A stretch of DNA of 64,000 bases from NCBI GenBank assembly GCA_026388155.1, contig JAPLKI010000014.1, positions 62,001 to 126,000 on the forward strand, written 5' to 3'. The notes beneath the pieces were generated by a model, which was not told where the DNA came from, did no database searches, and worked only from the letters and a program-made list of their open reading frames with translations. The position numbers and the translations under genes are program-made. How positions within the stretch are numbered: the first letter of the stretch is position 1; each line of letters begins with the position of its first letter. The DNA is from Elusimicrobiota bacterium (GTDB lineage: Bacteria > Elusimicrobiota > Elusimicrobia > Elusimicrobiales > UBA9959). Below, one piece after another: positions 1 through 64,000 of this stretch.

Positions 1-648
1 CAAAGCCTTTACGCCCATCTCCACTGCTCTTTTTATAGTGGAAAGGCTGGCGTGCCTGCCGCCTATCAGAATTTTACCGCAATGTCTGTCTTTTATCCCT
101 TCGGGGGCCAGATCTTCGGCAGGACTTTTAACCGCCACTTCTATCTCGCCGCTGGTTTCTCCTCCGATGCCGAAAATACCCTGTATAAAAGTGCCCTCCG
201 TTTCCACCGTTACGCCGAAACCCTCGTGCACCTCCACCACTTTGCCTTTGATATATGCCGCAAGCGGCAGTATCCTCGGCGGTTCCCTGAGCATTACCTG
301 CCCGGTTATTAAAGAAATAGACTCTATGGTACCGGCTATCGGAGACTCTATGGCGGTTTTAAACCATTTTATGAGCGGCTTGTTTTCGGCTATAACCTCA
401 CCCTTTGCTATGGCGGCTCCCTCGCCTTTAACCATAAAGTTTTTTATTTCATCAGGCGCTACCGACAGGCGGTTGGCCACATTTACCGGGTAAACCTTGC
501 CCGGCAGTTCGGTCTGGGCCACTATATCCGAGCCTTCCACTTCTTCGCCAAGACCCACCAGCACTTTGCCGGGTATTGGCAGCGCTCTCTTCTTTTTTAA
601 GAGCGTGCAGGGAATAACTTTCAATCCGGGAGTATAAGCGTGAGCCAT
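1..648 (-). CDS. Conserved MutL-linked protein with barrel-sandwich-like segments (3' end off window)
   Basis: The first 216 codons are visible; the gene runs off the left edge. The start is the ATG at 648, preceded by GGAGG seven bases upstream. Visible features are short beta-rich, glycine/proline-spaced segments: IPGKVLVGLGEEVEGSDI near residue 25, ESPIAGTIESISLITGQV near 110, and AYIKGKVVEVHEGFGVTVET near 137. The pattern SPIAGTI...G.V resembles biotinyl/lipoyl-like (barrel-sandwich hybrid) folds such as the RnfC N-terminus, but no lipoylation or biotinylation MKM motif is seen. It lies downstream of mutL on the same strand with a 109-bp gap filled by a repeat, so it probably belongs to the same amino-acid mutase locus. 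I do not know its function; the fold statement is inference from sequence rhythm. Confidence 0.6.
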   Translation of the reverse strand, partial: MAHAYTPGLKVIPCTLLKKKRALPIPGKVLVGLGEEVEGSDIVAQTELPGKVYPVNVANRLSVAPDEIKNFMVKGEGAAIAKGEVIAENKPLIKWFKTAIESPIAGTIESISLITGQVMLREPPRILPLAAYIKGKVVEVHEGFGVTVETEGTFIQGIFGIGGETSGEIEVAVKSPAEDLAPEGIKDRHCGKILIGGRHASLSTIKRAVEMGVKAL

Positions 649-684
649 AATTATATCCTCCAAAATGATTTCGTTCAGGGGCTT

Positions 685-752
685 GAGACTAGTGGCTAGG
701 GTTTGGGGACAGAGTTTTCCTTCCCTGACCGCTATTCTCTCTACGCTACCCG
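685..752. repeat. TAGGG/CCCTA self-complementary mosaic repeat
   Basis: A G-rich half (GTGGCTAGGGTTTGGGGAC) is followed by a C-rich half (TTCCCTGACCGCTATTCTC) that is roughly its reverse complement. The same style of repeat fills the gaps of the bat operon near 53.9-60.9 kb. It fills nearly all of the space between mutL and the next gene. Confidence 0.6.
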
Positions 753-757
753 CTGCT

Positions 758-2551
758 TTAGACCGGGTACATCCCCATTGCTTTGTACCACTTATTCAAA
801 TCAGCTATACGTTTTGAGTGCGACTTGGGCAACTCAAAGGGACGGCCTCTGCCGTCAAGCACAAGTCCCACCACACCGCCCTCAATATCAGCCTCCACTT
901 TGTTGCCGGAGCCCGCGCCCATGTCAAAACCCTTGGCGGGCCTTGCCGTAAGCTTTGCCTTGGCGGCTTCCAGCGGAATGTGCAGGATATCGCCGAAACG
1001 CAGGTCTCCCCAGAGCCTTTTTGCGCCCGGAGCCGTAACTTCCCAATCCATTATAACCTGGCCTTCCTTGGCAAGGCCTTTAGGAGCGAGGCAGGTTCCC
1101 ATGCGCACAAGACAATCGTTGTAAAACACATCAAGGGCCGCTTTCTCGCTTATCTGGGCAAGCACCCCCAGGTGCGGCATCATAAAGATGGAATCCACCG
1201 CCATACGGGTAACGCCCTCGGGCTGGTAGGCGTCTATCATCATCAGCATGGACTGCGTGCGCCGGGGGGAATGCGCGAGTATCCCGCCCGAACCTATTAC
1301 ATAGTCCAGCCGCATGATATTGATAAGGCTGGCCCCGGAGGCGGTCTGCTCGAACGCGTCCGAGATGGAGCGTTCCTGCTGAACGCCCTTAAGGCCGACG
1401 GCAAGCGACTTGTGCTGGTCAAAAGCCAGGCGCAGGGCTTCGCGTGCGACCGCGTGTTCGATCTGCAGGTCTTCAACGGTCTGGGGGATGGTGGTGGGCC
1501 TTATCATTTTATTTTTCAGACGGTTGCGCAGGTCCTGTTCTTCCACGTCAAAAGGCAGCCAGCGCAGAATATTGGCAAGCCCCGTCTCGGCCATCACATT
1601 TGAAATGGAATAGCTCATCCCCAGGTTGGCGCTGACGGTGCGGTTAAAAACTCCCGAGAACACCGAGAACACGTCGGTGGTGGCGCCGCCTATGTCTACG
1701 GCCAGCACATTAAATTTATTCGCCTTGGCGAATTTTTCCGTCATGGAGCCGACCGCGGCCGGAGTGGGCATGATGGGCGCCCCCACCATCTTCATAAGCT
1801 TCGGGTAGCCGGGGGCCTGCTGCATCACATGCTCAAGAAAAATGTCGTGAATTTTGTGGCGCGCGGGCATCAGGTTTTCCCGCTCAAGCGAGGGGCGGAT
1901 ATTTTCCGTTATTATAAGAGCGGTGCGGTCGCCCAATATATCCTTTATCTGCTGATGCGCCTTGTTGTTGCCGGCGTAAATAACAGGCAGTTTGTAGGAG
2001 GCTCCAAGGCGGGGTTTCGGGTCGGCGGCCTTCAGGAACTGCGCAAGCTCAACCACGTGCGTAATGGTGCCGCCGTCGGTTCCGCCTGAAAGCAGCATCA
2101 TGTCGGGCCGCAGCTGGCGGATGCGCTCGATCTTTTCGTGGTCGGCGCGGCCGTCGTTTGAAGCCAGCACGTCCATCACTATGGCGCCCGCGCCCAAAGC
2201 GCAGCGCTGGGCCGATTCGCCGGTCATAGCTTTTACGGCTCCGGCCACCATCATCTGCAGGCCGCCGCCGGCCGAAGAGGTTGAAACATAAATATCGGCG
2301 CCTGTATTGCCGTTATTAGGGGTTATTATATTCTCTCCGTCCAGTATTTTGCGGCCGGAAAGTTCTTCCACCTCGGTGATGGAATTCAGCACGCCCTTGG
2401 TGACATCTTCAAAAGGGGCTTCCACTGTGGTGGGGGCCTCGCCCCTGAAAGTCTGGCGATAGGTGTCGCCTTTTTTTTCTATCAGTATGGCCTTGGTGGT
2501 GGTGCTGCCGCAGTCGGTGGCTATTATGACTTCCAGATCTTTATTTGACAT
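758..2551 (-). CDS. mutL: MutL family protein (glutamate mutase L; ASKHA ATPase)
   Basis: 597 residues, of the glutamate mutase L family, which accompanies adenosylcobalamin-dependent aminomutases and is thought to act as their chaperone or reactivator. The N-terminal phosphate-1 loop IIATDCGSTTTKAILIE (residues 8-24) and a second nucleotide motif, AVDIGGATTDVFS near residue 290, mark the ASKHA fold. A further GTG lies two codons upstream, but AGGAG sits seven bases before the ATG at 2551, so that ATG is the start. The preceding gene ends at 2554, so the two are translationally coupled. The mutase subunits themselves are not in the window and may lie beyond the left edge. This mutL is unrelated to the mismatch-repair gene of the same name. 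Confidence 0.93.
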   Translation of the reverse strand: MSNKDLEVIIATDCGSTTTKAILIEKKGDTYRQTFRGEAPTTVEAPFEDVTKGVLNSITEVEELSGRKILDGENIITPNNGNTGADIYVSTSSAGGGLQMMVAGAVKAMTGESAQRCALGAGAIVMDVLASNDGRADHEKIERIRQLRPDMMLLSGGTDGGTITHVVELAQFLKAADPKPRLGASYKLPVIYAGNNKAHQQIKDILGDRTALIITENIRPSLERENLMPARHKIHDIFLEHVMQQAPGYPKLMKMVGAPIMPTPAAVGSMTEKFAKANKFNVLAVDIGGATTDVFSVFSGVFNRTVSANLGMSYSISNVMAETGLANILRWLPFDVEEQDLRNRLKNKMIRPTTIPQTVEDLQIEHAVAREALRLAFDQHKSLAVGLKGVQQERSISDAFEQTASGASLINIMRLDYVIGSGGILAHSPRRTQSMLMMIDAYQPEGVTRMAVDSIFMMPHLGVLAQISEKAALDVFYNDCLVRMGTCLAPKGLAKEGQVIMDWEVTAPGAKRLWGDLRFGDILHIPLEAAKAKLTARPAKGFDMGAGSGNKVEADIEGGVVGLVLDGRGRPFELPKSHSKRIADLNKWYKAMGMYPV

Positions 2552-2553
2552 AA

Positions 2554-2847
2554 TCACGCTCCTGTAAGCTTTTCCACAAGATAAGAAATTGCCTTCGGAT
2601 TCTCAAGCAGCTTGGTAAATTTTTCCACTTCGCTCTTGGCAAAAACCATATTGAGCATAGGCGCAAGAAACACCAGGCCCTGCGAACCGAGATTGTGCAC
2701 CGGCCGCGTACCTTCAAGGGCCAGCACCGCCATGTCGCCAAGGGAACGTTTTTTAATTTTCCCCGCGATCAGGTCAAGGGTTTTCTTTTCCTCGTCATTT
2801 ATCGCCTTGTGGGCGGGCAGTTTAAAAGCATTATCCCATATACCCAT
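2554..2847 (-). CDS. Small conserved protein of the MutL cluster
   Basis: 97 residues, soluble, with no signal peptide or membrane segment. It is mostly predicted helix, with a central ALEGTRPVHNLGSQGLVFLA stretch followed by a helical C-terminus. It ends two bases before the mutL start and clearly shares its transcript. I do not recognise the family; the position suggests an accessory role in the mutase locus. The start is the ATG at 2847; the Shine-Dalgarno sequence there is weak. This is the first gene of the leftward operon, since the upstream 417 bases hold only repeats. Confidence 0.75.
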   Translation of the reverse strand: MGIWDNAFKLPAHKAINDEEKKTLDLIAGKIKKRSLGDMAVLALEGTRPVHNLGSQGLVFLAPMLNMVFAKSEVEKFTKLLENPKAISYLVEKLTGA

Positions 2848-2903
2848 GTCAGTTTTATTCTACATAAAAACAAAACCTTATCAAAATATACAGGACGGTG
2901 CGG

Positions 2904-2965
2904 CTCAGACGGTCAATACTAGCCTATGGCTGTGCCGTATCGAGGGCTATGCCCTTCAGACGGCC
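2904..2965 (+). repeat. 47-bp-family repeat, divergent copy
   Basis: A divergent copy of the repeat seen at 3099-3192, preceded by the tail (CTCAGACGGT) of another copy. It keeps CAATACT, GTGCCGTATC and TCAGACGGC, but the hairpin tip is GGGC-TAT-GCCC instead of GGGAC-GGT-GTCC. Bases 2966-3079 between this and the next copies hold no gene; on the minus strand they contain a partial resemblance to the core of the element at 8079 (CCGCATGGCGG followed by a GGTTTCC/CTACGC block). Confidence 0.75.
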
Positions 2966-3079
2966 TTGCCCCGCTCTTTTGGATTTACGGCCGGCAACCA
3001 AAAGGGCGGGGCTTGCGTAGGAGGGGAAACCGCCATGCGGTGTCCCCTCAGTTGTTGGGAAAGGGTCGTCTAACAACGG

Positions 3080-3192
3080 CCTGTGTCCATCAGACGGCCA
3101 ATACTTGCGTAGGTGCCGTATCAGGGACGGTGTCCATCAGACGGCCAATACTTGCGTAGGTGCCGTATCAGGGACGGTGTCCATCAGACGGC
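3080..3192 (+). repeat. 47-bp tandem repeat: two perfect units plus a partial
   Basis: Units at 3099-3145 and 3146-3192 are identical and directly abutting; 3080-3098 is the 3' end of a third. Each unit reads CAATACTTGCGTAGGT, then GCCGT, a GGGAC-GGT-GTCC hairpin, and ACGGC closing on GCCGT. With no spacers between units this is not a CRISPR array. Other copies are at 2914-2965, 10494-10540 and, inverted, 10646-10692. Confidence 0.95.
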
Positions 3193-3264
3193 CTTGAAAG
3201 AGATTCTGACTTTGGTGTATACTTTATTATAAGGGCCGGCCAAGGCCATTTAAGGATAAACCAT

Positions 3265-3792
3265 ATGAATAACTACACCAACGCAACAACCGGCAAGCCG
3301 TGGCTGCTTATCGCGATTGTGGCCTTAATATTGACCACGGCGCTGATAGTCGGTATAAAATTTTTTGTCGGGAGTGAGGCGCAGGAGTCCGCCGCCCCGA
3401 ACGTTGCGCCGACTGATTTTAAGTTCCAGGGCGACAGCGGCCATACGCCGGGATATAGTCCTATTTCCCACTCTGAGACCGGCAGCGCCGGCTCGCTTGA
3501 AATGTTCAAAAAAACAAACGCCGGTTACTACAAGGAGGATTCTTCCTCCACTGAAAGCGGCACTGTCGCCGCCGAAGCGCCTAAAACCACAAAACCCGCT
3601 GTTTCGAAAACCGGCGCAAAAACCAAATCCTCAGCCGCCTCCATAAAACGCACAGTGATACCGAAAATGCAGACGACGAAAGGCTTTGGCACTGCAGCCG
3701 CCGGCACAAGCAAGGCTAACGCCCCTAAAGGCGCGGCCACGCCGGATATTTCAACTCTTATGAAGCAGGCCCTGCAGAAAAAGGGCCAATAG
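3265..3792 (+). CDS. Membrane-anchored low-complexity protein
   Basis: 175 residues. A short cytoplasmic N-terminus is followed by one membrane segment (residues about 13-35, WLLIAIVALILTTALIVGI), then an extended Ala/Lys/Thr/Ser/Pro-rich region with no obvious fold, ending in a short amphipathic helix (ISTLMKQALQKKGQ). The start is the ATG at 3265, with AAGGA upstream; the frame is open farther upstream only through the repeat region. It is probably an envelope protein with a periplasmic tail. No family is recognised. It is convergent with the DUF192 gene; the two are separated by a self-complementary repeat. Confidence 0.7.
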   Translation: MNNYTNATTGKPWLLIAIVALILTTALIVGIKFFVGSEAQESAAPNVAPTDFKFQGDSGHTPGYSPISHSETGSAGSLEMFKKTNAGYYKEDSSSTESGTVAAEAPKTTKPAVSKTGAKTKSSAASIKRTVIPKMQTTKGFGTAAAGTSKANAPKGAATPDISTLMKQALQKKGQ

Positions 3793-3805
3793 GAAAGCAG
3801 GGGGG

Positions 3806-3860
3806 TAACCAGTAAACGGTAACCGGTATCCAGTAACTGATTACCGGTTACCGATTACTG
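3806..3860. repeat. TTACCGGT-type self-complementary mosaic repeat
   Basis: Tandem variants of the words TAACCGGTA, CCAGTAAC, TTACCGGTTACC and ATTACTG, which are mutually complementary and could fold into a long stem. The sequence lies between convergent genes, so it may end transcription, although there is no T-tract. It overlaps the DUF192 gene and supplies its last codons and stop. A second member lies at 31007-31139. Confidence 0.8.
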
Positions 3861-4365
3861 TTCTAACCGGGGCGGAACTTGAGTATACTGCGTCCGCTTT
3901 TTTCCGTTTATTAAAATAAATTTTAAGCTTTGAACCCGGCTTAAGGCCGTGGGCGCGCGCCGTGCCGCCGGCGAGTTCAAGCACGAACCGCGCGGGAGCT
4001 CCGGCCCTTGCCACTTCAGCCTCCGGCTGGCCGGTGAAAGACCTGGGCACCCGGTGGAAAATCCTGCCCGCTTTCATCTCACGGGAAAGAAAAACCATGT
4101 CCAGGTCTATAAAAGTGTTTTTCATCCAGAAATCTTTTACCCCGTCATCGTTAAAAACAAAAAGCATTCCCGTGTTTTGCGGAAGATCATTAATAAACAT
4201 CAGGCCTTTGCCATGTTCCTCCGGGGTAAGCGCCAGCCGCGCGCCGACCTTGAAGCCGTCAGGCAGGATAATTTCCGCTCCCGACGCGCCGGCTGGAACC
4301 GAAAGGGCGGGGCAAGCCATGCACAAGATCGGGGCGAGCATTAACGCGAGGACGGCTTTTTTCAT
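3841..4365 (-). CDS. DUF192 family exported protein
   Basis: 174 residues with a signal peptide (MKKAVLALMLAPILCMACPA) and a complete DUF192 domain. Family signatures are GLMF, GMLFVF, DFWMKNTFIDLDMVFL near residues 80-95, and FVLELAGGTARAHGLKPG near 128-145. The family is widespread and its biochemical role is unsettled. A lipobox-like LCMAC is present, but the cleavage type is uncertain. The start codon overlaps the stop of the upstream gene by four bases (ATGA), so the two are translationally coupled. The last residues (TVIGNR) and the stop codon come from the intergenic TTACCGGT repeat, so the original C-terminus may have been altered by it. Confidence 0.88.
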   Translation of the reverse strand: MKKAVLALMLAPILCMACPALSVPAGASGAEIILPDGFKVGARLALTPEEHGKGLMFINDLPQNTGMLFVFNDDGVKDFWMKNTFIDLDMVFLSREMKAGRIFHRVPRSFTGQPEAEVARAGAPARFVLELAGGTARAHGLKPGSKLKIYFNKRKKADAVYSSSAPVRTVIGNR

Positions 4366-5000
4366 GGTTTTTTACCGGCGGGTGTGACACTGGCCTGTTC
4401 CGCCTTAGGAGGACTGTCCGCGACTGCGCCACTGGCCTGTCGCGGGCCTATGGCGTTGTCCGCGACTGTGGATATTTCAGCCGTAAACGCGCCGGACGAC
4501 ACAGCGGCGGCGGTACTGGCCTGCTCCGTCTTGAACAGGTTATCCGCAGTTAAGCTTTCCATAAACAGCGGGGTGTCCAAATCAGCCGCGGCCTTCATTT
4601 TTCCGGCCTCGGAAAACAGAGCAGTCAGATCCACGCCGTGTTTTTTGGCAAGCTGCCGGAGGCTGCCGTCCTTGGCCAGTTCCGACGCAAGTTTTGAAAA
4701 AGGGACTGCGGTCTTTTCGGAAATAAGGATAAGGGTTATAAGCTCCTGGCGGTAAAGCCCGGCGTGGAGATGCTTTAGAATTTCCTTCTCGCCCGCGGTG
4801 GACTCAAAAACCGAGTAAAGAATGGCGGGGCTTACCTGGGCGCTTAAAGCCCAGGCAAAAGCGTCATCGCTGAAAGTGTCAAGGCTGGCTTCGTCCTTTT
4901 TTAAAAAAGCATCCGGGCTCACCTCGGCGCCCAGCAAAACCTGGGCCACAGCCGGCGGGCCGGACAATGCCAACAAGAAAATCACTATGAGCGAGCGCAT
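4362..5000 (-). CDS. Exported Ala-rich helical protein
   Basis: 212 residues starting at the ATG at 5000; another in-frame ATG at 5015 lies inside the upstream repeat. The signal peptide is MRSLIVIFLLALSGPPAVAQ. The mature part has a helical region (residues about 30-140) and a low-complexity Ala/Ser/Thr tail in which short blocks recur (KTEQAS, RQASGAVADS, KAEQASVT). At DNA level the tail is built of repeated GCCACTGGCCTG/GTCCGCGACTG words. No family is recognised. It is coupled to the DUF192 gene by a four-base overlap, suggesting a common envelope function. Confidence 0.7.
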   Translation of the reverse strand: MRSLIVIFLLALSGPPAVAQVLLGAEVSPDAFLKKDEASLDTFSDDAFAWALSAQVSPAILYSVFESTAGEKEILKHLHAGLYRQELITLILISEKTAVPFSKLASELAKDGSLRQLAKKHGVDLTALFSEAGKMKAAADLDTPLFMESLTADNLFKTEQASTAAAVSSGAFTAEISTVADNAIGPRQASGAVADSPPKAEQASVTPAGKKP

Positions 5001-5003
5001 AGA

Positions 5004-5130
5004 ATACGATGCCATAGGCTATCAGCTATAAGCCATGCGGCTGTTCCAGCCGCGCCATAGGCCGTATGCTTTAAGCCATAAGCCTTAAAGAATCTCCTTA
5101 CAAGCCTATGGCATATGGCTTCTGGCGTAG
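5004..5130. repeat. GCCATA-type self-complementary mosaic repeat
   Basis: Tandem variants of GCCATAGGC, AGCTATAAGCC and their complements (GGCTTATAGC, CTTTAAGCC), with a central hairpin CGGCTG-TTCC-AGCCG. The same CGGCTG/AGCCG hinge words appear in the copy after dtd (5990-6155). Other members are at 27812-27913, 62310-62341 and 63027-63053. Confidence 0.85.
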
Positions 5131-5140
5131 GGCAGGAAGC

Positions 5141-5374
5141 TTACAGCGATGTCGTCACAAGTGTTTCCGTGGTAAGCACACCCGGTATTGACCGGATTTC
5201 CTGAACGACGATGTTGGAAAGCATGGGCAGGTCGTCGGTTTCCATGTCAAGCACCAAATCCCAGCGCCCGAACACGGCCGACATGTGCACCACGCTTCTG
5301 AGCGCTTTCAGTTTGGCAAGAGTCTGTTTTTCCTTGCCTGGCAATAGTTTAAGCAATACAAGTCCTGTTACCAT
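5141..5374 (-). CDS. Stand-alone Lrp/AsnC ligand-binding (RAM) domain protein
   Basis: 77 residues, matching the C-terminal effector-binding domain of Lrp/AsnC regulators without the helix-turn-helix: a beta-alpha-beta-beta-alpha-beta pattern with VLLKLLPGKE at the N-terminus, VVHMSAVFGRWDLVLDMETDD in the middle (core FGRWDLVL), and IRSIPGVLTTETLVTT at the end. Stand-alone RAM proteins bind amino acids or partner regulators; the ligand here cannot be read from sequence. The start is the ATG at 5374 with AAGGAGG upstream; an in-frame ATG at 5416 would lie in a structured repeat and lacks a ribosome site. It is monocistronic, with the element at 5389-5472 as its leader. Confidence 0.88.
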   Translation of the reverse strand: MVTGLVLLKLLPGKEKQTLAKLKALRSVVHMSAVFGRWDLVLDMETDDLPMLSNIVVQEIRSIPGVLTTETLVTTSL

Positions 5375-5388
5375 AAGGCAACTTCCTC

Positions 5389-5472
5389 CTTGTCGCACCC
5401 CGCGCGCGCACTGCATAGCGCGAGGGGTGGATTAACGTACCTGTGCTCACTGCGAAGGTAATCGCGCGGGCT
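5389..5472 (-). other. Structured leader element shared with the tRNA-Gly upstream region
   Basis: Read on the minus strand, it starts AGCCCGCGCGATTACCTTCG, continues through GTGAGCACAGGTAC, contains a GC-rich hairpin (CACCCCTCGCGC against GCGCGCGCGGGGTG) and ends GGGTGCGACAAG just before the ribosome-binding site of the RAM gene. The same two ends bound a longer element at 32702-32889. Confidence 0.55.
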
Positions 5473-5517
5473 AAAAAAGCCGGTGGTACGGCAAAAATTA
5501 TACCATTAAAATTAAGG

Positions 5518-5523
5518 TATAAT
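5518..5523 (+). promoter_or_regulatory. Candidate -10 hexamer (TATAAT) for dtd
   Basis: A perfect TATAAT 25 bases before the dtd start would give a leader of about 18 bases. No convincing -35 element is seen. Confidence 0.4.
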
Positions 5524-5547
5524 TAGGTTTTCAGTCAATCACCTTTT

Positions 5548-6003
5548 ATGCGCGCCTTGATACAGCGGGTCAAAAGAAGCGATGTCAGCGTGGAGGGCAA
5601 AGTGCGCTCCTCCATAGGGGCCGGCCTGCTGGTGTTTGTGGGAGTCGGGAAAGATGACGATGAAAACGACGCCCGGTTTCTGGCCGGGAAAACAGCCAAT
5701 TTACGGATCTTTTCAAACGCCGAAGGTAAATTCGACCTTTCGCTTCTTGACATCAAGGGTGAGGCGCTGGTAGTCTCCCAATTTACGCTTTACGGAGACG
5801 CTTCAAAAGGCCGCCGCCCCGACTTTACCCAAGCCGCAAGGCCCGAACAGGCAATACCGCTCTACGAATACTTCATCAGCTGTCTTAAAGGCCTGGGACT
5901 TTCCGTGAAAACCGGCGTTTTCGCGGCCGAGATGGAAGTAACGCTGGTAAATAACGGGCCGGTAACGATATGGCTGGAAAGCGAAAAACGCCATATGCCA
6001 TAA
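5548..6003 (+). CDS. dtd: D-aminoacyl-tRNA deacylase
   Basis: 151 residues, the normal length for DTD. It hydrolyses the ester between tRNA and a mischarged D-amino acid (and glycine on tRNA-Ala) in the cytoplasm. Family marks: the N-terminal MRALIQRVKRSDVSVEG, the catalytic SQFTLYGD motif near residue 78, and the chirality-selecting Gly-cisPro motif in NNGPVTIWLES near residue 136. It is complete and apparently monocistronic. The final codons and the stop lie in the GCCATA repeat (CGCCATATGCCATAAG), so the C-terminal RHMP is repeat-encoded. Confidence 0.97.
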   Translation: MRALIQRVKRSDVSVEGKVRSSIGAGLLVFVGVGKDDDENDARFLAGKTANLRIFSNAEGKFDLSLLDIKGEALVVSQFTLYGDASKGRRPDFTQAARPEQAIPLYEYFISCLKGLGLSVKTGVFAAEMEVTLVNNGPVTIWLESEKRHMP

Positions 6004-6155
6004 GGGCGCCGCGCCCGCCATACGCCATAAGCTATAAGGAAACTTCCGAAAAAGCATATAGCCTATGGCTTAAAGCTTATGGCACCCTTTTGCCTAAAGC
6101 ATACAGCATATGGCGCGACTGTTCCAGCCGCATGGCGTATGGCTTAGGGCGGATA
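5990..6155. repeat. GCCATA-type mosaic repeat
   Basis: Alternating GCCATATGCC, GCCATAAGC, CTATGGCTTAAAGC and GGCGTATGGC words forming long inverted segments, with the same CGACTGTTCCAGCCG hinge as the copy at 5004. It overlaps the end of dtd and fills the gap to the next gene. Confidence 0.85.
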
Positions 6156-6174
6156 AACCGGGATTTAGAAACTT

Positions 6175-6906
6175 ATGTTTGCATTTGAAACACAAAAGCC
6201 GGGCATAAAAGCAAGTTTTACCCTTACAGTTCTGTCTTGCTTGCTGCTTTCCGGGTGCGCTATATTTTACGGTGCTTCCCATAAAGGCGCTTATGCCATT
6301 GACGATTGGGATACCTGGACCGGCTGGAACGACGATTACGGCTCACATGAATTAAAGGCGGACGGCCTTTACTACCGCCTCACAGAACGCCAGGACGACA
6401 CCCGCAACGAACCTTCGGACGGCTATTCGCCGGGCCTCATACTTTCAAGGGCGATTACCGGCAGCAGCTGGCGCGTCGATCTGCAGGCGGATTTTAAAAT
6501 ACCGCCCGGGCAGGTAAAAAGATTTTCTTACGGAGTTTGGCTGGGCGGCGACTCCACAAGGCCGTCGCTCGGCAGCGCCTCCGCCGTGCTTAAACTGCTG
6601 GCCCAGCGCCAGAACGGCCCGGGGCCCGACGATGACGCGCTTATAATAACCTGTCTGCCGGGCGGCGCTCCCGTAAAAATACCAAAAACCGCTGAAACGC
6701 TGCGCTTTGAAAGGAACGGGAATTTATTCACGGTTTCATATTCCTTGAATAAAAAAGAGTTCAAGCCGGTGGCGCGCCTTGAGGCGGCCGCCGAAGACGT
6801 TCCCGCTCAGGAATTTTTCATAGGCGGATTCGCCGCCGGGGACACGCAGGGCGCTTACGCCAGGTTCACAAGCCTTAAAATGAACGGCCAGGAAACATTG
6901 CAATGA
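6175..6906 (+). CDS. Putative lipoprotein with concanavalin-like domain
   Basis: 243 residues. The N-terminal membrane segment ends in a lipobox, LLSGC (Cys about residue 28), so it is probably lipidated. The mature part looks like a beta-jellyroll: DDWDTWTGWNDDYG, WRVDLQADFKIPPGQ, FSYGVWLGGDSTRPS, LRFERNGNLFTVSYSLNKKE and FIGGFAAGDTQGAYARFTSL match the rhythm of DUF1349/LamG-type domains. It could bind carbohydrate or another surface ligand; that is inference. It lies eight bases upstream of the peptidase gene and is probably cotranscribed. The ATG at 6175 has no clear Shine-Dalgarno sequence. Confidence 0.75.
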   Translation: MFAFETQKPGIKASFTLTVLSCLLLSGCAIFYGASHKGAYAIDDWDTWTGWNDDYGSHELKADGLYYRLTERQDDTRNEPSDGYSPGLILSRAITGSSWRVDLQADFKIPPGQVKRFSYGVWLGGDSTRPSLGSASAVLKLLAQRQNGPGPDDDALIITCLPGGAPVKIPKTAETLRFERNGNLFTVSYSLNKKEFKPVARLEAAAEDVPAQEFFIGGFAAGDTQGAYARFTSLKMNGQETLQ

Positions 6907-6913
6907 GGTCTTT

Positions 6914-8065
6914 ATGTCTATGAACGAAAAACGCATGATCCAGAATTTCACGGAGCTGGCGCGCATAAGCTCTCTTTCAGGCAAAGAGGCAAAAGTAGCC
7001 AGGCACCTGGAAAGAATTTTCAAGTTTATGGGCGCCGAAGTTTACATGGACAACGCGGGCGAAAAAATACAGGGCGACTGCGGCAACCTGATAGTTAAGA
7101 TAAAAGGCACTGAGCAGGGGGAGCCGTTTTTATTGTCCGCCCACATGGATACCGTGGGCCCGGCTGAAAACATAAAGCCTCAGGTCCATTCAACCACCAT
7201 AACCTCGGACGGCCTCACGGTGCTCGGCGCGGACTGCAAGGCGGGCATTGCCATTATTATTGAGACCGTAAAAGTTCTTGAAGAACTGCGCCTGCCGCAT
7301 CCGCCGCTTGAACTGGTTTTTACCATAAGCGAGGAAATGGCGCTTATGGGAGCCAAATTCCTGGATTATTCAAAACTGAAAGCCCGCCGCGGGCTTATTT
7401 TTGACAATGAGAAGCCGCTTGATTGCGTTATCACGAGCGCGCCGGCCGCGGACAAGATGGATATTAAAGTTTACGGCGTGGCCGCCCACGCGGGCGTTGC
7501 GCCTGAGAAGGGTATCTCGGCCATTAAAGTCGTATCTTCGGCGATAGCTGGCATGAAACTCGGCCGTATAGACAGCGAAACCACGGCGAATATCGGAGTA
7601 ATAAGCGGAGGGAACGCCATCAACATCGTACCGCCGCTGGTCGAGTTAAGCGGCGAGGCGCGCAGCCACAGCCTTGAGAAACTGCGCCGCCAGACAAGGC
7701 ACATGGAAGACTGCCTGAAAAAAGCGGTCAAAAAAATGAGGATCCGGTCCCAGGGCAAAACACTTTCGCCAAGGTACGATTTTCTGCTGGAGCGCAAATT
7801 CCCGAACCTGATAATAAGCAGCCGCGACCCCGTACTGAAACTTATTGACGAAGCCATGAAAATTCAGGGTCTTAAAATGAAAGCCATGGCCTCCGGCGGC
7901 GGCACGGACGCGAATATAATGTACGGCCACGGCATAGGTGCCCCGATACTTTCCACCGGTATGCGCGAGGTGCACACCACGCATGAATATCTGGACCTGA
8001 AGGATTTCTTCGGCTGCGCCCGTTTGACGCTCGATATAATGAGCAGGCTGGCGAGGAAAGATTAG
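6914..8065 (+). CDS. M20-family zinc peptidase, PepT-like
   Basis: 383 residues, cytoplasmic. It belongs to the PepT-like branch of the M20 metallopeptidases, which cleave short peptides with a two-zinc centre. Metal and catalytic motifs are in order: SAHMDTV near residue 74, LGADCKAG (metal-bridging Asp) near 107, ISEEMALMG (general base Glu) near 140, DNEKP near 165, the dimerisation-domain HAGVAPEKG near 193, and the C-terminal SGGGTDANIM and HTTHEY. GAGG precedes the ATG at 6914; an alternative ATG lies two codons in. The downstream OPT transporter would supply its substrates. Confidence 0.93.
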   Translation: MSMNEKRMIQNFTELARISSLSGKEAKVARHLERIFKFMGAEVYMDNAGEKIQGDCGNLIVKIKGTEQGEPFLLSAHMDTVGPAENIKPQVHSTTITSDGLTVLGADCKAGIAIIIETVKVLEELRLPHPPLELVFTISEEMALMGAKFLDYSKLKARRGLIFDNEKPLDCVITSAPAADKMDIKVYGVAAHAGVAPEKGISAIKVVSSAIAGMKLGRIDSETTANIGVISGGNAINIVPPLVELSGEARSHSLEKLRRQTRHMEDCLKKAVKKMRIRSQGKTLSPRYDFLLERKFPNLIISSRDPVLKLIDEAMKIQGLKMKAMASGGGTDANIMYGHGIGAPILSTGMREVHTTHEYLDLKDFFGCARLTLDIMSRLARKD

Positions 8066-8078
8066 GAATGATAACGGG

Positions 8079-8192
8079 AGGGCAGGTGGTTGCCCTGGAG
8101 CCGCATAGCGGATGGGAGGCTCCGCCCGGAACGGGTGGGGAGGGAAACCACGGGAGGGTTTCCTACGCGGCGGAAGGGCAATTACCTGCCCT
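8079..8192. repeat. Stem-bounded interspersed element, copy 1
   Basis: The ends are inverted: AGGGCAGGTGGTTGCCCT at 8079-8096 against AGGGCAATTACCTGCCCT at 8175-8192, each itself a small hairpin. Inside are CTGGAGCCGCATAGCGGATG, then a GGAAACC...GGTTTCC hairpin and CTACGCGGCGGAA. Copy 2 at 62106-62220 has the same interior but different, again complementary, ends. It lies between the peptidase and OPT genes and shows no reading frame. Confidence 0.8.
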
Positions 8193-8248
8193 CCAAAGAT
8201 TACAACAACCTATTTCCGAAAAACTAAATAAACCCTGCAAGGAGCCTT

Positions 8249-10429
8249 ATGGATAAGAAAAAATCCGATTACGAGTTCAAACCTTACATCGATACAAATC
8301 AGACCATACCTGAATTCACCGTGCAGGCCGTGGTGCTGGGTTTTATTTTATCGGTGCTATTCAACGCCGCCAACGCCTACCTCGGCCTTAAGATAGGCAT
8401 GACCGTTTCGGCCTCAATACCCTCGGCCATCATCTCAATGACGGTGTTGCGCATAATACTGCCTAAATTTTTCAACCGCCACGGCACCATACTTGAAAAC
8501 AATATCGTGCACGCTTTCGCCTCAGTAGGCGAATCGCTGGCGGCGGCAATAATATTCACCGTGCCCGCCATCATTTTCATGGGCGGCACTATCACTAATT
8601 CCATGGTGTTCATGCTGGGGCTTACGGGCGGCGTGCTGGGACTTCTGCTGATGGTACCTCTGCGCCATTCTCTGATGGTGACGGAGCATAAAACCCTGCC
8701 CTTTCCGGAAGGCAGCGCCTGCTCAAAAGTGCTTATCGCCGGCGATAAAGGGGGCGCCTCGGCAAAGCCCGTGTTCGCCGGCATTCTGACAGGCGGCATA
8801 TTCAAATTTTTCATGTCCGGCTTTATGATGTTCAAGGACACCATTTCGTGGAGTTTCGCCTCGCTTAACAAGGCGGGCTTCGGCTATGAAATTTCGCCCC
8901 TGTTCCTTGGCGTGGGCTATCTGGTGGGGCTTCGCATCTCGGCGGTGATGTTCGCGGGCGGCGCGTTCGGTTACTGGGTGCTTATACCCGCCATTAACGC
9001 TTTCGGCGGGCATAATATCATTTCACCCGGCCTCATACCCATAGCCGACATGACCACCGAGGACATAAGGGTCAATTATGTCAAATATATCGGCGCGGGC
9101 GGAGTGGCTTTCGGCGGCCTTATCAGCATTATAAAATCTCTGCCGGATATTTTCTCTTCTTTAAAGTACAGCTTGGCGGGCCTAAGCACGAAGGCCGAAA
9201 TAAAGGAAGGCTCGCAGACACAGACCAAAAGAGATTTTGAACATACCTATATAGTGTGGGCGGGCGGGGTGTTGGGCGCCATTATAGGCATTTTCGCTTT
9301 TGAAATACCCTGGCACCTCGGGCCCGCGGCTTGGGACCCCGTGCTGCGGCTTTTCGCGGGAATAATCACGCGCATATTTTTAGCCGGTTCGGCCGGGGCT
9401 TTGATACTTGGTTTCTGCTTCTGGGCCATAGCCAACTCCTGCGCCAAAGTCTGCCATAAATTTCTCAGGATAGAACAGGACACGCCGCTGCCGCTGGTAC
9501 TGGCCGGCGTGATAGCCATGTTCCTTTTACTGTGGCTGGTGCCGCTTTTTGACCTGACTTTCTGGGAAGCCCTGATAGTTGTTATCTTCTCAATGTTCTT
9601 TACGGCGGTCAGCGCGCGGATGGTGGGGCTTATCGGCAGCACCAACCAGCCTGTATCCGGCATGACTATAACGGCGCTTTTATCACTGACCCTGCTGTTC
9701 GTCTTCATGGGACATAATAAGGAAACGGCAAAGGTGGCGGCTATCATGGCGGGCGCGGTGGTGTGCATCGCTATCTCTGTTTCGGGTGACTTGTCGCAGG
9801 ACCTTAAAACCGCGGCGCTCATAGGCGCAACGCCCTGGAAGGTTCAGTTGGCGCAGGTGGCCGGCACCCTGGTGTCGGCCGTGCGTTCGGGTTTTGTTCT
9901 GCTTATCCTTTACTGGGCTTACGGCTTTGGCGCGCCCACGGCAGCGCACCCGAACGCCCTTGAAGCTCCCCAGGCGCAATTAATGGCCAAGCTTGTGGAA
10001 GGCGCTACCGGGGGGAATCTGCCCTGGCTTTTACTCGGGCTTGGCGGGGCGATAGGGCTTATCTGCGAGCTGTGCGGCATTTCGGCTTTGGCCTTTGCCA
10101 TCGGGCTTTATCTGCAGATAACCAACTGGCCCATGATACTTCTGGGCGGGTACATAGCATACATAGTTTCCAGGCACGCTGGCGGCGCGCCGGACGAGGA
10201 GCACGACCCGGGTTCGCTGTTCTCGTCGGGTCTGATAGCGGGCGACGCGCTGATGGGGATAGGTCTCGCCATCGTTACTGTGCTTAAATGGGACAAGCCC
10301 CTGATGCTCCGTGACCCGAACGCGGGCTCCTTTACTTTTGAAGCCGTTCTCTCCACCGTTCTCTACCTGTGCATAGCCCTGGCGCTCTACCTTGTGGCCA
10401 GGAAGAAACACAGGAAAGCGGTTGTTTAG
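8249..10429 (+). CDS. OPT family oligopeptide transporter
   Basis: 726 residues, inner membrane, about 15-16 hydrophobic segments; the length matches bacterial OPT proteins. It begins with the family's PEFTVQAVVLGFILSVLFNA and NAYLGLKIGMTVSASIPSA blocks and retains NIVHAFASVGESLAAAIIFT and PLRHSLMVTEHKTLPFPEG. The family imports oligopeptides, or metal chelates in some members, driven by the proton gradient. AAGGAG precedes the ATG. Placed after a PepT-like peptidase, it probably forms a peptide uptake and degradation unit. Confidence 0.95.
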   Translation: MDKKKSDYEFKPYIDTNQTIPEFTVQAVVLGFILSVLFNAANAYLGLKIGMTVSASIPSAIISMTVLRIILPKFFNRHGTILENNIVHAFASVGESLAAAIIFTVPAIIFMGGTITNSMVFMLGLTGGVLGLLLMVPLRHSLMVTEHKTLPFPEGSACSKVLIAGDKGGASAKPVFAGILTGGIFKFFMSGFMMFKDTISWSFASLNKAGFGYEISPLFLGVGYLVGLRISAVMFAGGAFGYWVLIPAINAFGGHNIISPGLIPIADMTTEDIRVNYVKYIGAGGVAFGGLISIIKSLPDIFSSLKYSLAGLSTKAEIKEGSQTQTKRDFEHTYIVWAGGVLGAIIGIFAFEIPWHLGPAAWDPVLRLFAGIITRIFLAGSAGALILGFCFWAIANSCAKVCHKFLRIEQDTPLPLVLAGVIAMFLLLWLVPLFDLTFWEALIVVIFSMFFTAVSARMVGLIGSTNQPVSGMTITALLSLTLLFVFMGHNKETAKVAAIMAGAVVCIAISVSGDLSQDLKTAALIGATPWKVQLAQVAGTLVSAVRSGFVLLILYWAYGFGAPTAAHPNALEAPQAQLMAKLVEGATGGNLPWLLLGLGGAIGLICELCGISALAFAIGLYLQITNWPMILLGGYIAYIVSRHAGGAPDEEHDPGSLFSSGLIAGDALMGIGLAIVTVLKWDKPLMLRDPNAGSFTFEAVLSTVLYLCIALALYLVARKKHRKAVV

Positions 10430-10493
10430 TTTATTTCGTTGGACTGCGAATTTGGCTACTCCTTAAGGGAGCCGACAAATTTCCCGCGCGCTC

Positions 10494-10692
10494 CAATACT
10501 TGCGTAGGTGCCGTATCGGGGACGGTGTCCCTCAGACGGCCGGGACCGGGTTTGGCGAAGACGACCGGGGTCTTCCGCCGGCTCCGGAACGCGCCGTCCG
10601 CCTTAGGCGGACGGCTTGAACGGTCCTCGCCGTCCCTAATGATAGGCCGTCTGAAAGCCATAGGCCCTGATACGGCACCTGCGTAGGCATTG
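10494..10692. repeat. Inverted pair of 47-bp repeats around a 105-bp core
   Basis: A forward copy (10494-10540) and an inverted copy (10646-10692), both exactly 47 bp, flank a core holding the palindrome GCCGTCCGCC-TTA-GGCGGACGGC at 10603-10625. The structure is MITE-like, but no target-site duplication is evident. The hairpin tips are GGGAC-GGT-GTCCC (forward) and GGGCC-TAT-GGCTT (inverted copy read in its own direction). No gene is seen from 10430 to 10820. Confidence 0.88.
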
Positions 10693-10820
10693 GGATTTGC
10701 TCCAGACCCCGGCCGTAAACCCTCAAAAGGAGCGTGCGGAAAATTCGCCGGCTCCTTTTATTGTTTCGTTGGAAATATTCACAACATGGCAGCGTCTGCA
10801 TTTTCGATACAGAGAATCAA

Positions 10821-11450
10821 ATGATATCAGCGGTCAAAGCCAATAAAAATTATTTCCGGGAGGCTTACCGCTCGGGCCTGCACGGCTGGGAAGCGGAGCC
10901 CAGCCCTTACGCGCTCCGCTACCTTGGCCGGCTCCGCAAAAAACTGCCCGGAGCGGCGCTTCTGGACCTGGGCTGCGGCGAGGGCAGGCACGCCGTCGCC
11001 GCCGCGCGTCTGGGATTGCGCGTGATCGCCGTAGACACCGAGCCGGGCGCCCTGAAACGGGCAAAGGCCAAAGCGCGCGCTGCCGGGGTTACCGGCTTGC
11101 GTTTTTTGAAGGCTGACGCGCTCGCGCTGCCGTTCGCCCGGGGAAGTTTCGATATTATTCTTGATTTCGGCTGTCTCCACCACCAGCGTAAGACCGACTG
11201 GCCGGCGTACAAGCGGTCCATCCTGCGGGCACTGAAACCGGGGGGATTTCTTATACTTTCGGTATTCAGCCCCCGTTTCCGATTCTTTAAGGGAACAAAT
11301 CGGGACTGGCACATAGCGCGGGGGGCTTACCGCCGCTGTTTTTCCAAAAAAGACTTTCCGGCTCTTTTCGGAAAGGATTTTATGGTCCTTTCCCTGACGG
11401 AAGCCCCGAACGGTTTCTGGCACGCACTGCTGGAACGCGGTGTGAAATGA
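10821..11450 (+). CDS. Class I SAM-dependent methyltransferase
   Basis: 209 residues from the ATG at 10821. A GTG at 10734 would add 29 residues encoded by repeat-derived sequence and sits one base after its AGGAG, so I reject it. Motif I is LLDLGCGEGRHAVAAARLG (residues about 46-64), followed by VIAVDTEPGALKRAKAKA (acidic ribose-binding Asp), FLKADALALPF and the LHH post-motif. It fits the Methyltransf_11/25 type acting on small molecules; the substrate is not deducible. It is the first gene of a rightward run of four. Confidence 0.9.
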   Translation: MISAVKANKNYFREAYRSGLHGWEAEPSPYALRYLGRLRKKLPGAALLDLGCGEGRHAVAAARLGLRVIAVDTEPGALKRAKAKARAAGVTGLRFLKADALALPFARGSFDIILDFGCLHHQRKTDWPAYKRSILRALKPGGFLILSVFSPRFRFFKGTNRDWHIARGAYRRCFSKKDFPALFGKDFMVLSLTEAPNGFWHALLERGVK

Positions 11451-11509
11451 TCCCCGCGGTATAGAATAAAGGGCAGGCGTGAAAATTAGGTAAGATATGA
11501 ACAATCATT

Positions 11510-11833
11510 ATGCGCCACAATAAATATCTATTACCAGTTCTCGCAGCGGCCCTTTTTTGCGCCTGCGCCCTGCCGAAACGAAAAATCCCGCCGCCCGCAG
11601 TGCCGGACCAAAAAGAGGCGGCGCCGGCCAAAAAAGAGGTTGTGGTAGTGAAGCTTTCTCCGGAGGACGCGCAAAAAGTGGATAGCCTGTATTACAAAGC
11701 GGTCGGCGCCTACAGCAACAACAACATGGGCGCGGCGCTGAAGTATCTTGACGAGATCTCCGCAATACACCCCTCCTATCAACAAGCCATGGAACTGCGG
11801 GAAAAGATAAGGAGCGTCTCCGGGAGCAGGTAA
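11510..11833 (+). CDS. Small TPR-like lipoprotein
   Basis: 107 residues. The N-terminal hydrophobic stretch ends at LFCAC, a lipobox-like site (Cys about 18 or 20). A Pro/Lys-rich linker follows, then a TPR-like pair of helices (KVDSLYYKAVGAYSNNNMGA, then ALKYLDEISAIHPSYQQAME) typical of small periplasmic TPR lipoproteins. It could serve as an accessory to the adjacent sensor kinase or to envelope assembly; this is inference from adjacency. There is no clear ribosome site before the ATG. Confidence 0.78.
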   Translation: MRHNKYLLPVLAAALFCACALPKRKIPPPAVPDQKEAAPAKKEVVVVKLSPEDAQKVDSLYYKAVGAYSNNNMGAALKYLDEISAIHPSYQQAMELREKIRSVSGSR

Positions 11834-11858
11834 ACTTCCTCCGCATAACCCAAATACC

Positions 11859-13157
11859 ATGAAAATCAACAGGTTCAGGGAGATAGCAATAAACATCTCC
11901 CTCGTTTTTTCCGCGCTGGTGTTCCTGGTTATACTGGGTACCGCCGACCTCATACTCAAGGACGCCAGAAACTCCGTCTTCAAAGATATGCGCCTGCGCT
12001 CCGAAATATTCTCAAGGAGGGCCGGCACGGCCATGTTCCCGAAAGAAGACCTGTTCTCGCTGCACTTCCTCGTGAACACCATGATGCTGGACAAGGTCAT
12101 AAAATACGCCTTGGTGTCCGACAGCGCCGGCAGAGTACGTTCACACTCCGACCCCGACAAGATAGGGAGTATAGACGCGAGCCGCGAGGGGGACGCGGCA
12201 AGGAACTCCAAGATTCCGCTGACGCAGAATTTCAAGGGCGATGACGGCCTGAATTATTTTTATTTTTCCGAGCCTATACTCGTGGGAAACAGACGGCTTG
12301 GCACCGTCGCAGTGGCTATCAACAGCGAAACCATGAAATACCGCCTGGCCGACACCACGCGCGATCTGCTGCTTATTTTCCTGGCGGCGCTGGGCGCCAT
12401 GGGGCTGCTGTTTGAGATAAGGTCGCTGGTCCGCAAGGAGCAAAAAGCCGCCGCGTTAAAATCGGCCATGGTGCACACCGTCAGCCATGAATTCAACAAC
12501 GCGCTCACGGTCATCGACGCCGTCATTTACCTGCTGGAGGAATCCGAGCCAGAAAAAAGCGACGCTTCACGCGCAGGCCTGTACCGGACCCTCGGCTATC
12601 AACGGAATTCTCTGAAGCTCTACGTAAAGAACATCCTGAACGAGGCCAGAATGGAAGCCGGCCGGTTTAAGATAGAAAAGAAGCCGCTGGCGCTGCGCGA
12701 TCTGGTGGCCAGCTTAGTGTCGGCCATGGAAGAGCTGATGCGCAGGAAGAAGATTTCTTTTTCGCTCGACATGCCCGAGGGACCGGGCGTGGTGGACGCC
12801 GACCATGAAGCGCTGGCGCTGGTGATCTCCAACCTGATGGGCAATGCCGTCAAATACACTCCGGAAAGCGGCAGGATAGCGGTCCGGCTGGCGCCTGACG
12901 CCCAAAAAGCCGGCCACATAAATTTTTGCATAGAGAATTCCGGCCGCGGCATCGCCGCCGCCGATATAGAGAAGATAAAGACTGAATTTTTCAGGACCGG
13001 GGAAGGCCAGGCCGCCGCCGAGGGCTTCGGGCTTGGGCTTAAGATCTGCAACGACATGCTGCTGCTGCACGGCAGCTCGCTGGAAGTTACAAGTGAGCCA
13101 GGCAAAAACGCCTGTTTTTGTTTCTCTCTTCCAGTGGCGGCGGAGAACATAAAGTAA
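11859..13157 (+). CDS. Orphan membrane sensor histidine kinase
   Basis: 432 residues. Membrane segments at about 10-30 and 168-187 flank a periplasmic sensing region of about 135 residues of single-CHASE/dCache type. The HisKA phospho-acceptor is in HTVSHEFNNALT (His about 207-211). The ATPase domain has N-box NLMGNAVKYTPESG near 322, NSGRGIAAADI (G1, with Asn where Asp is common), and GFGLGLKICNDMLLLHG (G2). No response-regulator gene is adjacent; the HD-GYP regulator at 25279 is one candidate partner but is 12 kb away. Start ATG at 11859, 25 bases after the TPR lipoprotein. Confidence 0.92.
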   Translation: MKINRFREIAINISLVFSALVFLVILGTADLILKDARNSVFKDMRLRSEIFSRRAGTAMFPKEDLFSLHFLVNTMMLDKVIKYALVSDSAGRVRSHSDPDKIGSIDASREGDAARNSKIPLTQNFKGDDGLNYFYFSEPILVGNRRLGTVAVAINSETMKYRLADTTRDLLLIFLAALGAMGLLFEIRSLVRKEQKAAALKSAMVHTVSHEFNNALTVIDAVIYLLEESEPEKSDASRAGLYRTLGYQRNSLKLYVKNILNEARMEAGRFKIEKKPLALRDLVASLVSAMEELMRRKKISFSLDMPEGPGVVDADHEALALVISNLMGNAVKYTPESGRIAVRLAPDAQKAGHINFCIENSGRGIAAADIEKIKTEFFRTGEGQAAAEGFGLGLKICNDMLLLHGSSLEVTSEPGKNACFCFSLPVAAENIK

Positions 13158-13184
13158 ACTCCCGTTAAATAATGAGGTGATTTT

Positions 13185-15758
13185 ATGTGCGGTGTGATAG
13201 GTCTGCGCTGCGAAAAAGACAGGAAGGATCTGGGCGCTGTCGCCTCCAGGCTTTTAAGAATGCTTGAATACCGCGGCTACGATTCCACCGGCGCGCTTAT
13301 ACAGGATTCCGCCGGGAATATTGTGTTGAAGAAGGATGTAGGCGCTCCCACGATAATCACGAAAAAACTGGGAATTGACAAGCTGGCCGGCAAACTGTTC
13401 TGCGGCCAGGTGCGCTGGGCCACGTTCGGAATGGTGACGAAAGAAAACGCCCAGCCCCATGATGTACGCTGCCACACACATATATACGGCGCTCACAACG
13501 GCAACATCACCAATTGCGACCAGCTGAAAGAATGGCTTGTCAGCCGCGGTCATGACGTGAAAAGCGATAACGACGGGGAAATGCTTGTTCACACTATTGA
13601 ACACTTTTTCGCCATCGAGCTAAAAAAACTCAAAGACAGCAAGAACAAAGAACAAAGATACGCGGCTTTTAAGGCCGCGATAATTAAAGCCGCTAAAAAA
13701 ACAACGGGCTCCTTTGCCGCCGTGGTCGTAGACCCTGTCACCGAGCTTATGGCCTGCATTAAGGCCGGCAGCAGCCTTTATATGGGCGAGGGGACGCATG
13801 ACGGGCAGGGCGGTTTTGTTATCGCTTCGTCGGACCTGGCCAGCGTTCTTTCGATGACAAAAACACTTTATCCGATAAAAGAGGACGAGTTCGCGCTTTA
13901 CACGCATGAAAAAGCCGATTTTTATAACATTAAAACCGGAGAGAGCATCAAAAAAGATACGACCAGAAGCCACCTGAAAGTGGAGGAAGCAGAACTGAAA
14001 AAGCCGTTTAAATATTTCATGGAACAGGAAATCGCGGGCGAAGTTGACGCCGCCGGAAAAGTTATAAAATATTTTGCCGACAAGTCGCCCCTGATCGCTC
14101 TCACCCGGAAAGTGACCGCTAAGTACCCTGAACTGGTTAAGGAGCTCAAAGCAGAAATACTCAGGCTGGCCTCCATAACGCAAGTTTCGGAACTCAAAAC
14201 GGAAGTGGCCGGATTCCTGAGATCAAAGGCGACTGAAAAAGTTCCGGCTTTTGTCCGGGACTGCCGTCCCTCCCTAAGCACGCTTCCTTTTGAATCTTAT
14301 CTCGCAGATTTTTTTGAGGAGCTGCGCGGCGTTCTCGGCCCGGAGAAAAACAACCCGGCGATCAAGTTCGCCGACGCGCTTTTTATGCTGGAAGAGATAG
14401 AAGACGCCGGGATAAGGGTCGACGCTTTTGTGAGACGGCTAACCGCATGTTACAAAAGCGGCAACACGGCCTATTTTGTGGCCTGCGGGACTTCATATAA
14501 CGCCGCGAAATGCGCTTCGGTTTTTTTCAACAAGATAGCCGGCGTCAACATTACGGCCTATCTGCCGGGGGATTTCAGGTCGCAATGCCTGGAGGCGGTT
14601 GAGAACGGCGACATTCTCATCGGCATAAGCCAGAGCGGGGAGACAAAAGACCTGATAGATATTTTCAACCAGGTGAAAGAAGCGGGCAAAAAAGTAGTCC
14701 ATATCAATATCGTGAACAATGTCAATTCCACTATCGCCCTTGAAAAGTCGGACATTTTTATCCCGCTGCACTGCGGCCCTGAAATAGCGGTACCCGCCAC
14801 AAAAAGCTTCATCAATCAGCTTCTGGTACTTTATATCCTGGCCGTCTATCTGGCCGGGCACTTTTTAAAGGAAAGAATAAGATCGATTTCAAAAGAAAAC
14901 CTTGAAAAACACAGGCGGAACATTTACCTTATTCCGGAACTGATCGGCGCAGCGATAAAGAACTGCCGTGACTCGGTCCGGCAGGCCAGCCTTGACCTGT
15001 TCCTTGAGCCGAGCATACATATACTGGCCACCGGAATGCAGGGGATAGCCAGGGAAGGGGCGCTCAAGGTCCGCGAAGTGGTTTTGAACCACACGGAAGG
15101 TTTTGAAGCCCCGGAGTTCAAGCACGGACCCAACACGATACTCGGCGTGAACACTATCTTCGGGATGGAAGGCGTCGGCGGGCTTGTGAACAAATTTTCG
15201 GACACTATCAAATACGCCATAAGCCGGAAAGCCGGAAAAAATTTACCGGCGGAAAGCCTGTACAGGATTTTCCGCGCCGTGTCCGACTACGCTTTTTTCG
15301 ACATTAAACCGGAAGGCCTTTCCAGTGAAGAATCCGGGATATTCACCGGCATCTTCAGGGAGCATAATTTTTTCGAGAGCATGTACACTAATTATCCCCT
15401 TATCTTTGTCACCGGACCGAATTCCAGGGATATCAACCTTACTATTTCCCAGATCAATACGCATAAGATACGGGGCGCGAATATCTATGTGATAGCCGAG
15501 GAAAACAGGATCCTGCGGGACACCGCAGAGAAAAGCGTCCCCTCCATGTACTCGAAAACCTACAGATCTGGATACATCGTCCTTCCCAGGACGGGCGATG
15601 ACCTGCTTGTTTTTTTCACAAGTTCGGTGGTACTGCAGCTTCTTGCCTTCGAGATGAGCGTAAGAAAAATGAAATTTCTCGACCGGCTTGAGATACGGGA
15701 CCACGGCGTGCATCCCGACTCGCCGAAAAATGTCAGCAAATCCATAACGGTCGATTAG
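13185..15758 (+). CDS. GlmS-type glutamine:fructose-6-phosphate amidotransferase, long variant
   Basis: 857 residues against about 610 for GlmS. Class II glutaminase domain: catalytic Cys2 in MCGVIGLRC, RGYDSTG, CGQVRWATFG, QPHD, AHNGNITN and SDNDGEML. The two sugar-isomerase (SIS) domains carry CGTSYNAA near residue 434 and SQSGETKD near 484; REGALKVREV lies near 622, and the C-terminus KNVSKSITVD matches the GlmS PKNLAKSVTV tail. It would make glucosamine-6-phosphate for cell-wall precursors. Two expansions are visible: about 130 extra residues between the glutaminase and SIS domains, and about 115 in the C-terminal half. AGGTGA precedes the ATG. It could be the cell's only GlmS or a paralogue with another sugar substrate. 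Confidence 0.9.
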   Translation: MCGVIGLRCEKDRKDLGAVASRLLRMLEYRGYDSTGALIQDSAGNIVLKKDVGAPTIITKKLGIDKLAGKLFCGQVRWATFGMVTKENAQPHDVRCHTHIYGAHNGNITNCDQLKEWLVSRGHDVKSDNDGEMLVHTIEHFFAIELKKLKDSKNKEQRYAAFKAAIIKAAKKTTGSFAAVVVDPVTELMACIKAGSSLYMGEGTHDGQGGFVIASSDLASVLSMTKTLYPIKEDEFALYTHEKADFYNIKTGESIKKDTTRSHLKVEEAELKKPFKYFMEQEIAGEVDAAGKVIKYFADKSPLIALTRKVTAKYPELVKELKAEILRLASITQVSELKTEVAGFLRSKATEKVPAFVRDCRPSLSTLPFESYLADFFEELRGVLGPEKNNPAIKFADALFMLEEIEDAGIRVDAFVRRLTACYKSGNTAYFVACGTSYNAAKCASVFFNKIAGVNITAYLPGDFRSQCLEAVENGDILIGISQSGETKDLIDIFNQVKEAGKKVVHINIVNNVNSTIALEKSDIFIPLHCGPEIAVPATKSFINQLLVLYILAVYLAGHFLKERIRSISKENLEKHRRNIYLIPELIGAAIKNCRDSVRQASLDLFLEPSIHILATGMQGIAREGALKVREVVLNHTEGFEAPEFKHGPNTILGVNTIFGMEGVGGLVNKFSDTIKYAISRKAGKNLPAESLYRIFRAVSDYAFFDIKPEGLSSEESGIFTGIFREHNFFESMYTNYPLIFVTGPNSRDINLTISQINTHKIRGANIYVIAEENRILRDTAEKSVPSMYSKTYRSGYIVLPRTGDDLLVFFTSSVVLQLLAFEMSVRKMKFLDRLEIRDHGVHPDSPKNVSKSITVD

Positions 15759-15827
15759 CCCAAAATCCCCAAGTTTGCGACAAATAACCCTGAACCAACG
15801 CGACACACCCTTGTCGCGGTCGTCTGC

Positions 15828-15833
15828 TATACT
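15828..15833 (+). promoter_or_regulatory. Extended -10 (TGC-TATACT) placed for a leaderless transcript
   Basis: TATACT with an upstream TGC starts 13 bases before the ATG at 15841, putting the predicted transcription start at or next to the start codon. No ribosome site is present. Confidence 0.5.
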
Positions 15834-15840
15834 AAGCATT

Positions 15841-17040
15841 ATGGACACAACTGAAAAGCTGAAAATTCTTTCCGGCGACGCGCGCTACGACCTAGCCTGT
15901 GCCTGCGGCGGCGGAAAGGAGGAGCACAGGCGCCGCGGGCCTGACGGCCGGTGGCTTTACCCGGTGGCGCTTGGGAACGGAAGGTATACGGTATTATTTA
16001 AAACCCTGCTTTCAAACGCCTGCGCCAACGACTGCAAATACTGCCCCCTGCGCGCGGAAACAAACGCACGCCGCTGCGCGCTTGAGCCGGAGGAAACGGC
16101 AGAAACCTTTATTAACTACTTCAGAAAGGGCAAAGCGTCCGGGCTGTTCCTCTCTTCCGGCGTGACCGGCACTCCGGACAACACAATGGAGAGGATTAAC
16201 GCGGTGGCGCGTATTCTCAGGCACAAACACGGGTTCAGGGGCTACATACATCTGAAGATAATCCCAGGCGCGTCGGAGGCGGCTATAGAGGAATCTTTCG
16301 CGCTTGCCGGCGCTGTGTCTTTGAACATCGAAGCGCCGGGTAAAAACCGATTTGAGCGGCTTTCCGTTAAAAAGGATTACGAACGGGACATAATCCACCC
16401 GATGAAATTCATGGCACGGCTGGCGAAAAAAAACGAACGCTTTTCAAAAGTTAAATGCACCACCCAGTTCATAGTCGGCGCGTCGGATGAAACCGATTCG
16501 GAGATAGTAAGGTATATGTCCGGCATTTATAACCAACTGAAATTCCAGCGCGTTTATTTCTCCGCCTACCAGAAAGGCCTCGGCCGCCCCGAAATACCCG
16601 GCGAACAGTCCGGCCCGGCATTTTTTACAGAAGGGCCGAAGTGCGAGGCCAACCCCGCGCTTTTTCCGGACTGGCCGGAATGCGGGGCGGGCCCGGGCGC
16701 TCCGGCGCAGGCCTTCCTCAGGGAGCACCGGCTTTATCAGGCGGATTTCCTGATGAGGCGGTATGGTTTTAACGGAAGCGATATTATTTTCAACACCGCC
16801 GGCAACCTGAGCCTTGACCGCGATCCCAAACAGGCCTGGGCGGACGCGCATCCGGAATTGTATCCGGTTAATGTCAATAAGGCGGAACGCGAAACCCTTT
16901 TAAAAGTTCCGGGGTTCGGGCCAAAGGCGGTTGCCGATATTTTGAAGATGCGGCGCGCGGGCAGGGTCGCGCATATCGGAGAGCTGGGGATAAAAGGCGT
17001 AAGAGCGGAAAAGATAAAACGCTACGCGATTTTTGAGTAA
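15841..17040 (+). CDS. Radical-SAM protein with C-terminal helix-hairpin-helix (UDG-linked family)
   Basis: 399 residues. The Fe-S motif is NACANDCKYC (C-x3-C-x2-C, first Cys about residue 59). This is followed by SSGVTGTPDNTMERINAVAR, the HLKIIPGA block, and QFIVGASDETDSEI. The C-terminal 60 residues form a helix-hairpin-helix module (NKAERETLLKVPGFGPKAVA and RVAHIGELGIKGVRAEKIKR) suggesting DNA contact. It matches the putative DNA-modification or repair radical-SAM family usually encoded beside a protein containing a uracil-DNA-glycosylase-like domain; that partner is absent here. A frame extension to 15775 is possible, but a -10-like hexamer sits at 15828, so the ATG at 15841 is preferred. 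Confidence 0.9.
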   Translation: MDTTEKLKILSGDARYDLACACGGGKEEHRRRGPDGRWLYPVALGNGRYTVLFKTLLSNACANDCKYCPLRAETNARRCALEPEETAETFINYFRKGKASGLFLSSGVTGTPDNTMERINAVARILRHKHGFRGYIHLKIIPGASEAAIEESFALAGAVSLNIEAPGKNRFERLSVKKDYERDIIHPMKFMARLAKKNERFSKVKCTTQFIVGASDETDSEIVRYMSGIYNQLKFQRVYFSAYQKGLGRPEIPGEQSGPAFFTEGPKCEANPALFPDWPECGAGPGAPAQAFLREHRLYQADFLMRRYGFNGSDIIFNTAGNLSLDRDPKQAWADAHPELYPVNVNKAERETLLKVPGFGPKAVADILKMRRAGRVAHIGELGIKGVRAEKIKRYAIFE

Positions 17041-17118
17041 AAAGTATCCGGCTTTTCCCGGAAAAATCGTGAATTGAAACTTAAACACCGGTTTTTTCGT
17101 ATTATTAAGTAGAGGAAC

Positions 17119-17658
17119 ATGGAAAATACGGACATTCCGCTGATACAGCGCTGCCTGGCAAACGACTCCGGGGCGTTTGAGGTGCTGCTGGACCGCTATA
17201 AAAAACAAATATTCAGCTTTATTTTCCGGCTGATAAGAAATCCGGAGGACGCCGAAGATCTGGCGCAGGATACGTTCATTAAGGCTTTCCGCAATTTAAA
17301 TTCCTACAACTCCTCATATCCTTTTATAACATGGCTTTTCAGGATAGCGCACAACACCTGTGTGGATTTCCTGCGGGCCAAAAAGCCGCAGACACTTTCT
17401 ATAGACGATGAAAACACGCCGGATATAGCGGACGGGCCGGATTCAACCCATAAAACAGTCGAATTAAAACTCCAGCAGGAAGAGGCCGAAAAACTGCTGG
17501 CTGCGCTGCCGCCGCTTTACAGCGAAGTCCTGCTGCTGCAATTCCGTGAGGACCTGCCGATAAAGCAGATAGCGGAAATACTCCAGATCCCGGAAGGAAC
17601 GGTTAAGGTCAGGCTGTTCAGGGCGAAAGCTCTTATAAGGAAGAGATTACAACGATAG
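17119..17658 (+). CDS. ECF-family RNA polymerase sigma factor
   Basis: 179 residues. Region 2 spans about 10-80 (FEVLLDRYKKQIFSFIFRLI, then NPEDAEDLAQDTFIKAFRNL) and region 4 spans about 125-178 (LLAALPPLYSEVLLLQFRED, then IKQIAEILQIPEGTVKVRLF). It directs polymerase to envelope-stress-type promoters in many bacteria. GAGGAA precedes the ATG. It heads a probable operon with a membrane protein and a bactofilin-like membrane protein. The 154-bp gap downstream of the gene contains a perfect palindrome. Confidence 0.96.
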   Translation: MENTDIPLIQRCLANDSGAFEVLLDRYKKQIFSFIFRLIRNPEDAEDLAQDTFIKAFRNLNSYNSSYPFITWLFRIAHNTCVDFLRAKKPQTLSIDDENTPDIADGPDSTHKTVELKLQQEEAEKLLAALPPLYSEVLLLQFREDLPIKQIAEILQIPEGTVKVRLFRAKALIRKRLQR

Positions 17659-17748
17659 CAGACCGATTACGACGATACGACACAGAGATAATAAACAATT
17701 AGAGCACCCTTACTTATCGCCGTCATCTGTTTTTTATCGCTGTAATCA

Positions 17749-17769
17749 GGCTCACTGAATCAGTGAGCC
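17749..17769. promoter_or_regulatory. Perfect palindrome between sigma factor and membrane protein genes
   Basis: Arms GGCTCACTGA and TCAGTGAGCC surround a single A. No T-tract follows, so it is either a protein-binding operator or a weak attenuating hairpin. The preceding 80 bases contain CGATTACGACGATACGAC-like short repeats only. Confidence 0.5.
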
Positions 17770-17812
17770 CTAAACAGATGAAACTTTTTCAGGGCATTAT
17801 CCGTATTCTTTA

Positions 17813-18298
17813 ATGGACGGCAAAAACATGGAACCCACAAGCGAAGACCTGGATCTGAAAGAAGCCCTGGCTTCACTTCCCAGTTACAGCCCCTCGGCAC
17901 GGTTTAACTCCAATGTGATGAAAGCGCTGGGGTTAGAAGTCCGGCCGGCTTTCAACTGGGCGCTTGCGTTTGAAAAGACGATCGCGGTTATCGCCGCGTG
18001 CTGGCTGGCCGTAACATGTTTTCTCCTGATAAGGCTGCTTTTCGCTCACGCCGCGGATATATTTCTCTTATGCCTAAAGCCCCAAGCCCTTTTATCCATG
18101 CTCAAGTTTTACGCCCTGAAATCATGGCTGGCAGGTTCGCAGATCATGTCGGCCCTGTCAAAAGCCGTTGGAATAATTTCATTCTTTGCTGGAAAGGTCA
18201 ATATTCTGCCTCATCTGGCCGCATCTTCTATTTTGGCCGCAATAGCAATAACGGCTGTTTCAAAGCCGTCAGCTTCTATAAAGTCGCATCATCAATAA
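17813..18298 (+). CDS. Small membrane protein, candidate non-canonical anti-sigma factor
   Basis: 161 residues. A cytoplasmic N-terminus of about 50 residues (DLDLKEALASLPSYSPSARF is typical of the segment preceding the membrane in anti-sigma proteins) is followed by a strong membrane segment (WALAFEKTIAVIAACWLAVT) and further hydrophobic stretches, including a C-terminal one (LAASSILAAIAITAV). No zinc-binding anti-sigma motif (HxxxCxxC) is present. Its place immediately after an ECF sigma gene is the main reason to suspect an anti-sigma role. There is no ribosome site at the ATG at 17813; an in-frame ATG at 17828 is an alternative. Confidence 0.65.
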   Translation: MDGKNMEPTSEDLDLKEALASLPSYSPSARFNSNVMKALGLEVRPAFNWALAFEKTIAVIAACWLAVTCFLLIRLLFAHAADIFLLCLKPQALLSMLKFYALKSWLAGSQIMSALSKAVGIISFFAGKVNILPHLAASSILAAIAITAVSKPSASIKSHHQ

Positions 18299-18309
18299 GG
18301 AGAGGAAAA

Positions 18310-19425
18310 ATGAAAACAAGAACACTTAAGACTTCACTGTTTACGGCCTGTCTGGCGGTGGTTTCGCTGGTGCCCGCGGGACATGCCAAATGGTCGCTGC
18401 ACTCAAAACCTGACGACATCCGCCATACGGATGTGGTGATCGCCAAGGGAGAGACGCTGCGGGAGGACATAGTCACGGACAAATCCGTAACCGTGGACGG
18501 GGTTCTGGAAGGCGACTGCGTTTCCTTCGGAGGGCCGGTTACTATCAGGGGCCGCGAGGCCGGAGATATCGTTACAATGGGAGGCCCGGTAACCATATCC
18601 GGTCTTGTCAAAGGCGATGTGCTTTCTCTGGGCGCCGCGGTGGAGATCAGCGGGACCGTGGAAGGCGATGTCTCCGCGATAGGCTCCAATATGGTGCTCA
18701 AAGGCACCGCTGCCGTCACCGGGGATATTTCATCCGTCGGAGGTCACGTTGAAAAGGGAGATAAAGTCGCTTTTAAAGGCGCGATTAATTCCGTGGACCT
18801 CGGAGTACTCCGGCACGTGGCCCGGTTGGCAAGGATGAGTGAACCGCGCGGAAACGGGCTTCTGCCATGGCTCGCGGGCGGGCTGATAGGACTGGGTTTA
18901 ATGGCGATACTCTCCATGCTCCTCGCCGGAATAGTTCTGCTGATACTGCCCGCGGTATTTTTTCCGAAAAATGTGGAAATGGTCGCGGACGAGATAACCG
19001 GAAATTTCTGGAAATCCGCGGGCATAGGGACCCTTATAATAATGGCTCTTTTCCCGGCGCTCATTTGTATGTTAGTGTCAATTATGGGGATCCCTCTGAT
19101 ACCTCTCGCCCTTATATTGCTTGTCGCCGCCAAAATACTTGGCGTCTGCGCCTTCAGCGCTGTGCTGGAAAAGCGGTTTTTTGAGGGCATAAAAAAACCC
19201 GGTCCGCAGGGGCTTATAGGCAAGGTAGTCATGGGTTATGTGCTCATGGCCGGACTGCTCATAGTCGGGCATGTTATCCCTGTATTCGGAACGATATTAT
19301 TCCTTGCCGGCTTCATAATAATCGCGTTCGGCGTGGTTTTAGGACTGGGCGCGGTATTTACTACCAGGATGGGAACCGTGGAGGGGAAAAAACCGGTTAT
19401 TCCGGTCCCGCCAATACCTGCGTAA
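18310..19425 (+). CDS. Exported bactofilin-like (polymer-forming) protein with membrane C-terminus
   Basis: 371 residues. The start at 18310 has AGGAGAGG upstream; longer frames have no ribosome site. After a signal peptide ending near GHA, residues about 40-150 are short beta-helix repeats of the bactofilin/polymer-forming type (SVTVDGVLEGDCVSFGGPVT, EAGDIVTMGGPVTISGLVKG, GDVLSLGAAVEISGTVEGDV). The C-terminal half has about four membrane segments. The architecture resembles DUF8173/bactofilin-like membrane proteins of unknown function. It lies directly after the candidate anti-sigma gene, so it is a likely envelope target of this sigma system. Confidence 0.85.
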   Translation: MKTRTLKTSLFTACLAVVSLVPAGHAKWSLHSKPDDIRHTDVVIAKGETLREDIVTDKSVTVDGVLEGDCVSFGGPVTIRGREAGDIVTMGGPVTISGLVKGDVLSLGAAVEISGTVEGDVSAIGSNMVLKGTAAVTGDISSVGGHVEKGDKVAFKGAINSVDLGVLRHVARLARMSEPRGNGLLPWLAGGLIGLGLMAILSMLLAGIVLLILPAVFFPKNVEMVADEITGNFWKSAGIGTLIIMALFPALICMLVSIMGIPLIPLALILLVAAKILGVCAFSAVLEKRFFEGIKKPGPQGLIGKVVMGYVLMAGLLIVGHVIPVFGTILFLAGFIIIAFGVVLGLGAVFTTRMGTVEGKKPVIPVPPIPA

Positions 19426-19490
19426 GTGCGCCAGCGCTGAAGAGCTGAAGTTTTTTACTCTCTTCCGCCCCCATAACTTCAGTAATACAA

Positions 19491-19531
19491 CAAGAAACCC
19501 CCACACCGGCGTCAGGTGTGGGGGCTTCTTG
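19491..19531. terminator. Bidirectional intrinsic terminator
   Basis: Arms CAAGAAACCCCCACACC and GGTGTGGGGGCTTCTTG (17 bp, one mismatch) with a seven-base loop, between convergent genes ending at 19425 (+) and 19550 (-). A T-rich flank follows the right arm. The preceding 60 bases hold a short CTGAAGAGCTGAAG/AACTTCAG repeat resembling the one at 63541. Confidence 0.85.
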
Positions 19532-19549
19532 CTATTTTGTATTGTGATT

Positions 19550-20362
19550 TTAAACTTCTCTCTTATACTCGATTTTGTTAATTCTCCTGTCCGGGCCGGT
19601 TAATTTGAGCGTTCCTTCTTTAAAAAGCACCCCGGCTTTAAAGTCGGCCATGTACTTTTTTATCTGGGCGAGCCAGGTCTCCCAGTCATGAGGCCACCGC
19701 TCTCCCCATGGATCGTACCAGCAGGGGATATTTTTGTCTTTAAGTATCCTGGACAATTCTTTTGCCTGGTCGTTAAAGATCTCCCACGCCCCGTACCCGT
19801 GCGTTATTACAATGTAGCCTTCACGGAGTTTTGAAAGTATATTTTCGTCTTTCAGCCCCGGCATATAACTCAGCGGCTCGTTGAAATATATGCCGGTGTC
19901 GTAATATCCGTGAAGCTCGCTTCTCAGGGTATAAATTCCGCTGAGACACACGGCGCAGTCAAAGCAGCGCGGGAATTTAAGAAAGAAATTGGCCGCGTGA
20001 AAAGCCCCCATGCTGTTGCCTGTCGCCAGGAATTTTTCGTCCGTGTTGTAAGTTCGGGATATAAAAGGAATGACTTCCTCTATTATGCAGTCTTCGTACT
20101 GGCTGTGTCTTATCCCGATCCATTTGTCCTGGACGGGTTTATACCACGATTCCCAATCGCGCCCATCCACGGTAAAGACTATTATCTCGCCCCTTTCAAT
20201 AAATTCCGCCATCGCCTCTATCATGCCGCGCTCGGCGTAATCAAAAAACCTTCCGCAGGAAGTGGGAAAAACCATCACGGGCTTGCCGGCGGTTCCGTAA
20301 GCCTTGAATTCAAAATTCTGTCCCAGCCTGGCGCTGAAGAATTTATGGTAATTAACCTGCAT
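19550..20362 (-). CDS. Putative esterase (alpha/beta hydrolase)
   Basis: 270 residues, no signal peptide. Alpha/beta-hydrolase landmarks: the oxyanion region PVMVFPTSCGRFFDYAERG near 28-46, the nucleophile elbow GNSMGAFHA (Ser about 117), and a C-terminal His in WPHDWETW that may complete the triad. It fits the family of esterase D-like proteins found next to ATP-grasp genes. It is divergent from the ATP-grasp gene with about 70 bases between starts, so the two are probably co-regulated. The substrate is unknown; an amide- or ester-bond partnership with the ligase is plausible inference. Confidence 0.85.
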   Translation of the reverse strand: MQVNYHKFFSARLGQNFEFKAYGTAGKPVMVFPTSCGRFFDYAERGMIEAMAEFIERGEIIVFTVDGRDWESWYKPVQDKWIGIRHSQYEDCIIEEVIPFISRTYNTDEKFLATGNSMGAFHAANFFLKFPRCFDCAVCLSGIYTLRSELHGYYDTGIYFNEPLSYMPGLKDENILSKLREGYIVITHGYGAWEIFNDQAKELSRILKDKNIPCWYDPWGERWPHDWETWLAQIKKYMADFKAGVLFKEGTLKLTGPDRRINKIEYKREV

Positions 20363-20422
20363 ATAGAGCCATTGTCGTTAAAACAATAATACGAAATTTC
20401 GGCGTGGAATTGCGGAGTATGC

Positions 20423-20428
20423 TAAAAT
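20423..20428 (+). promoter_or_regulatory. Extended -10 (TGC-TAAAAT) placed for a leaderless transcript
   Basis: TAAAAT with upstream TGC starts 13 bases before the ATP-grasp ATG at 20436; no ribosome-binding sequence lies between. Confidence 0.5.
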
Positions 20429-20435
20429 TGTAAAT

Positions 20436-21596
20436 ATGAATTTTGTTTTTCTGTCCCCGGCCTTCCCGCCTAACTATTATTTTTTCTGCCGGAGTCTTAA
20501 GGCCGCGGGGCTTACAGTATTGGGTATCGGCGAGTCGGAGTTCGGTGAACTTCGCCCGGAACTGCGCCAGGCGCTCGCGTGGTACTACAAAGTGGGCGAC
20601 ATGCATAATTACGGCGAACTTGCCGGCGCCTGCCGGTTTTTCACGGAACGATTCGGAACGATAGACAGGATAGATTCCCTCAACGAATACTGGCTGGAAA
20701 CCGAAGCCCGGCTCCGCACGGAATTCGGCATCTTCGGCGTCCAAAACGACACCATCTCGGACATCCGGAAAAAATCCAGGATGAAGCAGATCTTCGCGGC
20801 TTGCGGCATACCCCACGCCAGGGGCAGGATCGTGAACAGTCCGGCCGAGGCGCACGCGTTCGCGGCGGAAGTGGACTTCCCTATTATCGTAAAACCCGAC
20901 AACGGCATGGGCGCGGAGTTTACCTACAAGCTTGGCTGCGCCGCGCAGGTGGACGATTTTTTTGCCGGCAAACCCGACCGGGAGTTTATCGCGGAAGAAT
21001 TCATAGAGGGGGATATAATCACTTTTGACGGGCTCACGGACCGGCAGGGGAAAATAATTTTCCGCACTTCGCATGCTTACGGGGAAGGCGTGATGGAATC
21101 CGTGCTTGCTGATTCGCACATTTATTATTATTCCGCGCGGGAAATTCCCGAGGACCTGGAAAAAGCGGGCAGAAAACTGGCGGCCGGGTTCAGAGTCACG
21201 GAGAGGTTCTTTCATTTTGAGTTTTTCCGGAAAAAAGACGGAACTCTTTGCGCCCTGGAAGTGAATATCCGCCCTCCCGGCGGTTTTACCATGGACATGT
21301 TCAATTACGCCTGTGACATTGACCTATACGCGGTATGGGCGCGCGTAATGGCCGAAGGGACGGTGGAGCTTGATTATAGAAGGAAATATCATTGCTGCCA
21401 TATCGGCCGCAAATACCGGTTGAACTACAAATATTCCCACGAGGAAGTAATGAGCAGGTTCGGCCACATGATAATCCATCACGAAGAACTGCCGGAAGTG
21501 CTCGCAAGGGCTATGGGAGACTGCGTCTATCTTGTCAGGGCGGAGAATTTAAAAGATATCAAAGAAGCGGTAAGCGTGATCCAGGAACTGCAATAA
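20436..21596 (+). CDS. ATP-grasp ligase family protein
   Basis: 386 residues, cytoplasmic. The N-terminal region is a pre-ATP-grasp Rossmann-like domain (MNFVFLSPAFPPNYYFFCRS). The ATP-grasp fold follows: FPIIVKPDNGMGAEFTYKL (ATP-binding Lys, glycine loop) near 150, EFIAEEFIEGDIITFDGLTD near 190, and the Mg-binding ALEVNIRPPGGFTMD near 272-286. It joins a carboxylate to an amine or similar nucleophile using ATP; the substrates are not evident. It is paired divergently with an esterase, an arrangement suggesting one small biosynthetic or salvage pathway. Confidence 0.9.
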   Translation: MNFVFLSPAFPPNYYFFCRSLKAAGLTVLGIGESEFGELRPELRQALAWYYKVGDMHNYGELAGACRFFTERFGTIDRIDSLNEYWLETEARLRTEFGIFGVQNDTISDIRKKSRMKQIFAACGIPHARGRIVNSPAEAHAFAAEVDFPIIVKPDNGMGAEFTYKLGCAAQVDDFFAGKPDREFIAEEFIEGDIITFDGLTDRQGKIIFRTSHAYGEGVMESVLADSHIYYYSAREIPEDLEKAGRKLAAGFRVTERFFHFEFFRKKDGTLCALEVNIRPPGGFTMDMFNYACDIDLYAVWARVMAEGTVELDYRRKYHCCHIGRKYRLNYKYSHEEVMSRFGHMIIHHEELPEVLARAMGDCVYLVRAENLKDIKEAVSVIQELQ

Positions 21597-21695
21597 GGAT
21601 TGCAAACAATTAACAAAGGGCGGGGTATTCAAGCTGAAGTTCGGGTGGGGACAACCACATTATATTTTGTAAAAAGCGATTCCTTGGAGGGGTGG

Positions 21696-21809
21696 CGGCG
21701 GGTTTGTCTGAGGGGGTTTTCCGGAGGCCGACTTGGGCTTGCAGTCAGGGGAGGCCGAGGATAAGGGCCGACGCGCTGGAGGACCCGACCCCCTCGGACA
21801 AATCCGCCG
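21696..21809 (+). ncRNA. Long structured stem element, possible RNA
   Basis: Arms at 21696-21717 and 21788-21809 pair over 22 bp. The only two departures from Watson-Crick pairing are G-U wobbles if read as plus-strand RNA; on the minus strand they would be C-A mismatches. The 70-base interior is G-rich with GGCCGA words repeated three times. It follows the ATP-grasp gene and precedes a convergent lipoprotein gene; no T-tract follows. It could be a small RNA, a 3' UTR structure or a decayed mobile element. Confidence 0.45.
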
Positions 21810-21864
21810 ACAGGCCCCCGAACCCGCAAATTCACAGATTAAGATTTGCGGCGCGCTGCGCCGC

Positions 21865-22479
21865 TTACCAGTCCCGCCGGGCCTTGCCCAGCTCCCGCAC
21901 CAGCAGACGGACTACATCTTCAGATTCGGGCCGTAAGGGATTGTCCATAATATTTTCCACGGCCTTATTCGCATAACCCTTCGCCAAGATCTCCTCGGCG
22001 GCCCCTTTTGAGAGGCCGATCTGGGAATTGGCTTTACTCTTCTCGGTTTCCCACAGCGTCGTTCTGGTTTTAGGGTCCACAAGCCAAAGCCTCACTTTGA
22101 CCGTGCGCCCGGCATATACTCCGATGTTCGCGTTATTGAAGGTCTCTATGTCGCCGTAAAGCAGCGCGTCGGCCCCAAGCAGCTCCGCCAGCTTGCGCGG
22201 CGCCGCGGAGTCCAGTTGGCCGCCTTCCGAAATGCCGATGCCCTGAAGCTTCTCATCCGCCTCCTTTATGTCGGTCAGGTTGAAGTTGGCCGCGGAGAGA
22301 TAGGTGTCCAAAAGCTCGCGAAGAAGTTCCGGCGCCCGCAGATCCAGAGACTGGTTAGAGAGCGGCAGCAGAGCTATTGTGGACGGAAAAGGAGTCGCAT
22401 GCCGCACGATAGGCGCTGTTTCGGCGCAGCCGGCCAAAACCGCAGAAAAGATGAAAAGAATATGGTACATATTGCGCAT
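21865..22479 (-). CDS. GNA1162/DUF799-like lipoprotein
   Basis: 204 residues. Lipobox VLAGC (Cys about 18). The mature domain resembles the GNA1162 family: TIALLPLSNQSLDLRAPELL near 34-53, KLAELLGADALLYGDIETF near 96-114, VKVRLWLVDPKTRTTLWETE near 126-145. Such proteins are outer-membrane lipoproteins that often sit with a CsgG-like protein and another lipoprotein; here it is divergent from a barrel protein and a coiled-coil lipoprotein. GGAGG precedes the ATG at 22479. Confidence 0.82.
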   Translation of the reverse strand: MRNMYHILFIFSAVLAGCAETAPIVRHATPFPSTIALLPLSNQSLDLRAPELLRELLDTYLSAANFNLTDIKEADEKLQGIGISEGGQLDSAAPRKLAELLGADALLYGDIETFNNANIGVYAGRTVKVRLWLVDPKTRTTLWETEKSKANSQIGLSKGAAEEILAKGYANKAVENIMDNPLRPESEDVVRLLVRELGKARRDW

Positions 22480-22564
22480 AATTCCTCCGTGTCATTGTGC
22501 TATTTGACCATTTTATAGTAATATAAATCAAACATTTCCAGTTTGATTATTAAGGAGCGTATTT

Positions 22565-23374
22565 ATGCGAAAAAAAGTTTTGCTGCTTGTCGGGGCGGCG
22601 CTCGTCTTTTCCTTTATCGGAAAGGCAGAAGCGTCCGGTTCCTTCCAGTTCGCGCCTCCGCCTTTTCCCATACTGAATCTTCGCTCTGTCGACGCGGAGC
22701 GCAACAACAGCTTTGACTACATCGGCATGAAAATGGGGGGCTTCAAGTTCAACGCCCTCAACTTCGGGGGCAGCCGCGCGGTGAAATACTGGGACCGCGG
22801 AGGTTTCAGTCTCGGCGGGAACGTCCAGTTAATTCTGGGGAAAGGGGACTTTGGCGGCGGGGGCGACATGACGATGTTCGGCACGGGACTGGGGCTCCAG
22901 CCCAATTTCTATTTTGACCTCTACGGGGATGAGGAGGACAACTTCAGCCTGCCGTTCTACTTCGGCCCCCATCTCAGCGGAAGCTCGATAATGGGGTCGA
23001 TGTCAACGGGGGGATATACGACCAGCATAATGGTCGGCACACTTCTCTACGGCTGGCAGGCGGGCATCCAGGCAGGCGTCAACCTGGGGGATTACATAAA
23101 ATTCATCCCTTACATTGATTTCTCACAGGAGTTGGGCGGATTGGTGGGCACATCTTATTCATCCTCCTACGCCAGTGGCAGCACCTCCGCGAGCGTCAAG
23201 TCAATGCCGGTCGCGGCTCAGCCGGGCTTTGATATTATGTTCCGGAAAATAAGTTTAGACCTTGGAGGCGCGATCCAGAATTCAAAGAGCACTGACGGCA
23301 GCGGCACAAGCGTAAAGACCACGGTCTTCCATATACGGTTCCAGAAGAAGTTCCGCTCCATCTGCGGCATTTAA
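22565..23374 (+). CDS. Putative outer-membrane beta-barrel protein
   Basis: 269 residues. Signal peptide ending at AEA (about residue 23). The mature part is Gly/Ser/aromatic-rich with alternating polar and hydrophobic strands (GMKMGGFKFNALNFGG, FSLGGNVQLILGKGDFGGG, FYFGPHLSGSSIM), as expected for a small barrel. No family is assigned. AAGGAG precedes the ATG. It is followed 11 bases later by a lipoprotein gene in the same transcript, and is divergent from the GNA1162-like lipoprotein. Confidence 0.75.
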   Translation: MRKKVLLLVGAALVFSFIGKAEASGSFQFAPPPFPILNLRSVDAERNNSFDYIGMKMGGFKFNALNFGGSRAVKYWDRGGFSLGGNVQLILGKGDFGGGGDMTMFGTGLGLQPNFYFDLYGDEEDNFSLPFYFGPHLSGSSIMGSMSTGGYTTSIMVGTLLYGWQAGIQAGVNLGDYIKFIPYIDFSQELGGLVGTSYSSSYASGSTSASVKSMPVAAQPGFDIMFRKISLDLGGAIQNSKSTDGSGTSVKTTVFHIRFQKKFRSICGI

Positions 23375-23385
23375 GGGAGGATTCT

Positions 23386-23961
23386 ATGAATCAAAGAAAC
23401 AACAACTTCATAACTTTTGCGTTCCTGGGTTTCTCCGCCGCGCTTTTGGGCGGCTGCATTACCACGCGCACGGCGTCATACCCGACCCAAAATTATAATA
23501 CGGTGTTTAAAAGCGCCGTGGCCGGCGTCTGCTCGGACAAAAGGCTGCTGGTTTATGAAGCCGACAAGGCTAAAGGGGTGATCATGGTTCAGGGCCGCGG
23601 CATCTTCACAAATCTTCCCGAGACACCCATAGTGATTACAGGCTCAGGCGGCGGAGCTTCCGCCAAAAACACTTCCACTAAAAAATACAGGAAGACCAAT
23701 GCGGGAACCGCGGGCTCGGGCGGCGGAGGGACTCCGACCGTCAGCATCACCGTACCGGGAATGAACAATCCCTGGCCCGACCGGATGATAGGGCTCATTT
23801 CGGACAATCTCCCTTCGGAGAGAACCGCACCCGCGGTTTCAGCGCCCTCGGACGACGGGCAGAACCTGGACCTGGAAAAGCAGAAGCTGGACCTGGAAAA
23901 GGAAAAACTTAAGTTTGAAAAAGAGAAGCTGGAATTTGAAAAACAGAAGCAGAAAAGGTAA
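23386..23961 (+). CDS. Lipoprotein with C-terminal charged coiled coil
   Basis: 191 residues. Lipobox LLGGC (Cys about 24). Residues about 35-65 form a small domain (YNTVFKSAVAGVCSDKRLLV) of the kind found in lipoproteins that follow a variable surface target; then a Gly/Ser-rich linker. The last 35 residues repeat EKQKLDLEKEKLKFEKEKL heptads, a single long charged helix. GGGAGG lies upstream of the ATG. It is cotranscribed with the barrel gene, so it may tether that barrel or peptidoglycan. Confidence 0.75.
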   Translation: MNQRNNNFITFAFLGFSAALLGGCITTRTASYPTQNYNTVFKSAVAGVCSDKRLLVYEADKAKGVIMVQGRGIFTNLPETPIVITGSGGGASAKNTSTKKYRKTNAGTAGSGGGGTPTVSITVPGMNNPWPDRMIGLISDNLPSERTAPAVSAPSDDGQNLDLEKQKLDLEKEKLKFEKEKLEFEKQKQKR

Positions 23962-23983
23962 ATAATCTCTTTTTTTGAAAATA

Positions 23984-24014
23984 AAACTCCGTACAGCAGC
24001 CCTGTGCGGAGTTT
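23984..24014 (+). terminator. Intrinsic terminator
   Basis: Arms AAACTCCGTACAG and CTGTGCGGAGTTT with one G-U pair, ending in TTTCGTTTA, 22 bases after the coiled-coil lipoprotein gene. Confidence 0.8.
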
Positions 24015-24103
24015 CGTTTACCCGAATCCTGCAATTAAAGCCGTCCGCTTAAAGCGGATATCCACAGCGATCGTCGGAAGAATTTACATAAACGGAGCAT
24101 AAA

Positions 24104-25228
24104 ATGGAAAACATTACGACCGCGCCGCAAAAATCCCGCCTGCTTTCGCTGGACGCGTTCCGCGGCATTACCATAGCCGCCATGATAATCGTCAACACTC
24201 CGGGCAACCAGGAAGCCTATAAACAACTGGACCACGCCGAATGGAACGGCTGCACCATGACGGACCTGGTGTTCCCGTTCTTCCTTTTTATAGTGGGCGT
24301 CTCGCTTGTGTTCTCCCTTTCAAAACGCCTGGAGCGCGACGGCGGCAAGGGCCTGGCTCCGCAGATATTCAAGCGCACGCTCATTATTTACGCGCTCGGC
24401 ATGGTCTTGAACGCCATACCCAATTATCACCCCTCCACCATAAGGATACTCGGAGTTCTGCAGAGGATCGCGCTCTGCTACTGCGCGGCTTCGTTCATCT
24501 TCATAAAAACCACCCTGCGCGCACAGATAGCCATAGCTGCCTGCGCGCTAGTCGGCTACTGGCTCGTAATGACACAGATCCCAGTGCCCGGCTACGGAGC
24601 CGGAATACTCACAAAAGAAGGGAGTCTCGCCTCCTGGCTGGACCGCTTGGTACTGGGTGCCCACACCTACCGTCAGGGCGTCTATGACCCGGAAGGGATA
24701 CTCAGCACCATCCCGGCTTTAGTCACCACAATGTTCGGGATCTTTACCGGCCTTTGGCTCAGGTCGGCAAGGACCGCCGGGAAAAAAACGCGCGGACTTA
24801 TGCGCGCCGGCGCTCTAATGTTCATTACAGGGTGGCTGTGGAGCCTGAGCTTTCCGCTCAACAAAGCGCTTTGGACAAGTTCGTATGTGCTTTATACGGG
24901 CGGGCTGGCCCTGTGGCTGCTTGCGCTTTGTTACTGGCTCATAGAGATCAGGGACATAAAAGCCTGGTCAAAACCGTTCGAGATATTCGGCATAAACGCG
25001 ATAGCGGCATATATGCTGCCTATATTCCTGCTTAAATTCCTGGTGCTCTACAAACTGAACGTGCCGGGCGGGGAGCCGGTTCAGCTCAGGATATTTATCT
25101 GCGACCATATCTTCGGAACCTGGCTTTCGCCCTTAAACGCCTCGGCCGCGTTCGCTTTCTCGTACATGGCGCTCTGGCTGGGTTTCTTCTGGCTGCTTTA
25201 CAGGCGCAACATCTTTATAAAAATATAG
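24104..25228 (+). CDS. HGSNAT-like (COG4299) multi-pass acyltransferase
   Basis: 374 residues, about ten membrane segments. The N-terminus carries the family signature RLLSLDAFRGITIAAMIIVN followed by NGCTMTDLVFPFFLFIVGVS, and AIAAYMLPIF near 310. The family includes the heparan-alpha-glucosaminide N-acetyltransferase fold, which moves acetyl groups across a membrane to amino sugars. A role in peptidoglycan or surface-glycan acetylation is inference. GGAG precedes the ATG. It is flanked by an upstream terminator, so it is probably monocistronic. Confidence 0.9.
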   Translation: MENITTAPQKSRLLSLDAFRGITIAAMIIVNTPGNQEAYKQLDHAEWNGCTMTDLVFPFFLFIVGVSLVFSLSKRLERDGGKGLAPQIFKRTLIIYALGMVLNAIPNYHPSTIRILGVLQRIALCYCAASFIFIKTTLRAQIAIAACALVGYWLVMTQIPVPGYGAGILTKEGSLASWLDRLVLGAHTYRQGVYDPEGILSTIPALVTTMFGIFTGLWLRSARTAGKKTRGLMRAGALMFITGWLWSLSFPLNKALWTSSYVLYTGGLALWLLALCYWLIEIRDIKAWSKPFEIFGINAIAAYMLPIFLLKFLVLYKLNVPGGEPVQLRIFICDHIFGTWLSPLNASAAFAFSYMALWLGFFWLLYRRNIFIKI

Positions 25229-25262
25229 TTCCGTTCGGAAAAGTTCAACGCAGTCAATTTGC

Positions 25263-25268
25263 TAAAAT
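25263..25268 (+). promoter_or_regulatory. Extended -10 (TGC-TAAAAT) near start of the HD-GYP gene
   Basis: It starts 16 bases before the ATG at 25279, predicting a leader of only about 3-4 bases; no ribosome site is present. Confidence 0.45.
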
Positions 25269-25278
25269 CATTTTACCC

Positions 25279-26271
25279 ATGCAAAGAGCCTACCGCATAC
25301 TCGTCGTGGACGATGAGGACTACAACCTGGACCTTATTGAAACCCTGCTTTCCCCTGAAGGTTATGAGGTAACCACGGCGCTTAACGGAAAATCGGCCAT
25401 CGATATACTGGCAAAAAAAAACTTCGACCTTATCCTGCTTGATATTAATATGCCGGTGATGAACGGCTACGAGGTATGCAGGAAAGTAAAACAGGATCCG
25501 GAAACCCGGCACATACCGGTTATTATGCTGACCTCGATAGACTCGCGCGAGAGCAGATTGAAAGGGATGGAAGCGGGCGCCGAGGAATTCCTGCGCAAAC
25601 CGGCGGACCAGGCGGAGCTGCTGCTGAGGATCACCAACATACTGCGCGCCACGGAATACGAGGACGCCTTCAATTACGTGATAATGGCGCTGGCCCGCGC
25701 GGCCGAGGCGAACGACCTTGACACCGGCAACCATATTTTACGCGTCGGGGAATTTTCGGCCCACATAGCCAGAGAGCTCGGGCAGACGGATAAGTTCGTT
25801 GAAGATATACGCCTTCAGGCTACCCTGCACGATGTGGGCAAGGTGCATATTCCAAGCCACATACTTAAAAAACCGGGCCGCCTTAACGACGCGGAAATGG
25901 AGGAAATGAAGAAACACACCACTTTCGGCGCCATGATAATAGGCGACCACCCGCACCTGGCTTTCGGCAAGCGCATCGCGCTCAATCATCACGAAAAATA
26001 CGACGGAACAGGCTACCCGGCCGGGCTCAAAGGCGCGGAGATACCGCTTGAAGCGAGGATCGTAACGCTCGCCGACTGCTATGACGCCCTGCGCAATTCC
26101 CGCGTTTACAAACCCTGCTACGACCATCCGGGTGCGTGCAGAATAATAACCGGGGGCGACGACAGAATACAGCCCTCCAATTTTGACCCGGCGGTGCTTG
26201 AGATTTTTAAAAAAACGGCCCCGCGCTTTGAAGAGCTTTACAACATAATGATGGATTCAGTGAGCGGCTGA
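25279..26271 (+). CDS. Response regulator with HD-GYP output domain
   Basis: 330 residues. Receiver domain about 6-120: the acidic pair VVDDEDYN, phospho-acceptor Asp in LILLDINMPVMNG, Thr in VIMLTSID, and Lys in FLRKPAD. HD-GYP domain about 135-310: GNHILRVGEFSAHIARELG, catalytic LHDVGKVHIPSHIL (HD), LNHHEKYDGTGYPAGLKG (GYP), and LADCYDALRNSRVYK. It is expected to hydrolyse cyclic di-GMP when phosphorylated; the orphan kinase at 11859 is a possible but unproven partner. The domain order is RpfG-like. Confidence 0.95.
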   Translation: MQRAYRILVVDDEDYNLDLIETLLSPEGYEVTTALNGKSAIDILAKKNFDLILLDINMPVMNGYEVCRKVKQDPETRHIPVIMLTSIDSRESRLKGMEAGAEEFLRKPADQAELLLRITNILRATEYEDAFNYVIMALARAAEANDLDTGNHILRVGEFSAHIARELGQTDKFVEDIRLQATLHDVGKVHIPSHILKKPGRLNDAEMEEMKKHTTFGAMIIGDHPHLAFGKRIALNHHEKYDGTGYPAGLKGAEIPLEARIVTLADCYDALRNSRVYKPCYDHPGACRIITGGDDRIQPSNFDPAVLEIFKKTAPRFEELYNIMMDSVSG

Positions 26272-26320
26272 TTTTCCGTTAAAACCAGGACGCGAAAACA
26301 AAACGGACAATGGAGATCCG

Positions 26321-27790
26321 ATGACTGAGGCAAAAAGCGAGTCGTTTATCGGGAAGTTCATGGTTCTGAAAGGCGCGGTGCGCGAACTGTGGCTGATCTT
26401 CGCCACGAAGATAATGACGATCCTGGCCTACAGCGTGGTGAACTCCACGCTGGTGCTGTGGCTCTCTTCCGACCTCGGCTTCGGCGACAAATCGGCCGGC
26501 TTCGTGGTAGCCGCCTGGTCCACCGCGCTGACCATCTTCACCGTGATGGTGGGCTCGCTGGTGGACGCGGTGGGCATACGCAAGTCTCTGCTGACCGGCT
26601 TCGGGCTGGCCGCGGCCGCCCGCCTGGTGATGGCGGTAGCCGCCGTAAGGTGGATAGCCCTGCCGTTCGGCCTGTTCCCGCTGGCGCTGGGCGAGGCGCT
26701 GCAGACGCCGGTCATGGTGGCCGCCGTCAAGCGCTTCACCACCACGAAGCAGCGCTCTATAGCTTTCTCGGTCTACTACGCCATGATGAACGTGGGCTTC
26801 GCCGTGGCCGGCTGGACCTTCGACAACGTGCGCCACGGCCTGGGCGAGTACGGCCACTACAGCATACCGCTGCTGGGCCTGCACATAAGCACCTACCAGA
26901 CCATCATCCTGCTGGGCGCGCTGTTCACGCTGCCCAACCTGGTGCTCACCTACTTCGCGCTGCGCGGCGGCGTGGAAGCCACCGACGAGGGCGTGGTGAT
27001 AAGGCCGGAAACGCCGAAATACCCGGAAAAATCTTTCCTCGAAGCGTTCCTGCTGGCGTGCCGCGACGCGCTCAAGGACTGGTTCAGGATCTTCTCCAAC
27101 CTCTGGACGCAGCCCACGTTCTACCGTTTCCTGGCTTTCTTCGGGCTTGTGGTCTTCGTCAAGCTCATCCTTTACCAGATGTATTATACTTTCCCGAAGT
27201 ACGCCATACGCGAACTGGGCGCGGGCGCGCCGTTCGGCCAGCTGTTCGGCACGCTGAACGCGGTAATAGTGGTGATACTGGCCCCGGTGATAGGCGCGCT
27301 GACGCAGCGCTTTACCGCCTACAAAGTAGTGGTGATAGGAACTTTCATCACGGCCCTTTCCGTCTTCCTGATGGTGGTGCCGCCGATGCACTACCAGTTC
27401 CTGGCCGGCGGGCCGTTCGGGCACGCCATAGCCTGGTGGCTGAACCTCACCGGCCCGGTGCACCCGCTCTACGTGGCCATCGTGCTGTTCACCTTCATCT
27501 ACTCCATCGGCGAATCCTTCTACTCGCCCCGCCTCTACGAGTACCCGGCGGCCATAGCCCCCAAGGGACAGGAGGGCTCGTACCTGGCCCTCTCTATGCT
27601 GCCGTACTTCGTGGCCAAGTTCTTCGTGGGCTCCATGTCCGGCTTCCTGCTGGACGCCTTCTGCCCGGAGACCGGCCCGCGCCATTCGCAGATGATCTGG
27701 ATCATCGTGGGCGGCATGGCGCTGATAGCGCCGGTGGGACTGATCGTGTTCCGCAGCTACATCCAGGTGCACGAGTCCGGACGGGAATAA
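26321..27790 (+). CDS. MFS transporter
   Basis: 489 residues, about 12 membrane segments, inner membrane. The loop between segments 2 and 3 has GSLVDAVGIRKSLLTGFGL, a form of the major-facilitator G-x3-D-x-x-G-R/K-R/K signature. There is a large central cytoplasmic loop around residues 225-260 (RPETPKYPEKSFLEAFLLAC). It most resembles peptide/organic-solute MFS members; the substrate is unknown. Codon choice is strikingly different from neighbours: third positions are nearly all G or C, which leaves very long open frames on the opposite strand. This suggests recent transfer or strong translational selection. Confidence 0.85.
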   Translation: MTEAKSESFIGKFMVLKGAVRELWLIFATKIMTILAYSVVNSTLVLWLSSDLGFGDKSAGFVVAAWSTALTIFTVMVGSLVDAVGIRKSLLTGFGLAAAARLVMAVAAVRWIALPFGLFPLALGEALQTPVMVAAVKRFTTTKQRSIAFSVYYAMMNVGFAVAGWTFDNVRHGLGEYGHYSIPLLGLHISTYQTIILLGALFTLPNLVLTYFALRGGVEATDEGVVIRPETPKYPEKSFLEAFLLACRDALKDWFRIFSNLWTQPTFYRFLAFFGLVVFVKLILYQMYYTFPKYAIRELGAGAPFGQLFGTLNAVIVVILAPVIGALTQRFTAYKVVVIGTFITALSVFLMVVPPMHYQFLAGGPFGHAIAWWLNLTGPVHPLYVAIVLFTFIYSIGESFYSPRLYEYPAAIAPKGQEGSYLALSMLPYFVAKFFVGSMSGFLLDAFCPETGPRHSQMIWIIVGGMALIAPVGLIVFRSYIQVHESGRE

Positions 27791-27811
27791 TGATGAAGCA
27801 GCAGCAATTAT

Positions 27812-27913
27812 TGGCCATAAGCCATAGGCGTATAAGGAACTCCTTTAAAAGCGTATGGCCTATAGCGTAAAGCTTATGGCAGCCTTTCTGCATACGGCTT
27901 AAAGCTTATGGCG
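27812..27913. repeat. GCCATA-type mosaic repeat
   Basis: GGCCATAAGCCATAGGCG, then GTATGGCCTATAGCG, TAAAGCTTATGGC and a second GGCTTAAAGCTTATGGC. Inverted halves surround ACTCCTTTAAAAG. It fills the gap between the MFS gene and the acyl-CoA ligase. Confidence 0.85.
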
Positions 27914-27921
27914 GTTTTACC

Positions 27922-29502
27922 ATGAACCAGGCTAAAGACCTTTATTCAATGCTCTCGCGCTCGGCCTCCAAAAAACCGGACGCTACCGCTTTTGTGACCG
28001 GTGACGCGCGGCTTTCATACCAGGAACTCCTGCATGCCGTGGACAGGGCGGCCGACATGTTCTGGCAGCTTGGGATACGTCAAAATGACCGCGTGGCCAT
28101 AGTGCTCCGGAATTCCCCGGAATTTGTAATTTCCTACTTCGCGCTCGGGAAACTGCGCGCCGTGAGCGTGCCGCTGAATTTCATGGTCTCAAAAGAAGAT
28201 GAGGTAAAATACGTCCTTGAAAATTCAAACGCCAAAGGCGTGGTGACGGAAAATGAATTTTTAAAGACCTACGCCAATGTAAAAACCCGGCTGCCGGGCC
28301 TTAAATTCATAATTTCCGCGGACCGCCCGGACCAAAAAGACGCGGTGGAATTCTGGCCATACCTTAAACACGCGCATTACCACCCGCAGAAGCAGAACCC
28401 CTGCGCCGAAGGCGGAGATGTGGTTTCCATACTATACACCTCCGGCACCACCGGCCACCCGAAAGGCGTGCTTCTTACCCATACGAACATTATCTCGAAC
28501 GCCAGGGCGGCCATAGACGCTTTCAAACCCCTGCCCAAAGATATTTTTATGTGCCTTTTGCCGATGTTCCACACCTTCGCCTGGACCACCAATGTTATAC
28601 TGCCCCTGATGCTGGGCACGAAAACGCTGATAATAAAAAACATCACTCCGCCTAAACCCTGGCTGCAGGCCATGGGCAGGGAAGGAGTGACCATAATGGT
28701 TTCCGTGCCGCAAATTTACAGCGTGCTCGCCAGGGAAGCCAGGGGTTTCAAGAAGGTCTTCCTGAAATACTGGAGCCTCCGTAAAGTGCGCTTCTGCCTT
28801 TCCGGCGCGGCCCCTTTGAGCCTTGCGATAAAGAACTCCTTTGAGAAGATCTTCAACATACCCCTTTTGGAGGGATACGGCCTCACCGAAACCAGCCCCG
28901 TGGTATGCGTGAACCTGCCGCACGCGCGCAAACACGGCTCGGTGGGAAAACCGCTGCCGGGCGTGAAAGTGAAAATAGTGGACGAGGCCGGGCGGGAACT
29001 CAAAGATGGGGAAGAAGGCGAAATCCTGGTGCAGGGCCCTAATATAACAAGCGGCTACCATGATAACGCTGAAGCCACCAAAGATCTTTTCAACGCGGAC
29101 GGCTGGCTGAAAACCGGCGATATCGGCGTGCTTGACAACGAGGGCTTTCTGTTTATCCGCGACCGCAAGAAAGATATGGTGATAATAAAGGGTCTTAAAG
29201 TGTTTCCGGCGCAGATTGAACAGATAATAAACCACCACCCTAAAATACAGGAATCGGCCGTTATAGGGCTGCGGCTTGCGGACGGCAACGAAACCATGAA
29301 ATGCTTTGTGGTGCCGAAGCAGGGAATAACCATAGACAAACACGAGGTGATGGCCCACATAAGAGCCACCATGGATCCCTACAAGCGCCCGAAAGAAGTT
29401 GAAATAGTCTCCGCCCTGCCTAAAAACACCCTCCAGAAAGTGCTGAAGCGCGAGCTTATAAAAAGGGAACTCGAAAAAAGAATGAAGATAAAAATAGCAT
29501 GA
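27922..29502 (+). CDS. Long-chain acyl-CoA ligase (AMP-forming)
   Basis: 526 residues. ANL-superfamily adenylating enzyme: P-loop SILYTSGTTGHPKGVLLTH near 170, GAAPL near 293, EGYGLTETSPVV near 313, DGWLKTGDIG near 393, and the C-terminal DRKKDMVIIKGLKVFPAQIE and PKNTLQKVLKRELIKR with its catalytic Lys. It activates a fatty or other carboxylic acid to acyl-CoA in the cytoplasm. The stop codon overlaps the start of the next gene (ATGA), an unusual pairing with a tRNA-processing-type enzyme that suggests operon convenience rather than a shared pathway. Confidence 0.95.
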   Translation: MNQAKDLYSMLSRSASKKPDATAFVTGDARLSYQELLHAVDRAADMFWQLGIRQNDRVAIVLRNSPEFVISYFALGKLRAVSVPLNFMVSKEDEVKYVLENSNAKGVVTENEFLKTYANVKTRLPGLKFIISADRPDQKDAVEFWPYLKHAHYHPQKQNPCAEGGDVVSILYTSGTTGHPKGVLLTHTNIISNARAAIDAFKPLPKDIFMCLLPMFHTFAWTTNVILPLMLGTKTLIIKNITPPKPWLQAMGREGVTIMVSVPQIYSVLAREARGFKKVFLKYWSLRKVRFCLSGAAPLSLAIKNSFEKIFNIPLLEGYGLTETSPVVCVNLPHARKHGSVGKPLPGVKVKIVDEAGRELKDGEEGEILVQGPNITSGYHDNAEATKDLFNADGWLKTGDIGVLDNEGFLFIRDRKKDMVIIKGLKVFPAQIEQIINHHPKIQESAVIGLRLADGNETMKCFVVPKQGITIDKHEVMAHIRATMDPYKRPKEVEIVSALPKNTLQKVLKRELIKRELEKRMKIKIA

Positions 29503-30995
29503 AGCGGCTGTCCGGAATTATACTTGACGTCTTTGGAGAAGCGTACCTGGTCGGCGGCGCGCTCAGGGACGCCGTACTTAAAAAAAGTTTCAAAGATATA
29601 GACCTTGCCGTCCCTCCCGGGCCGCACTTCAGGTCAAAAACGCTGAAACTCGCCCGCAAACTGAACGCGGCCTGCTTTCCGCTGGACGAGGAGAATCTTG
29701 TTTACCGGCTTAAAACAAGAAAAACGCCTTTCCTGCAGCTTGACATAGCGCCTTTTCAGGGACGGGACCTTGACGCCGACCTTGGAAGACGGGATTTTAC
29801 CGTAAACGCCATGGCTCTGCCGCTTGAGCGCGCTTTGCAATTCGCCCTGGATAAAAGATCCGGCGCCCTGCGCCTGCCGCGCATCGACAGAAAAAAAATA
29901 ATCGACCCCCTTGGCGGACTTGGCGACGCCTCAAAAAAAGAACTGAAGGCGGCGGGCCCCGGAGCTTTCAAAGAGGACCCTTTAAGGACGCTCAGGGCCT
30001 TCCGTCTGGCGGCCGCTCTGGGCTTTAAAATAACCCCCTCTACCTTCCATGAATTAAAACGACGGGCCCGCCTGATAAACAAATCGGCGCCGGAGCGGGT
30101 GCACGATGAATTATTGCTGTTGCTTGAAAATGAGCGCTCCAGTTACTGGCTGGACCTCATGCACAAGGCCGGCCTTTTAACCGCCATCTTTCCGGATCTG
30201 GCTCCCCAGGAAACCTGCGCTGAAATTTATTACGGCCGAGGCGGGGTGCTTAAGCACACCCTGCGGGTGGTGGAAAGGATGGATTATCTTTTTGCGCACC
30301 TGCCGGCGGCCGTTCCAGAATACAAAAAAATAGAGGAATTTTTCAGAAAGCCGGCCGTAATGAAGCTTGCCGCCCTCCTCCATGATATAGCAAAGCCCCC
30401 GAAGGCGGCTGTTTTCAAAGGGCGGCTGAGATTTTTCGGGCACGAGGAGCACGGCGCGCTCATGTGCGAGCGGCTGATGGCGGACCTGCGCTTTTCACGC
30501 GAAGACACACGTTTGGTATCCAATATAGTGGGGCGCCACCTGCGGCCCGGCAACCTGGCCTCGAACGCCATAATTTCAGACAGGGCCATTTTCAGGTTTT
30601 TCAGGATGATGGGGGAATATACCGTGCCCCTGCTCGCTCTTTCCTGGGCCGACCACGCAAGTTACATCACGCAGCCGACGCTCGTTAAAGTTATGGGCAA
30701 AATAAAAGAAAACCCTTTGCCGATCCCAAGCGGCGGCCTGCCCTATAACGGCCTGAAAAAAACCCTGCGTTTCCTGCAGGTGCTGAACCTGCTTTTCAAG
30801 GTTTATGTCAAAAAGAACATCAAACTGCGCACGGCCCGGCTGATAGACGGACACGATGTGATACGGGTGCTGAAAATAAAGGAAGGCCCGCGGGTGGGGG
30901 AAATACTTGAAAAAACGCAGCTCCTGCAGTTTGAAGGCAAAATAAAAAACCGCCACCAGGCCCTGCGCGCGCTCAGGAAAATGCCAGGAGCATAA
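29499..30995 (+). CDS. CCA tRNA nucleotidyltransferase / poly(A) polymerase family protein with HD domain
   Basis: 498 residues. Class II nucleotidyltransferase head: YLVGGALRDAVLKKSFKDID with catalytic DIDLAV, RRDFTVNAMAL near 101, and EDPLRTLRAFRLAAALGF near 164. An HD hydrolase domain follows (AALLHDIAKPPKAAV near 293 and FGHEEHGALM near 315). It adds or repairs tRNA 3' CCA, or could be an A-adding or poly(A) enzyme; sequence alone does not decide. It is translationally coupled to the upstream ligase. Confidence 0.92.
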   Translation: MKRLSGIILDVFGEAYLVGGALRDAVLKKSFKDIDLAVPPGPHFRSKTLKLARKLNAACFPLDEENLVYRLKTRKTPFLQLDIAPFQGRDLDADLGRRDFTVNAMALPLERALQFALDKRSGALRLPRIDRKKIIDPLGGLGDASKKELKAAGPGAFKEDPLRTLRAFRLAAALGFKITPSTFHELKRRARLINKSAPERVHDELLLLLENERSSYWLDLMHKAGLLTAIFPDLAPQETCAEIYYGRGGVLKHTLRVVERMDYLFAHLPAAVPEYKKIEEFFRKPAVMKLAALLHDIAKPPKAAVFKGRLRFFGHEEHGALMCERLMADLRFSREDTRLVSNIVGRHLRPGNLASNAIISDRAIFRFFRMMGEYTVPLLALSWADHASYITQPTLVKVMGKIKENPLPIPSGGLPYNGLKKTLRFLQVLNLLFKVYVKKNIKLRTARLIDGHDVIRVLKIKEGPRVGEILEKTQLLQFEGKIKNRHQALRALRKMPGA

Positions 30996-31006
30996 GCAGC
31001 AGTAAC

Positions 31007-31139
31007 CGGTATCCGGTATTCAGTATCCGGTAAAAGCGCAAATAATAAAACCACCGGCCTTGCCCATAATCCTCAGGAAACCTTTCCCATATGTTTTTCT
31101 ACTAACACCGGTTACTGGTTACCGGTCACTGGTTACTGC
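31007..31139. repeat. TTACCGGT-type mosaic repeat
   Basis: The left half (AGTAACCGGTATCCGGTATT, then CAGTATCCGGTAAAAG) and the right half (ACACCGGTTACTGGTTACC, then GGTCACTGGTTACTGC) are inverted relative to each other around about 75 bases of AT-rich spacer. It is the second member of the family at 3806. Confidence 0.85.
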
Positions 31140-31149
31140 TTTTTCCTAT

Positions 31150-31163
31150 GGGTCTTAAGACCC
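31150..31163. promoter_or_regulatory. 14-bp perfect palindrome GGGTCTTAAGACCC
   Basis: It lies 82 bases upstream of the secreted-protein gene and just after the repeat. It could be an operator; no regulator can be assigned. Confidence 0.35.
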
Positions 31164-31232
31164 AAAATGTTATGGGCCATTTGTTGCCGCAAGCTTGCAC
31201 TCATGACCCGTGTTATAAAAGGCTTATAAAGC

Positions 31233-31238
31233 TATACT
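31233..31238 (+). promoter_or_regulatory. -10 hexamer TATACT placed for a leaderless transcript
   Basis: It starts 12 bases before the ATG at 31245, with no ribosome site between. Confidence 0.45.
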
Positions 31239-31244
31239 ATAAAC

Positions 31245-31883
31245 ATGAAGCTGAATTCCGTGGCAGCCGCGGCAATAATGACGGTTTTAGGAGTATCTCT
31301 TGCTTTCGGCTCGGTCATCCCTAAAAAACCTGTTCAAACCGCTGACAAGACGGCTGTCGTCCCCGCGCAGGAGGAGAAAGTAAAGCAGCTTAAAGATATA
31401 CTTTTCAAACTGGTGCGCCAGGATGAATACCTGGATGAAGTCATTGAAACCCTGGACACCGCAAACGCCAAACTTACGGCGCAGGATATTTCCGCTTTAA
31501 GCCTGAGCCTGAAAATGATACGAGGCAATCTCGACAATGTGGCGGCCCTGAATAAAACCCAGTTCGCCGGGATCCAGCCGGGATTAAATCTTTCCACCTA
31601 TACCAGAACCATCCTGAGCTACAGCGCCAAGATGAATAAGAAAGCGTCCAGGGTCGGGCTGCTGTCGGCCGCCCTTGCCGCTAAAAACAAAAAAACAGTA
31701 ATGCGCGATGCCGTTTCTTCAAGTATCACAAAAAAGGGCGGAAAAATCCGCGGTAAAAATATCACGCAGCTGCTGGAAGAACAGCAGGCGATAAAACAAC
31801 TTTCAGCCGACATTAAAAACCTGAAGTCCTCCTCAGCCAGATTAACGGCCACAAGCAAGTGGCTCTATATCGTCTCAAAATAA
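31245..31883 (+). CDS. Exported helical protein of unknown function
   Basis: 212 residues. Signal peptide (residues 1-22, AIMTVLGVSLAFG core). The mature protein is almost wholly amphipathic helix, rich in Lys, Leu and Ala, with no cysteines, and contains heptad-like stretches (VKQLKDILFKLVRQDEYLDE, LLEEQQAIKQLSADIKNLKS). No family is recognised. It is a likely periplasmic coiled-coil or helical-bundle protein. It is monocistronic between a repeat and a strong terminator. Confidence 0.78.
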   Translation: MKLNSVAAAAIMTVLGVSLAFGSVIPKKPVQTADKTAVVPAQEEKVKQLKDILFKLVRQDEYLDEVIETLDTANAKLTAQDISALSLSLKMIRGNLDNVAALNKTQFAGIQPGLNLSTYTRTILSYSAKMNKKASRVGLLSAALAAKNKKTVMRDAVSSSITKKGGKIRGKNITQLLEEQQAIKQLSADIKNLKSSSARLTATSKWLYIVSK

Positions 31884-31907
31884 GCTTTTTTACCGTAACG
31901 CGCGTGT

Positions 31908-31937
31908 AAAAGCGGCCGCCATTACGCGGCCGCTTTT
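31908..31937 (+). terminator. Intrinsic terminator
   Basis: A perfect 12-bp stem AAAAGCGGCCGC / GCGGCCGCTTTT with a six-base loop, followed by a T-rich stretch, 25 bases after the secreted-protein gene. Confidence 0.88.
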
Positions 31938-31992
31938 CCGTATTTTACGCTTTACATTTTGAATTTTGCATTTTTTCAACCCTTTCATATAG

Positions 31993-31998
31993 TAAAAT
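31993..31998 (+). promoter_or_regulatory. -10 hexamer TAAAAT placed for a leaderless folE transcript
   Basis: It starts 13 bases before the folE ATG at 32006, with no ribosome site between. Confidence 0.45.
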
Positions 31999-32005
31999 TA
32001 TATTC

Positions 32006-32557
32006 ATGGAAGATAAACTTGAAATGTCTGTCCGGGAAATTTTAAAACAGCTTGGGGAAAACCCTTCAAGGGAAGGACTTAAAAAAACGCCTTCAAGGAT
32101 GGCCAGGGCTTTACGCGAAATAACCTCCGGCTATTCAACCGACATAAACAAGGTCTTGAACGGGGCCTTCTTCAAAGCCGATTACCGTGAAATGGTGATA
32201 GTAAAAGACATCACTTTCTACTCCCTTTGTGAACATCATATGCTGCCTTTTTTCGGCAAAGTCCATTTAGCCTACATACCTGACGGGCGAATAATCGGCC
32301 TGTCAAAAATACCGCGCCTGGTGGAAGCTTTTTCAAGACGCCTGCAGGTGCAGGAACGCCTGACCATACAGATAGCCGACACTCTGCAAAAAAAGCTGAA
32401 ACCCAAGGGCGTTGGCATAGTGATAGAGGCCCAGCACCTGTGCATGACCATGCGCGGGATTAAAAATGCCTCTTCCAGCGCGGTTACCAGTTCCATGCTT
32501 GGAGTGTTCCAGACAGACAACCGTGTGCGCGAGGAATTTCTGAAGTTGATCAAGTGA
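32006..32557 (+). CDS. folE: GTP cyclohydrolase I
   Basis: 183 residues, the usual bacterial length. It converts GTP to dihydroneopterin triphosphate, the first step to folate and other pterins. Zinc ligands are seen in SLCEHHMLPF (Cys and His, about residues 73-76) and in QHLCMTMRG near 146. Other conserved blocks are NPSREGLKKTPSRMARA at the N-terminus, GLSKIPRLVEAFSRRLQVQE near 95, and SSSAVTSSMLGVF near 157. No other folate gene is adjacent. It is complete. Confidence 0.97.
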   Translation: MEDKLEMSVREILKQLGENPSREGLKKTPSRMARALREITSGYSTDINKVLNGAFFKADYREMVIVKDITFYSLCEHHMLPFFGKVHLAYIPDGRIIGLSKIPRLVEAFSRRLQVQERLTIQIADTLQKKLKPKGVGIVIEAQHLCMTMRGIKNASSSAVTSSMLGVFQTDNRVREEFLKLIK

Positions 32558-32701
32558 TCAAAATCAATTGAAAAGGCATTGGGTATTAAGTAGAATTAAC
32601 AAAAGTGTATGCGAGGGCAGGCAAAGCTGCTATTTCAATTGTTGGGTTTAATAAGCGCGGAAACCTTTTATAATATAATCCACTAGCAGGGATGTTATAT
32701 A

Positions 32702-32889
32702 AGCCCGTGCGATTACCTTCGTTAGTGAATACGGGTACATTTTAAGAGGGGTTCAGTGAGCGGGCCGCCAAGGGCGGCAAAGCGAACGACGAAGGGGAGC
32801 TTAGCTCCCCTCGTTGAGCACCGGCCGTCACCGCTTAAAGGCCGGTTGCTAATCAACCCTGAGCGTGAGTATGCGAAGGGTGCGACAAG
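32702..32889 (+). other. Inverted-repeat element upstream of tRNA-Gly
   Basis: It begins AGCCCGTGCGATTACCTTCG, then GTGAATACGGGTAC, and ends GGGTGCGACAAG, the same ends as the element at 5389-5472. CCTTCG near the left end pairs with CGAAGG near the right end. The interior has a GGGGAGC-TTA-GCTCCCC hairpin (32794-32810) inside AACGA/TCGTT, and a CCGGCC/GGCCGG stem. There is no reading frame. It could be a structured leader RNA or a decayed mobile element. The remaining bases 32558-32701 show nothing. Confidence 0.5.
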
Positions 32890-32890
32890 T

Positions 32891-32964
32891 GCGGGCGTAG
32901 TTCAATGGTAGAACGAGAGCTTCCCAAGCTTTAGACGTGGGTCCGATTCCCATCGCCCGCTCCA
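32891..32964 (+). tRNA. tRNA-Gly (anticodon CCC)
   Basis: 74 bases with encoded CCA. Acceptor GCGGGCG pairs with CGCCCGC; D-arm GTTC-AATGGTA-GAAC; anticodon stem AGAGC/GCTTT with loop TTCCCAA, hence CCC reading GGG; T-arm GTGGG/CCCAT. The T-loop reads TCCGATT where TTCGATT is expected, so the nearly invariant U55 is C. Otherwise it closely resembles known bacterial tRNA-Gly(CCC). From 32965 to 33110 nothing is visible apart from AGGTCACAGG/AAGTCACAGG short repeats. Confidence 0.95.
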
Positions 32965-33110
32965 GTTTTAGGTCACAGGATGCCGGTCTCAAGTCACAGG
33001 CCGCAGGCTAAGGAGGATAAGGGAAAGGCTGAAAGTACAGATCGCTGCAACAAAGGTAACGCGTTTAAATATTATTTTCTCCGCTATCAGCCATTCGCCG
33101 CTTTTATATT

Positions 33111-33665
33111 ATGATCAAATTTACGACTAAAACCATGACTAAATCTAAAACTTTCTGGGCCGCCGCCGCGTTTCTCAGCTTCTGCGCCGCTGTTTTTTGC
33201 GGTTATATCATTTATAACCGTCTCCTGCTGCATTTTTCCAAGGACACGCTTGAGATAAGGCCGGTCCCCATGCCAGTATCCGAATCCGCGGCCAGCGCAG
33301 CGCTCCAGGCAAAGCCTCAGGCCGCGGCTAAAGAAAAATTCCCAGCGTCAAAACCCGAAGAAAAAACCAAACCTCCGGCGGCGGAAAAGCCCAAAACTCC
33401 TGCGGCAAAAGAAGAGCCGCAAAAAGTGAAAGCGGTGAGGATGAACTTTGAATATAAACACGCCTCCGCCAAATCCGTTTCCATTTCCGGCAGTTTCACA
33501 CGCTGGAAAGAAGTGAAGATGGCCAAAAAGAACGGCGTATGGAAAGCGGAGGTTTATATCCTGCCCGGCAATTACCTGTACCACTTTACCGTGGACGGTA
33601 AAAAGACGCTTGACGCCGGCAAACCGAAAGCGGCGGTGGGGGAATCGATAGTTGAAGTAAAGTAA
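33111..33665 (+). CDS. Membrane-anchored protein with glycogen-binding (CBM48/AMPK-type) domain
   Basis: 184 residues. One membrane segment (about 15-37), a Pro/Lys/Ala-rich spacer (about 60-105), then an AMPK1-type glycogen-binding module (about 108-184): VRMNFEYKHASAKSVSISGS, FTRWKEVKMAKKNGVWKAEV, YILPGNYLYHFTVDGKK. Aromatic Trp and Tyr positions used for glucan binding are kept. In this family such modules often act as protein- or glycan-binding beta-sandwiches without catalysis. The start could be the ATG at 33111 or the in-frame ATG at 33135; neither has a strong ribosome site. Confidence 0.85.
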   Translation: MIKFTTKTMTKSKTFWAAAAFLSFCAAVFCGYIIYNRLLLHFSKDTLEIRPVPMPVSESAASAALQAKPQAAAKEKFPASKPEEKTKPPAAEKPKTPAAKEEPQKVKAVRMNFEYKHASAKSVSISGSFTRWKEVKMAKKNGVWKAEVYILPGNYLYHFTVDGKKTLDAGKPKAAVGESIVEVK

Positions 33666-33764
33666 GCCCCGCGCTTTTTCCGGAATCCGTCCGAAGTTGC
33701 GGGTAAAAGGCCGGAACGCGGGAAAGTTTTAAATAGATTTAACAAACTTGTAACACCGGAAGTT

Positions 33765-33770
33765 TATAAT
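33765..33770 (+). promoter_or_regulatory. Perfect -10 hexamer TATAAT placed for a leaderless transcript
   Basis: It starts 12 bases before the ATG of the giant kelch gene at 33777; only TTTTT-rich sequence lies between, with no ribosome site. Confidence 0.55.
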
Positions 33771-33776
33771 ATTTTT

Positions 33777-36700
33777 ATGGGTTTCAGAAAAACCATTTCC
33801 CTTATCACGGCCCTGTTGCTTTGCCCATTGTTAAATGCCAGCGCGCTTCCAACGCTTGGCACCACCAGGCACAGCCACACCGCCACTCTTCTGCCGGACG
33901 GTAATTTTCTGATGACAGGCGGGGTCACCGGTTCCGGAAACACACCCACAGGCAGCGCGGAAATATATGTTACCTCGGCAAAAGCTTTCCAGGCGATAGG
34001 CGCAATAACGCAGCGTTCCTCGCACACAGCCACCGTTCTCGGAGACGGGCGGGTGCTTGTTGCGGGCGGCTTCAACAATGGCACCCCTTTGAACACAGCA
34101 TACGTCCTGGACAACCGGACCAATGTATGGTCGCCCGTTGGAAGCAACATGTTATATGCGCGCGGCGGACATACGGCAAATCTCATAAACAAAGGCCTTA
34201 ACGCCGGAGATGTGCTTATTTGCGGCGGACAGACTGCCGCCAATTACACATTGGCCGGCGGCATAACCGGCACCTGCGAAATTTTTGACACCAAAGCGAC
34301 CGCAGCGCCGTATTTTAAGCCAGCCGCTTCCATGGCCGCCGCAAGGATGAACCATGCGGCCGCCACCCTCAACTCCGGGAATGTTTTCGTTTCCGGAGGC
34401 ATGCAGTGGGACTCCGTAGCGGCAGACTTCGTCTACCTTCCCGACAACGAAATCTACGATGTCGTGCATGACTCGTGGACCCCCGTCACCGCTCTTCTGC
34501 AGGGCAGGGCGTCTCACACCATAACGCCGCTTGATAACGGCGACGTGATGATAGCCGGCGGCTACAATAAAGCCAACTTTTTCAATCTGGACACGGAGGA
34601 AAAGTGGTATTACGACAATGCGGACGCTGAGGCCGCTCAGAATGCCGGCAGCCACGGCTACCTGGACGCCGCCGAGTTCTTTGATCCCGCGGGAAGGGGC
34701 GTTGTAAACGGAGCTTCGTCTTCGGTAATGCCATACCGCACCAGTTCCCACGCAGCCGCGCTTAGCGCTTCCGGCGAGGTTAAGGTGGACGGCGGCTACG
34801 GAAATATGGTCCCGACATTTTTTGATCCCAACAATCCTGCGTGCTCAGCGGGCTCGTATCTGCGTTTAACACCTACAGCCACCCTCGGCACGGCTTCAAT
34901 AGACTCCGTCAACAGCAGCAAGGTAACATTTCCTCTTGATATACCCCTGACCAGCCCCGTTTCAGGCCGCGTTGTTAATGGCGACATATTTTTTTCCCTC
35001 CCAAAAACCGCGGGGGGGCCGAGTTTTTCCGTAGCCACCTTCCAGGCGATCCTCGGACGCAGCACCACTAGTCTTGCCGGGCAGCCGATAGGCCGGGTTA
35101 CAAGCCCTGATATTAACGCCGGCAAGTTCACAACTGATGTAACTTTGACAAACCCGATCGGCGGCGCCGGCGTGTTCGCTCCTATGACCAACACTCCAAT
35201 TGACATAGCGCACGGTGGAACTTCAGCATTTTCTTTCGCTTCGGTGAAGGCCGGACAAGGCGGCGCTTTGACCGGCACGGTCACACTGAACGTTACATTT
35301 AATGTTTCCTCTAAATACTATAGCGCTATACCCGGAATAACATCTCATATTGCAGGTCAGGCCGTCATAAAAGCCGGAACCATATCAGATCTCAGTTATG
35401 TTTATAACGTTAAACTCAAGAGCGGCACCGGCACAATTCCAGCCGGCACCACGATAGGCGCCGGCGGGGCGGTAACCGTCAGTATCCCCTTCACAGGCAT
35501 TACAGGAACGGTAAACAACCTGACCTCGGATACGAACTACATTCTGCTCGCTTCCTCAGTCAATGCAAGCAATACTCCCGCTTACTCTCCGCCAGGATTA
35601 CATCCAGCCGGGATAACGAACGACGATATTTCCGGTCTTAGTCTGGACATAACCTATACATCCGACTATGTGGACCTGTCTGACGCAAAATACGACATTA
35701 ACACTTCCAGTTTCGTGGTTCGCGAAATGATTTTCTCCACTAACCTGGGGTTCAAGTCAAACGATTTCACCTGGGACACGACAAGCGAAGCCTACGATTC
35801 GGACGCGCCAAGATTCAACCACACATATATGATAACCCCCGCCGGCGATGAACTTATAACCGGCGGAAGGAACTGCGAGGTTCCGACGACCAACTGCGCC
35901 GGAAAGACATTTACCGCAACCACAGCGCAGTCGCTTATTGTGACGATCCCCGGGGCGGGAGTCACAACCACATCAGGCGGCTGGGCCGACGAGAAAGCCC
36001 TCAACGAAAAACGGGCTTATCACACCAGCACCCTGCTTGCGGACGGCTCTATTCTTACCTGCGGCGGCTCGGACGGCACAATCACTTCCGATACCTGCGA
36101 GCTGCGCGACCCCGTCACGGGGAACTGGAACTATGCGGGCAGTATGTTTTCCAGGCGCTCGCGCCACACCGCCACTCTGCTCCCCAACGGCACCGTTTTT
36201 GTGACCGGCGGCACCACGGGCGCCTCCACAGCCGCCGTGGCCACGACTGAAATGTATTACCCGAAGACAAAGAGATGGGTGCGGACGCAAAGCATGTCGG
36301 TTCCTCGTCAGAATCACACCGCCACCCTGATGTCGGACGGCAATGTGCTTGTGACCGGGGGCTCCTCCGATACCGGATACTCGGCCGCGTCAGAAATATT
36401 CATCTCCACCTCCGCGATGTGGCAGACGGTCGGCAGCCTTACAAAGGGCCGCGCGCAGCATACGGCCACCCTGCTGAATAACGGCAATGTGCTTGTGACC
36501 GGCGGCGTCAACGGCGTGGCGTTACGCACGACTGAAATTTTCGATCACGTCCTCAGGACATGGTCCGGCGGGCCGATCATGTACACCCCAAGGTACTCGC
36601 ATACCGCCACACTTTTCAAGGACGGAAAAGTTCTGGTCACCGGAGGCAGCAATGGAAACGGCCCGAGAACAACCACGGAACTGCTGAGTCCTCCATACAC

Positions 36701-39700
36701 CGGCCCCTGGGATCCGACCGCCGACAGGGATATGCTCCACGAGCGCGCGAACCATAGGGCTACATTGCTTACTACAGGGAAAATCCTTTTAACCGGCGGC
36801 GAAACGCTGGGAGCCACCCGCAAGGAAGCTGAACTGTTCAACACGGATTTTGACTTCTGGCAAGGCTATGGCGAGGCCCAGAACAGGGCCAACCATACCG
36901 CCGTTCTGGGCCTCAACGGCTATGTGTTCGTGATCGGCGGCTGGGACGGAACTCAGTATCTGAACGGCGTGCAATCGGTCTATTTCGCGCCCTACCCTGA
37001 CGTATTCGACATGGCCCCAAGAAACAGAAATCCGCAGGTTTCCACGGCCGCGGTCGTGGACTATCTGGACAGGGGCCAGAGGCTGACTCTCCTTAGCGAC
37101 GCGGCCAATTTCCATGGCGTCACTGAAGCGTCGGGAGGCGGAGCGGGCCCGGCCAGCTCCTCTTTCAGCAACCCGCGGGTCTATTTACAGGCCATGGACG
37201 CCCCCAGCGGTTTCCTGATGGACCTGACCACCGGCATTTACAAGATCTTCACTACCCCGACCGAGGTCAACCCTTCCTGGGCGAATACTCTTTCCTCTAT
37301 AACGGTAACTCTGCCGCTCACCGCGGCGGAAATACCTTACGGCTATTATTACGCCAGAGCCGAGGCGAACGGGCAATACTCCAACGGCCGCGTGGTGCAG
37401 ATCACGAAACCGCGGCCCACGGGCCTTGCAGTCAACATTTCCACTTCCGATATCGGCATAAGTTCCATAACCTGGACATGGAACAGCGGCGATATCAAGA
37501 ATAATATTCCTCTCCCGGACGGCTATAATCTTTACTCCTCAACCGACAATCTCTTTATTTCCACGGCGTCTTATGGCGACTTTGCCTCCTATACCCAGAC
37601 CGGCCTTAGCCCGAATACCCAGATTTCGATAAACATAGCCGCTTATAATTTCGGCGGCGACGGCCCGCTCAGCCACAGCGCCACTTTCTACACTCTCGCA
37701 GCGGCCCCAACCGGGCTCACGGTTACGGGGGCAAGTTTTGAAACCGCGGCGCTCACCTGGAACCCGAACGGGAATTCCGCCGCTACGCCGTACGAAATTT
37801 CAGTTTACCAGGAATCGGACGCCGCTACGGAACCCGCGTTCACGTACGCGGCCAACATCTCTACTCCGGTCCCGTTTTCCATTAATTACCTGAGCACTTC
37901 TACCGTTATTAACACCTTATCCCCTAATAAGACCTATTATTTCAGGGTCCGGGCCAAGAACGGCGACGGCTTCCTGACCGCTTACGACAACAAGTTTTAT
38001 ACCCAGACGGTTTCCACTATAACAGTGGGCAACATCGCAAATCTGCAGGGCATCGCTAATAACATGTCGGAGATAACCTGGTCTTGGGACGAGTCCGCCG
38101 GTGCCACCTCATACAGCATTTATGATGTCACCACGGGAACTGACACTGAAAACGCCGCGCTTCTAAGCGACACTGTCTCCGGCAACTACTATACGCAGAA
38201 GAACCTTCTCACCAATACCGCTCACAGTGTCGCCGTAAAGGCGAAAAAGCTGGTTACGTCAACCGCCTGGCTTGACGGCCCCATGTCCTATTCAGGGCGG
38301 GTCTATACCCTCGCCGTCACGCCTACGGCCAACGGAATGAACACTTTCACCGATGTGAGCACCGGAAGCCTTACTGTCAACTGGATAACGAACGGCAATT
38401 CAAGCGCTACCATCTACGACGCGCAACTGTCACTGAACAGCAACTTTGACATCGGCCCCGTAGTAACCACTCAGGTTACAGACTGCATAGCCGGCTGCGC
38501 GGCCACTTTCTCCGGCCTGAAGCCGAATTATAAATATTACGCCGCGGTACTGGCCTACAACGGGGACGGAAAGGTGACCGCTCCGCTGTTCTTTGACCCA
38601 AAATACAAATACACAAGGGCCCAGCCCCCGTCAAATGTCCGGCCGACTTTAATTTCCATGGATGGCGTTGTATTAAGCTGGGATACGGTCGATAACTCTA
38701 CGGAAACAGTTTATGAAGTAAGGTCCTCCACCGCGGGCTTCGGACAATCCGTGACCATAGAAAAGTCCTTTGCCAATTATTATACAGCCTCCTCGCTGCC
38801 TCTTACAGGCCTTTTAACCTCAACCACTTATTATCTCGATGTAGCGGCCTGCAATGGGGAAGGCGTTGGCCTGGGCTGTACCAGCGTCGGAGTAACGGCC
38901 CGCTCCCAATGTGTGCCCAATGCCATAACTCTGCCGGGGCCGGGCGGCGCTCCCTCCGGCTCCATAGCCGGAGTCAGCAGTCCCTCGGCCGCCACTACGA
39001 TTCACGGCTTCCTGCCCACCAGCCGGGAAGTATGGTTGACAGTACCCGCCGCCTCTTTCAAGCAGGCCACCAATATAGCCATTTCGTCGTTTCCGGCCAG
39101 GCCTGATGTAACCGATGCCTGTCACTATCTTCTGGGAGGCTCAAAAGCTCTGGAATTTGCCATTTATTCTCAGGGCAACGCCCAACCGCTGAACCCTGTC
39201 ACTATTAAGCTGACTTACGATCTCCTTACCGATCCCAACGGAGTAGCCGCCATTAATAATAACCGCGCCAGGCTGGTAGTGGCCCGCTATAACCCGGCTA
39301 CGACCCAATGCCTGCCGCTTGAGACACAGATCGACACGGGACTACGGACCATAACCGCCACCTTAAACCATTTCAGCACCTTAGACCCCTTACATGCCAT
39401 AGACCAACCCTCACTTCCGTACCACTTAGGCGGCACCTTTCAGCTGATATTGAGCACCGCCTCCACAGGTTTGAGCAATGTGAGGGTTTTTCCGAATCCT
39501 TTTTATACCAACAGGGGCAACGGGTATGTGACAATAGACAGTATGCCGGCTTCAGCCAAGGTGAACATTTACACTCTTTCCGGCGACAAGATTTGGACGG
39601 GAACAGCCGGAACTACCGGCTTCATTATCTGGAAAGGCGTAAATAAGCACGGAGAACTTGTAGCCAGCGGAATATATCTGGCCGTTATAGACTCAACCGC

Positions 39701-39737
39701 GGGCAAGAAAATATTGAAAATAGCGGTGGAAAGATAG
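33777..39737 (+). CDS. Giant secreted kelch/FN3 surface protein with FlgD/Por-tail-like C-terminus
   Basis: 1986 residues with a signal peptide (to about residue 23). Fourteen kelch-like repeats of the form RHSHTATLLPDGNFLMTGG: six in residues about 28-340 and eight in about 679-1058, enough for two propellers. Between them (340-679) is a beta-rich Gly/Thr-rich insert. Five fibronectin-III-like domains follow (about 1213-1700, openings such as PTGLAVNIS, APTGLTVTG, QPPSNVRP), then a domain of about 170 residues, and a final FlgD-like/type-A sorting-like domain (NVRVFPNPFYTN, VNIYTLSGDKIWTGTAGTTG, GELVASGIYLAVI). The tail is of the kind recognised by Por/type-9-like export or serving as an anchor. 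Adhesion or glycan binding is inference. Followed by a PorV-like gene. Confidence 0.88.
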   Translation: MGFRKTISLITALLLCPLLNASALPTLGTTRHSHTATLLPDGNFLMTGGVTGSGNTPTGSAEIYVTSAKAFQAIGAITQRSSHTATVLGDGRVLVAGGFNNGTPLNTAYVLDNRTNVWSPVGSNMLYARGGHTANLINKGLNAGDVLICGGQTAANYTLAGGITGTCEIFDTKATAAPYFKPAASMAAARMNHAAATLNSGNVFVSGGMQWDSVAADFVYLPDNEIYDVVHDSWTPVTALLQGRASHTITPLDNGDVMIAGGYNKANFFNLDTEEKWYYDNADAEAAQNAGSHGYLDAAEFFDPAGRGVVNGASSSVMPYRTSSHAAALSASGEVKVDGGYGNMVPTFFDPNNPACSAGSYLRLTPTATLGTASIDSVNSSKVTFPLDIPLTSPVSGRVVNGDIFFSLPKTAGGPSFSVATFQAILGRSTTSLAGQPIGRVTSPDINAGKFTTDVTLTNPIGGAGVFAPMTNTPIDIAHGGTSAFSFASVKAGQGGALTGTVTLNVTFNVSSKYYSAIPGITSHIAGQAVIKAGTISDLSYVYNVKLKSGTGTIPAGTTIGAGGAVTVSIPFTGITGTVNNLTSDTNYILLASSVNASNTPAYSPPGLHPAGITNDDISGLSLDITYTSDYVDLSDAKYDINTSSFVVREMIFSTNLGFKSNDFTWDTTSEAYDSDAPRFNHTYMITPAGDELITGGRNCEVPTTNCAGKTFTATTAQSLIVTIPGAGVTTTSGGWADEKALNEKRAYHTSTLLADGSILTCGGSDGTITSDTCELRDPVTGNWNYAGSMFSRRSRHTATLLPNGTVFVTGGTTGASTAAVATTEMYYPKTKRWVRTQSMSVPRQNHTATLMSDGNVLVTGGSSDTGYSAASEIFISTSAMWQTVGSLTKGRAQHTATLLNNGNVLVTGGVNGVALRTTEIFDHVLRTWSGGPIMYTPRYSHTATLFKDGKVLVTGGSNGNGPRTTTELLSPPYTGPWDPTADRDMLHERANHRATLLTTGKILLTGGETLGATRKEAELFNTDFDFWQGYGEAQNRANHTAVLGLNGYVFVIGGWDGTQYLNGVQSVYFAPYPDVFDMAPRNRNPQVSTAAVVDYLDRGQRLTLLSDAANFHGVTEASGGGAGPASSSFSNPRVYLQAMDAPSGFLMDLTTGIYKIFTTPTEVNPSWANTLSSITVTLPLTAAEIPYGYYYARAEANGQYSNGRVVQITKPRPTGLAVNISTSDIGISSITWTWNSGDIKNNIPLPDGYNLYSSTDNLFISTASYGDFASYTQTGLSPNTQISINIAAYNFGGDGPLSHSATFYTLAAAPTGLTVTGASFETAALTWNPNGNSAATPYEISVYQESDAATEPAFTYAANISTPVPFSINYLSTSTVINTLSPNKTYYFRVRAKNGDGFLTAYDNKFYTQTVSTITVGNIANLQGIANNMSEITWSWDESAGATSYSIYDVTTGTDTENAALLSDTVSGNYYTQKNLLTNTAHSVAVKAKKLVTSTAWLDGPMSYSGRVYTLAVTPTANGMNTFTDVSTGSLTVNWITNGNSSATIYDAQLSLNSNFDIGPVVTTQVTDCIAGCAATFSGLKPNYKYYAAVLAYNGDGKVTAPLFFDPKYKYTRAQPPSNVRPTLISMDGVVLSWDTVDNSTETVYEVRSSTAGFGQSVTIEKSFANYYTASSLPLTGLLTSTTYYLDVAACNGEGVGLGCTSVGVTARSQCVPNAITLPGPGGAPSGSIAGVSSPSAATTIHGFLPTSREVWLTVPAASFKQATNIAISSFPARPDVTDACHYLLGGSKALEFAIYSQGNAQPLNPVTIKLTYDLLTDPNGVAAINNNRARLVVARYNPATTQCLPLETQIDTGLRTITATLNHFSTLDPLHAIDQPSLPYHLGGTFQLILSTASTGLSNVRVFPNPFYTNRGNGYVTIDSMPASAKVNIYTLSGDKIWTGTAGTTGFIIWKGVNKHGELVASGIYLAVIDSTAGKKILKIAVER

Positions 39738-39824
39738 AAAGATAGCGGGAAAGGTTACGCGCGGAAGGTTGCGGCAACAGGCAGAGGTTCGGGGAAGGAA
39801 GAACTTCGGACGGACGGATTTACT

Positions 39825-40868
39825 ATGAGAAGCCTAACGAAACTGAAAGCGGCGGCGCTGATGACGGCAGTTATGGCTGCCCTGATTTGTCCGCCGCGGG
39901 CTTTGGCCACGGAACACTACTTCTCGTCTAAAGCGGCGGGGACCGCCGGCGCCGATTTTCTTAATCTCCCCGTTGGCGCAAGAGCCGCCGCGATGGGGGG
40001 GGCTTATTCCGCGGTAAGCGATGAAGCCTCCGCCATATACTGGAATCCGGCGGGATTGGTGCAGATACCGAAGCTTTCGGCCGTGTTTATGCGGTCACAG
40101 TATGTGGCCGATATCAGCTACCAGTACGCGGCCTACGCCCAACGGCTTTCTTACGGCGATGTGATCGGCGTATCCGCGCTGTTCACCGATATAGGCAGCA
40201 TAGACAATACCAATGTTGACGGCGGCAGAATCGGGACCTTTTCCCCGAAAGACCAGGTATACACGCTTTCTTACAGCAAAGCCATTCTTGAATTTTCAGA
40301 CAAGGATATGGATGTGTCCATGGGCGTTTCGCTCAAATACATACGCTCTACAATAATTGAATCGGCCAAAAGTTATGCCGGAGATATCGGAATAATGACA
40401 TATAATTTCAAGGATATCCCCTATCGGCTGGCCATCACCGTATCGAATTTCGGACAGGGCATGCGCTACGATCAGGCGTCAAACACCCTGCCCCTTACGC
40501 TTAAACTGGGCGCGGCGGTAAACCCCTTCCGCGATATGCTTTTGACAACCGACGTGCTGATCGCGAAGCAGAACGCGACCAATTTTCTTTTTGGCGCTGA
40601 ATTGGCTACCGAGCCGAACGAACTGACCCGCCTGTGCCTGCGGGCGGGTCTTAACACCCAGCGCATGAGCGACGGTTTGAGCGGACTTACCCTGGGCGTG
40701 GGCGCCACGCTGCATTTCTTCTCGCTTGACTACGCCTTCGTGCCCATGGGCGAACTCGGGACAACACATAAAATTTCCATTACCTTTGACTTTCCTTTCC
40801 GCAGCCCTGTTTTCCAGCGCAGAGACCGTTCCATCTTCACTAAAATGAAGGGAATTTCATTAAAGTAA
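39825..40868 (+). CDS. PorV/PorQ family outer-membrane barrel (UPF0164-like)
   Basis: 347 residues. Signal peptide ending near ALA (residue 28). The family signature immediately follows: GADFLNLPVGARAAAMGGAY, then SAVSDEASAIYWNPAGL. The remainder is barrel strands ending in an aromatic-rich C-terminus (KISITFDFPFRSPVF). In Bacteroidota PorV works with the type-9 secretion system; in Elusimicrobiota and other phyla PorV-like genes commonly follow large proteins with FlgD-like tails. Its place 87 bases after the kelch gene suggests it helps export or anchor that product. Confidence 0.9.
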   Translation: MRSLTKLKAAALMTAVMAALICPPRALATEHYFSSKAAGTAGADFLNLPVGARAAAMGGAYSAVSDEASAIYWNPAGLVQIPKLSAVFMRSQYVADISYQYAAYAQRLSYGDVIGVSALFTDIGSIDNTNVDGGRIGTFSPKDQVYTLSYSKAILEFSDKDMDVSMGVSLKYIRSTIIESAKSYAGDIGIMTYNFKDIPYRLAITVSNFGQGMRYDQASNTLPLTLKLGAAVNPFRDMLLTTDVLIAKQNATNFLFGAELATEPNELTRLCLRAGLNTQRMSDGLSGLTLGVGATLHFFSLDYAFVPMGELGTTHKISITFDFPFRSPVFQRRDRSIFTKMKGISLK

Positions 40869-40921
40869 TATCCTTCCACCCCGGTACCGGGCTTCCAACT
40901 ACGCCAACCGAAAATCACAGG

Positions 40922-41440
40922 TTAATCAATTCTGCCGATAAGGCGCAGTATAGCATCCAGGATCGTCAGCGGATGGGGGGGACAGCCGGGTATGTGGGCG
41001 GCGACATGCACTATCCTGCCTATATCGCCGGTGCAGTAATAAGAATCCTTGAAAGCGCCGCCGTTCAGGGCGCAGTCTCCGCAGGTTATCACGAATTTAG
41101 GCCCGGGCATGGCCTCATAGGTGCGCTTAAGCGCCAGCGCCATGTTCCTCGCCGCCGGCCCGGTGACAAGCAGGACGTCGGCGTGCCGCGGGGAGGCCAC
41201 AAAATCAATGCCGAAGCGCTGAATATCGTATATCGGGTTCGTCGCGGAAATTATCTCGGATTCGCACGCTCCGCAGGAGCCCGTGTCAACTTCCCTGATA
41301 TGCAGCGAACGGCCGAATTTCTTTATGATCAGCGAGCGCAGCTCTTCACCGGTTTCTTCATACCGAGGGGAGGCGGAAACCTTTTCAATTTTTTTTGAAA
41401 GGATGCCTTTTTTAAGGCTGTTCCACAAAATGCGCATCAT
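40922..41440 (-). CDS. Hydrogenase-4/NuoB-like small subunit (proximal Fe-S protein)
   Basis: 172 residues. NuoB/HyfI-type protein holding one [4Fe-4S] cluster. Cysteines that fit the four ligands are present: GSCGACESEI (C56, C59), ITCGDCALNGG (C123, with C120 also near) and IPGCPPHP (C153). The proximal electron-transfer site is therefore intact. The first ATG (41440) overlaps the stop of the large-subunit gene; a second ATG follows at once. Last gene of the six-gene leftward operon. In Hyf-type complexes this subunit passes electrons between the ferredoxin-like arm and the catalytic site; no ferredoxin arm (HyfA/HyfH) is encoded here. Confidence 0.9.
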   Translation of the reverse strand: MMRILWNSLKKGILSKKIEKVSASPRYEETGEELRSLIIKKFGRSLHIREVDTGSCGACESEIISATNPIYDIQRFGIDFVASPRHADVLLVTGPAARNMALALKRTYEAMPGPKFVITCGDCALNGGAFKDSYYCTGDIGRIVHVAAHIPGCPPHPLTILDAILRLIGRID

Positions 41441-43020
41441 AGGTCGTTACCCGGGTACGACAGGTTGAAACTTTTATTGCACAGCGGAAAATCGGGGATG
41501 ATATTACCGGGCACCGCCTGGGCGAGCCCTTCCCAGTTCAGGAAAGAAGGATCCGTTATTTTGCACCGTTCCACCAGAGCGTTTTCTCCGATCCGCACCC
41601 AATAGAGAACGGGGCCCCGCCAGCCTTCGGCGTAGCCGAGCGCGCAACCGCTTGCGAAGTCCCCTGCCGCGGGCTCCGGACCGCCGCCTTTTTTAAGCAT
41701 GCCTGAAAATTCCTTTATAAGCCTTACGGATTCCTCAAATTCAAATACCCGCACATTCAGCCGGGCAAGAACATCGCCTTTCTCCTGCTTCGCGGGTTTG
41801 AACCCCGCGCCTTTGTGGAGAGGCGAAAAATCAGCCCGGAGATCCGCCGCTATCCCGGAAGCCCGCGCGGCAGGGCCGGAAACGCCCAGTTCCAAAGCGG
41901 TTTTATGCGGCAATATGCCTGTTTCCTCAACCCGGTCCATAAAAGACACGCTGCCGTAAAGCATCTCTTTTAAGGCGCGGAAATCCTCCTCAGCCGACGC
42001 GAGAGCGGCGCCGATGGCTTCCAGTTCGGTCGCCGTGAGAAGCTTTGAAACTCCGCCTATGCGGTTGAAATTTTTCAGATACCTCGACCCGGTGAGCTTT
42101 TCATTAAGCGCCAGTATGTTTTCTTTGATCACCGAGGCGCAGGCCGCCGGGAAGCTAAATCCCACATCGGTGGCTATTCCGCCGGCGTCCGCGGCGTGAT
42201 TATACAGCCTCTCCAGTTCAAGCAGTATAGCCCTGGTCAGCCGGTGTTCATCCGGCGTTTTCACGCCGCGTATCTTCTCAACGGCCCCGGCGAAAGCCAG
42301 GCTGTGCGCGAAAGCCGCTTCGCCGTCCGCCAGCTCCGAAAAAGCCAGGGCGGCGTCCGCGGTTTTGCCTTCAAAAAGCTTTTCCACTCCCCGGTGAGTG
42401 AAGCCGAGCCGTATCTCAAGGTTCAAAACAGGCTCGCCCGCCGCGCTGAACCTGAAATGCCCCGGCGCTATTATTCCCGCGTGCACGGGGCCGACCGGCA
42501 CTTCAAAAACCCCGTCGCCCTCAACGCGCCGGAACGCGTAGCTTTGGCCGGTGTCTCCTGATTTTTCCGGCGGCTTAAAATCTTTTCTCAGGGGATAAAA
42601 CCCTTCCGGCCATACTTCCGTATGCAGGCGCAGCCGCCTTGGATCAAAAGCTCCCCGCCGCTTTATGCCGAACATTTCGCTTGTTTCCCGTTCAAAAAGC
42701 GAAGCCGAAAAGATCTCGTTCTCCAGCGAATCGAATTCCGGGGACCGGCCGTCAAGCCTGACCGACACCATAAGCCACCTGCCTTCCGCGCGGGAGGCAA
42801 AAACGCAGCGAACAAAAAAGCAGTTCTGCGCGGCGCGCGCATCTTCGGCGAACAGCGTGGAAAGGGGCGCGCCGGTTTTCTGGTGCGCGAAAAGACAGAC
42901 CTTTTTAAAATCCTCCGGCCTGACCTCAAGGTGCGCTTCTTCGAGCGCGTTCCATTTTATCGAAACAGGAGTTACCCCTTCCCGGGCAGAAAGTTCCTTT
43001 AAAATATCTTCTATTTTCAC
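41437..43020 (-). CDS. Hydrogenase-related large subunit (HyfG/NuoCD-like) lacking all Ni-Fe cysteines
   Basis: 527 residues. N-terminal NuoC-like domain (about 1-165; SASLFERETSEMFGIKRRGA) fused to a NuoD/hydrogenase-large-subunit domain (PVGPVHAGIIAPGHFRFSAA near 178, EIRLGFTHRGVEKLFEG near 203). Where hydrogenases have RxCGxC before FAHS, this protein has ELADGEAAFAHS (about 228-239); where they have DPCxxC after a DxPLxxxSF block, it has NLSYPG. All four metal-binding cysteines are therefore replaced and no Ni-Fe centre can form. This defines the energy-converting-hydrogenase-related (Ehr) type. The reaction is unknown; coupling to ion transport is inferred from the membrane partners. Overlaps the small-subunit gene by four bases. 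Confidence 0.92.
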   Translation of the reverse strand: MKIEDILKELSAREGVTPVSIKWNALEEAHLEVRPEDFKKVCLFAHQKTGAPLSTLFAEDARAAQNCFFVRCVFASRAEGRWLMVSVRLDGRSPEFDSLENEIFSASLFERETSEMFGIKRRGAFDPRRLRLHTEVWPEGFYPLRKDFKPPEKSGDTGQSYAFRRVEGDGVFEVPVGPVHAGIIAPGHFRFSAAGEPVLNLEIRLGFTHRGVEKLFEGKTADAALAFSELADGEAAFAHSLAFAGAVEKIRGVKTPDEHRLTRAILLELERLYNHAADAGGIATDVGFSFPAACASVIKENILALNEKLTGSRYLKNFNRIGGVSKLLTATELEAIGAALASAEEDFRALKEMLYGSVSFMDRVEETGILPHKTALELGVSGPAARASGIAADLRADFSPLHKGAGFKPAKQEKGDVLARLNVRVFEFEESVRLIKEFSGMLKKGGGPEPAAGDFASGCALGYAEGWRGPVLYWVRIGENALVERCKITDPSFLNWEGLAQAVPGNIIPDFPLCNKSFNLSYPGNDL

Positions 43021-43021
43021 G

Positions 43022-44473
43022 TCATACTCCTGTTAAAACGCTCACGGCCGCGCGCAGCAGTTTCGCCATAAAAGCCGGGACGCCCAGACCCAGGGCGAGC
43101 ATAAAACCGCCCAGCAGCATGAACGCGGCTTTTGTGGCCATAGGCTCCGCCCCGGGGCCCATCTCTTTTGGTTTTTTCTCAAAAAGAACTCCGCTGAAAT
43201 GATGCACCAGCGCCCCGAAGATCACGGCGAGAAAGAACATAAAAAGACCTGAGACCAGGTACCTGCCCTGCACGAACGCCCCTGAAAGGATGGTCAGTTC
43301 GCTCATGAAAATTGAAAAAGGCGGAAGGCCGCCGAGCGCGAAAAACCCGAACAGCAGAAATATCCCCGTAAAAGGCATGGCCGCGATAACGCCCCTGATC
43401 TTGCGCATATCGTGCGTTCCGTATTTTTTGCCCACGCTGCCGGCCGCGAAGAACATCAGCGCCTTGGTGACGGCGTGATTAAAAACATGGTAGAGCGCGC
43501 CAAACGTGCCCGCCGCGCCGCCTATGCCTATGCCTACGAAGATTATCCCTATATGCTCAACGCTGTGATAAGCGAGCAGCCGTTTGATATCTTTCTGGAC
43601 CAGGATAAAAGCAGCCGAAACGCCCAGGGAAAGCATGCCGAATAAAAGCGCCAGGTTGGCGGCGTAGGAGACGCCGACGGCCTTGTTGGTAATGACCATA
43701 AACCTTAAAATGGCGTATGCCGAGGTTTTAAGCAGCACGCACGACAGCAGGGCGCTTATCGGCGTAAGCGCCTGGCTGTGCGCGTCCGGCAGCCAGGTGT
43801 GCATGGGAGCCAGCCCCGCCTTGGTGCCGTATCCCACCAGAATGAAAATGAAAGCTGTTTTGACCACCCGCGGGTCGAGGCTGCCCGCGTGCGCCAGCAT
43901 ATCTTCCCAGTTAAGGTTATTTACTCCGGCGGCGGTGTTCAGCGCGTAATAAAAGAGAATGACGCCGACAAGCGCCAGCACTATGCCCACCGAGCAGATT
44001 ATAACGTATTTCCATGCCGCTTCTATGGCTTTTTTAGTGGTGTGAAAACCCACCAGGAACGCCGAGGCGAGCGTGGTCATTTCAACGCAGACCCACATAA
44101 GTCCGAGGTTTTCCACCAGCGTGACCAGGAACATGCTCAATGTGAAAATATTGAAAAGGGAATAATAAAGCCTTGCCTTGCTCTCGCCCATCAGGCCTTC
44201 GCTTACTTCGCCCGCTATATAGCCCTTTGAGTAAAGGGCCGCGGCCAGGTTTACTACGGCGATCGTGAAGACAAAAAAAAGGCTTAAGGCGTCGGCGCAG
44301 AAAAAACCGTCAAGCCTGCCGGGCGCTCCGAAACAAATTATCTGGACAAGCACAAGGACGAATGCCGTCAGGTGTCCGGCGATGTTTACGGCCCCCATGG
44401 CCGCCTGGCGGCGCGTAAGCCAGGGAAGAACCGCGCAGCAGGCATTTATCAGCAATACGAGATATATCAGCAT
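43022..44473 (-). CDS. HyfF-like antiporter-type membrane subunit
   Basis: 483 residues, about 14 membrane segments, of the NuoL/M/N-MrpD family. Proton-path landmarks are kept: a Glu in segment 5 (MWVCVEMTTLASAFLVG near 128-145), Lys in GYGTKAGLAPMHTWLPDAHS near 225, and VQKDIKRLLAYHSVEHIGII near 292 with a Lys/His pattern typical of pumping subunits. Transports H+ or Na+ as part of the complex. Stops one base before the large-subunit start. The longer upstream gap contains a repeat. Confidence 0.92.
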   Translation of the reverse strand: MLIYLVLLINACCAVLPWLTRRQAAMGAVNIAGHLTAFVLVLVQIICFGAPGRLDGFFCADALSLFFVFTIAVVNLAAALYSKGYIAGEVSEGLMGESKARLYYSLFNIFTLSMFLVTLVENLGLMWVCVEMTTLASAFLVGFHTTKKAIEAAWKYVIICSVGIVLALVGVILFYYALNTAAGVNNLNWEDMLAHAGSLDPRVVKTAFIFILVGYGTKAGLAPMHTWLPDAHSQALTPISALLSCVLLKTSAYAILRFMVITNKAVGVSYAANLALLFGMLSLGVSAAFILVQKDIKRLLAYHSVEHIGIIFVGIGIGGAAGTFGALYHVFNHAVTKALMFFAAGSVGKKYGTHDMRKIRGVIAAMPFTGIFLLFGFFALGGLPPFSIFMSELTILSGAFVQGRYLVSGLFMFFLAVIFGALVHHFSGVLFEKKPKEMGPGAEPMATKAAFMLLGGFMLALGLGVPAFMAKLLRAAVSVLTGV

Positions 44474-44489
44474 GTTTCGTTATGACTAA

Positions 44490-44562
44490 GACAGACAGAA
44501 TCCAGTAGTCAGAAGCCAGTAGCCAGAATTCTGACTACTGACTCCTGAATTCTGACTTCTTG
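44490..44562. repeat. CAGTAGTCAGAA-type mosaic repeat inside the hyf-like operon
   Basis: Left words CCAGTAGTCAGAAGCCAGTA and GCCAGAATTC are inverted as GAATTCTGACTACTGACTCC and TGAATTCTGACTTCTTG. Same construction as the GCCATA and TTACCGGT families but different words. It separates the HyfE-like and HyfF-like genes, which elsewhere in this operon are nearly contiguous with their neighbours. Confidence 0.8.
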
Positions 44563-44566
44563 TCCT

Positions 44567-45205
44567 TCACCCCTTAAGCCTTGTCAGCCGGCTCACGTCT
44601 ATATGGGTGAACAGGCCTTTTATCCGGTAAACGAAAACTCCCGCTACTACCACAAGCACGAACAGGTCAAAAAATACGGCTATTTCGACTATAAACGGCA
44701 TGCCACTTGAAATAGACGAAGCCAGCATAAACACCCCGTTTTCCATCACCAAAAGCCCTATTATCTGCGCCAGGGCTTTCAGGCGGAAAACCATAAGGAA
44801 AAAACCGGTAAAAACCGCCAGCAGAGAAATTGAAAAATTCAGTCTGGCGTCGCCGGACATTCCGCCTATAAACGAATCGTAAAAACCGTAAATAAGCCAG
44901 CAGAAAACTATTACCGCAATAACCGACAGCGGCGGGTTCAGAACAAGGCCCATGTTCTCTCCTGAACTCATTTCGGCCGTTATTTTATTAAGATGCCTGG
45001 GTATCAGCCATACTTTAATGAAAAGTATCATGGCTGTTATGATCCATAGTTCCCGATCGCCGTAGCGCAGCGCGAAAGAAGCGGTTGAAAGCGCCAGCAT
45101 AAGCGACTGAAATCTGAAGGCGCGTATAAGCGCCCCGAGGCGCTTGGCTCCGGCCATCAGGAATATAGAAAACAAAAGCCCTACGGCTAATATATGCGAC
45201 CACAT
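44567..45205 (-). CDS. HyfE-like membrane subunit
   Basis: 212 residues from the ATG at 45205, one base after the upstream stop; a longer frame to 45253 overlaps the previous gene and is not needed. About six membrane segments. N-terminal AVGLLFSIFLMAGAKRLGAL, central IITAMILFIKVWLIPRHLNK and IGLLVMENGVFMLASSISSG match HyfE/NuoK-fused proteins, in which the NuoK-like part carries a conserved Glu (MENG). It forms part of the proton path of hydrogenase-4-type complexes. Confidence 0.88.
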   Translation of the reverse strand: MWSHILAVGLLFSIFLMAGAKRLGALIRAFRFQSLMLALSTASFALRYGDRELWIITAMILFIKVWLIPRHLNKITAEMSSGENMGLVLNPPLSVIAVIVFCWLIYGFYDSFIGGMSGDARLNFSISLLAVFTGFFLMVFRLKALAQIIGLLVMENGVFMLASSISSGMPFIVEIAVFFDLFVLVVVAGVFVYRIKGLFTHIDVSRLTRLKG

Positions 45206-45206
45206 A

Positions 45207-46130
45207 TCAGTATCCACCCGCCGCGAGAACAGCGGAAGCAAGCGCGGCCACAAAAGCGAACATAAGCAGATCCGCCACCCGGAACAGTCTCATTTTTGCC
45301 ATTGAAACTTCCGTAAACGCCATAATGACGGCAAGCGCGAACACTTTAACGGCAAAAGCCGCAGCCGCGGCCGCCGCAAGCGCCGCGCCGCACCCCGCCG
45401 TCCGTGTCAGGGGAAAAATAACAGCGGCTATCAGCGAAAACCAGACCATCTGCCTTATATGGGAGGCGTATTCTATCAGAGCGAGCGCGCGGCCGGAATA
45501 TTCCAGAGCCATTGCCTCGTGCACCATGGTAAGCTCGAGGTGAGTTTCCTGATTGTCCACGGGTATCCTGGAGGTCTCGGCTATCGCCACGATAAAAAGC
45601 GAAAAGCCGGCGGTCAGCGAAGAGGCGCTGAAAGCCCCGTTGCCGGTTATGGCGGCAAAGGAGGTGGAACCGGCGTTTAACGCCAGGACGAAAAAGGAAA
45701 CCAGCGCCGCCGGCTCGGCCAGGCTCGAGATGAACATCTCGCGGGAAGAGCCCATGCCGCCGAAAGCGCCGGCCGCGTCCATGCCGGCCAGCGCCATAAA
45801 GAACCTGCCCAGCGCCAGTATGAACATAACGGCCACAATATCGCCCATGCCGCCAGCGGCGGCGGCGCCGCCAAAAAGCGGTACCAGCAGCAAAGCCGCC
45901 GCCGATGAGGAAATTACCGCATACGGGGTAATTTGAAACAGCCACGAAGCGTGTTCCGAAACGACCTCATCGTTTTTCCCCAGAAGCTTGAAAAAATTAT
46001 TATAGGGCTGCAATACGGGCGCGCCGCGCCTCATCCTGACGGTGTTTTTTATTTTTGTGATAAGTCCGCTGACTAAAGGCGCGACGGCGATGATCAGCAG
46101 AAACTGCATAATGCCCGGCGCTTGTTCCAT
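45207..46130 (-). CDS. HyfC/NuoH-like membrane anchor subunit
   Basis: 307 residues, about eight membrane segments. NuoH-family landmarks: KIKNTVRMRRGAPVLQPYNN near 27-46 (the loop that contacts the peripheral arm), SSLAEPAALVSFFVLAL near 135, ETSRIPVDNQETHLELTMVH near 184-203 with the conserved acidic cluster. Links the electron-transfer subunits to the membrane ion pumps. Separated by one base from the gene upstream and two from the HyfE-like start. Confidence 0.93.
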   Translation of the reverse strand: MEQAPGIMQFLLIIAVAPLVSGLITKIKNTVRMRRGAPVLQPYNNFFKLLGKNDEVVSEHASWLFQITPYAVISSSAAALLLVPLFGGAAAAGGMGDIVAVMFILALGRFFMALAGMDAAGAFGGMGSSREMFISSLAEPAALVSFFVLALNAGSTSFAAITGNGAFSASSLTAGFSLFIVAIAETSRIPVDNQETHLELTMVHEAMALEYSGRALALIEYASHIRQMVWFSLIAAVIFPLTRTAGCGAALAAAAAAAFAVKVFALAVIMAFTEVSMAKMRLFRVADLLMFAFVAALASAVLAAGGY

Positions 46131-46131
46131 A

Positions 46132-47973
46132 TTAAAATTGTCCCCTGAAGATCAGCAGAAGAATTATGGTCGCGAAGATATAGGAAAGATACAGATGAAT
46201 GCTGCCCGGCTGCAGCTTCCTGACCGTTTTTGCCAGCCGGAAAGAGGCCGACACGGCCGGTTCATAAAAAAATGTCCTGAAAAACGGCGTGGTGTGGGTT
46301 TCATACCTGAAATATTTCAGATGATAGCCGCCATGGGTGGCTTTTTCAATTTTTCTGTAAGGCCTGAGGAAAAAGCTGAAAAAGATCCTGAACGGCTTTG
46401 AAAAAGCCGTCGCAGTATATTCAGTGCGGGAATCAAGCGCGTAGTAGCCGCAGCCCCAGGTCGGACCGGCGGAAAAACGCCGTTTCCCGTAAATGATCCT
46501 GACCCCGAAGAACACCGTAAGTCCAAAAAAAGCGAGCGCCGCCGGCACAAACCAGGCTGAAACGGCGCCGGCGTTCGCCAGACCGTTGGTTATGCCGTAA
46601 TTCAGCACCGAGAATTTCATGCCTTGCGTAGGAACGCCAAGCGTTGCGCCCGCTACCCCGGCCAGAACCCGCAGGATCTGAGGAGCGGACAGCCCGAAGA
46701 TCAGGGTAAGCGCCGCCAAAAAAAGCATGGGAGCCGTCATTGACAGAGGCGATTCTTTGGCCTCCGAAGCCTTCGCGCTCCTGGGGGCGGCAAGGAAGGT
46801 AACGGAAAAGGCCTTCACAAAACAGGCCGCGGCAAGCCCGCTTGTAAGCGCAAGCGCCGAGGCCGCCGCCATCCAGAACATTACGCCGTTGCCGGCGCTC
46901 TTAAGAGCTCCGGCGAAAATCGCCTGGAAGGTGAGCCATTCGCTTATAAAACCGTTCAACGGCGGAAGCGCGGAAATAGCCATGGACCCGGCGAGGAAAG
47001 CGAAAGCGGTATACGGCATCAGCTTAATAAGCCCGCCCATTTTTTCCATATTGCGGGTGCCGGTCGCCTTATAAACGGATCCCGCGCTCAAAAACAGGAG
47101 TCCCTTGAAAACAGCGTGGTTCACCAGGTGATAGAGCCCCGCGGCCATGGAAAAAACCGCAAGCGCCGGCTGGTCCATGGTCATAAAGATCATGGAACCG
47201 CCCAAGCCCAGCAGAATGATGCCTATATTTTCAACGCTGTGGAAAGCCAGCAGTTTTTTAATATCGTGTTCCATCAGGGCGTAAATAACGCCCGCCAGGC
47301 AGGAAACGGCGGCAAATACCATCACCATCCTGCCCTCCCACGGATGGCCTGTCCCCAGTGTAAAAACCGCGAATCTTATAATGCCGTAGATCCCCAGTTT
47401 TATCATCACGCCGGACATGATGCTTGAGATGTGGCTGGGCGCCTGGGGATGCGCCATCGGCAGCCAGATATGCAGCGGCACTATACCCGCCTTGGCGCCG
47501 AAACCGAAAAAGAGCAGCAGAAAAACCGCGCTCTTAACGCCGTCGGGGATAAGATACGCCGCCTCTTTGACCGCCAGGGCGTCGAACGAATGCGTATAGC
47601 GGTACATTATAAGGAAAGCCGCGGTAATAAGGGCGGTGCCGAAATGCGTCATTACGATATAAAAAGTGCCGGCCCTTATTGATTTCTCATGCTCCGAGTC
47701 AAAAATAACCAGGAAATACGAAACCAGGGACATTATTTCCCAGAATATCAGGAATAAAACAAGATTTGACACGCTGACAACCGCCAGCATCGATAAGACG
47801 AACAGGGCGAGCAGGAGCCAGGCGGTCTTTATTTTGCCTGCGGAGTAGTCTCCTTTCAGATACCCGGCGGAATAAACGGCCGCGGGCGCAGATATCAAAA
47901 GGATGACGAAGACAAAAAAAAGGGACAGCGGATCGTTCAGGAACGCGAAGCTGCCGGTTATGGAAGGGATCAT
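46132..47973 (-). CDS. HyfB-like antiporter-type membrane subunit
   Basis: 613 residues, about 16 membrane segments. NuoL/HyfB-like: FLIFWEIMSLVSYFLVIFDS (Glu near 79), GFGAKAGIVPLHIWLPMAHP near 184 (Lys), MEHDIKKLLAFHSVENIGII near 252, and YHLVNHAVFKGLLFLSAGSV near 290. A C-terminal extension includes RRFSAGPTWGCGYYALDSRT, a block also found in hydrogenase-4 subunit B proteins. First gene of the operon; the order B-C-E-F-G-I matches Hyf operons apart from the missing ferredoxin and HyfD genes. The initiating ATG is at 47973. Confidence 0.93.
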   Translation of the reverse strand: MIPSITGSFAFLNDPLSLFFVFVILLISAPAAVYSAGYLKGDYSAGKIKTAWLLLALFVLSMLAVVSVSNLVLFLIFWEIMSLVSYFLVIFDSEHEKSIRAGTFYIVMTHFGTALITAAFLIMYRYTHSFDALAVKEAAYLIPDGVKSAVFLLLFFGFGAKAGIVPLHIWLPMAHPQAPSHISSIMSGVMIKLGIYGIIRFAVFTLGTGHPWEGRMVMVFAAVSCLAGVIYALMEHDIKKLLAFHSVENIGIILLGLGGSMIFMTMDQPALAVFSMAAGLYHLVNHAVFKGLLFLSAGSVYKATGTRNMEKMGGLIKLMPYTAFAFLAGSMAISALPPLNGFISEWLTFQAIFAGALKSAGNGVMFWMAAASALALTSGLAAACFVKAFSVTFLAAPRSAKASEAKESPLSMTAPMLFLAALTLIFGLSAPQILRVLAGVAGATLGVPTQGMKFSVLNYGITNGLANAGAVSAWFVPAALAFFGLTVFFGVRIIYGKRRFSAGPTWGCGYYALDSRTEYTATAFSKPFRIFFSFFLRPYRKIEKATHGGYHLKYFRYETHTTPFFRTFFYEPAVSASFRLAKTVRKLQPGSIHLYLSYIFATIILLLIFRGQF

Positions 47974-48115
47974 TTCAGCCTATACCTTAAAAACGCAAAA
48001 GGCGAAGAGAAAAAACGAAGCGGATGCAGAAAATCCCTGCGCCTCTGTTTTATTTATTACTGCCGGAACTGCTGCCGAGGCTGTCCGTTGGAAGAGTGGG
48101 CGGTCGTCTGCGGCT

Positions 48116-48146
48116 GCTTCCCGCAACGGGAAGCGCATAAATTATA
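48116..48146 (-). promoter_or_regulatory. Candidate promoter and leader hairpin of the hyf-like operon
   Basis: On the minus strand TATAAT lies at 48146-48141, followed by a perfect hairpin GCTTCCCG-TTG-CGGGAAGC (48134-48116). This would give a leader of about 160 bases before the HyfB-like gene. No good -35 is seen, so this is tentative. The remaining bases between 47974 and 48244 show nothing else. Confidence 0.35.
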
Positions 48147-48244
48147 TTCTACATCTTAAAAAGAGTTTTGTTAAATCCATTCCCGTAACGGCTCCCTTAA
48201 AATAATCGCGTTAAGGGACATTTTTTCCGCAGTTTTTTCCGCAG

Positions 48245-48273
48245 TTGACATCTAAGGCTGAATTTTATAGATT
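48245..48273 (+). promoter_or_regulatory. Candidate promoter for the polyamine genes
   Basis: Perfect -35 TTGACA at 48245-48250 and a TAGATT -10 at 48268-48273, with 17-base spacing. It predicts a start near 48280, about 37 bases before speD. Confidence 0.5.
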
Positions 48274-48316
48274 CTATGGTCTTAAAAACCGAGTATTTAG
48301 AGGCTGGGACGGCGGT

Positions 48317-48670
48317 ATGAAAGCTCTAGGGCAACATCTGGTGATTGAACTTTACGGCTGCGACAAGAAGGCCATCTCAAAGGTGGACACCGTGCAGGCC
48401 ATAATGCTTGAGGCGGCCAAAGCCGCCAACGCCACTATTATAGACTCTATTTTCCACCATTTCGCGCCATACGGCGTTTCCGGAGTGGTGGTGATCGCCG
48501 AATCGCATTTTGCCATTCATACCTGGCCCGAGCATAACTACGCCTCCGTGGACCTTTTTACCTGCGGAGCCAAAATAATACCCTGGGAAGCCTTCAAGGT
48601 TTTAAAGAAACGTTTCAAGACCACCCACTTCAGCGCCATGAAGATGGAGCGGGGACTGTTGCCGAAATAG
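48317..48670 (+). CDS. speD: S-adenosylmethionine decarboxylase proenzyme
   Basis: 117 residues from the ATG at 48317, matching the short bacterial/archaeal class (SpeH type). It is made as a proenzyme that cleaves itself before a serine, here in AESHFAIHTWPEH (Ser about 65), to make the pyruvoyl cofactor; HTWPE and ASVDLFTCG are the other signature blocks. It supplies decarboxylated SAM for aminopropyl transfer. The frame is open 24 codons upstream but without a ribosome site and overlapping a good promoter. A spermidine-synthase-like gene follows after 10 bases. Confidence 0.95.
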   Translation: MKALGQHLVIELYGCDKKAISKVDTVQAIMLEAAKAANATIIDSIFHHFAPYGVSGVVVIAESHFAIHTWPEHNYASVDLFTCGAKIIPWEAFKVLKKRFKTTHFSAMKMERGLLPK

Positions 48671-48680
48671 GCCGCATAAG

Positions 48681-49661
48681 ATGAAGAAAGCGAAACCCGA
48701 CTTTGACTGGATAAAAACGGAAAAATCCATTTTGCCGCGGGGGCGGTGGTTCGTTGAATATTTCACCAAAGGAGAATTACACGCTCACAAGGCGGAGGCC
48801 ATACTTGAAACCTCGGAAACTTATTTCCAAAAAGCCACGCTTATAAGAACGCCCTCATTCGGGAAAATGCTGGTTATTGACCATGAAACCCAGTCAAGCC
48901 AGTATGACGAGGCTTTCTACCACGAATCGCTGGTCTGCCCGGCGCTGCTGGCCCATCGCTCCCCAAAAACGGCTCTCATACTTGGCGGGGGGGAAGGCGC
49001 CACGGCAAGAGAACTACTTAACTACGCCGGAATTGAAAAAGCCGTAATGGCCGATATTGACCACTCTATACTCGGCTTCGCCGCCAAACACCTCCAGACC
49101 TGGCACCGGGGAGCCTTCAAGGATCCAAGGCTGACACTGCTGGTTCAGGACGCCAAAAAATATGTGGAACGCACAGAGCTTAAGTTTGACCTGGTCTATT
49201 CCGATCTGCCGAGCCCTATAGAAAAGGGGCCAGCCTGCCAGCTCTACACTCTTGAGTTCTACCGCTCGCTTAAGAGGATAATGAACCCGGACGCCATTTT
49301 CACGGTCCAGGCGGGCCCCGGAACCCCGCTTCAGTTCGAACTGCATGCGGCGCTTCACAGGACGCTCGGAAAGCTCTTCAGATTCGTGGGCAGCTACACC
49401 GCGTTCATACCCTCATACGATATGCCCTGGACCTGGCTATATTGCACCGACTCCCCGGCGGCCGCTCCGCAGAACCTTAAAGCGGATAAACTGGATAAGG
49501 CGATCAGTTCAAGATTGAGGCACCCCCTTAAATACAGCGACGGCCTGACCATAACCGGCGCTTTCATTCTGCCTAAATATTACCGGGACAAAATAAAAGC
49601 CTGGAAGCGTATCGTGACTGCGCGCAGGCCGGTGTTTTTCACTACTTCGAAGTATTGTTGA
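48681..49661 (+). CDS. speE: Spermidine synthase family aminopropyltransferase
   Basis: 326 residues. N-terminal beta-domain with FGKMLVIDHETQSSQYDEAF and HESLV near 60-95, then the Rossmann core: ALILGGGEGATARELL near 96-111 (decarboxylated-SAM loop), MADIDHSILGFA near 119, and VQDAKKYVERTELKFDLVYS near 150-169. It makes spermidine or a related polyamine from the product of the preceding speD gene. The C-terminal region after 220 is longer than in the short SpeE type and resembles thermospermine/spermine-synthase-like members, so product specificity is open. Confidence 0.92.
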   Translation: MKKAKPDFDWIKTEKSILPRGRWFVEYFTKGELHAHKAEAILETSETYFQKATLIRTPSFGKMLVIDHETQSSQYDEAFYHESLVCPALLAHRSPKTALILGGGEGATARELLNYAGIEKAVMADIDHSILGFAAKHLQTWHRGAFKDPRLTLLVQDAKKYVERTELKFDLVYSDLPSPIEKGPACQLYTLEFYRSLKRIMNPDAIFTVQAGPGTPLQFELHAALHRTLGKLFRFVGSYTAFIPSYDMPWTWLYCTDSPAAAPQNLKADKLDKAISSRLRHPLKYSDGLTITGAFILPKYYRDKIKAWKRIVTARRPVFFTTSKYC

Positions 49662-49701
49662 TAATACGAATGACCGTTATCTGTTTCCCAGGAGCTCATA
49701 T

Positions 49702-50211
49702 ATGAAAAAAAACACAAAAAAAACCACAAAGAAGACCGCAGGAAAAAACACGAAAAAAATTGTTAGCCGCGCAAAGAGCAAGAGGCCCGTGACAGGCCGG
49801 AGTCGCTCCCGCCCGGCTAAAAAAAGCAGCCGCGCGGGAGCACGCGTCGTTAAAGAGGTCCTGTCAAAAACGGAAATGGACCAGCTGGCCTCCCGCCTTA
49901 AGGAAATGAAAGATTCGGTTTCAAAAACAGTGGAGGACAAGAAAAAAATGGATCTGCCGGAGCCTGAAGTGGGGGATTCCATAGACCAGGCCTCCCAAAG
50001 CCTTGAGAAGGAGATCCTTTTTGAGCTTTCAGACAGTGAGATGGGGGAACTTGGCGACATAGAAGCCGCGCTGCGAAAAATAGAAAACGGCACCTATGGC
50101 GTCTGCGAGCATTGCAAGCGCGCGATAGAGAAAAAACGCATAAAAGCCATTCCCTCAGCCAGGTACTGTATGGTCTGCCAGAGCGGCTCGGAAAGACACC
50201 GCACGCATTAA
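49702..50211 (+). CDS. DksA/TraR-type zinc-finger protein with Lys-rich N-terminal tail
   Basis: 169 residues. The first 50 residues are a basic, disordered tail (KKTTKKTAGKNTKK, then RSRSRPAKKSSRAG) of histone-H1-like composition. Next comes a coiled-coil region (SKTEMDQLASRLKEMKDSVS) and a C-terminal DksA-type zinc finger with four cysteines (CEHCKRAIEKKRIKAIPSAR, then CMVC). DksA proteins enter the RNA polymerase secondary channel. The tail could give DNA or RNA affinity. AGGAG precedes the ATG. Confidence 0.92.
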   Translation: MKKNTKKTTKKTAGKNTKKIVSRAKSKRPVTGRSRSRPAKKSSRAGARVVKEVLSKTEMDQLASRLKEMKDSVSKTVEDKKKMDLPEPEVGDSIDQASQSLEKEILFELSDSEMGELGDIEAALRKIENGTYGVCEHCKRAIEKKRIKAIPSARYCMVCQSGSERHRTH

Positions 50212-50233
50212 TCCGGGAAGACAATCAGGTTAA

Positions 50234-50280
50234 CCGCAGATAAAACGCCCCGCCAAACCGGCGGGGCGTTTTATCTGCGG
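50234..50280. terminator. Bidirectional intrinsic terminator
   Basis: A perfect 21-bp stem (arms begin CCGCAGATAAAACGCCCC) with a five-base AAACC loop. The AAAA/TTTT tracts lie within the stem, so it can serve both the DksA-like gene and the convergent RDD gene. Confidence 0.92.
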
Positions 50281-50289
50281 TAGAAGGCT

Positions 50290-51171
50290 TCAGAACGCAG
50301 AGGGGGGGGAAGTCACCTGTACTTCGGTCTTGCGCCAGTTCCGCGCTTTAGCGGTGATGCTGAAACCTCTGCCGTCGCTGGCCAGCACCAGAGAGCCCTC
50401 GTCCAGATTTCTTACCAGCTCGGAGCGCACCGCGCTAAGATTGCCGGTAAGGGCCGCCAGGCGCTTCAGATCGTTGGTATAATGCCCGTTTTCCTTGAGA
50501 TAGATTTTTTCAAGCACCCCTAACTTGTAAACGGTCCTATAGGCGGCCACAACCTGCCGTTTCTCGAACGGGGTCATTTTCAGCACGCTCTGGTTTATCC
50601 AGGCCCCGCAAAAAATCGCAATGAGTGCCCAGGAAAGGGCAAGTATCATTCCATTAGCCATATCCCCGCGCTCCCGCAGGCTTACCACCCGGCTGCCGGC
50701 AATATAGTCGTGCAGAGCGCGCTTATTGCGGGTAAACAAAGCCAGCAGAAACCCCAGATTCAGCAGGAAGGCGCTTAAAAAATAAGCGAGGGAACGAAGG
50801 AACGCTTTGAAGATCCCGAGGTCTTCCCCCGAGGCGTCCTTAACCCTGATACCCATTATATACTTCCCGAGAGTGGCCCTCCCGCCCGAAGACAGGGTCG
50901 TTTCGTAAACCAGGTACGCCAGTATCCATAACAGCTTCCACTTGAACTGCGCGGAGTCGGAATAGACAAACAGCCCTTTTTTTATCAGCAGGCTGAAAGA
51001 GGCGTAACAAACCGCCACAAAAGGGATCGCGTCTATAACATACGCCAAAAACCGCTCGTTAAACCCGGCGGGGAGAGGCCCTTCAAGGACTTCCTCCTGA
51101 AGGGGAAGCGGTTTAACCGGCTCTATCATTTGGCTTGCCTGAGGCGTAAAAACCAGATTCTCGTCTTCCAT
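50290..51171 (-). CDS. RDD-family membrane protein with pilin-like C-terminal domain
   Basis: 293 residues. RDD domain about 35-165 with three membrane segments (NERFLAYVIDAIPFVAVCYA, GGRATLGKYIMGIRVKDASG, RNKRALHDYIAGSRVV; Arg/Asp positions kept). A fourth membrane segment (about 175-195) is followed by a soluble domain of type-IV-pilin/DUF4845-like rhythm (YRTVYKLGVLEKIYLKENGH, YTNDLKRLAALTG) and beta strands to the end. AAGGAGA precedes the ATG. Function unknown; RDD proteins have been linked to transport. Confidence 0.85.
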   Translation of the reverse strand: MEDENLVFTPQASQMIEPVKPLPLQEEVLEGPLPAGFNERFLAYVIDAIPFVAVCYASFSLLIKKGLFVYSDSAQFKWKLLWILAYLVYETTLSSGGRATLGKYIMGIRVKDASGEDLGIFKAFLRSLAYFLSAFLLNLGFLLALFTRNKRALHDYIAGSRVVSLRERGDMANGMILALSWALIAIFCGAWINQSVLKMTPFEKRQVVAAYRTVYKLGVLEKIYLKENGHYTNDLKRLAALTGNLSAVRSELVRNLDEGSLVLASDGRGFSITAKARNWRKTEVQVTSPPSAF

Positions 51172-51343
51172 GTCTGACTCTCCTTTAAAACAGGCTGCAA
51201 AAACTTTATCTCAGATAATTATACTAACCCCGCCGCCAGCTTGCAAATGGCATCGCAGACACCGGCATTTGACTTCGGCGAATGGACCAGACGGGATATA
51301 GAGTTGGACACCCCGCCGCAAAATTGATTTAATCTATTTTATC

Positions 51344-52189
51344 ATGTGCAGAATGGCCGCCGTTATAACTGAAAATCCGACCGGGCGCGCGGATATTTTA
51401 TGCGATTCGGAAAAAGCTCTGTTCAAACAGGCCGGCGCAGTAAAGGGCAGATTCCAGGACGACGGCTGGGGCATGGCTTATTTTAGCTCCGGCTCAAACC
51501 CGCTGACGTTTAAAAGCGCGGGGCCTGCCCGCGTTGAAAAAGCCGCTTTCAGACGCGCGGCGCTTGCGGCCTCCGGAGCCGATATCGTTCTCGCGCACCT
51601 GCGGGACGCCTCAAACCCTAAAGGGCTCGCGCGCTCCAAACTTCTCGGCCTCAAAAACTCCCAGCCTTTTTGCGGGAATGGTTTCACATTCGCGCACAAC
51701 GGCACGCTTTACATTCCCGATGAGATAAAAAGCGCGCTGGGCAAATACGCCGGATTTGTAAAAGGGAACAACGACAGCGAGGTTCTTTTCTGGCAGATAA
51801 TGAAAATGCTGGACGCCTACGGCACGGCGGAATTAGCCCTTGAAATGGCGCTGGACGAAATAACAACCGTCTGGCTCTCCTGCAAAAAACGCTATCCGCA
51901 GAGGAACGCGCCCTACAGGGGCATGAACATAATGCTTGCTGACTCAAAAAACCTGTGGGTACTGTGTCACTGCCCAAAAAGCTGGGATCGCGGCGCGCTG
52001 CTCACTCCCGGCTGGGAATTCGGCCGTCTGGCCTGGCGTAGGGAAAAAGACGCCTTCGTTTTTTCAAGCGAACCGCTTGACGGAGGAAGCTGGAACAAGC
52101 TTGCCGACCTGGACCTGGCTGAAGTTTCCCTTATTAGAGGAAAGCTTGAACTGAAAATAAAAAAATTGTATTGTAAGGTAATATTATGA
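51344..52189 (+). CDS. Class II glutamine amidotransferase domain protein
   Basis: 281 residues. The N-terminus MCRMAAV gives the catalytic Cys after Met removal. Class II blocks are QDDGWGMAYF near 37-46, VLAHLRDASNPKG near 79-91, QPFCGNGFTFAHNGTLYIPD near 105-124, and NNDSEVLFWQIM near 143. This fits the YafJ/EgtC-like stand-alone amidotransferase group, which releases ammonia from glutamine or cleaves gamma-glutamyl bonds. The substrate is unknown. The stop overlaps the next start (ATGA). A TAATCT hexamer at 51330-51335 before the ATG and no ribosome site suggest another near-leaderless start. Confidence 0.9.
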   Translation: MCRMAAVITENPTGRADILCDSEKALFKQAGAVKGRFQDDGWGMAYFSSGSNPLTFKSAGPARVEKAAFRRAALAASGADIVLAHLRDASNPKGLARSKLLGLKNSQPFCGNGFTFAHNGTLYIPDEIKSALGKYAGFVKGNNDSEVLFWQIMKMLDAYGTAELALEMALDEITTVWLSCKKRYPQRNAPYRGMNIMLADSKNLWVLCHCPKSWDRGALLTPGWEFGRLAWRREKDAFVFSSEPLDGGSWNKLADLDLAEVSLIRGKLELKIKKLYCKVIL

Positions 52190-52809
52190 AATGGATCGTC
52201 ATGCTTCTCGTCTTCGTCGGCGGCATCTACTACCTGGTCAACAGGCATAAAACCGAACTGCATCAGCAGGAAGTGATCGAACAGACAAAAAAAGAGCGGG
52301 CGCAGGCCATTGAGGAACAGACCCTGCCGCCGGCGCCCGAAACGACCTACACCATGAAATTTTCCCTTAACACCTTAAAAACCCTGCGCAATCTTACGCA
52401 GGATCCGAATGAAAAAGTGCGTTTCGCCGCCGTGGAACTGCTTTGGCAGCTGCAGGACGAACAGATTCCCGGCGTAATTAAATGGATGTTCGCGAACGAA
52501 ACCGAGGCCTCCGTTAAAAAAAGCATTATTGATATGCTCTCCAAAGACAAGAGCAGACTGAGTCTGGCCCTCATTACCGGCGCCATGAGCGACTATGACA
52601 AAGAAACACGCCTTAAGGCTGTTGAGGCCATAGGCACTTTTTCCAACAAAGAAGCCATTACGGCCCTTAACCCCGCCATGGAAGATTACGACGAAGAAAT
52701 ACGTCTTAAGGCCATTGAAGCCGTTAACCATATCCGCCAGGATATACAAACCAACAAAGAGCAGAAGATGCGCGAGTTGGAAATGAAACCCATCTTCAAA
52801 ATAGAATAA
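52186..52809 (+). CDS. Membrane-anchored HEAT-repeat protein
   Basis: 207 residues. One N-terminal membrane segment (residues 3-18), a charged linker, then three or four HEAT repeats (LTQDPNEKVRFAAVELLWQL, FANETEASVKKSIIDMLSKD, MSDYDKETRLKAVEAIGTFS, MEDYDEEIRLKAIEAVNHIR). HEAT solenoids bind proteins. Translationally coupled to the amidotransferase gene, so a scaffold or regulator for it is possible. No family assigned beyond the repeats. Confidence 0.85.
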   Translation: MKWIVMLLVFVGGIYYLVNRHKTELHQQEVIEQTKKERAQAIEEQTLPPAPETTYTMKFSLNTLKTLRNLTQDPNEKVRFAAVELLWQLQDEQIPGVIKWMFANETEASVKKSIIDMLSKDKSRLSLALITGAMSDYDKETRLKAVEAIGTFSNKEAITALNPAMEDYDEEIRLKAIEAVNHIRQDIQTNKEQKMRELEMKPIFKIE

Positions 52810-52815
52810 CTACGC

Positions 52816-52876
52816 CGAAGCTGGCAGGCTTGTATGCTGGTATGCTTTAAGCCTACTGGCCTACCCGCCTACCAGC
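52816..52876. repeat. TATGCTGG/CCTACCAGC-type mosaic repeat
   Basis: Words AAGCTGGCAGGCTTGTATGC, TGGTATGCTTTAAGCC, then TACTGGCCTACCCGCCTACC and AGCCGGC; the right half is roughly complementary to the left. It fills the gap before the moxR gene. Confidence 0.7.
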
Positions 52877-52892
52877 CGGCAAGGAGCGAACC

Positions 52893-53882
52893 ATGGACTC
52901 GGAAATATCCCAATTGAGCAAAAAAATACAAGCGGATTCTATTTTCATCCAGGACCTGAAAAAGGAAATAGCCAAAGTGCTTGTGGGCCAGGATGACCTG
53001 GTGAACGGCCTGCTGGTGGGACTTATCGCCAACGGGCATGTGCTGCTGGAAGGTGTGCCGGGGCTTGCTAAAACGCTGGCGGTAAAAACGCTCGCGCAGG
53101 CCGTATCGGCCGCTTTTCAGCGCATACAGTTCACCCCCGACCTGCTGCCCGCCGATATCGTGGGCACGCTGGTTTTCAATCCCAAGGAAAGCTCTTTCTT
53201 TGTGAGAAAAGGCCCGATATTTTCAAATATCATACTGGCCGACGAAATAAACCGCGCGCCGGCAAAGGTCCAGAGCGCTCTTCTTGAGGCCATGCAGGAA
53301 CGCCAGGTAACTATTTCGGACACCACCTATAAACTGCCGGAACTGTTCATGGTAATGGCTACGCAGAACCCCATAGAGCAGGAAGGCACCTACCCGCTGC
53401 CCGAAGCGCAAATTGACCGTTTCATGCTGAAACTAAACATAAATTACCCTTCAAAAGCCGAGGAAGCCAAAGTGCTGGACCTTATGGCCAGACAAAGCGT
53501 GCCCTCGGCGGGCAAGGTGGTTTCCGCCGAACAGATTTTAAAAGCCAGACAGACCGCCGACCAGGTGTATGTGGATGAAAAAATAAAAAACTATGTGCTG
53601 GACCTCGTAATCGCCACCAGGACGCCTGAAAAATACGGACTTGAAAAAATAAAACCCTGGATACTCTACGGCGCGAGCCCGCGCGCCACCATTTACATGA
53701 TCCAGGCGGCCAAGGCCTACGCGTTCATCGGAGGGCGCGGCTACGTAACCCCGGAAGATATAAAAGCCGTGGGCTTTGACGTCATGCGCCACCGCGTGCT
53801 GCTCACCTACGAGGCGGAAGCCGAAAATATCAATTCCGAAACCGTGCTGAAAACTGTTTTTGAGGCGATAGAAGTGCCGTAA
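52893..53882 (+). CDS. MoxR-type AAA+ ATPase
   Basis: 329 residues. Walker A LLEGVPGLAKTLAVK near 52-66, Walker B NIILADEINRAPAKVQ near 110-125, MATQNPIEQEGTYPLPEAQI near 151-170 with sensor and Arg-finger residues, and a lid domain. MoxR ATPases act as chaperones that activate VWA-domain proteins encoded nearby. It heads the DUF58-bat gene set here. AAGGAG precedes the ATG. Confidence 0.96.
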   Translation: MDSEISQLSKKIQADSIFIQDLKKEIAKVLVGQDDLVNGLLVGLIANGHVLLEGVPGLAKTLAVKTLAQAVSAAFQRIQFTPDLLPADIVGTLVFNPKESSFFVRKGPIFSNIILADEINRAPAKVQSALLEAMQERQVTISDTTYKLPELFMVMATQNPIEQEGTYPLPEAQIDRFMLKLNINYPSKAEEAKVLDLMARQSVPSAGKVVSAEQILKARQTADQVYVDEKIKNYVLDLVIATRTPEKYGLEKIKPWILYGASPRATIYMIQAAKAYAFIGGRGYVTPEDIKAVGFDVMRHRVLLTYEAEAENINSETVLKTVFEAIEVP

Positions 53883-53892
53883 AAAGGCAGCG

Positions 53893-54062
53893 AATAGCGG
53901 CGAGCGTATAGCGGACAGGGAAGGAGTAAGATCAGCAATTCCGTCCCCAACCCCTATCCCCTATATGCTATACACTGAAGTTATAAAGGGGATAGCGGAT
54001 AGGGAAGGAGTAAGATTGGCAATTCCATCCCCAACCTCTATCCCCTATACGCTATACGCTGT
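53893..54062. repeat. Tandem pair of TAGGG/CCCTA-type repeats
   Basis: Two diverged units of about 93 bases, each with a left arm (GGATAGCGGATAGGGAAGGA), an AAGATTGGCAATTCC-like loop and a right arm (CTATCCCCTATACGCTATAC). The gap between moxR and the DUF58 gene consists almost wholly of them. Confidence 0.9.
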
Positions 54063-54071
54063 AGTTAAACT

Positions 54072-54965
54072 ATGAACACCGCTGAAATTCTTAAAAAGGT
54101 CCGCCAGATAGAAATAAAAACCGGCCGTCTGGTAAGTGAAACCTTCGCGGGCGAATATCAGAGCGTTTTTAAGGGCAGGGGCATGGAATTCGCCGAGGTG
54201 CGCGAATATGTGCCGGGCGACGACGTCCGCTCCATAGACTGGAATGTCACCGCCCGCTCCTCCAAACCCTTCGTCAAGCGCTATGTTGAGGAACGCGAAC
54301 TTACCCTGCTTATAGTCTGCGATATCTCGGCCTCGCAGGCATTCGGCTCCTCGGACCGGGCTAAAAACGAGGCGGCGGCGGAACTGGCGGCTATGTTCGC
54401 CTTCTCCGCCCTGAAAAACAATGACAAGACCGGCCTGCTTTTATTCACCGACCGCGCGGAATTGTACATCCCGCCCAGGAAAGGCAAAAACCATAGTTTG
54501 CGCATTATCCGCGAACTGCTGGCTTATCAACCGTCGAATAAAGGCACCGACATCGCCAAAGCCCTCTCAATGGTCAACAAGATAATGAAGCGAAAGGGCA
54601 TAGTTTTCCTGCTTTCGGATTTTCACGCCCCCGACTTCAGCCGCGAACTGCGCCTGACGGCCCAGCGCCACGATCTTATACCCGTGGCCATAAGCGACCC
54701 TTTTGAAAGGCGTTTGCCGCGCCTGAACGCAATGCTTGCTTCAAGCTGGCTTGAAGGCGGTCCCGCCGCCGGAGTCAGCGCCGCGGATCTTTCAAGCCCC
54801 GCTTTTCTCAATGCTCACAGGACGCAGGCCGAACTGGAAAGTAAAACCCTGGAGAAAATAATGCTTTCGGCCGGAGTGCAATGGATCGACGTACACGCGG
54901 AATGCGATATTTACGACCCGGTGGTTAAATTTTTCCGCCAGCGCCAGAAAAAAATAAGGCTGTAA
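54072..54965 (+). CDS. DUF58 (VWA-like) protein of the Bat locus
   Basis: 297 residues, cytoplasmic. DUF58 signature EFAEVREYVPGDDVRSIDWN near 38-57, then FVKRYVEERELTLLIVCDIS near 66-85 and SDFHAPDF near 183. The domain is a VWA-like fold whose metal site is partial (DISASQ). Its role with MoxR is not settled; the pair is widespread and precedes Bat genes here. The gene is separated from moxR by the tandem repeat. Confidence 0.94.
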   Translation: MNTAEILKKVRQIEIKTGRLVSETFAGEYQSVFKGRGMEFAEVREYVPGDDVRSIDWNVTARSSKPFVKRYVEERELTLLIVCDISASQAFGSSDRAKNEAAAELAAMFAFSALKNNDKTGLLLFTDRAELYIPPRKGKNHSLRIIRELLAYQPSNKGTDIAKALSMVNKIMKRKGIVFLLSDFHAPDFSRELRLTAQRHDLIPVAISDPFERRLPRLNAMLASSWLEGGPAAGVSAADLSSPAFLNAHRTQAELESKTLEKIMLSAGVQWIDVHAECDIYDPVVKFFRQRQKKIRL

Positions 54966-55015
54966 GGACAGAGATCAGGGGCTAGGGTTTAGAGAATAGT
55001 TGAAAAAACAGCAAT

Positions 55016-56008
55016 ATGAAATTCCTGAATGTTTTTTTTCTGGCCTTTTTAACTGCCGTCCAGACAGCCGCTTCCCAAACCGTTTCGTTTAAAATAACGC
55101 CGCCCCCGCAAAAGCCCAAACTGGCCGAGCCCTTTAAACTGCGCCTTGAGGCCTCTTACGGCGGAAATTACACCGTTAAAATCGATACCGCCTCAATAGA
55201 CAGCGAATTTTTTGAAATTTTAAAAATAACAAAACTCTCCTCAAAAGAATCCGGCGGCGCTTCCACCTCGGAGTTTGAATTTGAGGCCGAGGCTTTCGCC
55301 ATCGGGGTCAGCACCTTCCCCGAAATAACTTTTCAGCTTTACGGCGCCGGCGGGGCCATGGAAGCCAAAAGTCCGTCCTTCCCGCTTGAGATAGAACCCT
55401 TGTTTGAAAAACCAAAACCGGGAGAGAGCGCGGAGATAAAGGACATTTATCCGCCGCTCAAATTTATACCGTGGTTTTGGCTTATTGCGGCTTTCCTCGC
55501 TTTGTGCGCGCTTGGCGCTTTTCTTTACGCCAGGCGTAAAAAACCCGCCGCCGCGCTCGCGGCTGAAACCCGGAAAGACACGCGCACGCCGTACAGGCGG
55601 GCAATGGACAGCCTGGAAAGTCTGGCGGCCTCGGGCCTTTGGGAAGAGGGTAAAATAAAAGATTTTTACATCTGTTTTTCCGCCATCTTCCGGCTTTACA
55701 TGAAAGAGCAATTCGCCATAGACGCCCTTTTAATGACCACGGCAAGCCTTTTAAGGGAACTAAAAAAAACCGGCGCCGAAGTGCAGACCCTCATAAAATC
55801 GAGGGAACTGCTTGAACGCTCGGACCTGGTAAAATTCGCTAAATTCAAGCCGCAGCAGAAAGATTCCGATCTTGCCGACCTCAGGGAAATACTTGGCGGC
55901 CTCACAAGACAGACGGAAAACGCGAAGGAACTGAAAACGGACAAAGCGGCGCAGGCAGCTCCGGCGCCCGCTACAGGTGCGGGGAACAAACCGGGGGGAC
56001 AGTCATGA
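55016..56008 (+). CDS. Bat-locus membrane protein (BatD/DUF4381-like)
   Basis: 330 residues. Signal peptide (MKFLNVFFLAFLTAVQTAAS), a periplasmic beta-domain (about 20-145), one membrane segment (about 155-175, WFWLIAAFLALCALGAFLYA) and a cytoplasmic helical domain (YRRAMDSLESLAASGLWEEG). The layout matches the short BatD-like/DUF4381-like proteins between DUF58 and BatA. The leader and first seven codons (MKFLN) are homologous at DNA level to those of batD at 58896. Its stop overlaps batA (ATGA). Confidence 0.8.
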   Translation: MKFLNVFFLAFLTAVQTAASQTVSFKITPPPQKPKLAEPFKLRLEASYGGNYTVKIDTASIDSEFFEILKITKLSSKESGGASTSEFEFEAEAFAIGVSTFPEITFQLYGAGGAMEAKSPSFPLEIEPLFEKPKPGESAEIKDIYPPLKFIPWFWLIAAFLALCALGAFLYARRKKPAAALAAETRKDTRTPYRRAMDSLESLAASGLWEEGKIKDFYICFSAIFRLYMKEQFAIDALLMTTASLLRELKKTGAEVQTLIKSRELLERSDLVKFAKFKPQQKDSDLADLREILGGLTRQTENAKELKTDKAAQAAPAPATGAGNKPGGQS

Positions 56009-56985
56009 ACTTCGCCAACCCCTGGGCGCTGCTTCTGCTCCCGCTCATACTTGCGGCCGTGGCTTTTGCGGGGACCCGCTGGGGAGGCAAATTTATTCCG
56101 GCCGGCTCTCCGACGCCGCTGCCGTTCATTCCGACCTTTAAAACGCGCCTGTTTTCTTTTCTTCCGTTCAACTGCCGAGCGGCGGCTCTTATCCTGCTGG
56201 TGCTCGCGCTCGCGAGGCCGCAAAAAACCGAGCGGGGGCAGATTCCGCCGGCTGAAGGCGTGGATATAATGCTGGCCCTTGATACTTCCTACAGCATGGC
56301 GGCCATTGATCTGAAACCCAGCCGCCTTGACGCGGCAAAGTCCGCCGCCGCCGACTTTGTAAAGCGGCGTGCCCACGACCGGCTGGGCATTGTGGTTTTC
56401 GGCGGAACGCCCATACTTACCTGTCCTCTTACTCTTGATTACTCCTCCGTGCTTGAAACGCTTGACGCGGCTTACCTTAACATGACCAAGGCCGACGGCA
56501 CAGCCATAGGCGACGCAATAGCTACCGCCGTCAATCATCTTAAAAACAGCAAAGCAAAAAGCAAGATAATTATTCTGCTTACCGACGGCCGTTCAAACAC
56601 CGGCCTGATAAGCGACCCCATGACCGCCGCCAAAACAGCGGCCGCCTACGATATAAAGATTTACACCATAGGAACAGCCGCAAAGGGCAAAGCTCAGGTG
56701 CCCACAGGCAATCCCTTCCAGCCGTATATCACCATAGAAGAAGACCTGGACGAAGCCCCCCTGATGGAAATAGCCAATACCACGGGGGGGGAATTCTACC
56801 GGGCCACTAACTATCTTGAACTGCAAAAGATCTACGAAAAGATAGACTCGCTTGAAAAAACCAAGTTTGAAATAAAGGCTTACGCCAATTATTCCGACCG
56901 CTACGAACCGCTGCTGGCGGCGGCATTGACGCTGCTGGTTTTGACTTTCGTTCTGGAAAAAACTTATCTAAGGACGATACCATGA
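56005..56985 (+). CDS. batA: BatA-like VWA membrane protein
   Basis: 326 residues. Membrane segments at about 8-25, 52-68 and 305-322, and a VWA domain between, with an intact MIDAS (DTSYSMAA near 91-98; T in NMTKADGTAIG; D in LLTDGRSN). Aerotolerance (Bat) proteins protect some anaerobes against oxygen or act in envelope integrity. Translationally coupled to the upstream gene. Confidence 0.93.
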   Translation: MNFANPWALLLLPLILAAVAFAGTRWGGKFIPAGSPTPLPFIPTFKTRLFSFLPFNCRAAALILLVLALARPQKTERGQIPPAEGVDIMLALDTSYSMAAIDLKPSRLDAAKSAAADFVKRRAHDRLGIVVFGGTPILTCPLTLDYSSVLETLDAAYLNMTKADGTAIGDAIATAVNHLKNSKAKSKIIILLTDGRSNTGLISDPMTAAKTAAAYDIKIYTIGTAAKGKAQVPTGNPFQPYITIEEDLDEAPLMEIANTTGGEFYRATNYLELQKIYEKIDSLEKTKFEIKAYANYSDRYEPLLAAALTLLVLTFVLEKTYLRTIP

Positions 56986-56990
56986 AACAG

Positions 56991-57077
56991 GGAATAGCGG
57001 CTAGGGAAGAGTGTTTAGGGAAGGAGTTTCTTATTTCTGCCCCCTCTACCCTCGCCCCTAGCCCCTCTACCCTGTAA
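56991..57077. repeat. TAGGG/CCCTA-type mosaic repeat
   Basis: Left arm GGGAATAGCGGCTAGGGAAG, loop TTTCTTATTTCTG, right arm CCTCTACCCTCGCCCCTAGC and CCCTCTACCCTG. It fills the gap between the two VWA genes. Confidence 0.88.
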
Positions 57078-57084
57078 CTTGCCT

Positions 57085-58830
57085 ATGGAACTTTTTAAAT
57101 ACCCTGTACTGGCAGTCTGGCTCATGGCCGCTTTGGCGGCTCTGGTTTTTCTGCGCTTTAAGGCCGAAAAAACAAAATGGATCCTTGCTGAAAACGTGCT
57201 GGGTAAAAAAACTCTCCAGCGCTTGAGTCTGCAAAAAGGCTGGGCGCGCAAGCGGACGCGCGACATACTTCTGCTGACCGCTTTATTTTTTGCCGCCGTG
57301 GCGGCAAGCGGCCCGCAATGGGGCATGGAGCTGGCCCAGATAACGGATCTCAACGGCAACCTGGTGATAGCGGTGGACACCTCGCTGTCCATGGCGGCTA
57401 AAGACCTGAAGCCCTCGCGGCTCGAAAACGCCAAACTCATGCTTGGCGCTCTGGCGGAAAAATTCCCCGATTACCGCATAGGCGTGGTGGCGTTCGCCGG
57501 ACGAGCCTACGTGCAATGCCCCCTGACCACGGACCTGGACGCCATAAAATACTTTATTTCCCTGCTGTCGCCCGGGATGCTGCCTTCAAAAGGCACGGAT
57601 CTCTCGGACGCCATTGAAACCTCGGGCCGCATGCTTGAACACTACGGCAGCCAGAAAGTGATGGTGCTTATCACGGACGGCGAAGATCATTCAAAAAACC
57701 TTGACCAGGCCATTAAAGACGCGGCGGCTGCGGGCCTGCGGGTTTTTACCATAGGCATAGGTAAGCCGGAAGGCGAGCTTATAGCGGAAACCGACGCGGC
57801 GGGCGGCACTCTTGGGTACAAAAAAGACGCTTCAGGCAAAACCGTAGTGACGAAACTGGACGAGCGGACGCTTTTAAAAATAGCCTCCCAGACAGGAGGC
57901 GCCTACCTTCGCTACTCGGACCCCGACGCGGCGGGCGAAGAGATGCGCTCTGCCGTTTCAAGGCTGTCGCTGACGAAAACCAAAGGCTTCGGCCGCGCCA
58001 ATTTCAAAAACCGCTATCAATGGCCGCTTGCTTTGGCCCTGTTGGCGCTTTTGCTAGAATTACTGTTCATGGAGAATCCCGAAGCGTCAGTCAAGGCAAT
58101 ATCCATAAGTTCGCGGCTCAGGAGATGGCTGGGGCTGGCGTTTAGAAGGGTAGTTCCTGTTTTTCTGACGGCTGTCGCTATGCAGCAGACACTCAGCGCC
58201 TCCGAAGCCAAAAGCCTCGCGGGCAAAGGCACCGACGCCTATGACAAAAAAGACTATCCAAAGGCCTACGAATACTATGGCAAGGCTTTGGAGCTGGAAC
58301 CAAAAAATTCAAAGATAATTTTCAATTCCGGCGACGTTTTTTACCGCCTTGAGGACTACAGCCATGCCGGCGAAGCATTCAACGCGGCCTCCGCCGCGTC
58401 TCCGGCTATCTCCCACAAAGCGCGCTACAACGAAGGCAACGCTTATTTCATGCAGGGCGACTACAAGAAAGCCGCCGCCAGTTACCGTTCGGCCGTGCTT
58501 TCAGACCCGAAAGACAAAAACGCCAAATTCAATCTTCAAAGAGCCCTGGAACGGCTTCAGGAAAATAATAAAAACCAGCAGCAGAAGGATAAACAAAAAA
58601 AGGACCCCAAAAAAGACGACAAAAAAAAAGACGGCCAGGATAAAGACAAAAATAAAAACGAGGGACAGGATAAAGAAAAGCAGCGGAAGAAAGACGAAGC
58701 CAGGGCACAGGCGGACCGTCTGCTTGAAATGATGAAAGAAAAGGAGAAATCCGCGGCTAATAAACAAATTCAGGACGCCCGTTTTGAAAACAAGCCGAAG
58801 GAAAGAGACGAAGCAGGGGAGGACTGGTGA
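57085..58830 (+). CDS. BatB-BatC fusion (VWA plus TPR)
   Basis: 581 residues from the ATG at 57085; a TTG two codons earlier is less likely. N-terminal membrane segments, then a VWA domain with MIDAS DTSLSMAAKDL near 93, SKGTDLSDAIE near 172 and LITDGEDHSKN near 195, a membrane segment (about 312-330), then two or three TPR motifs (about 375-480, AKSLAGKGTDAYDKKDYPKA and KARYNEGNAYFMQGDYKKAA). It ends in a highly charged Lys/Asp tail (about 490-560). BatB and BatC are separate proteins in classic Bat operons; here they are one. A hydrophobic segment between them suggests the TPR part faces the periplasm. Confidence 0.9.
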   Translation: MELFKYPVLAVWLMAALAALVFLRFKAEKTKWILAENVLGKKTLQRLSLQKGWARKRTRDILLLTALFFAAVAASGPQWGMELAQITDLNGNLVIAVDTSLSMAAKDLKPSRLENAKLMLGALAEKFPDYRIGVVAFAGRAYVQCPLTTDLDAIKYFISLLSPGMLPSKGTDLSDAIETSGRMLEHYGSQKVMVLITDGEDHSKNLDQAIKDAAAAGLRVFTIGIGKPEGELIAETDAAGGTLGYKKDASGKTVVTKLDERTLLKIASQTGGAYLRYSDPDAAGEEMRSAVSRLSLTKTKGFGRANFKNRYQWPLALALLALLLELLFMENPEASVKAISISSRLRRWLGLAFRRVVPVFLTAVAMQQTLSASEAKSLAGKGTDAYDKKDYPKAYEYYGKALELEPKNSKIIFNSGDVFYRLEDYSHAGEAFNAASAASPAISHKARYNEGNAYFMQGDYKKAAASYRSAVLSDPKDKNAKFNLQRALERLQENNKNQQQKDKQKKDPKKDDKKKDGQDKDKNKNEGQDKEKQRKKDEARAQADRLLEMMKEKEKSAANKQIQDARFENKPKERDEAGEDW

Positions 58831-58844
58831 CAGCACGTCAGCAT

Positions 58845-58973
58845 AGAGGGGTTAGGGGCTAGGGCAAAGAAAAGAATTGAAAGAACAGCAAATTTATGAA
58901 ATTCCTGAATAGTCTAAAAAAAGTCTTTAAATTTGTTTTTTGCTCTACCCTGTTCCCTCTACCCTCTACCCTG
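58845..58973. repeat. TAGGG/CCCTA repeat spanning the batD start
   Basis: Left arm AGAGGGGTTAGGGGCTAGGG upstream of the gene; right arm CTCTACCCTGTTCCCTCTAC plus CCTCTACCCTG inside the coding region. The start codon and first 15 codons of batD lie in the loop, and the right arm encodes part of its signal peptide (CSTLFPLPSTLPLA). Confidence 0.85.
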
Positions 58974-60818
58974 CCCTTGGCCGCCCTTATATTTGTCCTC
59001 CCGCTTTTTGCCGCTCAAAGCGCGCGCGCGGCCCTGAGTATTTCGGCGCAAACCGACAGGACCGAACTTGAAATCACCGAAAACCTTTACCTTACCGTCA
59101 CGATAAGCGCCGATTCGGCGAGCGTTCCGGAGCCCGTGCTGCCCGCGGTATTCAATTTCAACGCCTATTCCTCCGGCCGGAGCCAGAATATTTCCATTAT
59201 TAACGGAAAAATATCCACTTCGGTCTCATTCACCTATATACTTACCCCGCGCTTCATCGGCCGCCAGACAATACCCGCTATTTCGGCGTTTAACGGCCGT
59301 GAAAAAGCCATGACGCCTGAAATTGAAATAACCGTCACCAAATCAAGGGCCGCCAGGCAGACAAACCCGGCGCCGAGCGCTCCGCCGCAGCAAGGTTCCG
59401 CGGGACGCGCGGCCCCGCAGGGGAAAGCTCCTAAAGCCGACTCTCTTATTTTTTTAAAAGCCGAGACAGACAGGAAAACCGCCTATCCCGGCCAGCAGAT
59501 CAACCTGTTTATAAGATTTTACACGGCTATGCCTCTTACCTCAAATCCGCAATATCTGCCGCCGGCCTATAAGAACCTGCTTTTTGAGGATCTGCCTCCC
59601 GTAAGGAGCGGAGAAGTCACAATAAAGGGCGTACGCTATTCGTTCAGCGAGATCAAGACAGCTCTGTTTGGCCTGTCGCCCGGGCCGGCCTCTATAAGCC
59701 CGGCCTCGGTTATTGCCCAGCTGCAATCGGATGAACAGATAGACCCCTTTGACCCGAATTTCTTCCAGAAATTCTTCTCCATGAACGGCTCCCAGGGCGC
59801 GACAAAGGAATTAAAAACAGAAAACCTGACGCTGAATATTCTTCCGCTGCCGGACGGAGCGCCTGTGTCTTTTACAGGAGCGGTCGGCAACTACACTATT
59901 TCCGCCGAACTTGACCGTAAACAGGTCAAAGCGGGGGAAGCGGTCAATCTTTCGGTGACAGTAAGCGGCACCGGCAGTCTTAAAACCGTAACAGCGCCGA
60001 AGCTGCCGGAACTGGCGGGGTTCAAAGTTTTTGACACGATGAGCTCGCTTGACATAAACAAGCGTGACGATATTATAAGCGGTAAAAAAGTTTTCACCAC
60101 CGTCATTGTGCCGCGTTTCGAAGGCCCCGCCCGTATTTCACCTGTAAAATTCGCTTTTTTTGACCCGGAGGCGAACGCCTACCGCGAAATTGAGACAAAA
60201 CCTTTGGAATTGAAAGTGGAAAAAGGCGATTCGGACGCCAAAAATTTTAATTTTACGCAGCCCGGAACCCAAGCCGTGTCCGCCACCGGTTCGGACATCA
60301 GATATGTAAGCGACACGGCCGCGGCGCCCGCGGTCGCGCGCGCGGCCGGGGCCCTTTTCAACATGGCCTGGTGGCTTAATTTATTGCCGGCGGCCGCGCT
60401 TTTATTAAGCCTCTGGTTCTCGAACATTCAAAGCTTCCGCCTGCGCAATCCGCAGATCTTCAAGTTCCGGCGGGCCAAAGCGACAGCCGGCAAGGACATC
60501 AGCCGGGCCGAAACCGAACTGAAGGCGAACAGGTTAAAAGAAGCCGTGTCCGTGCTCTACGATTCCTTTATGGAATATCTCTCGGACAAAACCGGGAAAA
60601 AAGTAAGCGCCCTGACCACACGCCAGGCCAGGGAGCTTATAAAAGACCGCTTCCCGCGCACGGACGAATACCATCTGGAGGAAATAAGGGCCTTCTGGGA
60701 ACAGCTTGAGATGTTCCATTTTTCTCCGTCCTCCCTGACCGCCCAGAACGCCAAGGATCTGATAACCAAATATACCGTCCTGATCGAAATGCTGGAGAAG
60801 GAGTTTAAAAAGAAATGA
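58896..60818 (+). CDS. batD: BatD-like protein
   Basis: 640 residues. Long signal peptide (to about residue 47), a large periplasmic part of immunoglobulin-like beta domains (LSISAQTDRTELEITENLYL, SFTYILTPRFIGRQTIPAIS; a second copy FTYILTPR/VTVSGTGSLKTVTAPKLPEL near 350), one membrane segment (about 490-508, WWLNLLPAAALLLSLWFSNI) and a cytoplasmic helical tail. This is the BatD family pattern. The N-terminal 60 bases are homologous to those of the batE gene; part of the signal peptide is repeat-encoded. Confidence 0.92.
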   Translation: MKFLNSLKKVFKFVFCSTLFPLPSTLPLAALIFVLPLFAAQSARAALSISAQTDRTELEITENLYLTVTISADSASVPEPVLPAVFNFNAYSSGRSQNISIINGKISTSVSFTYILTPRFIGRQTIPAISAFNGREKAMTPEIEITVTKSRAARQTNPAPSAPPQQGSAGRAAPQGKAPKADSLIFLKAETDRKTAYPGQQINLFIRFYTAMPLTSNPQYLPPAYKNLLFEDLPPVRSGEVTIKGVRYSFSEIKTALFGLSPGPASISPASVIAQLQSDEQIDPFDPNFFQKFFSMNGSQGATKELKTENLTLNILPLPDGAPVSFTGAVGNYTISAELDRKQVKAGEAVNLSVTVSGTGSLKTVTAPKLPELAGFKVFDTMSSLDINKRDDIISGKKVFTTVIVPRFEGPARISPVKFAFFDPEANAYREIETKPLELKVEKGDSDAKNFNFTQPGTQAVSATGSDIRYVSDTAAAPAVARAAGALFNMAWWLNLLPAAALLLSLWFSNIQSFRLRNPQIFKFRRAKATAGKDISRAETELKANRLKEAVSVLYDSFMEYLSDKTGKKVSALTTRQARELIKDRFPRTDEYHLEEIRAFWEQLEMFHFSPSSLTAQNAKDLITKYTVLIEMLEKEFKKK

Positions 60819-60832
60819 GTACGTTATCGTTT

Positions 60833-60975
60833 AAGGGGCTGGGGGCTGGAGATTAGGGGAGAGGGCTCAGAGAAGAACTGAAAGAAAAACAAATTCATGA
60901 AATTACCGAATGGTTTAAAAAATGTCTTCAAGTTGAGCTTGCGCTCTGCCCTATCCCTTAGCCCCTATCCCCTGC
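60833..60975. repeat. TAGGG/CCCTA repeat spanning the batE start
   Basis: Left arm GGGGCTGGGGGCTGGAGATT and AGGGGAGAGGGC upstream; right arm CTCTGCCCTATCCCTTAGCC and CCTATCCCCTG inside the coding region, where it encodes ALSLSPYPLL of the signal peptide. The start codon is in the loop, as in batD. Confidence 0.85.
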
Positions 60976-61700
60976 TGTTATGCTGCCTTTGCGCCTTTTC
61001 TTTTCAGGCCTCCGCCTACGATAAGAATGAACTGGCCGAACTGAACGACATGTATAAGAACGGCAAATACCAGGAGGCGCTTGATGGCTACATCAAGATG
61101 ACCGAAACTGAAGGCACGAACCCTTACGCTTTTTATAACGCCGGCAACGCCTATTTCCGATTAAACAAGCAGGGGCTCGCCGTGCTTTACTACGCCAAAG
61201 CCTTTAAACTGCTGCCCAGGGACCCGGATATACGGGCCAACCTTGAATATGCCATGAAGCAGACCGGCCAGGCGCTAGTGCCGGACGGAGTGCCGAGGTC
61301 TCTTCATTATGTTTATTATCTTTTGTCAGACCTTGAGCTTAAAGCCCTCGTGATAATTTTTTTCTGGCTGGCCTGTTTTATCGGGGCGCTGCGCTCACTC
61401 GCGGGAACGGCGCTGAAAGAAAAACTTAAAACCGCTCCTTATGTGATGGCCGCCGCGTGCCTTTTTTTTCTGCTTTGGATCGGGATACGCGACAGCTCGC
61501 CGTTCACGAACGGAGCGGTGGCCGCCGCGCCAGCCACTCTTTTGAGCGGCCCCGGCGAAAAATTCAAGGCTTACGCCACTCTTCCGGAGGCCCGTCTTGT
61601 AAAAATAATGGACGAGGCGGATGAGGATTATTACGAAATAGGCCTGCCCGGCGAAGGAATAAAAGGCTGGGTAAAAAAAACCGACCTGCAGAAGATTTAA
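60897..61700 (+). CDS. batE: BatE-like TPR protein with SH3-like C-terminus
   Basis: 267 residues. Signal peptide ending near ASA (about 40), two or three TPR motifs (ELAELNDMYKNGKYQEALDG, YAFYNAGNAYFRLNKQGLAV, LYYAKAFKLLPRDPDIRANL), two membrane segments (about 150-170 and 182-200), and a C-terminal SH3b-like domain (ATLLSGPGEKFKAYATLPEA and EGIKGWVKKTDLQKI). This is the BatE architecture. It ends the bat operon. A decayed duplicate of its 3' half lies at 62791-62912. Confidence 0.92.
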   Translation: MKLPNGLKNVFKLSLRSALSLSPYPLLLCCLCAFSFQASAYDKNELAELNDMYKNGKYQEALDGYIKMTETEGTNPYAFYNAGNAYFRLNKQGLAVLYYAKAFKLLPRDPDIRANLEYAMKQTGQALVPDGVPRSLHYVYYLLSDLELKALVIIFFWLACFIGALRSLAGTALKEKLKTAPYVMAAACLFFLLWIGIRDSSPFTNGAVAAAPATLLSGPGEKFKAYATLPEARLVKIMDEADEDYYEIGLPGEGIKGWVKKTDLQKI

Positions 61701-62105
61701 TACCATTCCAATAAACTGACGTTCGCGGGGCCTGCCAGGGGCCTGGAACGCAAAACCAGTGTCGGCCACACCGTGGCCGCACTTCCCATCCTCGCCCTCG
61801 CCGCTATGCAAGTCTCGGGCTCCGGAGGGTTTTGCTAATCCAGGCCCCCGGCACCCGCTCCAACTATCCCACCTAAATTTATTGCTTTGCCAGAAAAATA
61901 ATATAACTATCCCCACCCAATCATAACTTGAATATCCCGCCCTGTAAGGCATGTACAATATAGTTTTTTACTATACTGTGTTAGGACAAAAACATGTGTT
62001 ACGCCGTGATAAAGATGGCGGCTACCTACGGGTGGGTAAATTCGGAAGTACCAAAAACAGGGTGGGACACATATATAAAAACGAGGTTTAGACCACGCGC
62101 GACAT

Positions 62106-62220
62106 AGGACCGGACGGGGGGCTGCTCTGGAGCCGCATAGCGGATGGGGGGCCCCGTTTCGGGGGGAAACCACGGGAGGGTTTCCTACGCGGCGGAATGG
62201 GCAGCCCCTTGCCCGGCCCG
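62106..62220. repeat. Stem-bounded interspersed element, copy 2
   Basis: Inverted ends: AGGACCGGACGGGGGGCTGC at 62106 and onward against GCAGCCCCTTGCCCGGCCCG ending at 62220. The interior is nearly identical to the element at 8079 (TGGAGCCGCATAGCGGATGG; GGAAACC/GGTTTCC hairpin; CTACGCGGCGGAA). It is absent from the second copy of the duplicated batE-rpiB segment. Bases 61701-62105 contain no gene I can support; only a CGGGGGCCTGGA/CCAGGGGCCTGG-like inverted pair and AT-rich sequence are seen. Confidence 0.8.
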
Positions 62221-62309
62221 TTTCCCGGAGCGCGATAAAGGGATACCTTATAAACAATAATCCGCGCCAAAATGATAGAATTTTCAGGATTGAATCTCTA
62301 AGCAATTCT

Positions 62310-62341
62310 GCCTATGGCCTATGGCTTCCGGCTTATGGCAA
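62310..62341. repeat. Short GCCATA-type repeat upstream of rpiB copy 1
   Basis: Reads CCTATGGCCTATGGCTTCCG and GCTTATGGC. The duplicate at 63027-63053 lacks one seven-base CTATGGC unit, showing that words are gained or lost as units. Confidence 0.75.
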
Positions 62342-62362
62342 ACGATTACCCATGTTTATGGA

Positions 62363-62368
62363 TATAAT
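62363..62368 (+). promoter_or_regulatory. -10 hexamer TATAAT upstream of rpiB copy 1
   Basis: TATAAT lies 24 bases before the GTG start and is conserved in the duplicated promoter at 63072-63077. Confidence 0.5.
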
Positions 62369-62386
62369 TAACATGCGGAGGATAAA

Positions 62387-62794
62387 GTGAAAATTGCTAT
62401 TGCAAGCGACCATGACGGATTTGAACTGAAAGAAATTTTAAAGAGTCTGATAAGCGGTCTGGGGCATGAAGTGACCGACCTCGGAACCAACTCGGCCTCA
62501 AAACCCGTGGATTATCCCGACTTCGTGGCAAAAGCCGCGAGTGAGATAACGTCGGGCCACGCCAGACGCGCCCTTATGGTATGCGGCAGCGGCGTGGGCG
62601 CCTGCGTTGCCGCCAACACCTTCCCCGGCGTGCGCGCCGGACTTTTCCACAATACCGATTCCGCCAGACAGGGCGTTGAGCATGACAATATAAATTTTTT
62701 ATGCTTGGGCGCGCGCGTGATCGGCGCGAAACTCGCGTCCGATGTGACACGGGCCTACCTTTCCGCGAAGTTCTCGGGAGCGGAAAGCCGCTGA
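62387..62794 (+). CDS. RpiB-type ribose-5-phosphate isomerase, diverging copy 1
   Basis: 135 residues with a GTG start after GCGGAGG. RpiB interconverts ribose-5- and ribulose-5-phosphate. The active-site Cys66 (MVCGSGVG) and His99 are present, but family-conserved positions have changed relative to copy 2: A10 to D in SDHDGFELK, C87 to F, D89 to N and Y91 to D (FHNTDSA instead of CHDTYSA). The last residues (SR) and the stop come from the junction with a batE fragment, so the C-terminus is truncated by about 14 residues. It may be degenerating or acquiring another sugar-phosphate specificity. Confidence 0.85.
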   Translation: MKIAIASDHDGFELKEILKSLISGLGHEVTDLGTNSASKPVDYPDFVAKAASEITSGHARRALMVCGSGVGACVAANTFPGVRAGLFHNTDSARQGVEHDNINFLCLGARVIGAKLASDVTRAYLSAKFSGAESR

Positions 62795-62912
62795 AAGAAA
62801 AACTTAAAAAACCGCGCCTTACGCAATGGCCGCCGCGTCAGCCGCCCTTTCGAGCGGCCCCGGCGAAGGAATAAAAGGCCGGGTAAAGAAACCGACCTGC
62901 AAGAAGGTTTAA
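62791..62912 (+). pseudogene. Decayed duplicate of the batE 3' half
   Basis: Begins CGCTGAAAGAAAAACTTAAA as in batE at 61411, keeps ATGGCCGCCGCGT, GAGCGGCCCCGGCGAAGGAA and GGGTAAAGAAACCGACCTGC, but has lost the intervening bases, and an inserted base near the end shifts the frame. It proves that batE and rpiB were duplicated together. From 62913 to 63095 are remnants of the intergenic region with the second promoter. Confidence 0.88.
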
Positions 62913-63071
62913 ATCCAACAAACCTTAAGGTAAGCCAAGCTAGGGGGCGCGATTAAAGCTATCCGATTAAGCAATAATCCGCGCCAAAATGATAGAATTT
63001 TTAGGATTAAATCCCTAAGCAATTCTGCCTATGGCTTCCGGCTTATGGCAAACGATTACCCTGTTTATGGA

Positions 63072-63077
63072 TATAAT
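63072..63077 (+). promoter_or_regulatory. -10 hexamer TATAAT upstream of rpiB copy 2
   Basis: Same position relative to the GTG start as in copy 1, in a block duplicated with only a few changes (from AATAATCCGCGCC to the start codon). Confidence 0.5.
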
Positions 63078-63095
63078 TGACATGCGGAGGATAAC

Positions 63096-63545
63096 GTGAA
63101 AATTGCTATTGCAAGCGACCATGCCGGATTTGAACTTAAAGAAACTCTAAAGAGCCTGATAAAAAACCTGGGCCATGAAGTGACCGACCTTGGAACAGAT
63201 TCCGCCTCAAAGCCCGTGGATTACCCGGACTTCGCGGCAAAGGCGGCCCTGGAAATAAAAGCCGGCCGCGCCGAACGCGCCCTAGTGGTCTGCGGCAGCG
63301 GCGTGGGCGCCTGCGTGGCCGCCAACAAATTCCCCGGCATACGCGCCGGACTTTGCCACGACACCTATTCCGCCAGACAGGGCGTTGAGCATGACAATAT
63401 AAATATTTTGTGCCTGGGCTCGCGCGTGATCGGCGTTGAGCTCGCGGCCGATGTGACCCGGGCCTACCTTGCCGCGAAATTCTCGGGAGAGGAAAGACAC
63501 AAGCGGCGGCTTGAAAAAATAACAGCCTTGGAGAAGAAGAGCTGA
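63096..63545 (+). CDS. rpiB: RpiB-type ribose-5-phosphate isomerase, copy 2
   Basis: 149 residues, GTG start after GCGGAGG. Canonical RpiB motifs: SDHAGFELKE, SKPVDYPDFA, VVCGSGVGACVAANKFPGIR (Cys66), GLCHDTYSARQGVEHD (His88, Tyr91, His99) and CLGSRVIG. It acts in the non-oxidative pentose phosphate pathway; a transaldolase gene follows 113 bases downstream, in keeping with that role. About 80 percent identical in protein to copy 1. This copy keeps the full C-terminal helix (KRRLEKITALEKKS). Confidence 0.95.
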   Translation: MKIAIASDHAGFELKETLKSLIKNLGHEVTDLGTDSASKPVDYPDFAAKAALEIKAGRAERALVVCGSGVGACVAANKFPGIRAGLCHDTYSARQGVEHDNINILCLGSRVIGVELAADVTRAYLAAKFSGEERHKRRLEKITALEKKS

Positions 63546-63645
63546 AGTCTGAAGCGCTGAAGTTTGGAAGCCTGGAAGTTTTTTCCCTCAGCACTTTAGC
63601 ACTCCGTAACTTCAGCGCTTCAGAGCTTCTAGTTCTTCAGCACTA
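63541..63645. repeat. GCTGAAG/CTTCAGC-type mosaic repeat
   Basis: Left words CTGAAGTCTGAAGCGCTGAA and TTTGGAAGCCTGGAAG; right words AGCACTTTAGCACTCCG, AACTTCAGCGCTTCAGAGC and TTCTTCAGCAC are inverted relative to them. It overlaps the rpiB stop and fills the gap to tal. A short relative lies at 19436-19486. Confidence 0.8.
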
Positions 63646-63658
63646 AACTGGGGGAAAT

Positions 63659-64000
63659 ATGGAATTCAGCGCGAACACAAAAACTATCGGCCAGAGCCTG
63701 TGGCTTGACAATATCAGGCGGGACATGGTGACAGGCGGGGGCCTGTCAAAGCTTATAGCCGGCTCCGGCATAAAAGGCCTGACCTCAAACCCCTCTATTT
63801 TCGAAAAAGCCATTTTACAGTCCTCCATTTACGAAGAAACGCTGAACGCCCTTGTAGCGGGCAACGCCAACGCGCCGGAAATTTACGAAGCCCTGACGGT
63901 GGAGGATATCCAGCGCGCAGCCGACATTTTTCGGGAAACCTACGACGCCTCCGGCGGAACCGACGGTTTTGTCAGCATGGAAGTTTCACCGCTGCTCGCC
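63659..64000 (+). CDS. tal: Transaldolase (5' part; continues beyond window)
   Basis: 114 codons visible, start ATG after GGGGG. The N-terminus GQSLWLDNIRR (residues 11-21), LIAGSGIKGLTSNPSIFEKA near 36-55 and GFVSMEVSPLLA at the edge match the Tal family (the long, plant/cyanobacterial-type transaldolase, sometimes fused to glucose-6-phosphate isomerase). The Schiff-base Lys lies beyond the window. It transfers dihydroxyacetone units in the pentose phosphate pathway, following rpiB. Confidence 0.93.
   Translation, partial: MEFSANTKTIGQSLWLDNIRRDMVTGGGLSKLIAGSGIKGLTSNPSIFEKAILQSSIYEETLNALVAGNANAPEIYEALTVEDIQRAADIFRETYDASGGTDGFVSMEVSPLLA

Follow-up and report, generated by a model that had tools for sequence, protein, structure and literature searches.

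An energy-converting hydrogenase-related (Ehr) operon without Ni-Fe ligands in an Elusimicrobiota genome that apparently lacks formate dehydrogenase and quinone synthesis

Introduction

What does a membrane complex built like a group 4 hydrogenase do when its large subunit has lost every ligand of the Ni-Fe site? Group 4 complexes link redox chemistry close to their proximal cluster to antiporter-like subunits. A survey of groundwater Elusimicrobia by Meheust in 2020 may, reportedly, also describe Ehr complexes. The question is raised here by a six-gene operon of an Elusimicrobiota bacterium (genome 3.36 Mb, 96.9% complete), located in the 64,000-nucleotide stretch of contig C14 that we analysed (the window; gene positions are counted within it unless a locus is named). 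Ehr complexes without Ni-Fe ligands have been reported in Riflemargulisbacteria, Saganbacteria and Melainabacteria (PMC6349859), in Geobacter as GSU0739-45 (PMC7894505), and in Nitrospira (PMC10284858; PMC12342949), and these reports describe the function as unknown or only suspected.

Results

A six-gene Ehr operon

The window contains an intact operon of six genes, B-C-E-F-L-S, at 40922-47973 (minus strand):

46132..47973, minus strand: subunit B, HyfB/NuoL-like antiporter subunit, 613 aa
45207..46130, minus strand: subunit C, HyfC/NuoH-like membrane anchor, 307 aa (Pfam NADHdh, 6e-33)
44567..45253, minus strand: subunit E, HyfE-like membrane subunit, 228 aa from a TTG start (NCBIfam hydrogenase 4 membrane subunit, 1.9e-16)
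43022..44473, minus strand: subunit F, HyfF/NuoN-M-like antiporter subunit, 483 aa (NCBIfam hydrogenase 4 subunit F, 8e-134)
41437..43020, minus strand: subunit L, fused NuoC-NuoD-type large subunit without Ni-Fe ligands, 527 aa from a GTG start
40922..41440, minus strand: subunit S, NuoB/MbhJ-type small subunit, 172 aa (Pfam Oxidored_q6, 1.6e-27)

Antiporter-like, HyfE-like and NuoH-like membrane subunits are thus all encoded in one operon. Subunit B is 40% identical to E. coli HyfB and scored 607 bits against the NCBIfam model of hydrogenase 4 subunit B, under the cut-off of 667; F is 40% identical to HyfF and C 32% identical to HyfC. Subunit E, for which an alternative ATG start is possible at 45202, is conserved in relatives. 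The original prediction took the antiporter-type subunits to be functional, and the TM7 lysines are indeed present in B (Lys161, K161; motif KAGIVPLHIWLPMAH) and in F (Lys218, K218). At full-length loci, the six-gene order is kept across Elusimicrobiota, Omnitrophota, Margulisbacteria and others.

E. coli hydrogenase 3 of formate hydrogenlyase (HycE, 7z0s) and hydrogenase 4 (Hyf) have homologous B, C, E, F, G and I subunits and the same NuoC-D fusion. Unlike these two, the window operon has no Ni-Fe cysteines, no HyfA, HyfD or HyfH, no formate dehydrogenase and no maturation tail on its large subunit. The operon almost certainly encodes a complete Ehr complex, an assignment supported by subunit composition, motifs and the tree described below, which bear out the Ehr relationship proposed from the first reading of the sequence.

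The former Ni-Fe site of the large subunit

Subunit L matches the Pfam families Complex1_49kDa (2e-33) and 30kDa (5e-17), and its best solved relative by phmmer is HycE, subunit 5 of E. coli formate hydrogenlyase (PDB 7z0s_E, 3.6e-59). In the alignment, the HycE stretch DRVCGICGFAHS pairs with ELADGEAAFAHS in L, so that the RVCGIC site of HycE corresponds to LADGEA, and the DPCYSC site to NLSYPG (SLDPCYSC in HycE, SFNLSYPG in L). All four Ni-Fe cysteines are therefore replaced, as had been predicted, and none is shifted. Homologs read [SAC]GD or [SD]GE at the first site and DFP[LVI][CI]NKSF[DN]LSY[SPAC]GxD[LR] at the second, where the protein stops; G233, N515, K516, S517, F518, S521, Y522, D526 and L527 are invariant in an alignment of 26 sequences. 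A few homologs read CGD in the first motif and so keep its first cysteine, an intermediate state.

L ends at the DPCxxC equivalent, where the cleavable tail of a hydrogenase would begin, while HycE, HyfG and the host's own hydrogenase extend past DPCxxC. Neither the four CxxC/DPCxxC cysteines nor the cleavable tail that mark a group 4 [NiFe] hydrogenase are thus found in L. Shifted cysteines were ruled out by the alignment and by independent genomes, and an assembly error by the same intact gene in independent genomes at 79-86% identity. The new conserved motifs (SGD, and DFPLCNKSFxLSYxGxDL at the end of the protein), together with dN/dS of about 0.1-0.2, rule out both decay and assembly error. 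That the operon encodes a cryptic hydrogenase, or a decayed or misassembled one, is extremely improbable: although the complex descends from a hydrogenase-like family and HypD is present in the host, in dozens of genomes conserved residues stand in place of all the Ni-Fe ligands, the reading frames are intact and under constraint (dN/dS 0.1-0.2), and the protein has no cleavable C-terminal tail.

Two further sets of residues at the former active site were compared. In Nqo4 of complex I, His38 and Tyr87 bind the quinone headgroup (PMC7684303); the equivalents in L are Ile184 and Gly233. In MbhL, Glu21 is needed for proton reduction (PMC7684303). A glutamate is found at this position in E. coli Hyc and Hyf, in the [NiFe] hydrogenase of the host and in all inspected Ehr outside the window sub-clade, whereas the window sub-clade has Ala or Gly, with the exceptions of L026 (Pro) and L027 (Glu). 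Loss of the pocket glutamate is a trait of the window sub-clade, and adds to the cysteine loss noticed at the outset.

An AlphaFold model of L built from the 26 sequences had a pTM of 0.84 and matched 7z0s_E best among PDB entries (TM 0.85). Confidence in the monomer was low at residues 153-210 (a loop) and 506-527 (the tail), which are the parts that line the active site, and we therefore make no claim on the shape of the cavity.

The small subunit

The cluster cysteines of S were predicted to be kept, and C56, C59, C123 and C153 align with those of MbhJ in the pattern CxxC..C..C. MbhJ (6cfw_J) is the best PDB match of S (1.3e-33), and the two align without a gap over 131 residues. The cysteine spacing is of the MBH type and differs from the CC of complex I and from the shortened motif of MBS. 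Across the small subunits aligned from the window clade and neighbouring clades, the four cysteines do not vary, and S is predicted to carry one [4Fe-4S] cluster.

Could the complex reduce sulphane or polysulphide at the proximal cluster, as MBS of Pyrococcus does? Like the window complex, MBS is derived from group 4 and has lost hydrogenase activity, the quinone residues and MbhL Glu21 (PMC7684303). The reactivity of MBS is ascribed to a cluster motif three residues shorter, which leaves one iron without a cysteine (PMC7684303), and S does not have the shortened motif, but aligns gap-free to MbhJ with all four cysteines kept. MBS also retains two of the four Ni-Fe cysteines, of which L retains none, and its three-cysteine catalytic cluster, MbsN clusters and full Mrp module are not seen in the window operon. 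An MBS-like reaction is thus quite improbable.

No Fer4 domain was found in S, in other small subunits of the window sub-clade or in the inspected proteobacterial plasmid forms. A sister clade of Elusimicrobiota Ehr, whose L is 34-40% identical, has longer small subunits. In many of these (L081, L086-L095, L099-L101), an N-terminal Fer4 motif or domain is fused to the NuoB-like domain; the remaining ones have an extension with a weak or no Fer4 match. The fused Fer4 points to electron exchange at that face of the small subunit.

Phylogeny, distribution and selection

An IQ-TREE phylogeny of the D domain was built from 72 Ehr-type rows, HycE/HyfG, NuoCD and two [NiFe] group 4 sequences. The Ehr clade was separated from the included hydrogenases and NuoCD with support of 100/100, in a midpoint-rooted tree in which L030 and NuoCD have long branches. 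The window sub-clade (94/96) includes margulisbacterial and saganbacterial sequences, among them L018 and L022 at 52-56% identity; the grouping is with homologs from the phyla of published Ehr, rather than with the sequences of PMC6349859 or Geobacter themselves. Like the window complex, the Ehr of PMC6349859 is group-4-like and has no Ni-Fe ligands. The novelty implied by the original prediction is thereby reduced, because the same lineage has already been reported in Margulisbacteria and Saganbacteria. Compared by description rather than by sequence, GSU0739-45 of Geobacter sulfurreducens and the Nitrospirales Ehr share the NuoL-like and HyfE-like subunits, EhrL, EhrS and the absence of a Ni-Fe motif.

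Intact homologs were found in Elusimicrobiota (79-86% identity) and in Omnitrophota, Firestonebacteria, Margulisbacteria and Saganbacteria (51-57%). Within the phylum, 88 of 199 genomes carry relatives if hydrogenases are included in the count, and homologs are also located on plasmids or megaplasmids of Cupriavidus, Burkholderia, Paraburkholderia, Rhizobium, Azospirillum, Rhodococcus and Meiothermus. One 18.9 kb contig (L081, genome G165) carries two diverged Ehr operons in tandem.

Against the relatives L004-L007, dN/dS was 0.11-0.18 in L and 0.10-0.13 in S; the remaining subunits gave 0.09-0.15, with the spurious partial B matches in L006 and L007 left out. The operon is under purifying selection.

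Partners encoded in the host genome

On contig C14, about 62 kb from the Ehr operon, lies a separate group 4 [NiFe] hydrogenase operon (L109, G000:C14:30000-49500). It has intact RVCGIC and DPCMSC motifs, three antiporter subunits and a Fer4 protein, and is apparently functional. This second, real hydrogenase accounts for HypD in the host. Since a HypD match is missing in 12 of 30 Ehr-bearing genomes, Ehr does not need the Ni-Fe cofactor.

A cytoplasmic formate dehydrogenase with NuoE/F-like subunits that feeds Ehr has been proposed for Margulisbacteria and Saganbacteria (PMC6349859), and Geobacter grown on formate contains more of the Ehr subunits (PMC7894505). The whole host genome (96.9% complete) has no match to PF00384, the molybdopterin oxidoreductase family of the formate dehydrogenase type, in agreement with the original prediction, which had seen no formate dehydrogenase and no HyfA, HyfH or HyfD. 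PF00384 is also missing in 10 others of the 30 Ehr-bearing genomes, and 8 of these 11 are about 97% complete or more. No fdhA was found among the examined operon neighbours, and the host's single match to PF01512, the NuoF family, is RnfC/PrdC-like. For this host, in contrast to the published Margulisbacteria and Saganbacteria, a formate dehydrogenase partner is very improbable.

Quinone reduction in the former Ni-Fe cavity would make the complex an equivalent of complex I without its NADH module. L resembles NuoD and is likewise tail-less, its fold matches complex I, the two complexes share the core of NuoB/C/D/H and antiporter subunits, and some Ehr hosts have MqnA. The window complex, however, lacks the NADH module, NuoI and the quinone-binding His and Tyr, whose replacements Ile184 and Gly233 are conserved, and has CxxC in place of the CC cluster motif. 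Neither MqnA nor MenD was found in the host, which has one UbiA-family gene; including the host, MenD was absent in 13 of 13 Ehr genomes and MqnA in 23 of 30. Two genomes with Ehr of the window sub-clade (G041 and G078, both 97% complete) have no PF00384, MqnA, MenD or UbiA-family prenyltransferase. Absence from a draft genome is no proof of absence, but the pattern recurs over several genomes. With molybdopterin oxidoreductase, MenD and MqnA all missing from the host, both a formate dehydrogenase partner and a quinone substrate are poorly supported here, and we give quinone reduction little probability.

The host has neither an RnfD/NqrB-type protein nor an [FeFe] hydrogenase, and its sole PF01512 match is a stand-alone RnfC/PrdC-like protein. 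The gene (L110:9064-10410, G000:C25) lies beside an aminotransferase gene in this genome without an RnfD match, and is conserved in many Ehr-bearing Elusimicrobiota. Of 22 Ehr-bearing genomes, 13 have close homologs (52-100% identity), as against none of 10 Ehr-negative control genomes; four of the 22, those with an RnfD-type protein, have RnfC-like matches at 24-35%, and five have neither form. This co-occurrence is confounded by phylogeny, because nearly every control is a reduced genome from a single family. We regard the RnfC-like protein as a candidate electron donor.

Genes next to the operon

No partner gene recurs next to the operon in the window sub-clade, and no donor or acceptor gene is a consistent neighbour there. 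GreA, an ABC ATPase, DMT, EF-hand, a flavin reductase and an NfnA/B-like pair are neighbours in single or few loci. Judged by eye only, the 1986-aa product of window positions 33777-39737 (plus strand) has many kelch-like 'HTATLLxDGxVLVTGG' repeats and a FlgD-like sorting-type C-terminal segment.

Divergently transcribed just upstream of B are genes for an S-adenosylmethionine decarboxylase (SpeD, 48245-48670, plus strand) and a spermidine-synthase-like protein (SpeE, 48681-49661, plus strand). SpeE-like genes also flank Ehr in 7 of 7 Burkholderiales plasmid loci (L066, L067, L069, L104, L105, L106 and L108). We rejected a polyamine link as a probable coincidence, because the SpeE subfamilies differ and relatives from the same genus as the window have no such gene near Ehr.

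In the sister clade, Ehr operons start with or contain a gene for a PTS EIIA-type protein that has an HTH domain (L086, L088, L089, L091, L092, L094, L098, L099 and L101), and in Burkholderiales Ehr has HPr-like genes on its flanks. PTS and Ehr may be linked through regulation.

Discussion

The published reading of Ehr, an ion-translocating redox complex, is still the best one for the window operon. A redox-silent cation or proton antiporter, in which L and S form a structural or regulatory cap, would also fit several observations: Mrp-like antiporters operate with no redox arm, a dedicated electron wire is missing from the operon, and EIIA-like and HPr-like genes adjoin Ehr in other clades. 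However, invariant cluster cysteines would be unexpected without electron flow, and the former active-site residues are invariant too; we regard redox silence as distinctly unlikely.

As the likeliest reading, we tentatively propose that the window Ehr is a redox-driven ion pump with a soluble low-potential donor at S and a small acceptor in the former Ni-Fe cavity, a mechanism that, taken as a whole, we hold to be possible but somewhat short of probable. The membrane arm (two antiporter-like subunits, the HyfE-like subunit and the NuoH-like anchor) would carry the L/S pair. A soluble partner would deliver electrons to the exposed face of S, or take them up there. As donor, either ferredoxin or an RnfC/PrdC-like flavo-iron-sulphur protein whose gene lies elsewhere may dock on S where MbhN or HycF would sit, and reduce the S cluster. 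Electrons would then pass to the small acceptor in the former Ni-Fe cavity, lined by the SGD and NKSFxLSYxGxDL residues, and, as MBH and complex I do, the complex would relay a conformational change to its antiporter subunits and so pump a proton or sodium.

Counted for this mechanism are the operon order, the supported Ehr clade and window sub-clade, the conserved replaced sites, the low dN/dS, the cluster ligands, the TM7 lysines, Fer4 in the sister clade, Ehr in genomes with no HypD match and the RnfC co-occurrence. Counted against it are the single cluster, which leaves the path to a distant donor unproven, the absence of the sister clade's Fer4 arm from the window sub-clade, the want of a consistent donor or acceptor neighbour, the confounding of the RnfC pattern and the five of 22 Ehr genomes that have neither RnfC form. 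The original prediction had named either a quinone-like substrate or a soluble donor docking at the small subunit. The first is weakened by the absence of the Nqo4 His38/Tyr87 equivalents, and of MenD and MqnA from the host, and the second is now the more plausible, with indirect support from related small subunits fused to Fer4.

A bolder reading places the window complex in an Ehr lineage of its own, found in anaerobic candidate phyla, that would function with neither Ni-Fe nor formate dehydrogenase, quinone or the conserved pocket glutamate. It would couple oxidation of ferredoxin or of the RnfC/PrdC-like protein to reduction of a small acceptor new for complex I relatives, in a pocket formed by the NKSFxLSYxGxDL tail. 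We consider this unlikely.

Among the widespread Ehr complexes, that of the window is ordinary for its family, and it is the host that is without the usually proposed partners, formate dehydrogenase and quinone synthesis. The genome is a useful natural test, because purifying selection maintains the operon while formate dehydrogenase and a quinone pool are apparently missing. The loss of the pocket glutamate and the missing fused ferredoxin domain in the window sub-clade offer concrete residues and domains to probe, and the apparent absence of the two leading partners narrows the possible roles of Ehr.
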